Below are positions 1 to 64,000 of a stretch of DNA of 64,000 nt, one piece after another. The notes beneath the pieces were generated by a model, which was not told the DNA's origin, ran no database searches, and saw only the letters and a list, made by a program, of their open reading frames with translations. The DNA is from Asterochloris sp. CNOR1 (Eukaryota > Chlorophyta > Trebouxiophyceae > Trebouxiales > Trebouxiaceae). The translations under genes and the position numbers were made by a program. Positions within the stretch are counted from its first letter, which is position 1. Each line of letters starts with the position of its first letter. The stretch lies in NCBI GenBank assembly GCA_963969365.1, contig OZ017755.1, positions 558,001 to 622,000 of the forward strand, written 5' to 3'.

Positions 1-524
1 TCAACGGTCAGTGGCCACAAAAAGCTCTTTGACCACCTGCCTTTAACATTATCATTAGACGGTCAACAACCATACCGGCAATCAGGCGCCGTCTCATCGC
101 TCTGGAGTGGCTTGGTCACTGTGCCGGAGCACAATGCTAGCCTATATCAAAAGAATGTTGAACAGCGGTGAGCTTTGCCATCCATCTGTTTCTGATGAGA
201 TGCCTGCACTGGTACACGTGCGCTGCTGTTGCACTGGTACTCATCAGGAAGAGCATTGCATGCAGGGCTCTGGCCGGGCACCTCAACAAAAACCAAGTCC
301 ACAGGCAGCCCATCTGCGCCTGCTACCATAGCTGACGTGCCCTGCCCAGTGGCTGCAGTGGTGAGTCCGAAGCAGCTCTGCCATGGTCCCCAGCCACCCA
401 ATTGTTCACATCACTGCATGACCTGCAAGGCCAGCCCATCCTTATTGCATGGTGGACTCTGCTGCATGGGCGGTCCCATCAGATGCCCAGCACAGACCAA
501 GCCCCCGGCGGGCATCCTGTGCAG
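1..524. other. No gene assigned (left edge)
   Basis: I see no exon I can support here. Short open frames exist on both strands but none shows a recognisable domain. The stretch ends in a good acceptor (GTGCAG, 521-524) in front of the first credible exon, so it is probably intron or the upstream part of the gene that follows. Confidence 0.4.
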
Positions 525-3500
525 GGTAGTGATACGGCCACAGTGGAGGCCTGGGCAGACGGCGGCCTGGTGACAGGGGCCTCCCTGTTCAGCGCTGTGT
601 TCCAGCAGCCTCAGATGCCCTTCTCTGGGGTCGAGTTCTGTGGGCCAGGCTACAAGGCGGTACTTGTTGTACCGAGGTGAGGCTTGTCTGAAGCAGCATG
701 GATGCTGCTTCAGGTGGACATATCTGCGGCATGCATGAGTCCTGCTGTTGCGCCGCCATGGCCGGCTAGCTCACCCTTTGAGCTCTGTGCTGTTGCTCAC
801 CAGATGCTTGTCTGCCACCAGATTGAAGCTGGCCTTGATGCAAGTCCACCTGATTTCATCACTGCTAGATTCACTGAGTCCTCACCTGCCACCTTGGGCT
901 GAAGATCACCTGCAAGCCAAAATGGTGCCCAGCTCTCCCCTGCACGGCATTGGACTGCACAGAATGGTGGAGTGTTGGCCAATTTGCAATACACCACTTG
1001 TGGCTTGCTCACCCCAGCTGGGCCGTTCTTGTCTTGGATTCAGTCTTGGTGTGCACCAGACCAAAGACAGCGCTCCCCAGGGGATTGTTGCTCAAGTGAC
1101 ACGTACAAGATGGTTCTGACATACTTCGAGCCTCAGGTGCCCTCCTCCACCAGGCTGAGCCCTCCTCCCTGCTGCACTGCAGGGAGCCACTTGTGGCTGA
1201 ACCCTCTGCAGCCGAGGCCTGCGCCGCGCTGGTCACCTTCCATGCGGGCAGGCGCGTGGAGGCCACCGCCCTGCAGTTGGACCCGACGGGCTTTGGGTTT
1301 CTGAGGGGCGTGATTGCGCTGGATGCTGCCACTCCCATGGCGGTGCTGCTGCAGTGCTGGAACCTGCAGAAGGTGGGCTGTGAGTAGTGATGCGTCGTGC
1401 TGACAAGAGAACTGCACAGCATGCTGCTTTTGTGCCCCCAGTAGAGACGCTGCAGATAAGGAGCTGAGAAAGAGTAAGCTCTACGCAAACAGGGGCTTGT
1501 GCTGACAAAGGGGGTTGCATGGGATGCGGCCCTGCCTGCTGCCACTGGCAGAGCTGAGAAAGAGCACAGAGTTCAGGAAGGTGAGCTGTGGTGGCGTGCA
1601 TGGAATGGCATACTGCAGCCGATGTGCCTGGGTGCCCCCCAACCCCTTGGTAGCACTGCTGCAGGCAAAATCCTTGGGCAGGCTAACATCACATTTGTGA
1701 AATTGAAGCTCCCGCTGACGGGCATCTTGCTCGTCAAATGGGGCACAGCATGTCGCTGCTGCTCAGTTTGCACCTTTTCCCAAAGGGGCAACGGTAGGTG
1801 TGCTCCGATACTAGCCGCAGGACAAGTGAAAGCACCCACAGGCTGAAGCTGGCACACAGCTTGCAGCCAGTTGCCTGAGCGACTGGCATGCCGTGCACGT
1901 CACTCACCTCTGTTCAACTGTGAGTACAAGCTGTGATTTGGCAAATGACATTGCGCCATGGCTGCACTGAGGAGCCAACACCTGTTTCACCTCAGCACAC
2001 AGGGTCAGCACCAGTCGACGCATAGCAGTGGTAGCGGCTGCTCTCAGGCATTGTTGCACAATCGCCTTAGCATCTTTTGCAGGCCCCCTTTGCGGCTGCA
2101 AGACTGACGCCTGCTTCAGGATGGGCAGTCAAGCAGTTCTGCTTGCTTGAGCAGCCCTCCTAGGAACCTGGCTGCAGGAGCTGGCCACAGCACAGGCGGC
2201 TGCATGCTGCCACCTGCTGGCAACGATGGCTGGCGATGCAGACTTCACAGCCAGCTTCCGGTCGCAGCTGGTGTGGCAGGAATGCCAGAAGCTACTGGTT
2301 GGGCAGCTGCTGTGGCAAGGCTGCCAGCGGCTACTGGTCCAGGATAGTGTTTGCGGGACCCAGATCAGCCGCGAGCTTGCAGGGCTTGTCAGGTGAGCTC
2401 CTGACCTCGCGCTTTGAGGCCTGCTTTCCCGTGCATAGAGCTGCACAACCATTCAGCTGAAGGCTCAGGTGGTCTGAATGTCTGGCATGTCCAAGTGACA
2501 GCCAGCTGCTTCACAGAGTCCGCCCGCCACCCTTTTGGCAGTAGGGGCACATTTAGCAGCTTTTATCTCAGTACAAGGAGATCTCTCCCGCTTCTGCATC
2601 AGCCAGTGATCATCTTACATGACGTCTGGAAAGCAACTCCCCTTGCTGCATTCATGTGCTGACCGCTCCTTTCATGGCTGTTCTTCTCCTGACGCCTACA
2701 GACTAGGTCGATGTGCATCTGGAAAACAGCACCTTGCCCCCTATAATCACCCTCAGGCACTCACGTTCTACTGTGCTGTGTGCCATGCAGTTTTCCCATT
2801 GCCAAGCAACCAGGGGAGCCAGCAGAGGTCGGCACCCTGCAGGAGTATGTGGCCTCCATGAGGCCAGGGCAACCCGGCAACTTCTACGAGGAGGGTCTCA
2901 ATGCCCTGCCCTGCTCGCAGAGCTGGGGGCTGCTGCGGTGGGGCTTCCAGGTGGGCTGAGCTGAGAGCTCTAATGTGGTGTCTGACTGAAGCTGAAAAGC
3001 TGAAGAGGGATGCATGGCAGGCTGGGTCTGCTCACAGAGGTGCTGCCACGGGGCCTGTGGACGCGCTCAAGTGAGGGGAGAGGGGTGTGACTGGAGCTGG
3101 AAGTGTGTTGAGGAGGGACAGCTCGGCCGCATTGCGATGTGTCCTGATGTGATGTTCCTGCTCTGTGACCAGCACTGTAGGCTGCTGCCCTGCCCTACGA
3201 GCTTCAGATGGGCATGGTCGTGCCCCCTTATCCTCTGCTCAGCTTCACAGTTTGACTGCATGGCAACACCCAAAGTTTTCGTGTCAGATGGCCTCACCAA
3301 GATGGCCTCACCAAAGGCCCCAAGGCCCAGTCTCGCAGTGTGTCCACTTTGGCTGGGCACCCCATCCTGGCACAGGGCCATGCCTACAATAAGCTGGGAT
3401 CCCTGCTGCCAGGGTCTGAGGGCTGACTGCATGCCTGTGTGTGATGCTGGCAGGCCATGGCCAACATGTGTGTTGATGGCTTTGTCCATAGCCGGGCTCA

Positions 3501-6320
3501 CATCATGCCTGATGTCTCAAAGCCCTGCAGCAATTGCAGGCGGCAGGGCTTTCGTGCTGACCGTCCGTGCCCTTCCTGAAGTCACAGGAGTGCCCTGCTG
3601 CACAGTCCCACATCCCCAGCGTAAAGCACTAGCGCTCTGCACTGCGCCCTCAGCAGTGGCCACCTGTTGATCCCTGCATGTCTGCAGGAGGTGGCATAGG
3701 CACGCTCTGCTGCACACTCCAGACACGCCCTGGTGTACCACACCTGAGCTCTACTGCAACCCCAGCAGTGCATACCTTTTGCTGTATGCAGGTGGTCGAC
3801 CTGCAGCCACGCGCCATCAACAAAGCCGTCCTGGAATTGGAGGAGGTCGTGGGACATCGCTTCATCAATGTCGACAGCCCAGAGGCAAGCAGCTTCTGCT
3901 TGAGCGCATCATGTTTAGGATGTTCACGGTTGTCAGCCCAGCTGCCAGATCTAGGGAGGGCATGTGGGTACCCTGATCTGCTGGTGACAGTATGGTGCAG
4001 GCTTTGCAGCAGCTAACTCAGGTAACACTCTCAGGTGGCCATGGGAGCTTTTGTTCACTGCACCAGGCTTGCAGGAGGTTGAGCCCTTGCAGCCCTCAAG
4101 ATGATTGGGCAGTCACCACTGTGCCTGCGGCTGACTTCAAAGGCTATTCGCCTGCCTGATGAGCCATCTGCACCCTTTACATGGCGCTCTCCCTTTGCTT
4201 TGGCAGGTCATGACATTTGCTCTTTGCCTCTGCAGGTTGCTGCTATACTGCAGTGGCCGGGCAAACACTCTGTGGTGTGGCCATTCAGCTGCTCTGACAA
4301 CTGCGAAATGCCCGCCGATGAGGATCATGAGGCTGCGCAGCCCAAGGTGCCTGCACTGGAGGCAGCGGCGGCATCCAGTGGTGCCGCAGTGGGTGTGCTT
4401 GTCCCCAGGCAGCCTGCAGTCAGGCTGAGGACAGAGCAGCCTGCAGCAGGCTTGCTCTCTCCCGAACAGGCTGCAGGAGGCCAGAAGGCAGCGCAGCCTG
4501 CAGCAGGCAACCAGGCACCAAAGCTTGCAGCGGGCCTGACGATGGAGCCAGTCTCGCGCACCTTGGCATGGCCAGCCTCTGCCGCTGGCCTTGCCAAGGT
4601 GCGCACAGCTTCGCGGTCTTGCCTGCTGCAGCCATTCATCTCAGCTGTGTCCACAGCATTCAGCATGGCTATCTGAGATCATATTGCCTTGGCTTCCAAT
4701 TTGCAGAGTTGTCCAGGCACAGTATGCTCAGGAACTGCCTTCACGCTGGCCGGAGCCTGCTGCAGCTGTAAGGGCACTGCAGCAGACTGCGCAGAACGGC
4801 TGACACCTGATGCGGGATGCATGCCTGCAGGAGAACCTGCCGCTGAGATCGGCTTCCAAGACGCAGCCACTCAGCAATGCTGCCAAGCTGCCCCACCACG
4901 GCCCGGCGGCTGAATCAGCTAAGGTGAACGTGATGGTGAGCCCATGCTGTCAGCCACCTTGCAGGCACTTTGTGCTGTGTAGAGCTTTTGTGCATGCAAT
5001 CCCAGCTAACAATTGTTATAGTCGCCTGCAATGTGCTGGTTGAGGCTCAGTCTGACTTTGCCTTGGCTGCACTTCGCTGGCCTCAGCCGCATGTGCATGA
5101 GCAGTTTACTGACTGGCCCCTGGGCCACAGCACACCATTGCTTGACTGACCTCAGCCTCACAAACTTCTTGGTATGTGCAGGAGCGACAGAGTGCTGCAA
5201 AAATCAGCCACATGTGGCAGAACGCGACGTCTGAGGCTGCAACCATCAACTGTGACAACCACATGCAAGCAACCTCCCTGGTGCGGATTGTTGAGCGTTG
5301 ACGGCAGGCCCCTGGTCTTCTGCATCACAGCACGCTCCCTGCGGCCAGAAATATGACCTGCAAAGGTCTAATGAAGCGGCATCAATGCTTGCAACGTGGG
5401 TCAGCAAGGCCTACATGGTGTCGCTGCAGTTTGCAAATAAGTCTGTCCACAGCAATGAAGCAGACGGTACCCTCCTGCCTGCAGGTGGGGTTGCCCTCCG
5501 AGGAGCAGCAGGCAGCTGAGGGGCCTGTGTTGGCTCACAAGGCAGCAGGTCCAGGCACCGCCCATGACTCAGCGCCGATCCTTGCTAAAGACTCAAACTC
5601 CCTCAGGGCTGAGCGCCAGGCTGCCAAGCTCCAGGCTGAGCAGGGGCTGGCAGCGCTGCAGGCCACGCTCCAGCAGCTGGAGGACACCCGCCAGCTGGAG
5701 GCAGTAGCCCTGCAGCGCAACCTGCCGCTGCGGGCTGCAGCCCTGCAGGCTTCCCACCGCCAGCTGCATCAGCAGGTCGCGCTGCAGCGCCTGCGCCACC
5801 AGGAGGCCCGCTACGCAGAGCTCTGTGCCCGGCACAGGCTGGCCCTGGCAGAGGGGACCAAGGGCAGGCACCCGGCCCTCGCAGGCGAGCAGCCCCACTT
5901 CACGCCTCCTGGGCACTACAGCAAGCAGGCCCCACGCTTTGGCGCTGCTGCCCGGAAGGTCTGGCAGGAGCTGCCACAGGGCATCGCCGGCCATCCTTGC
6001 ATCGCCCACAGAGCCAAATTGCTGACCCAGGGGCCCAGCAACCGATGCAAGCCTGCAGGGCACAACGGCATCTTGCTCAAGTCCAGGTTCTGGCCTGGCC
6101 CAGCTGCAGCTGTGAGGCCCCACCCAGCAGGCAGCATGGCCCCTAGCTGCGCCACCAGTGCAGGAGGCGCGCAGGCGCCAGTCCCTGCCACTCACAGGCT
6201 GCCAGCTCAGCCACGCACCATCTCAGAGCGGCCCAGTCGAGTCAGCACGCGGACGTGCAGCAGCAGCCAGTCCCCGTGGCTGACAGCATTCTGCAGCACG
6301 AGGACCAAGCGCGTGCAGAG
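525..6320 (+). CDS. Unrecognised multi-exon gene with coiled-coil C-terminal half
   Basis: I do not recognise this protein. Seven exons join in consistent phase with GT or GC donors and AG acceptors: 525-676, 1183-1372, 2178-2392, 2791-2950, 3792-3884, 4236-4598 and 5485-6320. Together they give about 669 codons without a stop. The first two exons read like beta-sandwich sequence (GPGYKAVLVV; GFGFLRGVIALDA). The next three are helical (FRSQLVWQECQKLL; NKAVLELEEVVGHRF). The sixth is Ala/Pro/Gln-rich with repeated QPAAG or EQAAGG motifs. The seventh (836 nt) is strongly heptad-like (LRAERQAAKLQAEQGLAALQ) and then becomes basic and Pro-rich. The donor after exon 5 is GC (CCAGAG followed by gcaagc). 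The start is not seen and may lie left of the window. The 3' end is uncertain: exon 7 ends in phase 2, and a following exon near 6611 would read to a stop soon after. That it is a real gene rests on the phase agreement; the function is unknown. Confidence 0.55.
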
Positions 6321-7329
6321 GTGAGGCCCCAGTCGTGCACTGCTGCTACTGCTGCCACCGTTCACGCAGGATGTTGCACATCGCCCTCCAGAGGACGTCC
6401 ATCAATTGGCCACTTGCAGCTGCGCTGACAAGGCATCTCAGGAGCACCGCGCCCCTGCCCTGGCATGTGAAAGTCAGGTCTGGACCTAAGGGCCTGCTCT
6501 CATGCTGCCTGCTGCCCAGCCACCTGCATGCCATGAGTGCAGCCTGGTCATCTGCCTGGGAATGGCAACATGGAGGGCCGGGCTGAAAGCTGTCTGCTCT
6601 TTGCTGCAGACTTCTTCACCAAGCATCACCAAGAGAGCTTCAAGGGCTTTCCAAACTGCGTTCAACTTCAAGAAAGCCGCCAAAGCTGCACCCCCAGGGC
6701 GGACCGCCAGCACTTGCATGAGGTAGCTAGTCACACCATCCTCAAGGCTGTCTGTCTGGCATGGCGTCCAATGACCCTCGCAGTGCATCTTGTGGCCGTC
6801 TCAGGGTGACACACCTGAAGGCTGCTCCCATGTCCTGCCTGCCAGCGTATGTGTGCTGCGCCTCAGTAAGGCCATTGCATGCTGCCACAGCACATGGCAC
6901 CCAGACGCTTCAATCCTGAGTGAACTCTGAAACACAGCAGGCGGTGGTGTTCTCTGCATTAGTACAAGCTTCTGCTGTGCTGCTGTTGCACTGCAGGGCC
7001 AGGGTGGCATGGTAGCGGCTGCTGCCTCCGCCAGCAGTGCACATCAGCCCCTCAAGGTTGAGCTCTCTGCATCAGCTACAGAGGCCTGCTGCTCCCGCAA
7101 GTCTGGTAAGAAGTCAGTCTTCAGGCGCCTGACGCCCAAGTGCCTGGAGAGCTGCCTGCCCATAGCGCCAGCACCTGCTGCCAAGACGCCGAGTCCCCAG
7201 GTGGGCAGCCCAAACTTCTGCTGCCATGCTGCCTGGCAGCGTTGTGCGGTTTGTATATTGTCCATCTCCATGGCACAGCATTGTGCACACAATGGCAGCA
7301 AGTATGCCTGGGGCTGGGTGAGCGATGCA

Positions 7330-7790
7330 CCTTTGTGGCTGCACATAGCAGGCAGCATGGCTGCCTGGCACAGGGCGTGGGGCTGTGGGTTGTATCCACA
7401 TGGCTGCAGGGCTGGCCTGCATGCCCTGCCCGACAGACAGCCGAGGTTGTTGGCACCTGCATGGCTGCAAGTTGGCCTGCATGCCCAATCTGATAGCAGG
7501 GGTGGGATTGAAGCATGGCTCTGCCAGGGAGCAGCACTGGCCTGCACGCCCTGCCTGTACAGACACCTGGGGACATGAGAAACAGCATGGCTGCATGTGT
7601 GGAGGCGTCATTGACCAGCATGCCCACCTGACAGGGGGGTGGGGCTTGCGGGATGCACCTGCATGGCTCGGCAAAGGGGCAGCGCTGGCCTGCATGCCCC
7701 GCCTGAACAAACACCTGAGGGCATATGCACCTGTTTGGCTGCACATGGAGGCATCCTTGGCCTGCACGCCCATCCCTAGTTGCAGCCCTG
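7330..7790. repeat. Degenerate minisatellite-like repeats
   Basis: Imperfect units of about 50-80 bp recur at least five times. Each carries a core close to catggctgcannggctgg followed by cctgcatgccc. The units differ in spacing and have many substitutions. They create spurious long minus-strand open frames with repeated Cys/His/Gly patterns. Confidence 0.7.
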
Positions 7791-8065
7791 ACTGATTCTG
7801 CAGGCCCTGCCAAAGCCCCCCATGTTGGTGCCTGCACCAAAGCGCTGCACAGGCGCCTCAGGCGCTAGCAGCAGGCCACAGGGGAGGCCAGGCTCTCAGC
7901 GCAGGCCCACCTCTGGCATTGTTGCACCGCCTCGTTCTAGGCGCACGGTGCATCGCCCACTGTTTCACGTCCCAGGGGTACAAACATGTACTTTTAGCTT
8001 CATACAATGTACCGCAATAGGTGGCTGGGAACAGGCCCCTGTCGCCAGCAGTGCGTGCAGGGAAA

Positions 8066-8142
8066 TACACAGCCATGCGCATTGGCATGGCCATGTGAGA
8101 CAGTGGCCATGTGCATTGGCATGGCCATGTGAGATGGTGGCT
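8066..8142. repeat. Two-copy tandem repeat of about 35 bp
   Basis: The core gcattggcatggccatgtga occurs twice in succession (about 8078-8098 and 8112-8132), in each case after a ccatg-containing stretch. It lies between putative exons. No function is apparent. Confidence 0.7.
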
Positions 8143-9732
8143 GCTTGTGCAAACATGTCTCTGGGTGCTCTTCCAGCCTGTGTTGCTACCTGTGTGGTGT
8201 TGCTTCCATAAGGACCACTGGGCTGCCTGCCTAGCAGAAGGCAGCTGCTGCTGGGTTGCTGCTCCCAAGATTCTGTGCTCCACATGGTGCAGGGAAGCCA
8301 AATTCCCTACTTTGTTGCATGCAGGCTGCTTGCAACCGTTTCTTGCTGTGCCTGCAGGCACACCACCTTGCAGATAACACTGGTACCGGTCAGGGCACTG
8401 GGAGCAGCTACAACCAGAACACTGGCAACACAAGCTACCAGCAGGTTGGTCATTGGCCATTTTGTTGTACAGCACCTGGCCCCAATAGTTGTACCACCGC
8501 CCAAAACTTCACCATTGCACCAATTTTGACCGAGCTGCCTCAGCCATTTACTATGGCTGCTGCAGGGCGGCAATCAGGGTGCTGTGACAGGCACTGGAGG
8601 CAGTGGTCTGGGTGGTGGCCAGCAGGTGTGTTTGGCAGGCCATGCTTTTTCCTGGAGCTGCCTGCCTGCTTCTGGCAAGGCAGGATGGAGTAAAGCACAT
8701 CACTTTTCACTGATTCATGCTGCAGGCTGCGACTGCAGGCTGCAACTTTGGGCGCTTGAACCGCATCCAGCTCCCAGATGGGACATGGTGAGAGTAGCTG
8801 CTTAGCAGTACTGCTTCTGCTTGGAAATGGACCATTAGCCTATGTCTGCTGCAGGCCCAGTTGGCAACATCCACCCTGTCCAGATTGTCTCTTGCACTGC
8901 TGTTTGATGTCAGCGGTTCTGACATGGCCCCTCTGGCTGCTGCAGGCAACTACTGCCATTTTCCACACCGCCTTAAGCATTTATGGCTAAGAGCCAGCTG
9001 AGGTCCACACTTGATGTTGTGCCGTTGAGGATTCTGTGCATATCTAGCCAAGACAACTGAGCTTAGAGATATGATTCCAGCTGTACAGAACACAGAATGT
9101 AGCGACCCATCATGATCTGAAAGACTGTCTGGTACATTGAAGCAGCTGCAGGTCAAGGGAGACCTTGGCATGCTACATAGGCTGACTGGCATCGCTGTTG
9201 CATACGGCAAAGTGTGCCTCGTCATTGAGACATGAACTGGGGGCAAGCTGGATGAGGTACTCACTGCACCACCAAATTCGAAAACCACTCCCCAAGACAA
9301 CAAATGCGGCCATAGTGCATAGCTACAAGGGAGGAAAGTGTCATGCACATCCTCCTGCTGGAAGGATTGATCCAGCAGGAACTTGACAGACTGCCAGGGC
9401 TGTATCAGCCTGAGCCCACCCGTGGACCTTGCCATGATATTAGTGAACAGGACACACAGGCACCAGCCTGGGCAGTCTTGCAAGTGGCGCTGGGACATGA
9501 CATTGCTGTCCACACCCACAGCAGATGGACCAGGTGGGCCAGAATCTGGTTCATTGTTTACCTTTTTACCTGCCTATGCATGGGCTGCAACAAAGCAGTT
9601 GATCCCGTGCATGGGAGCAGGCTGATGAGCTTGGCTGATGTGTCAGCGACACTGGCCAAGGCAAGGCCGGGCATGGGGAGTAGAGCATGGCAGGGTGTGA
9701 CATGACCGACTAGGTCTAGTATCGGGAACATC

Positions 9733-12700
9733 ATGTTGGCCCAGAAGCGCAAGGAGCCGGAGCCTCCTGAGGGCCAGACAGATCCCACTCATGTACTTCA
9801 GATCAAGCCCCTGGGAGCAGGCCAAGAAGTTGGGCGATCCTGCATCATTGTCAAGTACTTGTGAGTATTGCAGAGAGTGACGTGCATTGCTCATAATGCA
9901 GGCTTTTTCTGACTCTCCACAGCTTGCTCATACTCCTTCCTCTACATTACTCACCTGCAGAGGGGTGTGCTCTTGCAGGTTGCTGTTCCTGTGTTGCAGC
10001 TTTACCAGCATTGCTGCATCCTCTGCAGTGCCGTGACTGCTGCTTGCCGCCCTCTTGCACCCTTGACCTGCTATGCAAACCACTGTGCTGAGGTGCCAGG
10101 GGCAAGACCATCATGCTGGACTGCGGCATTCACCCTGGCTTTGCCAATGAGGCCTCCCTGCCCTACCTGGACGACATCGATCTGGACGAAGTTGATGTCA
10201 TGCTGGTGACGCACTTCCACCTGGACCACTCGGCCGCTGTGCCTTTTGTGGTTGGCAGGACCCCCTTCAAGGTGGGGTCTGCCTGTCTGACACCGCCACC
10301 TCCCATACAGCGCGCTTGGCTGGCCCGTGTGCTGCAATGTGCATGCCTGCAATCGAGCCAATCTGGTGCTGGCCACACACATTCAGCTGGACCCCTTAGC
10401 TGCTGTTGTTACTTGAACATGAGGTTGCCCGCCTGCATGGTCACAGGCTGGGTCCCCGGGGTGACCAGCTCACAGGCAGAACCACTGCAAGCAGCTACCT
10501 GCCTGCATGCGAACACCCATGCACCTGCTGCTCAGAGCACACCAATTGAGGATGGACAAGCCCCACGCCTGTGCACTGCTTGCACGTCAGCTCCCTGGCG
10601 CTGAGGTCACACGCTGCCGATCAATGCTGCAGATGCCATGATTTCAAAATCGCGACCTCACTTGTCCTGCAGAGGCGCACTAGGATGTCCCCCAGTGCCA
10701 TCATTGACACCTCCTCACCAGGACCCCAATGTACACACCAACAAGGCTGCCTGCTGTGTCCTGCAGGGGCGCATCCTGATGACTCACCCCACCAAGGCTA
10801 TCATCGGCACCCTGCTCAAGGACTTTGTCAAAATCAGCAGCGGGCGGGCTCAGCAGGGTGGGCAGCAGGTGCGCGACTTACTCCGGGCGTTCAGTCCAGG
10901 GGCATGCTCTGGCGCTTGTGACTGTGAAGACCTCGCTGTGCTCAGCCACTCCTCCAAGAGTGGCAGCACATCACAACACATGCAGCACACCTGCTGTTGT
11001 GAGGCAACTTGACCCCTGGCCGGTGCGGGACATCCTGGCAACACTGATGCACGCTCAGGGAGGCAGCCTGCAAGGCTTGCTCTCAATCAAGTGCAACTGA
11101 TGCAGGGGCTCTACTCAGACAAGGATCTGGCGAAAGCTCTGGAGTTGACAGAGGTCATTGACTTCCATCAGACGCTGGACATTGATGGCATCAAGGCAAG
11201 CCCAGTGCTGCCCTCTGGAGTTCCTGCGCCCCTTGCCTGTGAAATCTCTGGCACTGCGCATATGTATGCACTGTTGTAGTGACAGGACAGGTGCAGCTGT
11301 ACCGCTGCTCAAAGCACACAGGAGGACAAATGGGCTGAGCTGGCCACATTTCATGGCTAAGCTGGGCAGTCACTAAATGTTAACTACTAAATCGTGGCCA
11401 GGGTGCCCCATTGTCCTGCTGTGTCTTTCAAGCAGCGGCACAGCTGTACCTGTCCCGTCTGGACAACCAGCAATTGTACACAGGTGCACAGCTTTTGAGC
11501 TCAGTATCACCGCCTGAGGCCACATGGCAGGCTGCCAGCAACCACAGCAGTGCTAGTGCAGATCACAGCCTATCGCGCCGGACATGTGCTGGGGGCCTGC
11601 ATGTTCATGATCGAGATAGCTGGAGCTCGTGTGCTGTACACTGGGGACTACAGCCGCCTGGCAGACCGCCACTTGTCCCCTGCCGACCTGCCAGAGGTGC
11701 AGCCTGACGTTGGTGAGGCTGCAAGATAGATGTGAACAAAATGAGAGACCCTCACTGTGTATCTGCACACAGCACTTGACTGCCATGGTTGCTGCGGCCT
11801 GCCAAAGGTGCAGCCGGATGTTAATGGGGTACAGGCAGCCACTGCGGCTGGCACAGGCTGCAGAACCTGCAGGATATAGGTGCTGCCTGCAGCATTACAG
11901 CAGGCCATGTCTGCATGAGCATGCCGCCATCAACATGCTTTGCCCTGACTTCAGTCATTGTGGAGTCAACCTACGGCGTCTCCAGCCACTCGCCCCGAGA
12001 GGAGCGCGAAGCCCTTTTCATAACCCAGGTCAAGCGTGTGCTATTGCGCGGCGGGCGCCTGCTGCTGCCTGTGGTGGCACTGGGACGAGCACAGGTCAGC
12101 CTGCCCTGCTTAAAGGTTGATCTCAGGCTGCCTGTGCTGCAAAGCACCTGCTGGTGCTTAAGGGGCATGCACAAGTGACCATGCAAGGCACTCCAGGAGC
12201 TTCTGGCTGTCTGTGCTGCCAGGCCTTCACAGTTGTCATGTGCTGTGAAGACACCATGCGCAATGTCGATTGGTGCTGCCAGTATGAGCATGGTGGCTTC
12301 TTGAGCTGGGCACCCAGGGCTGCTTTCAGGCTGTACTCATGCTTTCTAGCAGGTCTTTGTGGCTGTGGGATGCTGCTATGGAGCACTGTGGGCATCATGC
12401 AGCGCCCTTAGTCTCTTTGACGGACAAGAAGGCCCAATGAGCCTGCATGCACGAGACACTTCCATGCAGGGCAGCCGCTGCAGCATGTGATGCTGGTCAC
12501 TCGCCTGCAGGATCTGTGCTGCAGAGCCTGGTGGAGTGATGCACTCCCACTGCCTGCTGCACAGCGGCCCCAGTGCCCAAAAACAAAAACAAAAACAAAA
12601 ACAAAACAATTTTGTGCCTGCAGGAACTGCTGCTGATCCTGGAGGAGTGCTGGGCATCCGACCCCCTGCTGCACGGCGTGCCCATCTACCAGGCCAGCGG

Positions 12701-15700
12701 CCTGGCTCGGCGGGCCATGACTATTTACCAGACCTACATTGAAATGATGAATGAGGACATCCAGGCTGCCTTCCAGGTGACTCACTCAGCATTGGGGTGT
12801 ATTGGGACAGCGCTGCAATGAACGGCGCCCTCCTCACACAGGAGCTGCTGGACTCCACTGCAGCACCTTGACAGGCAATGTCAGCTCTGGTTGGTGCGTG
12901 TTCCTGCCCCGCCTACTGGAGCTACCACCTGGGCGTGGCTGCTTTGCCCGCCACTGTGCCACCCAGATCACAGCCCTACCTGCAGGGCCATGCTCATGCT
13001 GCAAGACCCGGCAACTCTTCCAACACAGGTGCCCTTTCTTGCTCCGCCACAACCTCATCAACTTCCGCCCTGTAATCCACCTGCAGTTCATGCAGCTCCT
13101 GAAGGACGTTCAGCGCCCTATTAATGTCCTGCCTGTGAGCTAGAAGGTCCCTAGCTCAGAAAGCTTGCACCTGCCTGCAGATTATGAACTTGTTTACCTC
13201 AGCACACGGATGCACCAACATTGCCTTCCTTTGTGCAGAGCCACAACCCCTTCATCTTCAAGCACGTCACCCACCTCAAGTCCATGCAGCACCTGGAGGA
13301 CACAGGCCCCTGCGTGGTTATGGCTACACCATCCATGCTACAGTCTGGGCTGTCGCGCGATGTGTTTGAGGCCTGGTGCCAGGACCCCCGCAATGGGGTC
13401 ATCATCGCAGACTTCGCAGTGCAGGGGACTCTTGCCAAGGAGCTGATCAGTCAGCCCAAAGAGGTGCTGCTGCGTAATGGGCAGAAGGTGAGGCGGGGGC
13501 TTGCAAGGCTGGGTTGGGTACACGTGGCCTGGCAAGGGCTCTGAACTGAGACTGATCGGCCAGACCCTGGTCTTCCTGCGGGGCAACGGACAGCAGGCCA
13601 GGTGGGGAGGGTCACCCTGGGCCCCAAAAATTTGGCCCACTGGCTGATCAGCCAGCTTGAGGATGTGCTGCTGCAGAACGGACACGAGGTGGACAGGAAC
13701 CTTGTACCTGTTCTTGTGCTACTTTGACAAGACCGCACCCCTTCAGCTGATCCAGCTCAAGGATGAGCTCAAGGATGAGCTGTGCACACTAGGCAGCCAG
13801 TGAGCTCCAGAAGTTTGGGACGTGTGGGGTCAGGAGGGTTAATGGGAAGACCTGATGCACAACGCGATCATCGCTTCTGATGTTGCAAGCGCAGGGCGCT
13901 GGCAAATAAGCTGATCAACTAGCGCAAGGCAAAGCTGCTGTGCAAAAGGCAGAGCGCTATTGTGGGACTGGGGCTGGCTGATGCAGCATGATCAATGGTA
14001 CAAACACTCATGAGGAGCATCGGCACTTGGCTCATGCCTGAAAGTGGCAACCCAGGACGTCCTGCTGCACAGTGGCCTGGCACTGCATTGCCTGCGTGAC
14101 TACAGTGCATGGGGCGCCAGCATGCTTGCTGCAGGTGACCATGGAGACATAGCCACCCAAGGCGTCACCTAAAATGAGGCAGTAGTATAGGAACTAAACC
14201 TGCTCGTGCGCCTGCTGCAGGTGCCTCTGAATAGCAGACACGCCTTGCATTGCACCATGGAGTCCTGACATGAAGCTGCTGCTGCTCCCGGCCTGCAGGT
14301 ACCGCTCAAGATGTCTGTGGACGCCATTAGCTTCTCAGCTCATGCAGACTTCCCTCAAACCTCAGAGTTCCTGGACCTGCTCAAGCCTCCACATGTGGTG
14401 TTGGTGCATGGCGAAGCAGGTGATCTTGGATACTTCTGCAGGCATGGCCAGCTTCAATTCCCTCAGTGTGCACTGTCATGGCAACGTAATGACCTGGAAT
14501 CCTGTGGAATCATGCTCAGACGGTTTAGTGCATGTGGCTTCTGGAAGGGCATGTGGTCTCTGGATGGTCAGATATTGACAGCAGCTGAGTTGCACTGTGC
14601 CGTGCAGCATCCATGTCAAGTGCTCCTGGAATGCGCTGATGTCAGCTTTCAGTAACCGTCCAAAATGGCTTGCTGTGGCCTACTGCTGGGGCTTCTTTCC
14701 CTGAAATACTTTGTTCATGAGTTTCTACCGCAAGCTGGCTCTGTGCCTGACTGCTGCTCAGCGGTTCTGCATATCTTGCTGCAAGGCAGAGGCCCTGAGT
14801 CTGGAGCTGTCCCCTGCAGCTTTGATGATGTGTCTAGAGAAGACATCAGGCACTGCAATCTGTGGCAAGGCCATTAAGATGCACACAGCCTCCCTGAAAG
14901 CTGTATTGACGTGGTAATGAGCTTGGCGGCCATGCCTGCAGGGGAGATGATGCGCCTCAAGAAGGCGCTGGAGCAGAGGGCCAAGGCCATCGACATTGAG
15001 CGTACCCTGCACACCCCCAAGAACACAGAGGCCATCACCATCCTCAAGAGGCCCCAGCACCTCGCACGGGTGGGTGGGGGTGGTTGCATGACCAGCTGGT
15101 GGGCTGCACTTTGCATTCGTCATGAGGCCTCAGCACCACAAGGGTTTGTGGTTATGAGGGTGCATGAACTGCTGTGGCGTTCAGGGCTGCTTCACCTGTA
15201 TTCCCGCTGCCGTTGGTGCGGCACAAAGTCATGCATGTACACTGGTGGCTGAGACTGTAGGGTAGTCATAGCTGCCATGCATGGGCTCTTGCTCCAAAGG
15301 CTCACGCATGCTGCCTCTGCTGTGGCCGGCCTGCCATGCTGGTTCTGGGAGGACAGCCTGCCCACCACTACATGCCAGCTGCGCGCTGCCAGGCCCTGCT
15401 CGCTGCCAAGCACAACCCCTGCTCTGCGCGCTGACCCTTCTGCACTGCAGGGGCAAAGAAGGCTGGCGGCCCGCAGCCCCACTGGCAGTGCCCCTGTGGT
15501 GACTGCTACAGCGACGGCTCTGTTTGCTGTACTGATCAGCTGCTGTCTCCTTTGTGCTGCAGGTGGCGAGCAGGTGCACAATGGCACAGGCCCGGCAGAG
15601 ACCTGCTGCACGTGCTGACTGTTCTTGCTGTGTGCTGCAGGTGGTGGGGCGGTTGGCAGCACGCCGCCCCTCTGCGCAGCGGCCCCTGCGTGGCCTGCTT

Positions 15701-18043
15701 GTGCGCACAGGGCACCAGGACTTGGTGGTGCACCCCGACGACCTGCCCCTGTACACCAAGCTGCAGCCCGGGCGCATCGTGCAGCGCCAGCACATTGTGC
15801 TGCACAAGCCCTTTGCAGAGGTGGGGCACCTGCGTGTGTTTTGTGTGGCCATGCTGTGGCCTCAAGCAGTGGAGTGCCATTGCAGTGTGCTACATAAGGG
15901 ACCTCTAGTGGTGCGGTGCCACCACCTTGTGCTGGACAAGCTTCCAGTCAGGTCTGGGGCAGTCACCATGCAGCAGGCTGAGCCTGCTCAGCCTGCTCTG
16001 CGCTTCTTGCCCTGGCCTGGTGTTGGCCTGTCAAGTTTCACAAGCAAGCATGTGGGTGCATGGTGCGATGCCGGTCAGAAGCAGGTCCTTGCCATCCACA
16101 GCACCTCCTGCTGCAAGCTCATTGGCCTGAACCCACATGTCCCAGTGTCGCTTTGCAGTAGCACTCACACTGTCGTCCTGCTGCAGGTCCGTCTGGCTCT
16201 GGAGCTCATGTTCGAGGGCACCCAGGGCACTGGAGACCTCGCGCAGGTCACAGGCACAACTGGCGAGATCCTCAGGATTGGCACCGCGGTGACGATCACC
16301 TACCAGGCCAAGACTGAGCAGCAGCCGCGGCCATGTGTCATTCTGGAGTGGGAGGGAGGCCCCATGAACGACATGATTGCAGATGCAGTCATTGCAGTCA
16401 TTCTCCAGGTGCGTCGGCCTCCTTGAGGATACTGAGACCGCTGTGTGGCTGTCACTTCCCTTGCAGTGGTTCATACACCGGCCCTTCTGTCTGTTGGCTG
16501 CACAGCAGAGGGTGTGTGGTGCACAAGGGTGCATCGGGAGCTGACCCCTTGTGGTTGCCTGGGTGACTGCCCTGACTGACAGCCAGCAACACACATTGGG
16601 CGGCAGCTCAGCTGTCCTGTGCAAGCGCCGTACAGTCTTGCCCTCAAAGTCCTTACCTGTTCGTCTGTTGCTTGGCAGTCTACAGGACATCCATGAGTAA
16701 TAGCCTCTACATCAGTCCCTGTAGTTGCAGCACTGAGTCCTGGCGTGCACTCTTTGGTTACGCCCTAGCACCTGGCACAGGAGGAGATGCCCGTCTGTGT
16801 TCTCTTATCCTGGCAACACCAACTATTGATATTGATACAAGCAACAAGTTTCTCATCGGGCCCCCCACCAGCAAGCACTCGTCTGCTGGTGATCATATGC
16901 CCCTGTGGACCTCATCTGGCCCCGCATCAGCAAGCATGTGTATATCTGCTACCGGATCACATGCCCATGTGATTCTTACCAGGCCCCGCACCAGCAAGCA
17001 TGTGTCAGCTGCCGATCACATGCCCATGTGATCCTTACCAGGCATGTGTCTGCTGCCTGCAGTCCTCAGGGGAGCCCCACAACCTGGCCCAGCAGGAGGC
17101 AGCCCGCAGGGACGCTCTGGCCGTGCAGGACCCTGCAGTCGTCAGGCGCCAGGAGATGTACATCATCGCCACGCTGCTGAACAGCCAGTTTGGGCCGGCC
17201 AGAGTGGATGAGGAGCAGGGGCTGGTGCTGCTGGAGGTGGGCGGCTGCAGTTGTCAATTAATGGCGGCAGGGGGCTGTTTGCCATGGTGCTGTCAACAAT
17301 AGGTGCTGTGTAGTGTGCTCGAGCATGTTGCTGAGTTTGGTTCTTGCACGGCATCTGTGAGGCCGTGGTAGTGGTGGCCAACTGCTGAGGTGTCTGGGTG
17401 GCAGTGGTGCGCTGGGGCGCTGGGCAGGCGCTGGTGGCAGTGTGCTTGGCCTAGTCTGCGCCGCTGGCCTCAGCAGGGGCTGGGCTGCTATAGCTCACTG
17501 TGGTCACAGCGAATTCTGGCAGCAGTGCTGCTGGCGATGCTGGGAGGTGGGCTGCTGCACTGCAATTGAGGTGACCGTCAGTGACTGCTGGTGGCAGTGC
17601 TACACAAAGGAGCAGGGGCGCAAAATGGGGCGGCTGCACTGCGCTCGGGGACGCTGCTGGAGTTGGGCTGCTGGTTGTGGAATGCAGCAGTGCGCTCGGG
17701 TGGCAGCATAGGCCAAAAGCCTGGAGATTGGCTGCAATTTTTGTGCCTGGATGAATCACTGATGGGGGTTGAGAGGTAGCCTGTGCTGTGCTTGGCTACT
17801 GTCCCTGGAGTTGGGCTGTCACTGGCTGCTGCTAAGGAAGCCCTGCCTGCCATGGCTTGGCACACCGGGCAGGCCTTGTTGCAATACCTGCTGTGCCTGC
17901 AGGTGGACAGCCAGCATGTCATTGTGGATCCCCGAACCCGCAGTGTGCAGTGCTCTAATGAACCTCTGCGTCTCCGCGTCGACAGAGCGCTCCAGCGCCT
18001 GCAGGACGCCATGAGACCAATCCCCATCAGCACAGAAACTTGA
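9733..18043 (+). CDS. CPSF3: CPSF73, pre-mRNA 3'-end processing endonuclease
   Basis: This is the catalytic subunit of the cleavage and polyadenylation specificity factor, the nuclear metallo-beta-lactamase/beta-CASP nuclease that cuts pre-mRNA before polyadenylation. Fourteen exons join in frame: 9733-9860, 10100-10271, 10767-10868, 11106-11195, 11562-11712, 11955-12094, 12624-12776, 13239-13487, 14299-14419, 14942-15069, 15641-15820, 16187-16408, 17063-17236 and 17903-18043. That is 2151 nt, about 716 aa, against roughly 690 for plant and animal homologues. All metal ligands are visible: HFHLDH (H81, H83, D85, H86), GHVLG (H172), YTGDYS (D193), motif A ESTYG (E218), motif B SGLARR, motif C SAHAD (H410) and LVHGE (H432). 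The C-terminal dimerisation region is present. The start was chosen because [11 protein letters not shown] leads directly into the conserved [12 protein letters not shown]. Intron 4 uses a GC donor. Introns after exons 5 and 8 contain decayed copies of exon sequence. It should be active. Confidence 0.95.
11798..11832 (+). repeat. Decayed copy of the 3' end of CPSF73 exon 5
   Basis: The last part of exon 5 and its donor (about 11688-11717, ctgccagaggtgcagcctga) recurs about 110 bp downstream in the intron as ctgccaaaggtgcagccgga, followed by a degraded donor region. It is most simply an old tandem duplication. Confidence 0.65.
12579..12608 (+). repeat. (AAAAAC)n microsatellite
   Basis: Four to five copies of a CAAAAA unit lie 16 bp before the acceptor of CPSF73 exon 7. 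They replace the usual pyrimidine-rich tract in this intron. Confidence 0.85.
13600..14100 (+). repeat. Decayed tandem copies of CPSF73 exon 8 in the following intron
   Basis: Exon 8 ends (about 13428-13490) with sequence reading [19 protein letters not shown] and a donor. The intron that follows holds similar but broken copies. At about 13634-13696 ctgatcagccagcttgaggatgtgctgctgcagaacgg is the clearest. At about 13860-13935 a copy of the [18 protein letters not shown] segment is interrupted by stops. A weaker match lies near 14045-14085. None keeps an open frame with both splice sites. Confidence 0.65.
16860..17046 (+). repeat. About three tandem repeats of about 60 bp
   Basis: The unit runs ggcccc...caccagcaagca, then a variable part with ctgctgg or ctgcc, then gatcacatgcccatgtga and ttacca. 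Two copies are nearly intact (about 16917-17040) and one, upstream, is diverged. The array sits in the intron before CPSF73 exon 13. The gatcacatgcccatgtgat core is itself an imperfect palindrome. Confidence 0.7.
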
Positions 18044-18717
18044 GTTGCAGCCTAATGTACTGAACCCGCCGCAGATACCATTTGATCATTTGATGAATGC
18101 CTGTATCGAGCGCCCTGCACGGCCTCAATGCTCACAAGCCTTAGCAGCCAATGGTGTCTGCTGTAACACCCCTGTATCCCTTGCATTTAGAGTTCTGCTA
18201 GAGCTCCCTGGTATTGTGTGACAGATCATTGTGGGCACAGTTTTCATCCAGTGGCAGTCAGTGTGCAAGCCACACTGTCAGAGCAGCTTGAGTGGCGTAC
18301 AAGCTTCAATGAGCCAGCTGTTCTCATGGGGAGAAGGGCATGGTCATGCCAGTCTGCGATGGCCGTTGTTCCCATCTGACTGTCAATTTCATGGCCCCGC
18401 TGACTGGCTGTCTAGCATGGGCCTCTTCCTTCCGTCAGGCCTGTTCCTGCTGGCTTGCTGCCTTCAAAATTGCTGCTTGTGCCGCTTTACACATCAGCAA
18501 AGGTGTTCAGCAAATCCCTGGCCTCTTCTGTTTCCAAGATTCTGCCATGCTTCCCTGTTACTCGTCACTCAACTTCCGGCAAGCTGCTAGTCATCCTCCG
18601 AAGCACCAGCAGCCTCACAGCATCTGTGCAGCTCAAGTTTAGAAAGAAATGGTAACATCGTCTGCCGGCTGCCTGACCTACGTTCACCAGGAGGTCCGCA
18701 AATCGACAGTAGGAGCC
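18044..18717 (+). other. CPSF73-RPL6 intergenic region
   Basis: This holds the 3' UTR of CPSF73 and the RPL6 promoter/5' leader. TGTAA at 18162-18166, about 120 nt after the CPSF73 stop, matches the usual green-algal polyadenylation signal. I see no further coding sequence. An in-frame ATG at 18649 would extend RPL6 by 23 codons, but the ATG at 18718 has the better context and starts the conserved part. Confidence 0.5.
18162..18166 (+). promoter_or_regulatory. Candidate polyadenylation signal TGTAA for CPSF73
   Basis: TGTAA is the common poly(A) signal of green algae (established for Chlamydomonas). This copy lies about 120 nt beyond the CPSF73 stop codon, a normal 3' UTR distance. The assignment is by position and motif only. 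Confidence 0.5.
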
Positions 18718-20153
18718 ATGGCTAAGGAGCTGGCAAGGGGGATCAGGTGCAGCTCCAGCTATGAAGTTGTTGCCATGCTGCTAAAACTACAGTGCTGGCA
18801 GAGGTCGTGCCCACCAGGACACTGCAAGCCTTGCCTGCCACTTCCTGCCCACAAGCTCACCCGGCCTGCAGTTCCCAGGGGCGCAGCAAGTCCTACCACA
18901 GGCGTGGGATCTGGGCTGTCAAGAAGAAGAACAATGGAGAGTTTCCCAAGCATGCTAAGCAGCCAAAGGCAGAGGCCAAGGAGGCGAAGGCTGCCCGCTT
19001 CTACCCAGCAGACGATGTGAAGCAGCCCCTGCGGCGGCGCGACATTAAGAAGCCCACCCGCCTCAGGAGCAGCATCCAGCCAGGCTCAGTCCTGATCCTG
19101 CTGGCAGGTCAGCTTGGGGGCCACACTGGCTGCTGGGCAGCTGGACTGGGACTCAGAGGATTATTTGCTGGGTACCAGGCCAACAGGCTGCCTAGCCTAT
19201 GACAGCACTCTGCGTGCACCTCCCGTTGGGGAGGCAGCTAATGATGAGCTAGCGTGCCGCCTGGGTGTTTCTGCTTGCACATGATGCTGCCTGCCAGGCC
19301 AGCTGGTGCATGTTCAGCAACCTCAAATTCGATGCATGCTCAGCACTTTGCCAGCACATCGCGCTTGTAAGTACTGCTCTGGTGCATGCCTACACACTGT
19401 TTTGCCAGTGGTGGCGCCTAGTTGTGGGCATCAGGTAATGTCTGAGCCAGCCTTCAAGGCCGGCAAAGGCTCATTGCCTTATGAGCTGTGGCAGTGCAAC
19501 ACAGCTCTGTACCAGACGGCTGAAAGACCCCCATCCTTGCTGCCCTGTAGGCCGCTTTAAGGGCAAGCGTGTGGTTTTCCTGAAGCAGCTGGACAGTGGG
19601 CTGCTGCTGGTCACTGGCCCCTTCCAGGTCAATGGCGTGCCCCTGCGGAGAGTCAATCAGGCATACGTCATTGCCACCAGTGCCCAGGTGGACATCAGCA
19701 AGGTGGACGTCAGCACTTTTGACGACACCTACTTCAAGAAGCAGGAAGCTGCTGCCAAGAAGGGCGAGGAGAAGTTCTTCCAGGACGAGAGCAGCTCTGG
19801 GAAGACTAAGGTGTCTGAGGGACACGTGCAGGACCAGAAAAAGGTCAGCAGAGTTGCCTGTTGAGCTGATTGATATGCCGACTGACATGCCAGCCTGCAG
19901 CAGCTTGCCAGCTTGCGGTGCTGTGATAGTGTTCTCAGTGCCCTGAGCTGCCCACTGTGTACTTGAGTGCTAGTCTGCCAATTGCATGGCCCCCTGTCTC
20001 ATACGCTGCTCAAGGCAAGGCTGGGCTCTCACCTTGTGTGTTCTGTAGGTTGATGCTGCCCTCATTGCTGCGATCAAGGGCGACGTGAAGGGCTACCTCG
20101 CAACACGTTTCACACTCTCCAAGAACGACAGGCCACATCTCATGAAGTTCTGA
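18718..20153 (+). CDS. RPL6: 60S ribosomal protein eL6
   Basis: A cytosolic large-subunit ribosomal protein. Four exons join in frame: 18718-18746, 18872-19107, 19551-19843 and 20049-20153 (663 nt, 220 aa; plant homologues are about 230). Diagnostic blocks are [17 protein letters not shown] near the N-terminus, [19 protein letters not shown] across the exon 2/3 junction (the KOW-like SH3 core), [18 protein letters not shown] and the terminal DRPHLMKF. The exon 1/2 splice joins ATC AG to T TCC and restores the conserved [13 protein letters not shown] order, which fixes a very short first exon. The start ATG at 18718 has a GCCATGG context. The gene is in tandem with CPSF73 and convergent with the deubiquitinase. 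TGTAA at 20169 may be the poly(A) signal, though it is unusually close to the stop. Confidence 0.95.
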
Positions 20154-20692
20154 GTGCACTTTGTGCCATGTAAACCATCAGATAGGCCACCACAGAGATG
20201 GGGTTGAAACGTGGTCAGCAGCCATCTACCATTGACATGAAGGAACAGCCTTCCCGCTTGGCGCCTGCTATGGCTGACGGGACATGTCCCAGGGCTTTCC
20301 ATGGCCAGTTTGGCAAGCACCTGAGCTGCGCTTGATGGCATGCAGGCAGCGGCGCCTTGCAGCTTTCCAGCCCTCTGCAGAGCTGCTTGGTTGCTTATGT
20401 GGATAATATTTGGCCCCTGCTTTGCCGCATCAAAGAGTCCCAGCAGTCTGCCACTGGGTCTAAGCTAACTGCTGGCCTGATATTATGTCGGTGCACATGC
20501 TGTCTATAGATCCTCAGCATGCAATTGACATTCTGGATCTGACCCTCAGCAGTGAGCTGGCACCAAAACTCAACAAGGTGATCCTCACAAGTGTACAACA
20601 TGTTCTGACTACTTGTATCATCCTCTTCATGTACATCATGGCTGAGCGTCTATGGGGCTGACTCCCTTTTCCTCTTGCGTCCCTGCAGCAGA
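20154..20692. other. Convergent 3' intergenic region
   Basis: This lies between the 3' ends of RPL6 (+) and the deubiquitinase (-). I looked on the minus strand for the missing C-terminal ubiquitin-like domains of UBP12/USP7 and found no matching exon. Short open frames here show no family similarity. Confidence 0.5.
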
Positions 20693-23600
20693 TCAAGTGA
20701 GCTTGCAAATGCCAGCGATCAAAGCTTCGGCCTGAAGGCCATGCGGTACCACCCGCAGGTGCGCGCTCAGCAGTTGTGATTGCAGCAGGCTAAGTGCCTG
20801 CCCTGACCAGCAGTAGTTGCGCACTGAAGACAAGTGAACTTTCGGGTCCATTGTCAACGAAAGCAGGCAGGCAGTCCCTGTGTCCCCAGCAACTAACCTT
20901 TGGCTGCCCTGGCTTGTGGAAGCACAACATCTGGCTGTCACCCATGTACTCCAAGAAGTCCACCACAGTGGGAACTGGAGCTCTGCTGACTCCACCTGCG
21001 GAGGGGCACGCATCGCTGTGCAAGGGCAGCGCCAGTGGACACATCATGCGTCTCGAGCATGCCAGCAGATCCCCGCAGGGCACCCCCAATAGTGAACCGC
21101 CACCACCAAGCGTTTAAAGTTGGGTCCCGCGGGCAGCACCAGCTGAAAGAGCAGTCAAGGCAGAGAAGGCCAGAGCCCCTCAGGAAGAGTGCACAGGCCA
21201 GCCTGCCCAGGGTCCATCCAGGCAGGCGTACCATGTGTAAGGTTCCCCTTTTATTGTCACCGGTGCAGTCTACAATGCCACTCTCATACATGAGCACCGC
21301 ACACCTCTGTGAGGGCCTTCTGGAAGCAGAGGATGTCTCCATCCTCCAGCTCTGCCATGGCCAGGGTCAGCCCCGGCGGGCAGGGCTCACACAACACCTC
21401 GGGCTTGCTTTTGACCTCCTCCCAAACCTGTAGCCAGAGATGACTGCTTTGCAGGGCAACCTGACTCGTAAGATCACATGCGCTGCTCGCCACAGCAGTG
21501 CACCTTCTCATGCAACAAACTGAGGCAGGCAGGGGAGAGGGCTGCACACCACACTCGAGCTGGACCTCTGCAGCAGGGTTCATTGGGCAGGACGAACTGC
21601 TGAACCTGGAGGGTCATGCACCAATGACTCAAGGTGCAGACCATGAGCAATGCCGCAGAGGCAAGCGCTGTAGGTCATGCATGCGCCTCTGTGAAGCCAT
21701 GGCTGCACGTGCAGCAAGAGCCCACCATGAGCGGCGTCGCCTTTGCAAACCCGGCCAGGCGACGCATCAAGGTGTGCAGGCCACGAATCTGTGCCTGCTT
21801 GGGGGCCTGCACTAAGTGGCAGGACGTTGGCATCTTTTCGGTGCTGACTACGCTTGCCAGGGTGCCAGCCATTGGAGTGCGGCAAGCAGGCCAGGCTGGG
21901 CAAAGGCCCCACAACAGCATGAGAAAGTCAGACATGGCCAGGCAAGGTGCCAATGCGCTGGCACATGGAACAATGTTGCTCCGCTTTCAGATCAGAGGAG
22001 TAACAGGCACGCTACCAGGAAGTGGCCAAAGCCTGCTTGTACTCCATTTGGTCCTTCAGGTGAAGCCTGTTAAAGCGTAGTCAAGCCAGCCACCACGCTC
22101 ACCTTCAGGGCGGCCCCCTGTATGACAGCTTGCGCTGCTTGGGGCAGCTCCAGGACTGCCATCAGCCTGGAATGAAGCCAAGACCAGCATATCCACCAAG
22201 CCCACCTGAAGGTGACCTACGAAGGACAGCTTGAGTTGCGTGGGGTCATAGAGCTTGAAGAAGAGGGTGATGTAGCCAAAGGCGAGGTCCGGCAGAGGTC
22301 TGCTAGTTTCGGGGGTCTCCAGAAACAGGCAGATCTCGTTGGTGGGACCATGCCCACGGTGCTGCCCGTCCTGCAAAGCAAAGGCAGGTGGCACTGAGAA
22401 CCAGCAGCAGGCACCTGCGAACTGGACCCCTGACCTAGGTGGGACCTTTGATGAATGCTTGGCCCTGGACACAGCAGCAGAGGACAGGCTGTGCCTGGAG
22501 GCGACCAACGTCAAAACCAGGCCTCCAAGACATGAGAAGCACGCCTGCATACACCGAAGCAGGCCAAGGCTGCATGTCTTGAACAGCACTCCATTTAAAT
22601 TGCATGTCAGGCCACCCTTTGCTGCTCAATGCACCTTGAGGTCCCTGACTCGTCTCGTGTCATCAGCAGGGGTAAGGATGTTGTTGGGGCGGCAGGTGGA
22701 GTTCTGGCGCTTAGCCCAGGTCCAGAAGCGTTGCTGCTCAAGGAGCACCTCTAGGTCGTCAGCCAGCAATTGCAGGAGCTCCAGGAACTTTGTCTGCTTC
22801 TTCACACGGTAGTGCTTCACCTGCAGGGGGCCAAAGCAGAGCCACTGGACTGATCAGGCTGCACCTGTTTGGAGCACAGCAGATCCTACAAGAGAGTGAA
22901 TCAATCACAGGGGCAGCAAGTATTGGGCTCATAGGGCCGCACCTGACCTCACCTTTGCAAGAGTGTGTATTGGCAGACAAGCAGGTGACAAAAGATAAGC
23001 AGCAGCTGTGCCAGCTGACAAGGCAGGCCAAAGCTGCTGATCACACCGGCAGCTGGCAGCTGAGGCCACGGCAAGCTCAGCTGATTTGTATGTCGGCCAC
23101 CAATACAACTCTCAGTTGGAGACCATTATTGGCGGTCAGTTAGACTGCACAGCACACATCAGCTCTGCTACACCCACCTTATCCTGGTCCACCAGGTCGA
23201 AAAAGAGAGTGTTGCCAATCTGCTGCTCCATGTCTCTCCGCGTGGACAGCTTGATGGTGGTGAATAGGCGCGCCTCAGCTTTCTCCTTCCGTTGGCGCTC
23301 CTTCTCAGCTGTCTCAGCCTGGAGCAGCATGACGCCCATGAGAACTGCAGCTGCCTGGCAAATGTATGTGGCAGCCAGCTGGGATGCTGTGATGCAGCAC
23401 ACCGTGCATCAGGAGTATGCAGAGAGCCTTAGGGAGGGCGGCGAGGAGCAGAGGTCAATTTGTTGCTGTCCTGAGTGGCCAATTCCCTGCTATGAACTGC
23501 CGAAGCGAGGTGCAGGCTTTGCAATAAGCAGGCAGAAAAGGCCGTTCCCGCGCCAGCACCATGCATGCTGCAAGGCCCCACCTCCATGGATGCGTGAGCT

Positions 23601-26600
23601 CAACAAGCACCTTGGCACCTTCAGAAGCCCCCTTCACACATGCTGCATGCAGAGTTGATCTCCAGCCAGGCCAGGCGCCTCAATCACTTGAAGACCAGAG
23701 CATGAAGCACACGCCCTCATGCAGCTTGCAAATGTCAGTCCACCTCCCGGCAGGCACAGATTCCCAGTCAGGCACAAGGATTCTGTTTGCAGTGTAGCAT
23801 CCTGAGCTCGTACCCGCACGCATGCAGGTCGTGCCTCCAAGTTGAAGCAGAAGTGTTGCATTGGACAGTCAGCACCGCAGTCAAGCAGAAGGAGTCTGCT
23901 TGCAGTGCAACATCCTGAGCTTGTACCTGCACGCATGCAGGTCATGCCTCCAAGTAGAAGCGCAACTGTTGCATTGGACAGTCAGCACCGTGTATGCAGG
24001 CCTTATAAGTGTGATCGTAAATGTGGTTACCTCCAGGCGGGCCATGTGCGCATGCTGCGCAATGTCGGTGTTGGTCACGTCAACCATGATCTCGCTCCAC
24101 ATGGCGTCCCTCACATACACGAGGCAGTATGCGCTGCTGGTTTTGGCAACACCGAAGCCGCGCGCTGTCAAGCCGGGAGCAGGGGAGGCACTCTCATACT
24201 GCCCCCCATACTGCTCATCCATGGCCTGAGCCTTGTTGGCCTTGGTCACCTACAGGCATGGCAATGTGACGCATGTCGGGTGGTTCCCACAGGGCATTTG
24301 GCTTGCACAAGCAACCAGCACGCAAGCCTTGTGCGTACACTGTGCCAGCCAGCAGGACAGTGCAATCTGCATTGGGCAATATAACATCTCTGTCATGCCA
24401 TGCATTCACAGCATGGACATTGTTGGCCTTGTCGGCGCAGGACTGCACAGGCAGGTTGCTGTGCGGAGAGCAAGGCTGGCTAGAGGCCCTACGGAAGACA
24501 AAGCAGTGTTGACAAAGCAGAGCTGATCAAGGAAAGGGTTTTGGGGCCCTTGAGCCTCATGCCACAGCTATGTGCTGGTTGCCTGGCTGGGGCCAGGGCC
24601 AGTGCAATGCAAATTGGGCACCTGGGCAGACCGCGCCCTGGTACAACATCCAGGATGACCTGGCGTAAAGGTGCATGTTGCCCTAGAGGTTCTGCCAGAG
24701 AAGAGCTGTGCAGGGCCCTGTACAGTGCTTACCCTGTCATCATCAAACTTCAGCCACTGCTTGCCATCTGGGCGAATGAAAGCACAACAGTGGCCCCCAT
24801 GTACATCGCCTCTGTGCACAAGCACGCTGTGCAGCTTGTACAGATTCCTGACAGACTGATCTGCCTCCTTTGCCAGAAATCTGCGGTGCCCATAATCTAA
24901 GTCCAGCTGCTCGGGGAACTCATATCGGTCATTGATCTGCAGGGCAGGCCAAGCAAAGCTGAATCTTCTGCTTTCTACTGCCTTTGTAGAAGCCAGAGGC
25001 TTCAGGAGGGCAGCTGAGATGATGTGCAGCCTAGCAACCAAACTTTGGACTCCAGCAGGAGCATTAGCCCCGTGCGCAGCCTGCTTAGGCATGGCAGCAT
25101 TGACGTGAGGTAGCACAAGCTGCTGATGAGCAGGCTGCAAGGCCTGCCTAGCTGCTACAGGACACATGTCCTCAACGACCTTCACATGGCTGTCATGTTG
25201 AAAGTTGTACTCAAACCGCTTAAGCTGCAGCTGCAAGACTGGCGGAAAGTCTTCAAACTGGATGCCTTTCCTTGCATCCTGCAGGCAGCGAAGGCTGCGC
25301 GTCCCTGGGGTGGGGCCTTCCAGCACGTCCAGCAAAGCCTTGGTGGGGCTTGGATTGATTGCGGAGTGCACAGTAGAGTTCGAGAGCCTTTTGGCTGAGC
25401 TCAAGCCCACTGCATTGCAAGCTGCAGGCTGTGCAGCATGCTGTAGACAGCAGTGTCTACATGGCGCTGCCCTGCCACAAGCAAGTTGCAAGCTACACTG
25501 TGTAGACCATGCTCAAGCAGCCAGCAACATGCAAGCTGAATACCACACACCATGCTCAAGTCATTGTCACCTGCATGCCCAAGCCCTCAGCCCTGTATTG
25601 ATTCTCGCCTTCCAGCAGCTCCACCTTGGTGTACTGCTCCATGGAAGCATAGACATTCCTGCGCAGCAGATGGCGCCACAGTTCTGACAAGCTGCCCACC
25701 TTGTCCGCCCAGGCAGAAGGGTCAATGGCGGCCTCTGGTGCCTGTGAGCATGGCTTCCTTGCCAGCCCGCCACATACTAAGTTCCCTGCCAAGCCTGTTT
25801 TGCAGCCAGGCATGTCCTGCCGTCAAAAAGGGCAAAGCCTGTGCAGCTAGCAGTGCTCAGTGGCTTCCCATCAGCCGTCAAGCATCGGCCCAATACAGGA
25901 GCAGATGCCCTTTGCAGCACTGCGAGCTTGCTTTTGAGCACTGCCCTGGACGCAGCGAACGCTGGCAGCCCTTAGAACAGTGCTCACTCGCAGCCTTTGA
26001 CGTCCATGGACAGGTCCATGTACGTCTCCTTCCGTGCCGACGAGTACTCCACATTCACGCACTCCACAAATGACTGTGTGTGCCCCTCAAAGAGGTACCG
26101 AATGGTGCCGTGTACGCTAGTGTTCTGCAGCACGGCACTCAGAAGCGCGCCTCAGTAAGGGCATAAACCCATCTTGCCTGCTGAAGATCAGCTTAAGTTG
26201 CCATACTTTCGTACACACTGGACTGTTAGTTGGGCAGCAGCAGGCACAAAAGGTCCAGCATGGGCTCAGGCATGGCAACATTGCAGAAGCCCTGCCTTTG
26301 GGCGGCGGCAGACCGTGCCTCCAGGCCAGCACTGAGGTCGCAATGCTTTACTCTAAGCAGCACAGCAGCAGCCACCTCACCTTCAGCTTCTCTTCAAGCT
26401 TGGCACAGAGCACCTTATTGAGCTCTTGTGCATCATGCTGGTTGAACGCGTCCACCGTGTCCCAGCCAAGAGACTTGGCCAAGTCTTTGGTGGAGACACT
26501 CTTACTCTCAAATTGCAGCTGCAGAGAACATAACAGCCAGCGTCAGTCTCAGAGGAGGCAATGCGAGTGCTGGTCTGAGGGAGACCCACAGAGCCACCAA

Positions 26601-29085
26601 CTGCAGAAACACAGGACCACTGACAGATTGCAGTCTGCAATGCCGTACATGGCTGCCAGAAACAGCCGTACATGCTGAGCACAATGCTGGCTTGACTCAA
26701 GGCTGCTTGCCCTGGCTGTCTTCTGGGGCACACTTGAGTCAGCATTCATAGCGTGCAGCGAGCCGCGGAAGCAGAGCACTTTGGTTAGGCTCCCACCAAC
26801 CTTGTAGAAGAGCGCTTGCACGGCCAGCGGGATGCTTTTATTTGGCTGCTCCTCCTCTGTGGTAGGCATGTGGTATACTGCCTGCAGCCCAACATCGGGT
26901 CTTCGTAAACGCTACATGCTTTTGTGCATGCATCAATGGGCAAACATGGGGACTTGATAAACTGCTGGCCCTCAGAAGGCAGGTGGGAAAGTGTGCCTAC
27001 CTGCCGGAAGTAGTTGATGTTGTACAGTGTCTGCAGCAGCGAGTTCATGTAGCAGCTGGCGCTCAGGTCCCTTAGTCCCACAAAGCCCGTCTCCTTCTTG
27101 CTGTCATGCATCACGTCATCAATCTCTAATTTGATGACCACCTGCACACGCAGGGCAAGCCTGTTGACGTGAAGCCCGTCAGTCTTTTGGGGCCGGGCTA
27201 CCGCATGGAAGCGCTGCTGTGCAGGGTGCACAGCTGGCGCAAAGCTTGGATGCGGCCTGCCAAGCACTTGGCTGTCTAGAGTAGTCCGTGCTGTGAAGAT
27301 GTTCCGAAGAGCACCTCCTCTGAGTGGGCCTGCAGGCACCTGGAGGCCACCCACAACATGACAGATGCTGCTGTCCATGCATATTGCACGCCCACAACAG
27401 TCGCACCTTCAGGACCAGATTGTCATCCACAAGAAAGCCATTGCGCATGTCCAGAATGTCGTTTTGCAGGGCAAACTTGTTGAAGCCCCAATCCGGCGCC
27501 TGTGCCGTGAAGGTGTGGGCAGCCTCTGCAGGCGCATGACACCTGTTCAGGTCTCTGAGCTATCTGTACAACAGGCAGATGGCGGTTGCTGAAACAGAGC
27601 CATGCGGCATACTGCGGCTAGTTGGTGCCCGTGCAGCCACTTGCAAATAGATCAAAAGGCCTGTCCACTGACTGCCTGCTGCAAAAGTCAGCACCACTTG
27701 CCCCGCAGTGAACCCAAGAGACTGCTACTGGAGTTTGCATTGTTTGCTCTGCAGTAAACACAGACTACAGGAACTCACCTTTGACGATGCTGCGGGCGGC
27801 ATCTTGTTGATTGACCAGCACAAGCAAAAAGGAGGCTCTCCTGTGCCATCTGCGTGGCAGCATCTCAGCGTCTGCGACGTCCAGGTAAACAGAGATGAAC
27901 TGCTTGCTGTCCCTGTTGCCCCTGGGAAACACCAGCAGCTTCCTGCACAGGGCACAAGCGTAGCATGAGGCACATGCACAAGCAGTGCGGAAGCAGCCGC
28001 ACAGTCCAGCTGAAGCTGCAGGCAGGGGTGCAAATCTTGCATGGAGGCCTCAGCAGGTGCTCACCAGGGTTTGCTGCAGACCTCAAACTGGTCCGAGTAC
28101 AGTCTGAGGTGAGCTGAGGATGAGAAGTTGGGGATTCTCCACTGCAGGGCAGCCAGGAAGGGCCTGGAGAGGCCTGAATGCATGATGCCAGCCCCAGAAT
28201 GCACACCAGCCAGTGCCTGCCAGCCACCACTGCGCTGTAGGGTGACAGCAAGCACCAGCCTGTGTGCCAGCTGCTCACCGTGTGTTCTCCTTCAGAGCCA
28301 GGCGCATCTGCTGCAGCAGCAGGCTGCGCCTGTGTGTGTCCCTCAATAAGAGGCGATATGGCAGACTGGATACGGGCATTCTGCAGCAGGGCAGTCGTGA
28401 ATGCGTCTCAGTGAGGGTACAAAGCCATCTTGCATGCTTTACACCAAATCTGCGCTGTACATTTGTGCACTCTGGCCTGATCAGGGCAAAAGGCAGGCAC
28501 ATTAGCGGGCTCAGGGATGGCATAATTGCTGAAGCCCTGCCTCTTGGCAGCACCTGCCCTGGCATGCGCCTCCAGGCTAGCACGGAGGACGGGATGTCTG
28601 AGTCTGAGCAGCACAGCAGCAGGCAGCCTGACCTTAATTTTCTCTGCCAGCTGAGCCTTCAGGCGAAGCAAGCCATCCACTTGGCGCCGAACAACGATGT
28701 TAGGACTCAACGTCAGGTTGTCTCCAATGGCTATATTGGTGACAGGGCACCTGCGCACGTGAACCACGTGCGCGTTGCGCCTCACCATGGCCACTGCAGA
28801 GAAACGCAGTCGAGGGCAGCTGCAAAATGATGCATTTGGACATTGATCTGAGAGCAACATCCACCTTGTGTGTCCTTGTTGCCAGTGCTCCTCTATGGAA
28901 GCTCGACTGAATGTCTCCCCGCTTGCAACCAGCAATACCGGGTCCTCCATCGGCTGCAAGGTTATCGGACATGACAGCTCTTCCTCCAAGTCCTCTATGC
29001 GCTGCTGCAGTTGCTGGTAAGCTGCCTTGTTGTCAGGCACAGCTGGCTGGGGGGTCCCGGCTGGAGGGTGACATGCAGCAAACAT
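20693..29085 (-). CDS. U-box-MATH-USP fusion, UBP12/13 (USP7)-like deubiquitinase
   Basis: 21 exons join without a phase break (2814 nt, about 937 aa): 29085-28865, 28750-28633, 28380-28279, 28141-28065, 27942-27779, 27525-27407, 27141-27001, 26881-26801, 26518-26381, 26124-25988, 25658-25571, 25278-25180, 24936-24733, 24249-24031, 23318-23178, 22820-22635, 22370-22206, 21806-21726, 21427-21298, 20995-20898 and 20797-20693. Exons 1-2 encode a coiled coil and a U-box (residues about 38-105, CPITLQPMEDPV..CPVTN), the E2-binding fold of E3 ligases. A short linker leads to a MATH domain (about 148-265), then the USP catalytic core: Cys box GLRDLSASCYMNSLLQ (C297), KRFEYNF, His box HGGHCCAF (H544), KFDDDR. 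UBP12-type ubiquitin-like domains follow (FTTIKL, RFWTWAKRQN, ITLFFKLYDP, LEDGDILCFQK, DFLEYM). Plant UBP12 lacks a U-box and runs about 300 residues further at the C-terminus. The linker exon has no ATG in the MATH frame, so a separate start for the USP part is hard to place. The core is certain; the fusion is inferred from phase. Confidence 0.85.
23776..23994. repeat. Two tandem copies of a 113-bp unit
   Basis: The block beginning aaggattctgtttgcagtg (23776) and ending ttggacagtcagcaccg recurs from 23889 as aaggagtctgcttgcagtg with few differences. The array lies in the intron between exons 14 and 15 of the deubiquitinase gene. No coding role is seen. Confidence 0.8.
26125..26380 (-). repeat. 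Introner-like intron, copy A
   Basis: This is the complete intron between exons 9 and 10 of the deubiquitinase (256 nt, GTGAGG..GTGCTGCAG). Read in the sense of the gene, it is similar along its length to the intron at 28381-28632. Shared blocks include gctgctgctgtgctgct near the donor, cctggaggc, ggcagggcttc.gcaat, gccatgcctgagccc / gccatccctgagccc, and a 3' part with gcaagatggntt..ccct.actgag.cgc before tgccntgctgcag. The match begins at the donor and ends at the acceptor. Confidence 0.75.
28381..28632 (-). repeat. Introner-like intron, copy B
   Basis: This is the complete intron between exons 2 and 3 of the deubiquitinase (252 nt, GTCAGG..CTGCTGCAG), homologous end to end to copy A at 26125-26380. 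That the similarity ends at the same acceptor supports the start chosen for exon 3, the linker between the U-box and the MATH domain. Confidence 0.75.
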
Positions 29086-29435
29086 ATGCTGGGACGTGGG
29101 GGAGTGCTAAGGGCACGCTGCGATCTGTGCCAGTCTGCCTTGTGCTGATGCGCGTTCTGCAGAGGTCCAGCTTTCTTGTTAGCAGTAATTCGACACTGGC
29201 CAACCTTGATGCGCCAAGGCCTGGCACAAGCGTGAGTGCCTACTGTTGCCCCTGACCTGGGATCGTCCACAAATTCTTGAGTTGCCTACTTTTCAAGACA
29301 GTGGGCGCGCCGCAGGGTCACACCGCCCAGCCAGTGGTTCAGTGGCACTTAAGTGCCAGAGCTGACTTTGGCAGAAATAGGTTATGCTGCGGGGGGCAAC
29401 ATAGCATGCTGTGAAAATCAGTGTGGCAGAATAGG
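29086..29435. promoter_or_regulatory. Divergent promoter region
   Basis: About 350 bp separates the start codon of the deubiquitinase (minus strand) from that of the DUF1499 gene (plus strand), so both promoters and 5' leaders must fit here or overlap the first exons. I see no TATA box or known element. The region may also hide an upstream non-coding exon of either gene. Confidence 0.45.
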
Positions 29436-31365
29436 ATGATTGTCGCTCGATCTGTGGCGTGGGGCCATTGCTCCAGCAAGCAGCAGCAGGATGGCCGACT
29501 CAGCAGGTACATACCTGGCTCCTGAGAGCAGCCTGGTCTGCATGCTGGCAGAACATGTGTCACATGATTGCGCTGCAGGCGCCAGCTGCTGCACCTTGCA
29601 TTGGGATCTGCACTCCTGCAAGCGCCAGGCTGTCATGCAGCGCAGCTCGCCAATGCTCCCAAATTTGGCAACTGCACCGACTGCCTGGGGGAGCTGAATG
29701 GAGCGCTTAATGCCTGCCCGCTAGACAGCCCTTCCTGCCAGAGTTGCCAGAACGATGATGAGGAGCACTTTGTGCCTCCCTGGGCTTACAACAGCAGCAA
29801 GGCTGATGCAGTGCAGCGGCTCATCGCCATCTCGACAGGTGATCTCGACAGGTATTTCCTGCCTTGCCACTGTGCTCCCACGTGCTGTCCAGGTGACATG
29901 CTGTGCCCAGCAGCATGCCCGCGCAAGCAATTGCTTGACAAGCCGCCAGCCCTTGCTTGGCAAACTCACTGAGCAGGGCAGGATCACTGCAGGCGGTGAT
30001 TATGACCCCGGCCTGCTGGAGCAGCCATTCAGCCTGAAACCTAGGGAGGCGGCCAGCTTCATTGTGCAATCTGTTGGCAAAGTCGTCACAGGTGCAGTTG
30101 CACCGCTTTCTGCCACCAAGCTTTCACATTCAGTAACCCTTTCAGTCAGAGGTGCAGACTTTCTGCCTTTCAGCTTTGCATTCAGCCACCCTCTCTGTAG
30201 CACCTCTAGGACATGGACCAAGGCTTCACCTGCATGTACTTGCCCCACACAGTTCCCCAAAGAGCCTGCACAAACCCTAGGGGACAAGCGCTCTCTCAGC
30301 CAGATGCCCCTGCCTAAACGGCAGTGGCCCTCTGCATGACTTCCTCATACAGATCCCCTGCCTGCCGGGCAGCAGACTAAGCAACCATTGCACTAATAGA
30401 GACAAAAGCTTGTGTCTGCAGGGCACCACCACCACCACCACCACCATGTACCACCAAATTTGCAAGAGACAGCCAGTCTGAGTCTCAGACACTTGTTCTG
30501 GCCTGCAGGGCAGCAGCCCCATGCAGATGCACTCTGTCACAGGCTTTACCTCCTGCCTGTAGGTCAGCGACCTCCCCCGCGGCCTCTACGCCAAAAGCAG
30601 GTGGCTGCGCAGCTCTTTGATGGCAAGGTCATGGACAGCCACACCGCCAATGATGGCTCCAAGTACATCCGAGTGCTGTTTGGCAGCACCACAGAGGATG
30701 ATCCTGTTGCCCTCATCGATGCAGAGTTTAGCTTTCCTGCAGGTAAGCTGCACACTTCATCTGTGGCAAGCCAGCTCTGTGGTCGTGCTGTGGCATTGGT
30801 TTTGGCCTTTGCCATAGCCGTACTACTGTGCCATGGAGGCTTCCGACATCACTATGCATCTGGCAGTACTGCTGCTTGACAGGCAGGCACGTTGCACAGA
30901 CAGTCATTGTGGCACCGAAGGATACCACTGCCAATATGCACCAGCAAATCTCTGTGTTACAGACCTTTTGCAGGCCTGCTCTTCACTGTCACATCTCTCA
31001 TAGGGGTCTGACACTTGCCAGCTGCTCTGCAGATGACAACATCATCAACCTGAGAGCTTCCTCTAGGACTCAGCCTGACCGGAGAACGAATGGCAGCCTT
31101 TCCCTTTCTCTCTCAAAAGGAGTTGTGTATGATCAGAATGCAGCTAGGAGGCTGCTTGAGCGCCTGAGAAAGGCACTCAATTTTGAGACTGTGCCGGTGA
31201 GGTCAAGTGATTTACACGAGCTTTCATAATGATGTGTTCCTGCTGCGGCCCAAGACTGTGCATGCCGTGCAGGTGATCACTGGGTTTGATCCAAAGTACA
31301 ATTCTGAGGAGCCACTCTTTTTTGAGCGGCTGTACCAGCCATTTTTGAGAGGCCAGAATAAGTGA
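29436..31365 (+). CDS. DUF1499 protein with thylakoid Tat signal
   Basis: A chloroplast DUF1499-family protein, probably in the thylakoid lumen; the biochemical function of the family is unknown. Exons: 29436-29506, 29579-29838, 29993 to about 30091, about 30565/30604-30742, 31033-31196 and 31273-31365. The first splice creates SRRQLLHLALGSALL (residues 23-37): a twin-arginine motif, a hydrophobic core and an Ala-containing cleavage region, preceded by about 22 residues able to act as a transit peptide. The DUF1499 core follows: HFVPPWAY, GSKYIRVLFGS, VALIDAEFSFP, NLRASSR and ARRLLERLRKAL. The C-terminus is FFERLYQPFLRGQNK. A Cys cluster (CTDC..C..CQSC, residues about 54-77) sits between signal and core. 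The exon 3/4 junction is unsure: acceptor at 30564 or 30603. It is transcribed divergently from the deubiquitinase. Confidence 0.8.
30424..30447 (+). repeat. (CAC)n microsatellite
   Basis: About eight CAC/ACC triplets in an intron of the DUF1499 gene, upstream of exon 4. Confidence 0.85.
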
Positions 31366-31930
31366 ATCCCACAGGCAGGCCTTTACCCTTACCTTCCTGG
31401 ATGTTTCATTGCATTACTTGAGATGCTGAGTGACTCTACTGTACAAGATAAGCATGGTTGCCAGGCAGCAAAGCAGGGCAAACAATGCCAGCATATTTCT
31501 CAGGCTGCAGATAGAACCTTGGCGCCGTTTCCGCTTCCTGTTGGTGGGCTGCTTGTCTTGCTTAACATCCCTGCAGCCACACCGTCACGGCCAAATCTGG
31601 AAAACAGCTGCAGTCCCCGACCGGGGACAGTAAGTCCAGGCTCAGCTCTCTCACAGGAATTCAAGTGTCAAGTGCAAAGGCTGGCTGGCCAACCAGTTTG
31701 AGCTTTGCAACACAGGAGGGTAGCTGCTGCATCCAGGATGTGCCTGATGCCGGGGGGAGGCCTGCCCTGTAACAATAGTGACAGTGCAGGGCTGCAAACA
31801 GATGTCAGTAAAAAGTATCCGGACAGTGTCACTACCTGCTACCTCTGCACATCATCATGAACAGAGAGCACATCACTGCTGTTGATGCAGAGGTCCCAGC
31901 AGGCATGCGCAGCACTGTCCAGAAGAGTTC
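31366..31930. other. Convergent intergenic region, no gene seen
   Basis: This lies between the ends of the DUF1499 gene (+) and the small minus-strand gene. TGTAA near 31768 could be a poly(A) signal for DUF1499 if its 3' UTR is about 400 nt. I see no exon on either strand. Confidence 0.45.
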
Positions 31931-33439
31931 CTAATACCTGCTGGTAACAGGAAGCCTGGGCTGAAACAGGGAAGGCAGTGCGCGCTGCACTGCCCTCGTC
32001 ACTGAGCTGGTGCGTTTGACGTACTTCTGCCCCTGGTCCTGGTCCTCCTCTGCCTGCCCAGCTGCTGTGGCAGCCACCTCAATGTCTGCCGCCTGAGCTT
32101 TGTGCTTGTACTCCGACTGCAGTCAGGGGCAAAGAGTCCATCTCTTCAGGGCCAGAGGGAGATGGTGGAGAGCTGCTGCAGACCCAGAGGGAGGACAAAC
32201 GAGCACAATGGGGTTGCCATGCATGATGGAGGAGAGCTGCTTCAGACCCAGAGGAAGAGCGGGTATTCTCAGGCAGGCAGCAGGCGATGATCTGCATCTT
32301 GGACAGTTTGCAGGTTGGAAGACAAGGAGCATCAGGCCATGTCAGACATTGCCTGCCACTGGCAGTCAGGCAGTCGAAGCTGAGCTTGCTGAATGAGATC
32401 CCTCTCTCTGAGCCCCTCTGCTCACCAGTGACCGCTGCAGACCGCTGCCGCCATCTGAAAAAGTTGGTGTGAGGCCATTGGCCTGTGGCAATGGTGCTCC
32501 TGCAGTGAGGCAACAATGCCCTGAGGCTCTGCACAGTCGCTGCGAAGGCACAATCTCTGCATGAGCACAATCATTGTGTAGTGCATCAGGACTGCAGCAG
32601 ACGTGAGTGCCACACCGTCACAACCACTGCAAAGTTGCTCACATAAGGTCTGTGACCCCTACCTAGGGAGGGACCTGCAGCATCGCTGTTCCCGTTGCCA
32701 GGTGGGTGGCTGCTGGCGAAGGCAGCAGCGCTGACTGGCTGGGTGCTGCCCTGCACCAGCATAGGAACCCTCAGCTGCTGACCCACTGGGTGAGCATTGG
32801 CATGATAAGCAGGCTCAGGCGCTGGCTCCTCCTGCTGGGGGGCTGAAGTGGCAGGTGCCTCACCTCAAGGACGTGCAGCTCATCAATGTCCTGAAGGTCA
32901 TCCAGTGAGTGGATGCGCTCCCCACTCTGCAGCGATGCGGGGCAATCGTCAGAAAGCAATGCAGCGCTCTTATGCTGCACTGCCAAGGGCCAGCCTGTCA
33001 TGCAGGCTGAGCCACGCACAAAGTTCAGAATCATGCAGGAGCCAGCACGCACTGCTTCACATTGTTGATGCGCGTGAGGCCAGCAGCCTAGTCGCTTGCA
33101 CCCACCGATGCAAGAAAAACGCTGTCCACTGCAGCCAGCTTGAGTTTCTTCTGGACCTGCAGTGTAGAGATGAGCTGCGTGAACACCGACAAGGAGCAAA
33201 GTGCGCTGCACGCTGTTGCCAGGCATCCAGCAGGCCAGGCAGCTAAGGCTCACTTGCAGCAGGAACTGCGCCCAGGTGAAGCCGTCCGGCACTGGGACGG
33301 CCACCTTCCTGCAGCGGTGGCAATTCAGGCTGGGACTGAGACACCTTTTCTGGGGATGAGCTACCACTCACCAGTCAGGCACAGCTCACCTGCGAGGCTT
33401 GGCATTTTTTACAGACACAAACACAAGCCTGGACGCGTC
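31931..33439 (-). CDS. Small protein with probable ubiquitin-like/doublecortin-like fold (5' incomplete)
   Basis: I do not know its function. Five exons join in phase: 33439-33390, 33308-33254, 33156-33106, 32926-32864 and 32092-31931. They read RLVFVSVKNAKPRRKVAVPV, PDGFTWAQFLLQ, VQKKLKLAAVDSVFLAS, SGERIHSLDDLQDIDELHVL and a terminal exon ending VTRAVQRALPSLFQPRLPVT. The pattern (two strands, a helix, then GE.I.SLDDLQDIDEL) resembles the doublecortin/PB1 class of ubiquitin-like folds. The tail is acidic and then basic. The first exon with the start codon is not placed; a short frame MASKGYNITQQDMVRFLY near 33550-33500 is a candidate but does not splice cleanly. A low-complexity open stretch at 32690-32840 may be an extra exon, out of phase in my reading. 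Confidence 0.55.
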
Positions 33440-36400
33440 CTGCACTTAGAGCATGGTTTAGTTGGAGGCAGCAGCCTGTGAGTGGGCTCTGATCAGTACA
33501 AAAAGCGCACCATATCCTGCTGTGTGATGTTGTATCCCTTGCTGGCCATGAAGCGGGCGGGGCTCAATGAGGATCAAAGTCCCCCGCCTGCTCGAGATCT
33601 TGGCAAAGGAGCCAAGTCCTTAGCAGCAATAAGACAGGTCTGCCATGTGAACCTGGCAGATCTGTAGCAGCTCCAAAGACATCTTGGCTTAGCAATGAAT
33701 GCAGCCAGCTGCACCAGCGACTTCCACAGTGATCTGAATGCTGAGGGCCATGTGAACTATCAGCAAGTACAGCAAGCCCAGGTCGCCGTGAGAGGTTTGA
33801 CAGTTGCCATAAACTAAACGGGAAAACGCCCACTTCCTACGAAATAATGTGTTCCCTCCCCAGCTCAGCAACTTCGAGTTGAAGAGCTTCAGGCAATCAA
33901 GCAGCCCATCAGAAGCTTGACGCGCCTGAAGAATGTTGTCACAGCCTGCACACATCCTGACCACATGCCCAGCTGTAGCTGTGCTATGTGCAGGGTGCCC
34001 TGACCCTCTGCAAAAGTGCGCCAAGTGGGGCCAGTGACTTGACAGGGAGCTGCACGCAGTGGGTTGGTGTGCATGCCGGGCCTCACTTGAGCACAGGCGG
34101 CTGCTGGGGGCCTTGGGCCAGCCACAGTGGCCTGCCAGACAAGTCGCCAGACATTCCTGGCAGTCTGGTGCAAGCCATTCTCCACTTTTCATGTTATCAA
34201 AAGCGCCCTACCATCTCCCCTCAGATGCCTGAAAGCTGGGAACATGGGACTGGAGCCTTGTGAATTCATGTTAGCCTCTGTCAGAGCATGACCCCAGGCT
34301 GGCACCACTCTCAGGTTTAAGGAAAGCTGTAGACTTCTTGCAGCACGTTGTGCTTCTGTGCCAGAGGCCTGCAGTGGCCTACCCATATTCATTTTGAACC
34401 CCTGCTTGCTTTGCGATGGCCTCTTCAATGTAACTTTGCTACGCACGCGTGGCAGGAGGCAAGCTGCAGGATAGCTTGAACAACCAAAGCTGAAGTTATC
34501 GGCCAAGTCCCAGACTGGTCCTTCTGGACCATGGCAGTCAGCGGTGCTTGCACATTCTGCAGGTCGTAATGCAGCCATGTGGCTGCTCCGCTTGCCCACA
34601 GCATCAAGTAGCTTGCCGACCTCACGCTTCTGCGGCTCAACACGCTGCTCTGTCCCAGCGTGCCCACGCTGTAGCACTTCTTCAGCCCACTGTTGGATCT
34701 CAGCCTGCCTTTGCAGATGCTGCTGTTCGGCTTGATCTGCCAGATGTTTGACTGGTCTATTAGGTCAAGTCAATTGCCTCTTCCAACCAGTACCCGTTGC
34801 ATCAGGATCCCGCATGCCCTCAGAGATGTCTCCTCCCCCTTGTTGAGCAGTCTATGCATGTTCTTCACCAACTTGGTTATGACCGTGCACAGACAGCCCA
34901 ACAATGGACGAGGCTGGCTTGCCCTCGATCACAACAACAGCGCAGGCAGACAGGCAAGGCATGTAAGCCATCGAAAACCGGTGGCTCCGACCAGAATGAA
35001 GTTGAATCTGGAGACTGCGGAGGAGTTGCCCCCCCCAGCCAAGCGTGACAGCGGGAAAGCCAAGGCAGACAGCGCCAGCGCTGCAGCTGATTAGGGTGCA
35101 GGTGACGTCCAAGCAATGTGCTATGCTGGCCCCAAGTCTGACACTGCTTCACATGACGGCCTGCGAGGCCCACCAGGGCATCGTCTCCATAGCTGCAGCC
35201 CTTCACACGTGACCACTTGTACTGCTTCACGAGGCAGCATCTGACACCCGCATCGCCGCAGGCCTAGTCACACCCAGCGGGCATGCCCAATGACAGGCTG
35301 CCAAGTCCTGTCCCTGCCAGGCAAGTCCACTTCAGTGGACTCTTACTGCAGTCTGGCTGGCTCTGCCCATTTGGTGCCAGTTTATGACGTCATGCTTCAA
35401 CAGACCAAGTCAGGTGTGCAGCGCTCACCTTGTCTTGACCTGGTGGTAGTGAGCGACCGCTGGGTACAATCATGTGCAGTGTCAGTCGGGGCCTCATCTG
35501 GGCAACAGATGAGTCAGCCTACCTCAGGCCAGGCTACCAGATCCTGTTAACTAGCTCAGGTGCAACTGCCGCACTCAAGCTGCTCAGGAGCTGATGCACA
35601 GGCCCATGTTGCTGTTTGGCCAGCTGGAATTTGCTATGCGATGTGGTGACTGCTGCGTGGGGCATGACTGTGTCTGGCGTGGAGCACTGCTGTGTCCGCT
35701 TAGCTCTGGGCGGACTGATGACAGGCAACTCAACCAGTTAGTGTTTGGTTGCCAGAGCAAATCACTTATTGTGGTGTGCATGGGTTAGCCAGCTCAGTTG
35801 TGTGAGCAACCCTCTGTGAATGTGCAACTGATATGCATTGTCCTAGGGGGCTGCTGCTGGCTGGTCATTGTGGGCTGTGTCTTGCAAGCGTTGAGGATGT
35901 GCAAGCCCTGCATGGCTATTCTTGCAGATGCTTTCTGCTCTGCTTGTGGCTGCCAGATTGCTGGAGCCCGGTCACTGCTTTGGCGCTACTGGCGCCAAAG
36001 TCAGCTGCCAGCCAGCATCACTCACGCCCTGGCCATTGTGCTCTGTGGAGGCACAGGCAACATCCCTGCCAGTCTGCTGTCACTGCAGCCAGCACATCAG
36101 ACAGCCCTGCCACAAGTAATTGTTGGGTGTTGCGTGGGAGGAACAGGCAGTCTGGATGTGGGATTACTATGAGATCCCAGGGTGAGTGCAGCCACCCACC
36201 CAGCCAGGCTGAGCTCTGAGTTGACATGAGGGGCAGGACCACCCAGGGTCGCACCCTGATGGACTGAGGGCATCATTCATGGCAGTAATCAGGCATGGTC
36301 TGCTACTGGGTTTAGCCTTGCTGGCGGCAGTGGTGCTGCCAGAGCCTGAAGGTTGGCCCACCTGCACCTTGGGTGCAGGCAGAAGTGCACCCATGCCTGC

Positions 36401-36764
36401 ACAAGCTGCGGCACCTGAGGCCAGACGTACAATGTCAAGCAGACTGCAAATCGCGAGCTGCCCTTTGTATGCAGGCAGACGACTGGGGCACGTGACAAGC
36501 AGCAAAAGTGTCCCTGCTTGATTTGTGCCGTTCTGCAGACTGTTTGCATGCGGGTAAGCCTGAAAGGAGCCAGACAGCTTAGATCCCTTCAGGCGCCTGG
36601 GCAGCAGCAGGCCTGACATAGATTGTCGATCCTGGCTGCAGAGTGGAGTGAAACATTCTGGACTGGGCTGCCCATCATGCTGTCATGCCCTTCACACATG
36701 ATTGTTGCTAGGTCGCACAGTGCGGGCCTCCTCTTGACTCTCCCAGGCAATGCCAGTCTTGTCC

Positions 36765-36793
36765 CTGCAGCCAACCACTGTGGTTGGCTGCAG
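36765..36793. repeat. Perfect inverted repeat, 13-bp arms
   Basis: CTGCAGCCAACCA is followed after a 3-nt loop by TGGTTGGCTGCAG. It could form a stable hairpin in DNA or RNA. No flanking gene explains it. Confidence 0.85.
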
Positions 36794-38221
36794 AGACAAC
36801 CACAGTAAATGCCGGCAGGGGAAAGACTGGTGTGGCATGGGAGAAACCAAGAGGAGGCCTGCACTGTGCGGCAGTGGCAAGTACAGCATGGTGGACTTGG
36901 CGACAGCCCAGTTAGGTCTGTCATCTTGGTGCTGAACCATGCATGCTTAAAGTCGCAGCCAGCAAGCTCAACTGGGGCTGCTCTCAGGGTTGAGGACTGT
37001 TGCCTCTGCCCCATGCAGGCATGGTACCTGGGGCGACATGTCACGCTGCAGGCTGCAGCAGACTCCCACAACATCAAAACAGGCCTGTTCACAAGCTTTT
37101 CGAAGCAAAGCTTCATTGTGGTGCCCAACGAGGACCAGCACAAGCGACAGCCTGCGTACCTCAGCTTCTGGGGCCAGCCTGCTGCCTAGCACCATGCTGT
37201 TGTGCCTCCCCATTTTGCCACGTCTCTTCTGTCGGGGTTTTTACCCATCAGGGCAGGCGCAGCAAAAGAGAGGCACCACAGCAAGGGTGCTAGGCAGCCG
37301 GCTGGCCTGCTGTCGCATGCGTTGCGTATTGCTTAAATGAGTTCTGCACTTGCGGCACCTGCGTCACTGTGGACTATGCACTTGCATGCTGACAGGGAAG
37401 GCTTCCAGCCAGCAGTTGTGTTCTTGGGTGTTGTGCAGTGGCCTGGTCTTGCAGCGCGGTCCCTGCTGCATAACCCCATATTCTATCAGCACTTGAGCAG
37501 ATGCACTGGCCCTTTGCCCAGGCAGGTCCACGCTCATGGTTTTACTTGCTGGCTTGTGGGCAGCTTGCTTGTGATTTCCTGACTGCCGCATGCCTGCTGC
37601 AGTCCTGACCTGGCCCAGTGCCTGAGCCAGGCCAGTCATGCCTTTGTACCAACTTTCTGCGCGTCCCGACGGCTTGCATGGGCACTCACTGCTGCATGGC
37701 TGCTCTACAACAACAAGCTAAAAGCCATGCCGTTTGCTGCAAGCAGACATGGCTGCCCTGCAGCAATGGCTGACACTGTGTCCCTTGCGCCCCAGACAAG
37801 TGCGTGCAAATGCTGGAGCCACGCCACTGGTGCCCACTGCAGGCAATACATGGCAGTCCACCTCGAGGCCACACTCTGGACTGCATTCCAGACTGCAAAA
37901 TTTTGGCAGCTTGACAATCCCGTGCCTTGACTGTAGGTGTCTGAGGCACCGGCACCAGCATCAGCGCCTGCACCGCTGCCTGCCGCACAAGCGCCAGCAC
38001 CAATCATGCCCACCTGCCCCCGGCAGCTCTGTACAACCCTGCAACACAAGCATTGACCAAACCTCACAAGTCCAAGCCATTGTGAATGAGAACAGCTGGC
38101 CCCACAGCGCCAACACAGCTGAACCCTCCTGAGCCAGGTGCCAGTGGTGAGTGCAGTGCCCGTCTGGCTGCAAGCAACATGGCAGCAATGCATGAGGCTG
38201 TGGCAAACAGCATCAGTCATG

Positions 38222-38280
38222 ACTGCTGCAGACTCACTAGGCACAACATATTGTGTTGTGCCTAGTAAGTCTCTAGCAGT
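38222..38280. repeat. Long hairpin, 27-bp arms
   Basis: Left arm 38222-38248 and right arm 38254-38280 are reverse complements at 24 of 27 positions, with a 5-nt loop (tattg). The inner 13 bp (ctaggcacaacat-like core) pair perfectly. No target-site duplication or transposase is apparent. Confidence 0.85.
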
Positions 38281-38510
38281 TATGGTTGAGGAGGCAGCAC
38301 CGAGTGCACGTAAGGTTGTCCCAGCAGAGAATGGGTAACTCCCAAGCAGCCTGTGAGTGCTTCAAGTAAGCAGTGGACAGCTCATCATCGCTTCTGGGAA
38401 ATGCTTTCTGGAAGCGCTGGAGTGATGTCATTAGCTTTAAGGAAGCCCTCACGGGCTGCTTGGAAGTTGCCACCCGCTTTGTCCAGATCAGTCACCTGCT
38501 TTGTCCAGAC

Positions 38511-38910
38511 CAGCCTTTGAGACTACTGTGCAGGTAGCTGCCGCGCTGAAAGCTCTGCAGAGTCGACTGGCCTGCAGACCCTGTCCTCTATGCACGTCCT
38601 TTGTCAAGGCACAAGGCACAAGGCATGTGGCAGCTGTGCATCCTGTCAAGGGGCAGCCCTGAGACCATAGCACCGGCCTGCATGGCTGGCCGACATTGTC
38701 CAATGCGGACTCCAGCTCACTTGTTGGGAACAAGTGCACATGGAGGCCAGTCTGCACAATGTCAGCCGTGCATACTGTCAAGGGGCAGCCCTGAGACCCT
38801 TGTACTGGCCTGCATGGCCGGCTGACTTTGTGCAGTCTTGCCTTCAGCTCACTTGTTGGCAACAAGCGCTCAGGGAGGCCAGTTCACAGAGTCAGCTGGC
38901 CGTGCACGCC
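38511..38910 (+). repeat. 132-bp tandem repeat
   Basis: The block ctgtcaaggggcagccctga starts at 38643 and again at 38775. Each is followed by ggcctgcatggc, cagctcacttgttgg and gaggccag. More diverged partial copies flank the two on both sides (tttgtcaaggcacaagg near 38598; gtcagctggccgtgcac near 38891). Confidence 0.8.
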
Positions 38911-39127
38911 GGCCGTTGCTTGTGTCGGATGAATATGCGCTGCAATTGGCTTGCCAATTCAATGGTGCAAGAACTGTGCCCAAAGGATGGCCCTGATGGC
39001 TTTGTGCTGGTTGGTTCCCCTTACTGCATCCTCGTTGCCAAGAACCCACATGCAGATGCCTCTCCTGCGCCCTCTGCAGGCTCTCAGGCCCTCGGGCCCC
39101 GCCGCGTGAACTTCACTGCCTCATGAG

Positions 39128-40938
39128 GCAGACGCCCAGCTGGCATACCTGGCCCGGGCAGTATGCCTGGGCCAGGCAGTGTGCCTGGGGCAGGCAGGCC
39201 ATCTGTGCGTCAGCTTCATGATGCGCACTGTGAACTTCACGTGGCCAACTCAATGAACACGTCGCTGCAGTGTTGACGGAGGACACAGACTTGCTGCTCC
39301 ACTGGGGCCCCGGGGTGAGCGGCTCCGGCAGGCTGCCACATTCTGTGCCAGGTATGGCAGAACTGCTCACCCTGGGGCCCCTGTCTCACAAGTGGCAGTG
39401 TAGCAGTGCGTCCTCCAAGTGCACAGTGTGCATGCAGCCACAGTACAATTCCCCGGATGACAGAGTGAACTATGAGCACAGCTGCGTGCATCCATCAGCT
39501 ATGGAGCAGGCCCTGATACACAGACTGACTTGCTGCCAGGTGGCTGCCAGGGACGTCCATGCTGCCTGGGCCTGGCTGCGATATGCATGGGGCCGACTCT
39601 ATCCACTTGCTGCCTGCAATCTGGGCCAAACTCATTGCGCTGCTCAGTGTTGATACGGCACTGCTCTGAACAGGACGCATCTGCTGCCCTGACCCTGTCC
39701 CTTCTGCCCTGTTGTGGCTCGCCATGGCGCAGCACCCAGTACTCTGCTGACCTCAGCATGTCATTGCATTGCAGACGTGGTCACTGCCGCAGCCAAGTGC
39801 TATTGCACTCTGTGCTTCTATTGCCCTGCACACATCCCCACTGCTGCTGCAAGTGCTGTTCAAGATTGACAAGCTGGGTGACTGCAATGAGGTTGAGCTG
39901 GAAAATTTGAAGCGCAACAGCGGCATCAGCTTTGCGGCCTCACTGCCCAAAAGTTGTCTGAGGTGGGACGACAGCTGCATCCAGCAAAGGCACAGATGTT
40001 GGTGGTTGTTTCGAAGGTGCACCTACATCTCTGCACACACACATCATGGCAGGGCAGCCTTGATGAGCAGGCTGCAGGCTGTTGCCTCTCCTTTGCCATG
40101 CACACTGCCTGGGCTGTGCTGCCTGGTGATCCATGGCACAATTTTTGGTTGAAGGCAGCACCTGAACAATGTCCATTGCCCTGCAGGTGTGCATCATGGC
40201 GGGCTGTGACTATGTCAAGTCCCTGTCAGGCATCGGCTTGAAGATGGCACCTAAGCACATCAAGCAGCCTCAGGACTTTATAAGGTCTTGGTGCTATTAG
40301 ATCTGCTTATGCGCCGTCTTCCAGACGATGCATGACAGGGGCTTCACACAGTCGCCGAGCTGAGTAATTGCTCAGGTGCGCTGCACATGCCACAGTGGTC
40401 ACGTTGAGCCTGTAAGGGCTGGACAGAGAGGCCCAGGATGCCTGAGGGTGATGTCAAGCAACTCTGCTGCTGTGCAAAGGGAGTGGGGAGCCGTGTGCAT
40501 AATTTCTTCTGCAGGACCTGCACGAGCAAAGGCTTGTGCACTAGGGTGACCTCCGCTGCTGGCCTGCACAGGTTGGGTGGCCTAGGAGAGCAGAGGTTCA
40601 GCTGTCAGCTGAAGATTGGGTTGCCAGCTGAAAGCTCAACTGTTACCACTGACTGAAGCTTTGACACGCTCTGGCACAGAGTGTGGGTGTCATGATAATG
40701 TTGGCTCAACTGCCTTATAGAGCACTGCCACCCTACAACAATGATATTCAGCCGTAGCTGCTCTATGCCACTGGCCTACAGTCTGGTGTTGGTCTGCAGG
40801 TGCTCGCATCCCCACTACACTTTCCAGTGGCTGTGATGACATGCTGGACTTCTTGGGGCCTGCGCTGGAGCAGCAGGCAGCGCAGGGCATCGCAGATGGT
40901 GGGCCGGCACAGCCCTCAACCTGGCGGTCTTGTTGGAG
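39128..40938 (+). CDS. Exonuclease 1-like nuclease, XPG-I part (partial, possibly decaying)
   Basis: Exons resemble the internal region and downstream helix of exonuclease 1 (FEN1/XPG family, 5'-3' exonuclease and flap nuclease of mismatch repair and recombination): ADAQLAYLARA from 39128, LTEDTDLLLHWGPG 39271-39314, LFKIDKLGDCNEVELENL from 39854, VCIMAGCDYVKSLSGIGLK 40187-40284 and DMLDFLGPALEQQAAQGIAD within 40800-40938. The acidic metal ligands of these blocks are present (E just before ADAQ, the D of ADAQ, both D of TEDTD, the D of AGCDY). The N-terminal XPG block with its two ligands was not found. The junction from ADAQLAYLAR to LTEDTD cannot be made in phase with normal splice sites, and a short duplication lies there. 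It may therefore be a decaying copy, or have unusual splicing. A possible disordered tail lies at 41559-41945. Confidence 0.6.
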
Positions 40939-42737
40939 GTCTGCTCGCTTCAGCTGTTGTCACCAGCAACACCAGCACCAGCTGCCTGTGCTCCAGCCGG
41001 CCATTTGCGTGCTTGTCTGGCAGCCAGAGCACCTGTTAGCTTCTTCACCCCTCACAAGTCATCAAACTGCAACCAAGTCACCTGTTGGCACTGAGAGCAT
41101 TGAGGGCTTTTCAGCAGATAAGGGCAGTTGCTGCCGCGTGTCTTGAGCCTCACACTGCACAAGGTCCTAGGTGACCTTGCCTCCATCTCTGACCAGCCCT
41201 TTGCGGCCATGGAGCCTGTGGTGCAGCGCTGTTGCAGCAAGGGCTGGTCGCGTTAGCAACGCACTGGCGGTGTTGCTGCAGGTGGGGCAATGGTGCCGCA
41301 GAGCCTGCCTGAGAGTTGACCAATGCCCTCCTGCAGAATTTGCCCATGTGCAAGGGCCTCGGGCGCAATGGGCCCTGCATGCGTCCCTGATGCCCTCAGG
41401 TTCTCTGACTGACACTCGACAGCATCCTGGAGTCCTCACAGGCCCTTGTGCAGGGTCTGGGGGGCAGGCAGCTGCTGCGCCCTGTGCCAACCCCGTCACC
41501 TGCTACCTGGTGAAGTTGGCATCAGGCTCTGCTGAGGCGCAGTTCCCCCACGACTGGCGTGGCAGACCCCTCACTGAAAGCTGCTGCAGCCTTGCCAGCT
41601 GGTGACTGTTTTCCTCGGCGCAACGCCTCACTGATGAGTGTGAGGCGCTGCCAAGAGGATGCTGTCCCCAGCTTGGCGAGGCTGCCCAGTACCCCTCAGG
41701 GTGTGGGTCCCAGCCACAGGACATCCTGGCTGGCACCAGCTCTGCCCAGCTTTGCTGCTGGAGGCACAGGCTCCAGCCTGCAGGGCAAGGCTGGCCAGCC
41801 GTGCGGCTGCAGGCAGTCCAGTTCAGCGCTGGCGGGTGCAAGCACACGCGGCTGCAAGCACATACCAGCTGCAGGCCTGGGGCGTTGCCACAGCCTACGG
41901 CAGCTGCCAGCAGGAGCAGTCAGGACGTTGCAGGGCAGGCTTTAGATGGGACGCGTGGTGCAGGCAGTTCCATGGGGGGCAGAGCCTGGTGGGTGCTTGA
42001 TTGGACTGCTTCTGAAACTGGTTTTGGCTCTGCCTCATAGGTGGCCCCTGTGATGCTGCTCTAGGACTGGACTAGACCGCCTGCAGCCCCAACATTGGAC
42101 TGGACTGCCAGCACCCACCTGGCGGCCAGCCTTGCCCTGCAGGCTGTTCAAGTGGCACGCTTCCACAGGTGCCGGCAGGCCACTTCTTGCAGGAGTCTGT
42201 TGCACTGGCCTCAATGGTGATCATGCCGTTCAGCTTGTTGCACTGGGTGCGCCGTGCGCTGTTGCTGTCTTCCTCCTTCCGCAAAGCTGAATGCAAGCCC
42301 GCAGAGCTAATGGCAAACCAGAAGCAGGCGTGTGGGCTGAGATGCAGGAGGCGTGCACTGCTGTACTGACCTTGATGTCTGGCACAGTTGAGTCAGTCGC
42401 AGTCCATGCATGCTGCTGTGGCAGTGCTGCAAGCTGCTCGTGTGCTGCGATAATCAAGCAAAAGCTCCGCCATGGCCAATGCAATGTAACTGGTCTCACC
42501 TTTCTACATATCTTTTGCCAGAACACATCTGGAGATGTGGTACAATAGAGGCCCCCTCCTTCTCAATCCATGGCTATGTCCAGCGAAGTTCGATCAACGG
42601 TTGTGGGCAATCTGCCATTATACAAAACAGAAGGTGTTACAGTCTGAAGATTGATGGCCCTCAGCTGGCATACGATTGGTAAAGGCTAGCTACTTCCAGC
42701 GTGTCATCTTTTAATTTGCCTCCAGAAGATAATCACC
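40939..42737 (+). other. Possible C-terminal exons of the EXO1-like gene, then intergenic
   Basis: Open plus-strand frames at 41030-41145 and 41559-41945 have the Ser/Pro/Ala-rich look of a disordered nuclease tail but show no recognised motif. From about 41950 to 42737 I see nothing coding; this should contain the promoter of the ABIL-like gene. Confidence 0.35.
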
Positions 42738-43274
42738 ATGGCAGACCAGACTCCTCGCATGCAAGACGTGTTGCAGGGTCTGCACGGAATGGCAGACATG
42801 CTGCTCTCTGCAGCAGACTTTTTTGAAAGGCAGCTTGAGGAGGTACCTGATCACAAGAGGTACATGGCTGAGCACCCCCAGCACGGCAACACCCGGCCCG
42901 AAGTACATGAGCATTGAGCCTTCACCTGCAGGGTGCTAGAGAGTACCATGGAGTATGCAGCAGATGTCGTGCAACTGGCAGCGCAGCACCTCTGTGACAG
43001 TGCAGAGCTGATTGAGCAGCAGATAGACGGCCTGCTAGACAGCCTTGACAGCCTTGAAACAGATGTTGATGTTGTGGGCCAGGTGACATGCAAGACTGCT
43101 TGTGCAGTTGTGGGCATGCAGTGATGATGCAAGCCAGCACTCAAGCGGTGCACACTGATGCAGAGGAGACTAGCCATTGAGCACCACAGCAAGTCCAAGT
43201 CTCTTAGAGACATGCTGGCTCCCCTGCCAAGCATTGGAAGGCATCAGGTGGTCAGAAACCCTCAACAACACTGA
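42738..43274 (+). CDS. Abl-interactor-like (ABIL) protein, short
   Basis: Three exons join in frame: 42738-42859, 42932-43082 and 43146-43274 (402 nt, 133 aa). The product is almost all helix: LHGMADMLLSAADFFERQLE, TMEYAADVVQLAAQHLCDSA, IEQQIDGLLDSLDSLETDV, then CTLMQRRLAIEHHSKSKSL and PLPSIGRH. This order matches the N-terminal helical region of ABI/ABIL proteins, which bundle with SCAR/WAVE and HSPC300 in the SCAR/WAVE complex that activates Arp2/3 on actin. Plant ABILs have about 300 residues or more; here only the helical core is present and no SH3 domain or Pro-rich tail. The start ATG lies in CACCATGG. The first donor was taken at 42859, not the nearer GTACCT, because only that keeps phase. 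Similarity is by pattern, so a different coiled-coil protein is possible. Confidence 0.6.
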
Positions 43275-43484
43275 TGCTGGCCGCCTCATGCCAACTGCAA
43301 TGCGATGCAAAGCCAAGGCCAGCTCCCATCTGCATCAGCTTGTGATGCCCAATTACTGGGCGTCAGCAGAAGAAATCTGCCGCACAAACTGTGGTTGCTG
43401 ACTTTTGAACTGAACATGTGGGTCAAAGTTCAGTGTCTAAACGCCTGTAGCGAGAAACCCATCACATCGTGATCCACAACAGGC

Positions 43485-46400
43485 ATGGAGACGCCACAGG
43501 CTGCCAAAGCCTTCGACCAGGAGCTCTCGCATGCCCTGCTCGAGGTGCAAGCAGTACAGGGGCAGCTGCAGAAAGACCACCAGCAGTCACGGCAGGCGCT
43601 GCAAAGCCAGAGAAAGGCCAACAGGCATGTGGAGAAGCTGATGGCCAGCTATTGCGAAGGCCACACACCTGCTGCCGCTGCTGACAAGCTGTTGATTGTT
43701 GGCAGCCAGCTGTGTAAACACAATCAGTTGCTGCTGGCACAGAAGGCCTGCTACAGCCCAGTGTCCAGGTGACTGAGTGCCATGTGTCCGTGCGAAACTG
43801 CCTCCCATCCTTCCACCAAGCCTCTGCTCTTTATCCTGCTGCCAGAACGTGATGAGCCGCGGTACATATCAATGTTGCAGCACTGATTCACCAGGGTTGC
43901 ATGTAGGCTGGATCTGACAGCTGATGATCGCATTCGCTGGGCTGTAGACAGCAGCCGGTGCCGGGTACTGACTGCCCTGCAGTCTGACGCGGCCGTCACC
44001 CACCCAGACACTCTGGCAGCCCTCAGCCTCAGCCTACGCCAGCTGCAAGGCGCAGCGGAGGCAGCTCTGCCTTCAGAGCACCTGTACTGGCTGGTGCTGA
44101 ATGCCACCAAGGCCACGCACATGGCCTGCACCAGCCTGGTCACAGCTGGCTTTGCAGGTGAGGTCGTGCAGAGGTCTGCCGGGTGCTGGTGTCACTATGG
44201 GCTACACCCAGCCCAAACAATCTGGTGCAGCGCTTATACAGTGGTGGCCGCGCGTCTCCAGAGCTGGGTGGCAACGTGATGTGTTCCTGCCAGGCACTTG
44301 CGCCAAGCTCTACTAAGACGTCCCTCCTGGCTTTGCAGGCCAGGCGGTCCAGTTCCTGGCCGCTGCCAACGCAGCCCTGGAGCGTCACATTGTGTTCAGC
44401 CTGCCCCACCACCTGCCCTGGCGCGTCGAGGTGGCAGCCATGCTGAGCACGGCGCTCAGGGAGAGCGGCCAGGACGCCCAGGCTCTGGAGGTGGTGGAGC
44501 AGGGGCTGGCAGCAGTGGCTGAGCTGCGGCGCTTGGAAGGGCTGGACCCCCTTCCCCCGCCACCTGAGGCTGCTGCAGCTTATGATGCAGCAGGTGGGTT
44601 GGCAGGGTGACACCCATATTCTGCAAAAGCCAGAAAGATTGCCGTCCAGGCAAGGAAGCTCCTGTCCAGTTGACAGACCATGATTGTGGCTGGACGTTGT
44701 GTGCTGCCTGCAAGGTGATGGGCTTTAGGCATAACATCAAATATAATGACTGGAGGCAGAGGTCAATGACTCAGGAGGACGCCTGCCTTATAGCACTCGT
44801 ATGCTCTGAAGAGTGCACTCTTTACCTGCAGACCTGCGACTGAAGACGATGCACTTTGCTCTGGTGGCGCCTAAGCAGCTGGCCACAGACACGGCTGTGA
44901 GGGATGCTCTGCAGAGCACCTTTGAGGGCAGTCAACAGCGCGTGGCTGCTCTGGTGGCCGCCCTGCAGGACCCTGGGCAGCGAGTGGCTGTGCGGCGAGC
45001 ATGCCCACCAACTCACGCCAAGCTGCTCGCTGCAGCAGAGGGGCTGGTCCAGCAGCACCTTGCCAGCATCTCAGCGCAGCAGGTGAGCCAACAAACATTG
45101 GTTTGTCTTTCATCTTGCCTGCTGCCGCACCAGGTGGCTGTGGCTCCCTGCTGTAGCGTGGCGTTCCATGTCAAGCAGCGAGGGATATCCTTGCCTATGA
45201 GGACGTCACAGCCAAGCAGCAGCCTGAGACAATGCTGATGTGCAGGCTGCTGCTGGCAGCATGGGAGGAGCTGAGGCTGCTGCTGCGATTGAGGGTGCAG
45301 CACAGCCGCCTGGTGCAGTCGTCGAGTCTACAATGTCCTCTGCAGCTCCAGGCAAGCAGGGAGCAGCCGCGGGTGGGCCCAAGGGTGCCGCCGCTGGCAA
45401 GGCTGGTGCTGCCGCTGCCCCTGCAGCTGCTCCAGTCGATCCTGTTGCTGCAGCAGCTGAAGCCAAGACAGCCCTGCCTCTGGAGATTCACCAGGTAAGC
45501 ATGCCACCGCACTGCACCTCACCACTTCTCAAGCACTCAGCCTTGCCCTGGTGACAGCACGGCATGTCTGCTACTGTCACCCGGTGCCAGCCTTGAGCAC
45601 TGTGCACACCCTGCAGGCGTTGGCATGTGTGGCCTACTGCAACAGCGCAGACCAGCTCTTTCAGCAGCTGGTGTCAGTCGGGCGCCAGCGGGTTCAGCCG
45701 AGGGGGGATCTGGCCGAGCACCCCCACAACAGCCGCCTGCTGGCAGTCCTGGAGGTGCTGCAGGCTCTCCAGGCCATGTCAGGACCTGCAGCCTCGCCAG
45801 AGCAGCTGCTGCAGCTGGTGTCCTCTCTGCAGCAGCATACCCAGCAGCTCAGCCATGCCCTGCCTGACCTGGCGACTGACGCAGCCCTGGCGCTTGAGCG
45901 CGCGGCCAGGCCTCTCCTGGAGGGGGCTGTTGCCCCAGAGGATGCGCAGGCAGACGCTGCACAGAAGGTGCGTCCATGTTGCTGGCAGTGACAAGATCGT
46001 CCCACCCTCTCAGCATAATAAAGGCGTCATGGAAGCTGCCACACTCAACACAGTGAGTTGAGCGGTACCTGAATCCAAGAAATCAGTCTGCAGGAGCCTG
46101 GCTGCTAGCAAAGCCTTGCTCACCCTGTGTTGAGGAGCATCATATTGAAACGCGAGCATGCCCTTCGTGCAGGTGCTCCACTGTCTGCACAATGGCAAAT
46201 GTGAAACCTTCCCATGCAGGTGCTTCTCTGCCTGCACACCTGCAGATGTGAGCCCGCTTCATGCAGGTTCTCTTCTGTCTGCATAACATGCTGGAGGCTG
46301 TGGACCTGGATGATGCACTGCTGCGCCTCGGCGTGGCTGTGCGCCTGGCACTGCTCCTGGAGGGCTCCCAGGACCCCTGGACAGCAGCTGCCGTCCTCAA

Positions 46401-49400
46401 GCAGGTCAGCTCACCAACTTCTAGCTTCATTACGAGTTGCACCAATGTCATGGCCAACATCTCTGACCACCCTCATAGAGGACAGTCCTCATGCATGAGA
46501 CACCACGTGCCCATGGAAAGCAGCACCTGTGGTCGTGCTGAAGAAGATCGGCTAATTCAAGTGCTGACTGCCAGCATTGTCCATCTGCCAGCTCGGTGCA
46601 GTGTTGGAGCACTGTCCTGTACGCAGGGGAAGCATGCTGCTGAGGCATCCAGGGCGCGCGTGCTGGGCGCCACCAAGTATGCGCGGGATGAGCATGTGCG
46701 CTGGATCTCAGCAGCCCGCTCCCAGCCCTCACAGCAGGCTCAGCAGCTTCTGCAAGGTGGGCGCGGGCTGGAGCTCTCTGTGTGCAGCAAGGATTGCTTG
46801 GCAGCCAGCGACCACCCCAATGCAGTGGTTATGGCGGGCTGCATACCACGCTGGAGCAGGCAGGGCTGCAGCTGGAAGGGCTGCAGCTGGATTGGCTGCA
46901 CCTGGCAGGGCTGCACCCAGTGCGGCTTGCCACCTGCACAGGCACCTGAGGCCTCCAACATGTACTACCACGCTGAACCAGGCAGGGCTGCATTCGAGGG
47001 CCCACCATGCCTGCAGGAATTGGCGATACAGAGGGCGCATTAGCTTGCCTGCACTGCGATGCTGTTGTGCTTCTGCTGCGTGTGGAATTGGCTGCTGGGC
47101 AGGCAGACCAGGAGGCAGCTGCCCGGCGGCGGCAGCTTGACCTGACGCAGTCCGTGAGCAAGCGGGATGCCCAAAGCGCAATCTTTGGGAAGCGGACGGT
47201 GACCGAGCAGCGGCAGGATGCTGCAAAGGTGGCAAAGGTGATCATCTCATGTCTGCTTACTGCAGGATGACTGCATCTTCCACCTTGCTGTCGCTGCTTG
47301 ACACTGCTTGTAAGGACACGTTAGTGCACAGCTTACGCGGTGAACAGCTTGTCACCCTCATATGGCCAAAGAAGCTGCCGAACTGTTAGTGCATTGCTGA
47401 TTTGCCCTGCTGGTGCCTACAGGTTGGGCAGTGCCTGCCCCACCCTGCTGTGAAGGAGGAGCAGCTGCAGGCAGAGTGCAACAAGAACCTGTACGAGCAG
47501 GCCATGCTGGCCATGCATCGTGCACAGTTCTACGACGGTGCTGAGCGGAGGGCCTTCTTGCAGGCAAGCCTGCTGCCCTTTGCCATCGCCTCATGAGCAT
47601 GCTTGACAAATCTGCCACATGTGCAGGGGTCACAGCACTCTCAGCCTTCACTTCACTGCATGGGCTGTAGCCCCTTCTAAGCATTAGACAGGGCCTTGAC
47701 AAGCTGTACCGCCTGTAGTTGTAGCCAATGTCCACCTGCAGCAGGCTCAGGCCATACCCAGCGCCCGCCTGTGCACAGGCTGCAGCACATTCCAGCCTTG
47801 ACTGTAGCCATCGGAAGTACCACATTGCCATAAGTGTGATGCACGCTTTTGACAAGGTACCCTGGTCGTCTGCAGGAGGCTGCTGCACACCTGCAGCAGG
47901 CTCAGGCCGCAGAAGACAGCCTGCTGGCGGCTGCCCAGGCTCAGTCCCTGCCAAGCAGCAAGGCCAGAAGGTGCGGAGCGCCCCACATCCTGATGAGGAC
48001 GCCCAGCAGCATCACAGTGACCAGCCCGCCTGTGCAGGCCAGGGGGCGCCAGAAGCCTGCCTTCTTTGCCGCATTTGCAAAGCCCTTTGGCTCTGGGGTG
48101 GGGTTGAGCATCAACAGCACAGCCATGGAGCTGGGGGGGACGGGCATGCAGCAGCCCCTGGGCAGCAGGGTTGACATCACAGGTCAGGTGCTTCACATGA
48201 CCCCTGGTCCCAGGTGTCAGCCGTCCAGCTTTGCTTTGCTGCTGGTGGGGCATTGGCTGGTACCTTCCATGCAAGTGCACTGCTGCAGTCGAGCCAAATG
48301 TCTACACCAGGAGCAGCCTGTGCTGGCTGTTGCTGCAGACGCAATCAGGCCAGACCTGCTCTTTTATTGAGGCCCGTCGGCTTCTGCTGGTGGCCTGCAG
48401 GTCTGCAGCCAAATGAGACCTACATGCTGGCTGTGGCCATCTACGATGAGCAGCACCATCAGATAGGGGACCTTGGGGAGCCCACTGCGGCTGTGGCAGC
48501 ACTGCTACCCCTGCCGTTGTACCAGTGCTGGTGCTACCTGGCACAGGTGGCCTGTCGGCTTGGGGAGGGGCTCATCATGCAGCAGGCAGCGCATGTGGTG
48601 ATGCCCCACTTTGTGACGACCTCACCTGACCGCCCGCTTTGGGAGGGCACTCCTCTGGACTCACAGACGCTGCACAGGCAAGAGCTGGCTCTGACAAGAG
48701 CAGGGCCAGGCAGCTATTGCCTTTACTGGCATGCCAGGGTTGACCTGCAAGTCATCATTGAGTTACTTCAGCCTACGGCGCGGCACAATGTTGCTGCTCC
48801 AACACCCGCTCGGCTAACACTTGACCCGGCATGAGCTCCGCATCTCTGGCCCATGCAGAAGATCTGTGCCTTGCTGCCTGCAGGGCTCATGCTGAGCAGG
48901 CTGCGCAGCCCCTGCTGCGCATGGTGGTCCACACAGTGCTGGCTGTCAGCAGCTGCAGTGTCCATGCGCTGGACAGCCAGCTGCCAGACCCCAGCACGAA
49001 GCAGCCCTACCTGGAGGCCCAGATTGCGAGGCTCAAGATCTGCAAGCGCTTGCTGCTGGCAATGCAGGCAAGCTTTGCGAAAGCATCAGCCGATCTTGGG
49101 TCAGAGCCCTGCATGCCAGCAGTCAGTGCTTCGATCTGGATTCACGACAGGCCTTGTGCTCCTCGCCCTGACTTACAAGTAGATGGGTCTTTGAGAAGTT
49201 ATGTGACAAACTTCTCATCTTATCCATCACATGTACAAAGCTGTGCCTCACCAGCAGTTGGCAGACTCTGTGAGGGTGACAGGTGGGAGTTTGCCACATG
49301 ATGTGTGATGAAACAAGTCCTTTGCACATCACGCTTTCAGATGTGTGTCTCACTGCAGATGGCAGACTTTGTGAGGGATGACAGGCTCATCAGCGAGGCA

Positions 49401-52400
49401 GCCATGCACACGTACAACTGCCTGGCTCCCCTACTGGCGCTGCCCACAAAGTCTGCCTCGCTGCTTAAAGCACTGACAGCGTGCCACCTCACGCTTACAT
49501 CCGTGCAGCAGAAGCAGAGCTTCACCATTCAGGTGTGCCAACCAGGCTTGCCTGTCAGTGCCTGCACTGCCATAGCACAGTACTGTCTTGATGACTGCTG
49601 CCAAGTGAGGACATGAGTGCAGCAGATACAAAGCTTCACCTTCCAGATACGCGACTGCTGAGCGCTTGCGCTGGCTTACCTCACTACTATCCTGATGGCT
49701 GCGATTGAGCGCAAGTGAAACAGCAGTCTGCCAAGGGGACTTCAGCTGTTGTCTGGACTGCAGGGGGGGAGAGAGGTGCAGCAGCGGGCTCAGCAAGTGC
49801 AGGCTGCAGTGGCCTACCACCTGCTGACATCGTATTATGAGCGGGAGCCTGCGGCGCTGGACTGGCTGTCCAAGCTGGAAGTTGCCCTGTTTCAGGCTGG
49901 CAGCAAGGAACCAGGATCAGCTGAATCTGAGCTGCCTAGTCAGGTACAGTCATCAGAATAGGCGACAGCAGCTCATATTGCTGCAGGGCAGTGTTGCTGC
50001 AGTGCAGCTTGCCACTGGTGTGTTGTCAGGGACACAAATTGCCCTGCCTTGCATGGGGAGCAGGTCCTGACTGGAGGCTGTGCCGGCTGATGACAGACAT
50101 GCTGCATGCCCATCACAACGGCAGGGTGTTGTGAAAAACATGGCATACATGAGGATGTGCTGCACTGGTGCAGGAGGCTCAAATGGTGGATGAGGTGATG
50201 CTGAGGACGCAGAAGATACTTCCAGGAGCAACCAGCCGCTTGGCAGCCAGGGTGGCCGATCCTGCAGATGTGGCGGCTGCGCTGCTGCCCCTGCTGGACT
50301 CGACGCCTGCTGCAGAGGTCTGGGCGGCGCTCCACTCTGAGGGCGGGAAGCCTGGAGCCAAGGGTACAAGACCTTCAACAGCCAAGCCCGCAGCAGGTGA
50401 TCACCCAGCAGGGAAGCGTGTGGAAGCGCCTGCAGGACGTTTCCCTGGCTGGCAGACGCCATGCCTTTGCACTTTGTCTAGTCTGTGCTTCAGGATGGAG
50501 GCAGTTCATTATCAAGCAGATTAAAGCCATGTCCTCGACAACAACAAGCCTGGCCTGTTGCAGGGGCACCCAAGCCAGCTGCTAAGGGGACTGCAGTGCC
50601 AGAGGCTCCTGCCAGCTTCAAGCAGCATGCGCGCTATATTGAGATGGCTGCCCTCATCATGGAGGCGGCTGCAAGGCAGGGGCAGGCTGCCCTTGTGCTG
50701 CAGTGGGCTGAGAGAGTGCAGCAGGCAGTCAGAGATGTCAGCAGTGTGCCCAGGCCAGGCTTTGACCGGTGGGAGCTCAATAGAGTGCTGTGAACATGCT
50801 CAGGGCCTGATGTGGCACAGTGGGTTGTCTGGCACTGAAAGCAATGCTACCACAGTATGCAGTTGTGGCTGCAGAACTCAAGCTGTCCAACCCTGCATCC
50901 TGCAGGTGGTCATTGTCAGGCGCCATTGAGCAGAGCGCAGGAGCCATGTCTGCAGATGGACAGGCTCAATGCGACCTTGATGTGGTGAAGCAAGAAGCTG
51001 CTGCAAGGTATGAACATATGTCATCCCAACTAAGATGCAGACTTATCTCCTGGTGTCCACTTGCGAGAAGTGCTGGCAGCCGATCTGAGTAGCAGCGCCG
51101 GCACTTAACATGGGCTGAAGCTTCTGGAACAGATGATCTCTGCATGCCCCTGCAGGCTGATCCAGCAGAGGTGGCGTGTGCTGCTGCCCTGGCGCAAGCA
51201 GGTGCTGGCTCAGCGCCAGCGCCTGGCTGCCTCACAGCCCTGGCTGGCCAGGATTCATCGGCTCATGGCGCTGACTCAGTATGAGCGTGCCGCGCCATGG
51301 CTGGACAAGCTGACCGGCAATGCAGAGCAGCACCTGCCCATGGATGACATGCAGCTGCTGCTCAAGGTAGGTCTACGGTGCGTCGCCACAGTCAGGTGTG
51401 TCAAAGATCCACACAGATTTCGCTGCCATGGCTTCTGCATGGCAGTCTTTGTGCCAAGAGGCAGCTGAGCTGGAGCACACAGCAGGCTCTGCTCTAGTTG
51501 CACTGGAGCAACTATCGGTGCCTCATGCAAAGATAGTGCCACAGCAGAAGTCAGCATGTTGTGCTGCGGCACGACAGCTGACTACAGAAAGAAAGGCTTC
51601 CTCCTGGCGGCCTCTGATCAGGTTTTCCTACTTTCTGCTGCAGGTCTTGGCCAGCTTCAGCCGTTCTGTGGAGCTGGCAAGGCGCTCCCAGGCCTGGCAG
51701 GAGATGCTGAATGTGGTTCGGCAGATGATTGATTGCAGCCGGGCGATGCTGGACAAGGTGAGCTTGAGGCTGCGGCATGCATGGTCTACTGTTGTCTACC
51801 TGCCTAACCGCAGAAGACTGTCCTTGATTGCCCTTCACCCAGCACATGCCTGCTATCTCTTCTTGTGAGGTCTTGCTGAGGGCCTGGGTGTGCAGAAGCC
51901 TCCTGCCTGTCCTGGAGATGACATAAACCCTCATGCCCCTCTGGTCAGTGGCAACACTCTTGCCTCAACCCAAACATGCACCCAAATTAGGCTGCTCAGG
52001 GGTGCTTTGCACCCAGCCCATCCTGTGCTCTGTGTCTGACGTCTGGCATGCTTTGTAAGCTGTTTGTGTGGCAGCCTCCTGTCCAGTGACATAGGGAACC
52101 CGGGCCCCTGCCATCAGTGGCAGCACCCTTGCTTTGTATCGAACACTCCACCTGCCATTGAGGCACAGGAACGGCACTTGGCAAGAGTCTGCTGCAGGTG
52201 CCGGAGCTGACGCTGCCACAGGCAGCAGCAGTGTGGCAGCTGGAGGTCCCTGCACCGGTAGCAGAGGTGCCTCCCCAGAGCCCTGCACCCGGTGGCAAGG
52301 CGGCTGCTCCTGCCAAAGGCGCCAAACCTGCAGCGCCAGGTGCTGCTGCAGCAGCAGTGGTGGAGGCGGAGCCCCCAAAAGCGCCAACCAGGTGGAACTG

Positions 52401-55400
52401 CAAACCGGCTGTGCCGACCCCGTCGCGGCATGTGTGTGTGGTGGTGGGCGCGCTGCTGCAGCTTCTGGATGGCATGCAGAAGGGCAGCGTGGAGCTGCAT
52501 GCAGGTGGGTGAGTGCTGTGCTGTGCTGCTGCATCCCTGCAGTCTTTTCTGCCTGTGCCATTTTGCCACAACGTGCCTGATCCCAAGCCTGCATTGCAAC
52601 CAGACCTAGCAAGCAGCCAGCCCCAGTTGTGCGGCCCCACTGTGAGCCAGCATGCTTCGATTTTTCAGTCTGCTTGGGGCAGCTCTGCCTTTACTTGCTG
52701 ATGTACAATGTGCAGGCCTGGTGCCAGCCAGCAAGGCCTCCCCCTCACAGAGCCAGGCCCCTGCCAGCCAGGATGACGACCCCCTCAGCCTTGGGTCCGA
52801 TGCTCTGCCGGAGCGCTGGTTCGAGAAGCAGCATGAACTTGACATGCAGTGGTGCTCCAGGGTGGCTCTCATGACTCTGGCTGTCCTTCATCGCCAGCAC
52901 CGCCATCATGCTGTTGTGGAGGTGGGGGATCTGCTGCATGCCGCTTCGGCGCAAGTGCTCTGCAAAGCCTGCGGTGGCATGTGGCCCCTTGCCAATTTGC
53001 CATGACACCTGTTCAACTGCCGCAGATGCCTGCAGTGGGGTCAACCTGTGCTTGGGGCCTGGTCCTGGCGGCTTCATTGAGTTCATGCCTGTCTGTGTGT
53101 CACAGCAGCTGTCTGCAGCTGCCTGCCATTAGGCATGACAGTCAGCAGCTCTCTGCCTTCAGGTTGGTGAGGAGTTCAACCGGGTTTCTCTGGGCCTGTT
53201 CAATGAAGCCACCCTGCCTTACCTGCTGCAAGCAGCCCCATTTGCAGGTGTGGACATCCTGAGGTTCCAGAGGGCCATGCAGGACACCATGCGGGACAAG
53301 AAGCAGGTCAGCCTCACCTTCCAGCTGCTGGGTGGAGGCAGCGTCTAAGCTGCCTGACCTTGAGACCTCTCCAACCACATTGCCAAGCAGCATGAACAGG
53401 CTGCATGTGTGGGTTGATTGTGTGTGTTTTGAGAGGCATCTCTATTGCAGCCTTGCCTCTGATGTGTCTCCAAGCCCACCTTCACTGGCATGCACTTATA
53501 TCATACAGGCGAGCCAGCATAACAAGCAAATGAATACAAGCGACAGTGTCAGACCTGTGCAGGCTGTGGAAGCACTGGATCAGGTGCGCCAGCAGGTGCA
53601 GGAGCGTATTGGTGAACAAGGGCTGCTGGCACAGCGGCCAGGCAGGCGCGTTCAGAAGCAGAAGGCAAAGCACTCCCAGACTCTTAGGTTAGGTCTCAGC
53701 AGCCAGATCAACAGAGCTCAGCCCGCTGCTGCTAAGTTGGCTCCTGTGCAGTCACACCTCAGCACCCATTGCAAAGGTCATTACCCATCTTTCAACAATA
53801 CGCTGCTGCTTGAAATTGCAGCTTGTGTGGGTTCAGCGGGTGATGGCCTCCTAGAGTGACAGGTCACAGGATGTGTTGCCGCCTGCGTTGCTGTGCAGGC
53901 CTGGCTCTGTGAAGAGCCGCACCAACAGCCCCACCGCCGGCCTCCTGGAGGGGGGCAGATCTACTTCTCAGGTGTTGACGGAGACGGCGTCCATGATCAG
54001 CGCAACATCAGGCACACAGGTGTCCAGGTGTGCACTGGTGGCGAGACAGCATGTGACTCGATGAGTGTCAGCTGCATTGTACTGTGCTCTGAAGGAGCTT
54101 CACCAGCCGAGGTGTTCTGCATGGTGCAGGGCTGTGCTGTGGGATGAAGATTGCATATTGGCTGTGCAAGTGGCGCGCGTGCTGTCAACAGTACGTGTGC
54201 CAGAGACCATGCCTATGTCTGTTTGAGCGGCGAGCTGCACCTGCAGGGTCTCAGAGCCCAGCAGCACCAAGCTGCCAGCAGACTACGGGCACACGGTGCA
54301 GCTGATGAAAGCCTCAGGGGACAAGGCCCTTCAGGCGCAGGCCCTGAACGAGCTGGGGGATGTGCAGGCCCACTTTGCGCAGTGGCCAGCAGCTGTGCAG
54401 GCCTGGAACGATGCCCTGGACCTCGTGATCGGCCCGTATCAGGCAGGTCTCTGCGCACCTGCAGCCAGAGCTTCTGGCGGCACACAGGCCAACAGCTGCA
54501 GGCAGTGCACAGTGCAGTCATCAGGTGGTGAGGCAGCAATGCTCCTGGCATGAGCCAGATGGCTGATCAGGCTCAGCCCTTGTCACCCCGCCATCCACCT
54601 GCCTGCAGGTGCTGTCCTGCTGGAGGCAGCACATCCTGGGCCTGCGACCGCTGGAGCTGCTGCAGACCTATGGCGTGCCAGGCCTGCTGTTTACCGGGGG
54701 CACCCTGCTGGGAAAGCTGTGCCGGCATGGGTACCTCACAGACTCAAACATGCAGCTGGAGGTGAGTGTGTAGGGCCCAGCTGTCTGCAATCTGGGCATC
54801 AGTTGTGGGCTTCTGCAATGCTTGGTTTGCAGCATCCGGCAGGTCATTTGCTGTTTGGCAATGACTTCATACGACTCTGTGATGTACAGGCCGCTCGCAT
54901 GGGAGCCCACCTGCTGCAAGCCTGCTTCAGATGCAGCATCAGCCACCCCCAGCGGGCAGTGGACTTTGCCACATACACTCCTAAAGCACTGTGGGAGGGA
55001 GTAGACCTTTTTGCTGACCAGTACAGGTGAGCTGTTCCTCAATCAAAAGCTGCTGTGCTGCCCTCAGCAATTCAGAAGGACCCAGTCCGCCCATCAGCAT
55101 TTTCAGTCTGCTCTCAAGTCAATAGCATCAGACGGTGTTGTGGCGATGCCTGGACAGCTTCCACTGACTCCGAGCCATAGCAAAAGCCATGTCCTGCTGG
55201 CAGGTGCCACGCTTGCTCATGCGGGCTGACAACAACGCCCTCTGCCTTGTTGCAGGTGTTGCAGTGCAGACTTGCTGAGCGGCCTGCAGACCCTCGCAGC
55301 CTGCCTGCTGGATGCCAACATGGCCCTGCCGGCCCTGCCAGTGCTGAGCATGCACGAGTGGGTGACCAGGCACGTTGTGCAGGATGCAGCGGCTACGACG

Positions 55401-58400
55401 GGCGTTCGCGTCCAGAGAGTGCACGCTCTCTGCCAGCTGGGGCTGCCCAGCCAGGCTGTGCAGCTGCTCAGCACGCTGCTGAAGGTACAGGGTAATGTTG
55501 CAGCATGTGTGCAGGACTGCGCTGTTGCCATGTCTGCAATGCACTTGTGGCTACTGTGGGTGTTTGCATCCAGAGAGTGCAGGCTCTCTGCCAGCTGGGG
55601 CTGCCCAGCCAGGCTGTGCAGCTGCTCAGCATGCTGCTAAAGGTACAGCGTACTGTTGCAGCATGTGTGCAGGGCTGCGCTGCGCCCTTGTCTGCAACAG
55701 GCCTGTGGCTGCTGTGGATTTTCGCACTCAGCAAGGCAAGGCCCTCAGCCAGCTGGGGCTGCCCAGCTAAGCCGTGCAGCTGCTCAGAATGTATCTCGAT
55801 GTCAGTTGATTTTTGCAACAAGCTCTAACCCTGGTGCTAGTTGGGGTAGGGCAGATGACGACATGCCAGGCAGTTCTGTCAAAAGCAAGTCTTGTCCAGG
55901 ATGGATGAATGGTAGCCCTTTATTCTTGCAGCATGTGTGCGCATCTGCCATGGATGCAAACGGCCTGGCCTCAGTGCAGGTTACCCCTGCTGCTGCCCTG
56001 CACACCATGGTCGTCTGCCGGCAACCGGGCTCCCACTGCTGATGGTGTCTGCCAGCCTCAGCAATCAGAGCCTGTGACAGATACATGCAGCGGCTTACAT
56101 GTGCCGTCACCGAGGAGCCTTTGAGTAGAAAGCAATCCTTGTGCTGTAGGGTGAAGGTCTGCCAGGACTGGCGCCCTCATCAGATCTTGTGCTGCTCAAC
56201 GCCGATGGGTCTACCATGAAGCCGCCAGTCATTCCGTCCTTCAGAAATGATGAGTTCCCAGGCAAGAGTTCCCGTCTGGCAATGGGCTGCTTGCGCGTGA
56301 ACATTTGAATGGGTGTTGACACCTCTTCTGCATGGCTTGCTTGCCTGTTCAGGGCAGGGCAGCACCCTGGTCTGGCAGTTTGCTGACGGTGTGACGTCGC
56401 CTGCAGGTCACGCCAGCAACAAGGTCTGCATAGATGCGCTGCTGGCGGCAGCAATGCCTGCACCTGTGGAGGCCTTGTGTGGGCCCCTGCTGGCAGCCCA
56501 GCTGGTGCAGGCCAAGGCTGCCCTGCTGGCACAGGTCTGTGCTGTGCCATGCCTCTGGAGGCAGGTGCAGCCTTGCACAGCTGCGCCCATGGCAGCTGCT
56601 GCCGCGCCAGCCCAGGTGGAGCCTGGCTGCCTGGGCAAGGTCCAGGACCTTCTGCAGGTGAGCACTGGACGGCTGTGTCGGAGGGTCCGTTGAGACCATT
56701 CATGTGCCTCGCTCTGGCAAGCAGCGTCATTGCAGCTGCATACTCTGAGCATGTTCCAGCTGGGATGCTGAGGCTGCGGGCTGGGCAGTCTGCATGCGCG
56801 TGCTGGGCACGCCTGACTGATGCCACCGTATTGCAGGGAGTGCATGACAAGATGGTGCAGCAGGGGAGCGCTGCAGCTGCGATGCTGGCGGTGAGGACCC
56901 TGCTGCAGATGAGTGAGGTGAGGCGCAGCAATTATGTCGCTGTCCAGAGGCTTCAATGACTCATGCAGTTGGTACGAGAATTGTCCTTGCCCTTGTGAGG
57001 CCATTGATGCTGCAGAGCAGCAGGGGCTCCTCCTCTGTTGCATTGCATTCAGCCGAGAAGAAGGCATCACTTCAGGCCATGTCCTGCAGCATGCATGTTT
57101 GCACCATGCCAGAGCGCCCTGCACAACTTTCGAAGCATGCGACAGATCAGTGAATACTGAAATATGAGCCTGCTGATGAGAGGTGGGCTCCACGCCAGCA
57201 ACTCAGACGCAGCAAGTGACTGCACACGCTGCCCAGTTCACAAAGGCTGGCCGGCCAGGCAGCCTGCTGTCAGTTCAGCAGCCACAACAAACAATGCAGC
57301 GCAGCAACAGCACAGATGCCTGCCTGCACCCCTGCAGGTTGATGTGCTGCTGTGGCAGCCCCTGAATGCACTGGAGCGGGTGCACCAGGCCATGAAGCTG
57401 GCAGCGCAGCCGGAGCCATCTGGGGGGCCAGCCACCAGTGTCAAACCCCAGCTGTGGCTGCAGTGCAGGGCCCAGGTCAGCCCTTGCTTCTTCATCGGCC
57501 CGCTGCTTATGATAGTGTGGTCTGAGCAGCTGCGCCTCGGCAGCCAGTCTTTGTGTTGCTTGGAATGAGGATTGCTACTTCTGTAGTGTAGCTGCATCTG
57601 CTTGACACGGCTGTGCATGGGGTGCTACTGCTGCAGGACCAGCTGCTGCACAGACAACATACACATCACATGCCAGCATTCTCTCTGAGTGCCCTGCCAT
57701 GCAGGCTGTCAAGCTGCTGTGCCTGCTGCGGCAAGGCCCAGCTGCGGAGGCAATGTGGCAGGCTGCACAGGCAGAGGCTGAGAAGGCCGGTGAGAAGCTC
57801 CTGGTGCTGGAGATGCGCCGGCAGATGGCCCACCTGTGGGCGCAGCAGGGCAATGCAGGGCAGGCACTGCCAGCGCTGCAGCAGGTGAGGCTGCTGCCCT
57901 TGTGTTAGGCGGCAGCTGGCTGCTGAGTGGTGGGTGCTCCGGCCGCTGACTCTCCAGGTCTGGCTACAATGTTGCCCTGCACATACCATGCCAGCGCAGG
58001 CTGGCGCTTATGGACAATGGCTGCCTTGCAGCAAGCGTTTCATTCATGAAGCATTCAAAGAGGCCGCCTGGCCATGCTGCAGCGGGCGCACAGGGCTGGC
58101 ACTGATGGGACAGGAAACTTTGTGCCAGGGCAGCTGCAGAGGAGGACTGTCACAGCTGCACAGGCTGCGCCAGGCTGGCTGCCACACACATGCAGCTTGA
58201 CCATTGACTGTCTCTGTGGAGCCAGTCATGCCTGGGCACTTGCAACCCTGCTGCCTCGTGGCCCCTCTCACAGGAGACACGACACCACGCTGTACACCAG
58301 TAGCCAGCAGCTTACCACTGCCTGCATGCTGTGCAGGTACACACTGGGCTGGCGGGGCTGGAGGTGTCTGATGAACGACCAGGCATTGCAGCCCTAGAGC

Positions 58401-61206
58401 TAGGGGATATGCTGGACGCGCTGGGCCTGCCTGGGCAGGCTGGCACTGCCTGGCAGCAGGGCCTGGCTGCACTGCAGGGGAAGACAGCCGCCATGGGCCT
58501 GAAGGAGATGCAGGTGCGAGCTTGGGGGTGGCACTGACTCTTTGCTGCGCTGGACAGGCACAGCAGCGGGTTGTTCGGCCAGATGGAGGGCTGCTTTCGT
58601 TGCTTGATGAGTATTGGAGGCCCTCACTGCTGTGTCTGGAGTGTACCAGCCCAGCGTGCTCGTGCAGTGCCTCTTGGTTTGCAGTCCATGGCAGTGCAGT
58701 GTAGGCAGGCTCCTGGCAGCCCTTTGCCTGTGTGATGGCCCTGCAGGAGCACAGAGAGCTGCGCAATGTGTACGCCTGTGGGACCCCCCAGCTGCTCCAG
58801 GCACTGATGCGCGTCGCTGGGCACCATCTTTGGCAGCGCAGCTTGCAAGCAGCGGTTGAATCTGTCAGCGAGGCTGTTGCTCTGCTTCCCCATGTCAGGG
58901 ACACCCCGGCGGTGCATGCAGCCGCCCAGCACCTCTGCGGCAGCTGCCTGGTGCAGGCTGCCCGCCTGACAGGTGGGGCCAATCATGTGTATGTTGCTGT
59001 CTGCTTTGCACGGGCCCTTGAAGCAGAGGCTGGCATCCTGCTTGACTTGTGATATGTCACACACCCTGCCATGCTGCATCAGCCCAAGCAGCCCATCACA
59101 TCAAGGTCAGCATGCCGCATGGCATACAGGCAAGCCTCGGCCATGGAGCTGATAATCACTAGCTTACTGCAGGGGCTGTCCCAGACTCTGGTGCTGTGGA
59201 CCACCTCTCAGCAGCTATCAGCTTTGCAGTTACAGATGCGGCAGGACCAACACTATCGGTGGCCAGGGCGGCACTTCTGGAGCTGGCAGGTGCACACATG
59301 GGTGCAGGCGCTGCAGGGCAGGCTCATGCTGCCCTGCAGGCTGCTGCCCGGGCGGCTGCCTGCCTGTCCGTGCTGCAGAGGGGCGCTGCCGGCCTGGGAC
59401 AGGTCCCCCCTGCCGCAGTGCCTGCCTGGACGGCACAGCTGCTGAACGGTGAGGCCGCCATGCAGCTGGGGCATCAAGAACAACAGTAGCAGGGCTCTGC
59501 TGTCTAAGGGTGATTCCTGCTCCACAACCAAGGGGTCATGTCAGTTCATCAGTGAGCAGGCCCCTTGTCACTTCAAAGCCTGATGCAAAGCCCTATCGGT
59601 CCACTGTTTGGCGGCGGGCGGTCATGTGCAGACCTGATGCAGCCCCGCCCCCTCCCCCTCCCCCCCCCCCCCCCCCCCCCCCCCCCGCCTTTGTTCCCCC
59701 TCTTCCCCCCCCCAGAAATAGATGCTGATGCAAAGCCCTGCAACAAGGTGTCCTCCTGCCTGCAGCCCAGGAGGCTGCTTTTGCTCAGGCTCAGCGGCGT
59801 CCAGCGTCCGAGCTCTTGCCAGAGCACCAGAGCCGAGCTCTGCTGGCCCTTTTTGCCGGGCTGACCACAGCCATGGACACAGGCAGCCTGCAGTCCAGGG
59901 AGGAAGCAGCTGCTCAGGCTTTGCAGCTGCACACCGTGCTGAGGTGAATCCTTGCTCCATTGTGCATCACAGCTAAATCCCCTGCCCACAGCAATTGCCT
60001 GTGTATCTGCAGCTCAAGTAACACATGGGTTTCAGCCCACATTTCAAGCTTGTGCATGTTGGTATATGCTCCTCTCAGCCGTAAGAGCTCTCCTTTCCAT
60101 GCCAGTACTCTCATTGGCCACAGTGTTGACCAAGTGATGATGCACATCTCAGCACTCAGCAGCGCGAGTGTTCAGGTGAGTGCCTGGCTGCAGGGACCAG
60201 TTGCCCAGGTACAAAGCGGAGTGCTGCCTGCTGGTGCCGCCGCTGCCAGCTGAAGTGGCTGCAGCCCCACCAGCAGGAGCGGTGGCAGTGCAGTGGCTCC
60301 TGAGAGACGCTCCCTTGTCGTGAGTTGACCCAGTGCTCAGGATGTTCAGCCACATTGCCACTGTGCATCTTACCACCTGGTAGTGGCCGTCTTGTCAAGC
60401 TCCAAGCGCATGCTTGGCATGACACCTCTCATGCCTGCAAGGAGGCTTTCTGTCAGCGCATACAGTCACCAAAAATGCATCCTTAAGATGAAATAACTGT
60501 GCCTGGGCACTGCGGGTTCACGCCATAAGAGAGCTGCATCTGATTGCGCTGCAGGGCCACTACTGCCATGCTGCCCCTTGACCAGGGTAGTGCCCAGATT
60601 GCCAGCTTCCTGCTTGACGTGAGGCCGCCACAGGCAGCAGCGACCCTGCTGTATGTGTGCAGCACGGCTGGGGGCCTGCACATGGGGCAAGCCACTCGCA
60701 GCCTGGCTGAGCTACGTGAGGTGGAGGCAGAGGTCAAGCAGGTCTGTGGAGGACATTTCAGATGTGTGCTGGTCTTGTTGCATCTCACGCAGGCACTACT
60801 GGCTAGACTGCCTAGCCCTGGCCTGCCTTGCTGCCTGTTAGCACGCTGGACGCTGATGGCATGTGGTGCTCTGCAGGCAGCGCAGTCGCCAGCAGCCCCT
60901 GTCATGCAGAGACTGCAGCGTCGCGTTGCAGCCTTCCTAACAGGCACTGAGTGGGATGAGGAGCTGGAGCAGGCGCTTGTACCAGATGGCAGAGCAGCGG
61001 CCAGCATGACCCCAGCAGCACCCACGCCTGCTGCAGCTAAGGGGCCTGCTGGCAAGGGCAAGCCTGCTGCTGCCGCAGAACCTGAAGACAGCTGTGCAGC
61101 AGAGAGGCAGACCATGCTGGCACTGCTGAATGCTGCAGGCGGGTATGTTGCCCCTGATGTACCACAATGGCTTGCCCAGACCTTAAGCCAGATCAAGGCT
61201 GCTTGA
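43485..61206 (+). CDS. CFAP54: CFAP54, ciliary central-apparatus protein
   Basis: A very large TPR-rich protein of the central-pair C1d projection of motile cilia. The N-terminus is diagnostic: ADKLLIVGSQLCKHNQLLLA, then LPSEHLYWLVLNATKATHMA, AVQFLAAANAALE, PWRVEVAAMLSTALRESG and GLAAVAELRRLEGL follow the order of human CFAP54. Later come a fibronectin-like segment (GLQPNETYMLAVAIYDE, 48401 on), EAQIARLKICKRLLLAMQ and DDRLISEAAMHTYNCLAPLL. Exons I could phase include 43485-43768, 43907-44157, 44339-44593, 44832-45082, 45246-45494, 45617-45967, 46267-46404, 46627-46756, 47017-47237, 47423-47563, 47876-48182, 49359-49532, 49764-49943, 50174-50396, 51156-51366, 51644-51757, 52198-52504, 52716-52921, 53163-53306, 54890-55026 and others. 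The last exon, from about 60882, ends WLAQTLSQIKAA. The total is about 35 exons. Ala-rich low-complexity insertions occur (45246-45494, 52198-52504). At least three introns use GC donors (after 47563, 49067 and 56261). Some internal borders are approximate. Confidence 0.9.
46165..46240 (+). repeat. Two decayed copies of a CFAP54 acceptor and exon start
   Basis: The exon at 46267 begins after ttcatgcag with gttctcttctgtctgcat (VLFCLHN). Upstream in the intron the pattern recurs as ttcgtgcaggtgctccactgtctgcac (about 46169) and cccatgcaggtgcttctctgcctgcac (about 46212), each with its own AG acceptor but no usable frame beyond. Confidence 0.7.
46857..46921 (+). repeat. Short tandem repeat of about 15 bp
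   Basis: Four to five copies of ggcagggctgcagctgg-like units lie in a CFAP54 intron. Confidence 0.75.
47728..47756 (+). repeat. Decayed copy of a CFAP54 exon start
   Basis: The exon at 47876 contains cacctgcagcaggctcagg(cc). The same 20-odd bases occur about 150 bp upstream in the intron at about 47732, then diverge. Confidence 0.55.
49227..49647 (+). repeat. CFAP54 exon 49359-49532 flanked by decayed copies of both its ends
   Basis: Upstream, at about 49248-49285, caccagcagttggcagactctgtgagggtgacagg resembles the acceptor and start of the exon (cactgcagatggcagactttgtgagggatgacagg). Downstream, at about 49617-49647, gtgcagcagatacaaagcttcaccttccag resembles its end (gtgcagcagaagcagagcttcaccattcag). 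This is consistent with old tandem duplication of the whole exon unit. Confidence 0.7.
55400..55800 (+). repeat. Triplicated CFAP54 exon end with donor
   Basis: The exon ending near 55484 closes with RVQRVHALCQLGLPSQAVQLLSTLLK and a gtacag donor. The same segment recurs at about 55568-55641 with near-identical DNA and again gtacag, and a third, shorter copy lies at about 55725-55785 (AL.QLGLPS followed by a stop). The intervening intron sequence (tgttgcagcatgtgtgcagg..tgcgct) is also repeated, so the unit is about 160 bp. Confidence 0.85.
59660..59686 (+). repeat. Poly-C tract (27 C)
   Basis: An uninterrupted run of 27 C, followed by more C-rich sequence to 59713, lies in a CFAP54 intron. 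The opposite strand is poly-G and could form G-quadruplexes. The length should be treated with care because homopolymers are error-prone in sequencing. Confidence 0.9.
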
Positions 61207-61297
61207 CAGTGCCACTAGATTTCAGATGAAAAATCAATGATGAATTGAGTGCAGGCTACATCGCTGCATGTGCACATGCAGAAAAGTGCCAGGGGAG

Positions 61298-64000
61298 TCA
61301 ATCGTCGTCAGGATCATCAGCAAAAGCAGCCACTTTGCTGAGCAGTCGTCCACCTCCACGTTTGACTGCCCTGCCTTGGACAGCAGCAACAGGCGGACCT
61401 TTGCCTTGCGCTACCACGCCAAAAGCCAATGCACCCTGCAACACGCAGCACTCATGAGTGCGTCAGGATTGTTGGGCACTGGTTCCAGTACTCAACTGCT
61501 CCTCAGGCTGGCTGTGTGCACACCTTGCTGCCTGCCCCTGGTTCTGTGATCTCTGACTTGAAGGCTGCAACCTTCGGGGTTTCCTTCATCTCAGCCTTGA
61601 CCGCTGGCACTGAGGTCTGCCAGCCACCTGACTGCGGCTGCGCTGCTGGCTGCTGCTGCCAGCCACCTGACTGGGGCGGCTGTGCTGCTGCTGTCTGCTG
61701 CCAGCCACCTGACTGGGGCGGCTGCCAGCCACCCCTGCCTGCAAGCTGCTGCTCATGCCATTGAGCGGGGCTCAACGCTGGCTCTGGTGGGATGGGATTG
61801 TCTGGTGGAAGAGGGGGTGCTGCTTCACTGCATCACACAGCCATTTGATGTGTTACAAGGCACCACCAGCAGCATACAGCCTCTGCCAGTGTGTGGTAAT
61901 GGACTCAAAAGAGCTGCATTGCACATCGCACGCTGATTGCTGATGCCTGGAGGAGGGCAGAGGGCAGCATCAGGCAGAGGCACGTACAGCTCACCTGTCA
62001 GGTGGCAGCGGTGGCTGACCGCTGGCATCAGGGCTGGCAGCAGCAGCCGCCTGAGGAGCTGCAACTGCTTGCGCTGCCCTGATCCTGCAGGCACCGAGCT
62101 CGGTCAGTGCGCCGATGGCACTGCTTGCTGACCACTGTTTGCCAGGGCCTGGTGTGTGCAGCATGGTAGGTACTCACTGGGGTTCCAGGCAGGCAGCCTC
62201 CTTGCCGGCGTAAGCACTGTCATACACTGATAAGATGGTGCCGGGCTGCCACCAATTCTGTCAGGCAACTCACTGAGCCTCCAGGCGGGCAGCCTCCTTG
62301 CCAGCCCGCTTTCTGTCCTTCCTATCTCTGCTGGCCTTGGTCCGCTGATTCTCATCTGCTTTGAGCTCGAGCAGCCTCTGCAGACGCAGTGGCAGCAGGA
62401 TGCTGAGCTCAGCACCCACCTCATGAGCAGGGGACATGCCAGGCAGGGGACATGCTGAGCTTCTGCAACCGCCTAGCAGAGAGTGAGCCCTTCTGCTCAG
62501 CAAGGCTGACAGGCACATGGGAGGCGGGCAGGAGATCCGGCTACCTTGCGGTGGTGGTGGTCATATGAGCTCATGTGACCTTCCAGCTCCATGGCGTTCT
62601 TGTACTGCTTGTGGCACGTCTGCGCCCAGGGAAAGGGCTGTCAGAACTTAGCACAAGTGCCACCCTGCAGGAAGCCTAAGGGTGCAGAGAACACAACCTC
62701 AGGAGCCCAAGCTGAGTTTGTGACGGCTGCCAAGCTCTCACTCAGGCAAGGCAGTGCCTGCTTATCAGTGGTGGTGCTCACATGGACCTTTTCTGTGCTT
62801 ATGATGTGGCAAGTCGGCTGCAAGGTGTAAGTGCATATGCATATGGGACCCCAACAGCACAGCAGATCCTGCAAAGCTGCAGGGGCCACCGGCAGCAAGC
62901 TGCTGCATGTATGCCCACCTCACAGTAGAAGGTGCGCTGCTGCTGGGCGACCTCCTGGCGAATCTGCTGCTCCAGCTCGGCTTGCATCTACACAGTGCAG
63001 TGGGAAAGGCGGCGTGATAGGACCTGACCGTGGCAGACGCAGTCTGTGATGGGTGCGCACGCAGCAGCCCACTGCGTCTGGCTCCAAGCTGCAGCCTGAG
63101 CACAAACTCCAGGGAAGTGGCCACATGAGCAGCTTGGAAAATTGAGCTCTGAGTGGCGACACTGGAGCCAGTAGGACATGCTGCGAACGGCAGTGCATTG
63201 GTCCCCATGGCAAAGAAGTGTTGCTCATGGTGCAACACGAGCAGGGTCCTGAAGCTGCCCCTTAGCAGTCCTGACAGGACAGCCGCAAGCCTGCTCCCCA
63301 ATGCCTGGACAGCCCAACAGCATCCACTCGGCACATCACAGGCGCCACACAACTCCGCTCGGCAATGCTGGGCAGCCAAGTTATTGAGCTAGAGCCTGGA
63401 ATGTCTGAGGCGCCACCTGAGGTGCGCCCAACATGCAATGTGGCCACTCGCTGCAGCCTACCTGACGGCGGGCAGCCCGTGTCTCGTCCTCGTCTGCCTG
63501 CACCTCCACCTCCAGCTTGCGGCGCACGACGTTGTCTGCGTCTGTGTAGAAGGTGTCCTGCTGGGCCTTGCCCAGCCCCAGACGCAGCCCAGCCTCCACG
63601 CCGCCCTGCACAGGCTCTGTGATGCCTGCAGAAGAGGACCATCTGTGGTGATGAAGCAATAAGGAAGCCTGGCTGCAGGTACAGGTGACACAGCTGACGC
63701 CGCTCTTGCACCAGATGAAGCCTGCGGGCGGCAGGCGTGTGCTGGTATGAAAGTCTGCAGGGTACCACAGGTGCCAACCCCCTCAGCTCTGTGCTGCCTG
63801 AACCAGCAGACCGCTTCTGGTCAGTTAGGGTTTGCCTGCAGCAGTGCATGAGGCGGCGCTGGGGCGTCACGCCTGCAGGTGGCAGGAGGGTACTAATATG
63901 GGCAGCTCCAGGCGACCCAGTGATTGAAGCAAATAGCAGCACCTCTGCAGTGGCTCTGTGATGCATCATAGCACTGTTTCTGTTGACGATGCAGGTGCAT
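61298..64000 (-). CDS. GPATCH8-like C2H2 zinc-finger protein (5' end outside window)
   Basis: A probable RNA-processing protein of the GPATCH8/ZNF804-like type, by similarity. Exons, 5' to 3': 63625-63462 (GLRLGLGKAQQDTFYTDADN, then RRKLEVEVQADEDE), 62987-62919 (coiled coil ending FYCE), 62619-62545 (TCHKQYKNAMELEGHMSSYD HHH), 62377-62274 (RLLELKADENQRTKASRDRK), a repeat-rich exon around 61775-61560, and a last exon from about 61435 to 61298 ending LLSKVAAFADDPDDD. The zinc finger C-x2-C..H-x5-H is split over the FYCE/TCHKQ junction; its first Cys lies in FYCE. The order 'RRKLEVE, coiled coil, FYCE.C, SYDHHHRKRL, KDRKR' follows GPATCH8. A complete G-patch is not visible here; only GLRLGLGK remains, or it lies beyond the right edge. 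The middle of the tail carries PPQSGGWQ repeats. It is convergent with CFAP54, 91 bp apart. Confidence 0.75.
61620..61735 (-). repeat. Coding repeat, (A/P)QSGGWQ units
   Basis: Four copies of a PPQSGGWQ-type unit, separated by short Gln/Ala runs, are encoded on the minus strand. On the plus strand this reads as repeated ccagccacctgactggggcgg. It lies in the tail of the zinc-finger protein. Confidence 0.8.
62172..62206 (-). repeat. Decayed copy of a zinc-finger gene exon end
   Basis: The exon 62377-62274 ends ggcaaggaggctgcccgcct followed by ggaggctca and gtgagt. About 85 bp further into the intron the same 20 bases recur with one change (ggcaaggaggctgcctgcct), followed by ggaacccca and gtgagt, again with a good donor. 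Confidence 0.75.

Follow-up and report, generated by a model that had tools for sequence, protein, structure and literature searches.

The minus strand of a 64,000-nucleotide stretch of the Asterochloris sp. CNOR1 genome (contig OZ017755.1, here C10; the stretch is called the window) carries, in this order, a U-box, a linker exon, a MATH domain and a ubiquitin-specific protease (USP) core. We put the probability at about 0.56 that this is a chimeric gene, in which a 7.5-kb copy of a UBP12-type gene lies behind a U-box and whose product would oppose the enzyme encoded by the complete paralogue on contig C3. What can be read directly from the DNA are the domains, their common frame, the duplication, the constraint on the USP body and a changed Cys box. 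As judged from these features, the arrangement is real and well preserved and its origin is readable, while the catalytic state of the core is uncertain. The features are collected in Table 1.

Table 1. Features of the candidate U-box-MATH-USP gene (positions in the window).
Feature	Position	Strand	Basis
U-box exon 1, ATG at 29085	28865..29085	-	Pfam U-box
U-box exon 2, ending in phase 0; final 20 nt from displaced USP segment	28633..28750	-	sequence comparison, Pfam
Segment D, displaced second copy of a USP-core intron and the exon ends beside it	28330..28652	-	blastn
Intron from U-box exon 2 to linker exon (D intron), derived from the USP-core intron	28381..28632	-	sequence comparison, donor score
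Linker exon, mosaic, 102 nt	28279..28380	-	blastn, comparison with C3
In-frame ATG within the intron preceding the MATH exon; sole alternative AUG in that open MATH-frame stretch	28181..28183	-	frame reading
MATH exons	28141-28065, 27942-27779, 27525-27407	-	Pfam MATH_2; USP7 MATH structures
USP catalytic domain, exons 1-4	27141-27001, 26881-26801, 26518-26381, 26124-25988	-	Pfam UCH; PDB USP7, E 3e-93
Cys box RDLSASC (KNQGATC in C3 paralogue and USP7)	27052..27072	-	alignment with USP7
USP-core intron of the gene itself, corresponding to the intron in segment D	26125..26380	-	sequence comparison
USP catalytic domain, exons 5-7	25658-25571, 25278-25180, 24936-24733	-	Pfam UCH; PDB USP7, E 3e-93
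His box HGGHCC (HGGHYY in paralogue, HGGHYV in USP7)	24787..24792	-	alignment with USP7
Remaining open exons, first three	24249-24031, 23318-23178, 22820-22635	-	gene model, Pfam
Remaining open exons, last three, to position 149/241 of USP7_ICP0_bdg	22370-22206, 21806-21726, 21427-21305	-	gene model, Pfam
Last homologous exon, 1-nt deletion relative to C3	20693..20995	-	comparison with C3

Joining the parts yields a model of 19 exons and 868 codons, which enters the linker in phase 0, contains no stop, has GT..AG introns and ends at 21305. Pfam assigned to it a U-box, MATH_2 (residues 146-270, 97.3 bits), UCH (residues 288-608, 181.3 bits) and the first 149 of the 241 positions of USP7_ICP0_bdg, with the MATH domain immediately N-terminal to the USP core. 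An earlier sequence-only reading of this DNA, which had proposed such a domain search of the joined model, had already named a MATH domain and a UBP12-like USP, and both domain scores bear it out. It was also right that the linker exon, flanked by GT..AG splice sites, is in phase 0 at both ends and runs into the MATH exon that starts at 28141. Direct splicing from 28633 to 28141, leaving out the linker, would keep the frame as well. A genome search with the Pfam MATH model gave one match, on contig C5, and missed the window gene, probably because its MATH domain spans three exons.

The assignment of exons 1 and 2 to a U-box, likewise made earlier, agrees with the PF04564 scores, which exceed the cut-off of 21.4 bits both for the N-terminal 314 residues (38.3) and for the full joined model (36.2). 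Exon 1 by itself reached 27.7 bits in a six-frame genome search (C10:586867-586983). The zf-Nse model also exceeded its cut-off in the same 314 residues (30.8 versus 27), below the U-box score. As in plant U-box (PUB) E3 ligases, whose structures are the nearest ones (7xed and 7c96, E 4.3e-10), the window U-box contains CPI, DPV, GETFSR and CPVT stretches; unlike them, the model has no typical PUB partner domain and the U-box is followed by MATH-USP. The exon 1 donor (AAG/GTGGAT) scores at least as high as 14 of the 27 donors of the UBP12 gene pair, and the acceptor of exon 2 scores lower than all 28 acceptors of the pair. The U-box coding frame is the best of six by codon usage; its score (-0.02) is well under that of the USP part (0.358). 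No close relative of the U-box was found; other U-box places in the genome gave protein matches of 30-44% identity. The possibility that the U-box was recently copied from a different gene in the genome was considered and rejected, the only other DNA match being 59 bp of upstream sequence. These 59 bp (window 29276-29334; 86% identical to C3:4208769-4208827) lie between divergent gene starts and could be either a shared upstream element or an old repeat. The divergent plus-strand gene (window 29492-29972; MADSAG..., by eye) seems to start some 400 bp from the U-box ATG, on its upstream side, and its first exons are DUF1499-like, just under the cut-off (21.4 versus 22.6 bits).

The origin of the USP part became apparent from a search of the genome (56.4 Mb, 21 contigs). 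One other place, on contig C3, matched the USP gene exon by exon; the remaining matches, to USP and MATH stretches, were short and weak (at most 27 bits). Contig C3 harbours a complete UBP12-like gene, whose exon 1 starts MEQPEDM and whose exon 2 ends QPAAAADADSTEGEYT (both by eye), and whose downstream pieces include USP7_C2 at 160 bits. The window copy aligns with it at 28333-26963 (80% identity) and 26892-20798 (76%), the proteins are 84% identical over 670 residues, and all 14 introns compared are at the same places in both genes. By these alignments, the window copy is a partial duplicate of the C3 gene (28333-20798) without exon 1, the front of exon 2 and the C-terminal end. It consequently lacks the start codons of C3 exons 1 and 2 and the USP7_C2 domain. 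The C3 start exon (MEQPEDM..., by eye) had no match in window 18000-33000, and the 1000 bases around C3 exon 1 matched only C3 in the genome search. This duplication, which had previously gone unseen, explains the linker exon. At the C-terminal end the UBL region is incomplete, USP7_ICP0_bdg breaking off after its position 149 and USP7_C2 being absent. In the last homologous exon, the shifted frame continues for 100 codons to a stop at 20693, and similarity to C3 ceases at 20798; the frameshifted exon adjoins the duplication breakpoint, where the domain is cut anyway. No 3' end of the gene was identified. Downstream, a plus-strand gene at about 18700-19900, which reads like ribosomal protein eL6 (by eye), converges on the USP copy. 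Within one intron of the USP gene, at 23777-24006, a unit of about 100 bp occurs in two similar copies (by eye), both matching C3 near 2638341-2638457.

Truncation at both ends, the loss of USP7_C2 and the 1-nt deletion would all be expected of a partial UBP12 copy that is decaying into a pseudogene, its in-frame U-box reflecting a coincidence of two phase matches. Also in line with decay are the changed Cys box, a linker free of constraint and faster protein change than in the C3 gene: with USP7 as outgroup, 15 changes in the USP core were polarised to the C10 branch and four to the C3 branch (19 unassigned; P 0.019). However, across 670 codons the two copies differ with dN 0.088 and dS 0.454, a ratio of 0.19, and this together with 868 codons free of stops and frameshifts is unlike long neutrality. 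If the C10 branch were neutral and branch lengths equal, the expected pairwise ratio would by arithmetic be at least 0.5, and the rough ratio for the C10 branch, 0.31 (0.21-0.36; C3, 0.08), speaks against decay too. The differences fall on codon positions 1, 2 and 3 in numbers of 61, 60 and 162, with one in-frame 3-nt indel, and identity is 80.3% in introns and 86.3% in exons. Random substitution of 671 codons at 0.1 per site produced 7.4 stops on average, and none of 1000 runs stayed stop-free. So the C10 copy appears to have evolved faster than the C3 copy, yet under constraint. Since 868 codons are intact and the pairwise dN/dS is 0.19, the USP body, intact and constrained, probably makes a protein, and we regard decay into a pseudogene as rather unlikely.

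The join between U-box and MATH is a mosaic. Segment D runs from 20 nt before the end of U-box exon 2 through all 252 nt of the intron to the middle of the linker, and its homologues are at about 26400-26073 in the window and at C3:2640911-2640584. Its identity to the gene's own copy is 69% over 339 columns (blastn, E 2e-29) and to C3 74%. At the protein level, LAEKIK/NARIQSAISPLIEGHTQ at the join resembles LEEKLK/NTSVHGTIRYLFEGHTQ in the USP core. The 5' part of the linker (to about 28330) thus comes from the start of a USP-core exon and its 3' part (28332-28279) from UBP12 exon 2, the latter half being 89% identical to C3 exon 2 (C3:2642909-2642972). The two matches share 4 nt (28333-28330), an overlap that suits a short-homology join. 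In a genome search that scored the best candidates and skipped very common words, segment D was found at four places, all within the two UBP12 loci. A transposon or introner as the source of the D intron was rejected on the grounds that this search found no dispersed copies outside these loci, and a transposon origin of the segment is unlikely. Identities over the intron, taken from site counts, are 77% between D and C3, 74% between D and C10 and 81% between C3 and C10. By this measure segment D is apparently no younger than the split of the C3 and C10 copies; unequal rates could produce the same pattern. The D-intron donor (AAG/GTCAGG) is one of the three best-scoring among the 43 GT sites between 29085 and 28142. 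It equals or exceeds eight of the 27 gene-pair donors, which places it in their lower third. The linker's 3' half shows no constraint (dN/dS 0.83 on 18 codons), its 5' half is conserved no better than the neighbouring intron, and the linker's codon score is -0.279 in its own frame and 0.017 in another frame.

Where translation starts bears on whether there is one gene here or two. It had been proposed that the linker exon has no ATG and that a stop lies upstream, leaving the U-box exon as the only candidate start. For the linker frame this holds, a TGA being present at 28410-28408 in the upstream intron. Read straight back from the MATH exon, however, the MATH frame meets an ATG at 28183, 14 codons ahead of the exon, before the first in-frame stop at 28294, so "only" was too strong. 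An ATG in this frame between 28632 and 28141, which the same reading had regarded as speaking against a fusion if it came with a separate transcription start, is thus present in the sequence. This ATG, in an intron (28142-28278) whose 88.8% identity between C10 and C3 is the highest of the 14 introns (80.3% overall) and could mean regulatory sequence, might serve a MATH-USP gene with an internal promoter, next to a short U-box gene whose end lies within the D intron or ahead of it. The C3 gene also has an in-frame ATG in the same intron (C3:2642830), 17 codons before its exon. However, the two lie at different places, C3 having ACG opposite the one (the MATH frame there is not closed by a stop) and C10 ATT opposite the other, so neither was inherited by both copies. 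This fits a chance origin, but the presence of an ATG in both copies, within the best conserved of the 14 introns, is compatible with an internal start as well. Either in-frame ATGs come about readily in this intron, or they mark a real internal start.

TGTAA is an algal poly(A) signal, and its single occurrence on the minus strand at 18.5-29.6 kb, at 28443, lies inside the D intron, where a short U-box gene might end. However, the U-box frame continues to the TGA at 28410-28408, about 30 nt beyond it. TGTAA was dropped as proof of an early 3' end, because the C3 gene has none near its own end (between C3 2636000 and 2628083). Against two genes also stands the retention of GT and AG at the linker and the D intron despite 26-30% divergence; the donor, however, has gone from GTGAGG to GTCAGG. 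The split into two genes is accordingly unlikely in our view, and the ATG of the U-box is the best start as the frames stand, though another start is possible.

A single polypeptide with U-box, MATH and USP is therefore the best reading of the locus, and a fusion is likely, since the USP copy is constrained, the start codons of the paralogue's first two exons are missing from it and it is in frame with the U-box. In addition to ATG 28183 and the C3 intron ATG, the points that count against our preferred explanation are the frameshift in the last exon, the low codon scores of U-box and linker, the weak exon 2 acceptor, the unconstrained linker, the TGTAA in the D intron and the existence of active USP53/54, to which we turn below.

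That one chain would combine a ligase fold with a deubiquitinase core, as suggested earlier, stands as the best reading in its first part; the core itself has altered Cys and His boxes and no USP7_C2. Alignment with USP7 indicates that the catalytic Cys, His and Asp are retained. In contrast, the oxyanion-hole Asn (USP7 N218), present in C3 and USP7, is Asp in C10, and the Tyr following the catalytic His is Cys. Five of the 15 polarised C10 changes are clustered in six residues of the Cys-box region (P 0.0002). In the MATH alignment the DW pair is retained, corresponding to USP7 D164/W165, which we take to be target-binding residues. According to PMC10867860, the oxyanion Asn of USPs (USP7 N218) is extremely conserved and poised to stabilise the oxyanion; its role is also treated in PMC12037411. 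Deubiquitination by the C10 core is probably impaired, because the Cys box has changed from KNQGATC to RDLSASC with loss of this Asn. Given additionally the Cys after His and the missing USP7_C2, the deubiquitinase activity of the core may be weak or lost.

On the other hand, an unusual Cys box does not prove that a USP is inactive: according to PMC12037411, USP53/54 had been annotated as inactive and proved active, and other USPs so annotated may be active. A single chimera with a fully active deubiquitinase, which would edit the same targets as E3 and DUB, could draw on such active USPs with odd Cys loops, on the kept Cys, His and Asp positions and on the UCH score of 181 bits. Set against the exchange of Asn for Asp at an extremely conserved residue (PMC10867860), four further changes beside it, the Tyr-to-Cys change after His and the lost USP7_C2 end, this appears very improbable.

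Under the preferred reading of a chimeric gene with an impaired core, 7.5 kb of a UBP12-type gene would have been copied to C10 without start exon and C-terminal end and would have landed behind U-box coding exons. The join would have been made by a further, short copy of the USP-core intron and the exon ends on either side of it, which brought along an intron already in phase 0 as well as one half of the linker exon and thereby leads the U-box in frame into MATH. Splicing into one mRNA would give a U-box-MATH-USP protein, whose U-box would recruit an E2 and may confer E3 activity, whereas the MATH and USP parts would mainly bind ubiquitin and/or UBP12-type targets, presumably shared with the parent, and deubiquitinase activity would be weak or lost. 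Such a protein may ubiquitinate, or compete for, targets that the C3 enzyme deubiquitinates. More tentatively, one may imagine that the UBP12 duplicate captured a U-box start, had its target-binding parts kept under selection and its catalytic box degraded, and so became a ligase on its parent's targets, a scenario that is possible and somewhat doubtful.

Plant UBP12/UBP13 and USP7/HAUSP (MATH-USP-UBL) share with the window model MATH, USP core and the start of USP7_ICP0_bdg in the same order. They differ in that a U-box replaces the normal N-terminus in the model, the oxyanion Asn and its neighbours are changed and USP7_C2 and the tail are missing. TRAF and TRIM37 type proteins combine a RING E3 with MATH and likewise have the domain that binds the E2 on the N-terminal side of a target-binding MATH domain; here, however, it is a U-box rather than a RING, a USP core follows and the MATH is of the USP7 type. 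A20/TNFAIP3 is deubiquitinase and ligase in one chain and thus resembles the window model in uniting opposed ubiquitin activities in one (here predicted) polypeptide. Where the model has USP and U-box, A20 has OTU and zinc fingers, and its origin is unrelated. PMC10218331, a survey of MATH genes in eight plants and algae, distinguishes MATH-only, MATH-BTB and MATH-USP7 genes; Ostreococcus and Chlamydomonas have a single MATH-USP7 gene each, and the term U-box is absent from the paper. A word search of titles and starts of abstracts in the open-licence literature found no paper on a U-box-USP fusion. Scans with two peptide patterns each found no relatives in bacterial/archaeal and viral collections, nor were any found in phages; these collections, being non-algal, say little.

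If a fused transcript exists, the gene would be an example from nature in which exon shuffling has put a writer and an eraser of one modification into the same chain, with breakpoints that are still readable and a complete paralogue that is still present. One could then test directly whether targets meet the opposite fate once the catalytic end is exchanged and the target-binding module stays the same.
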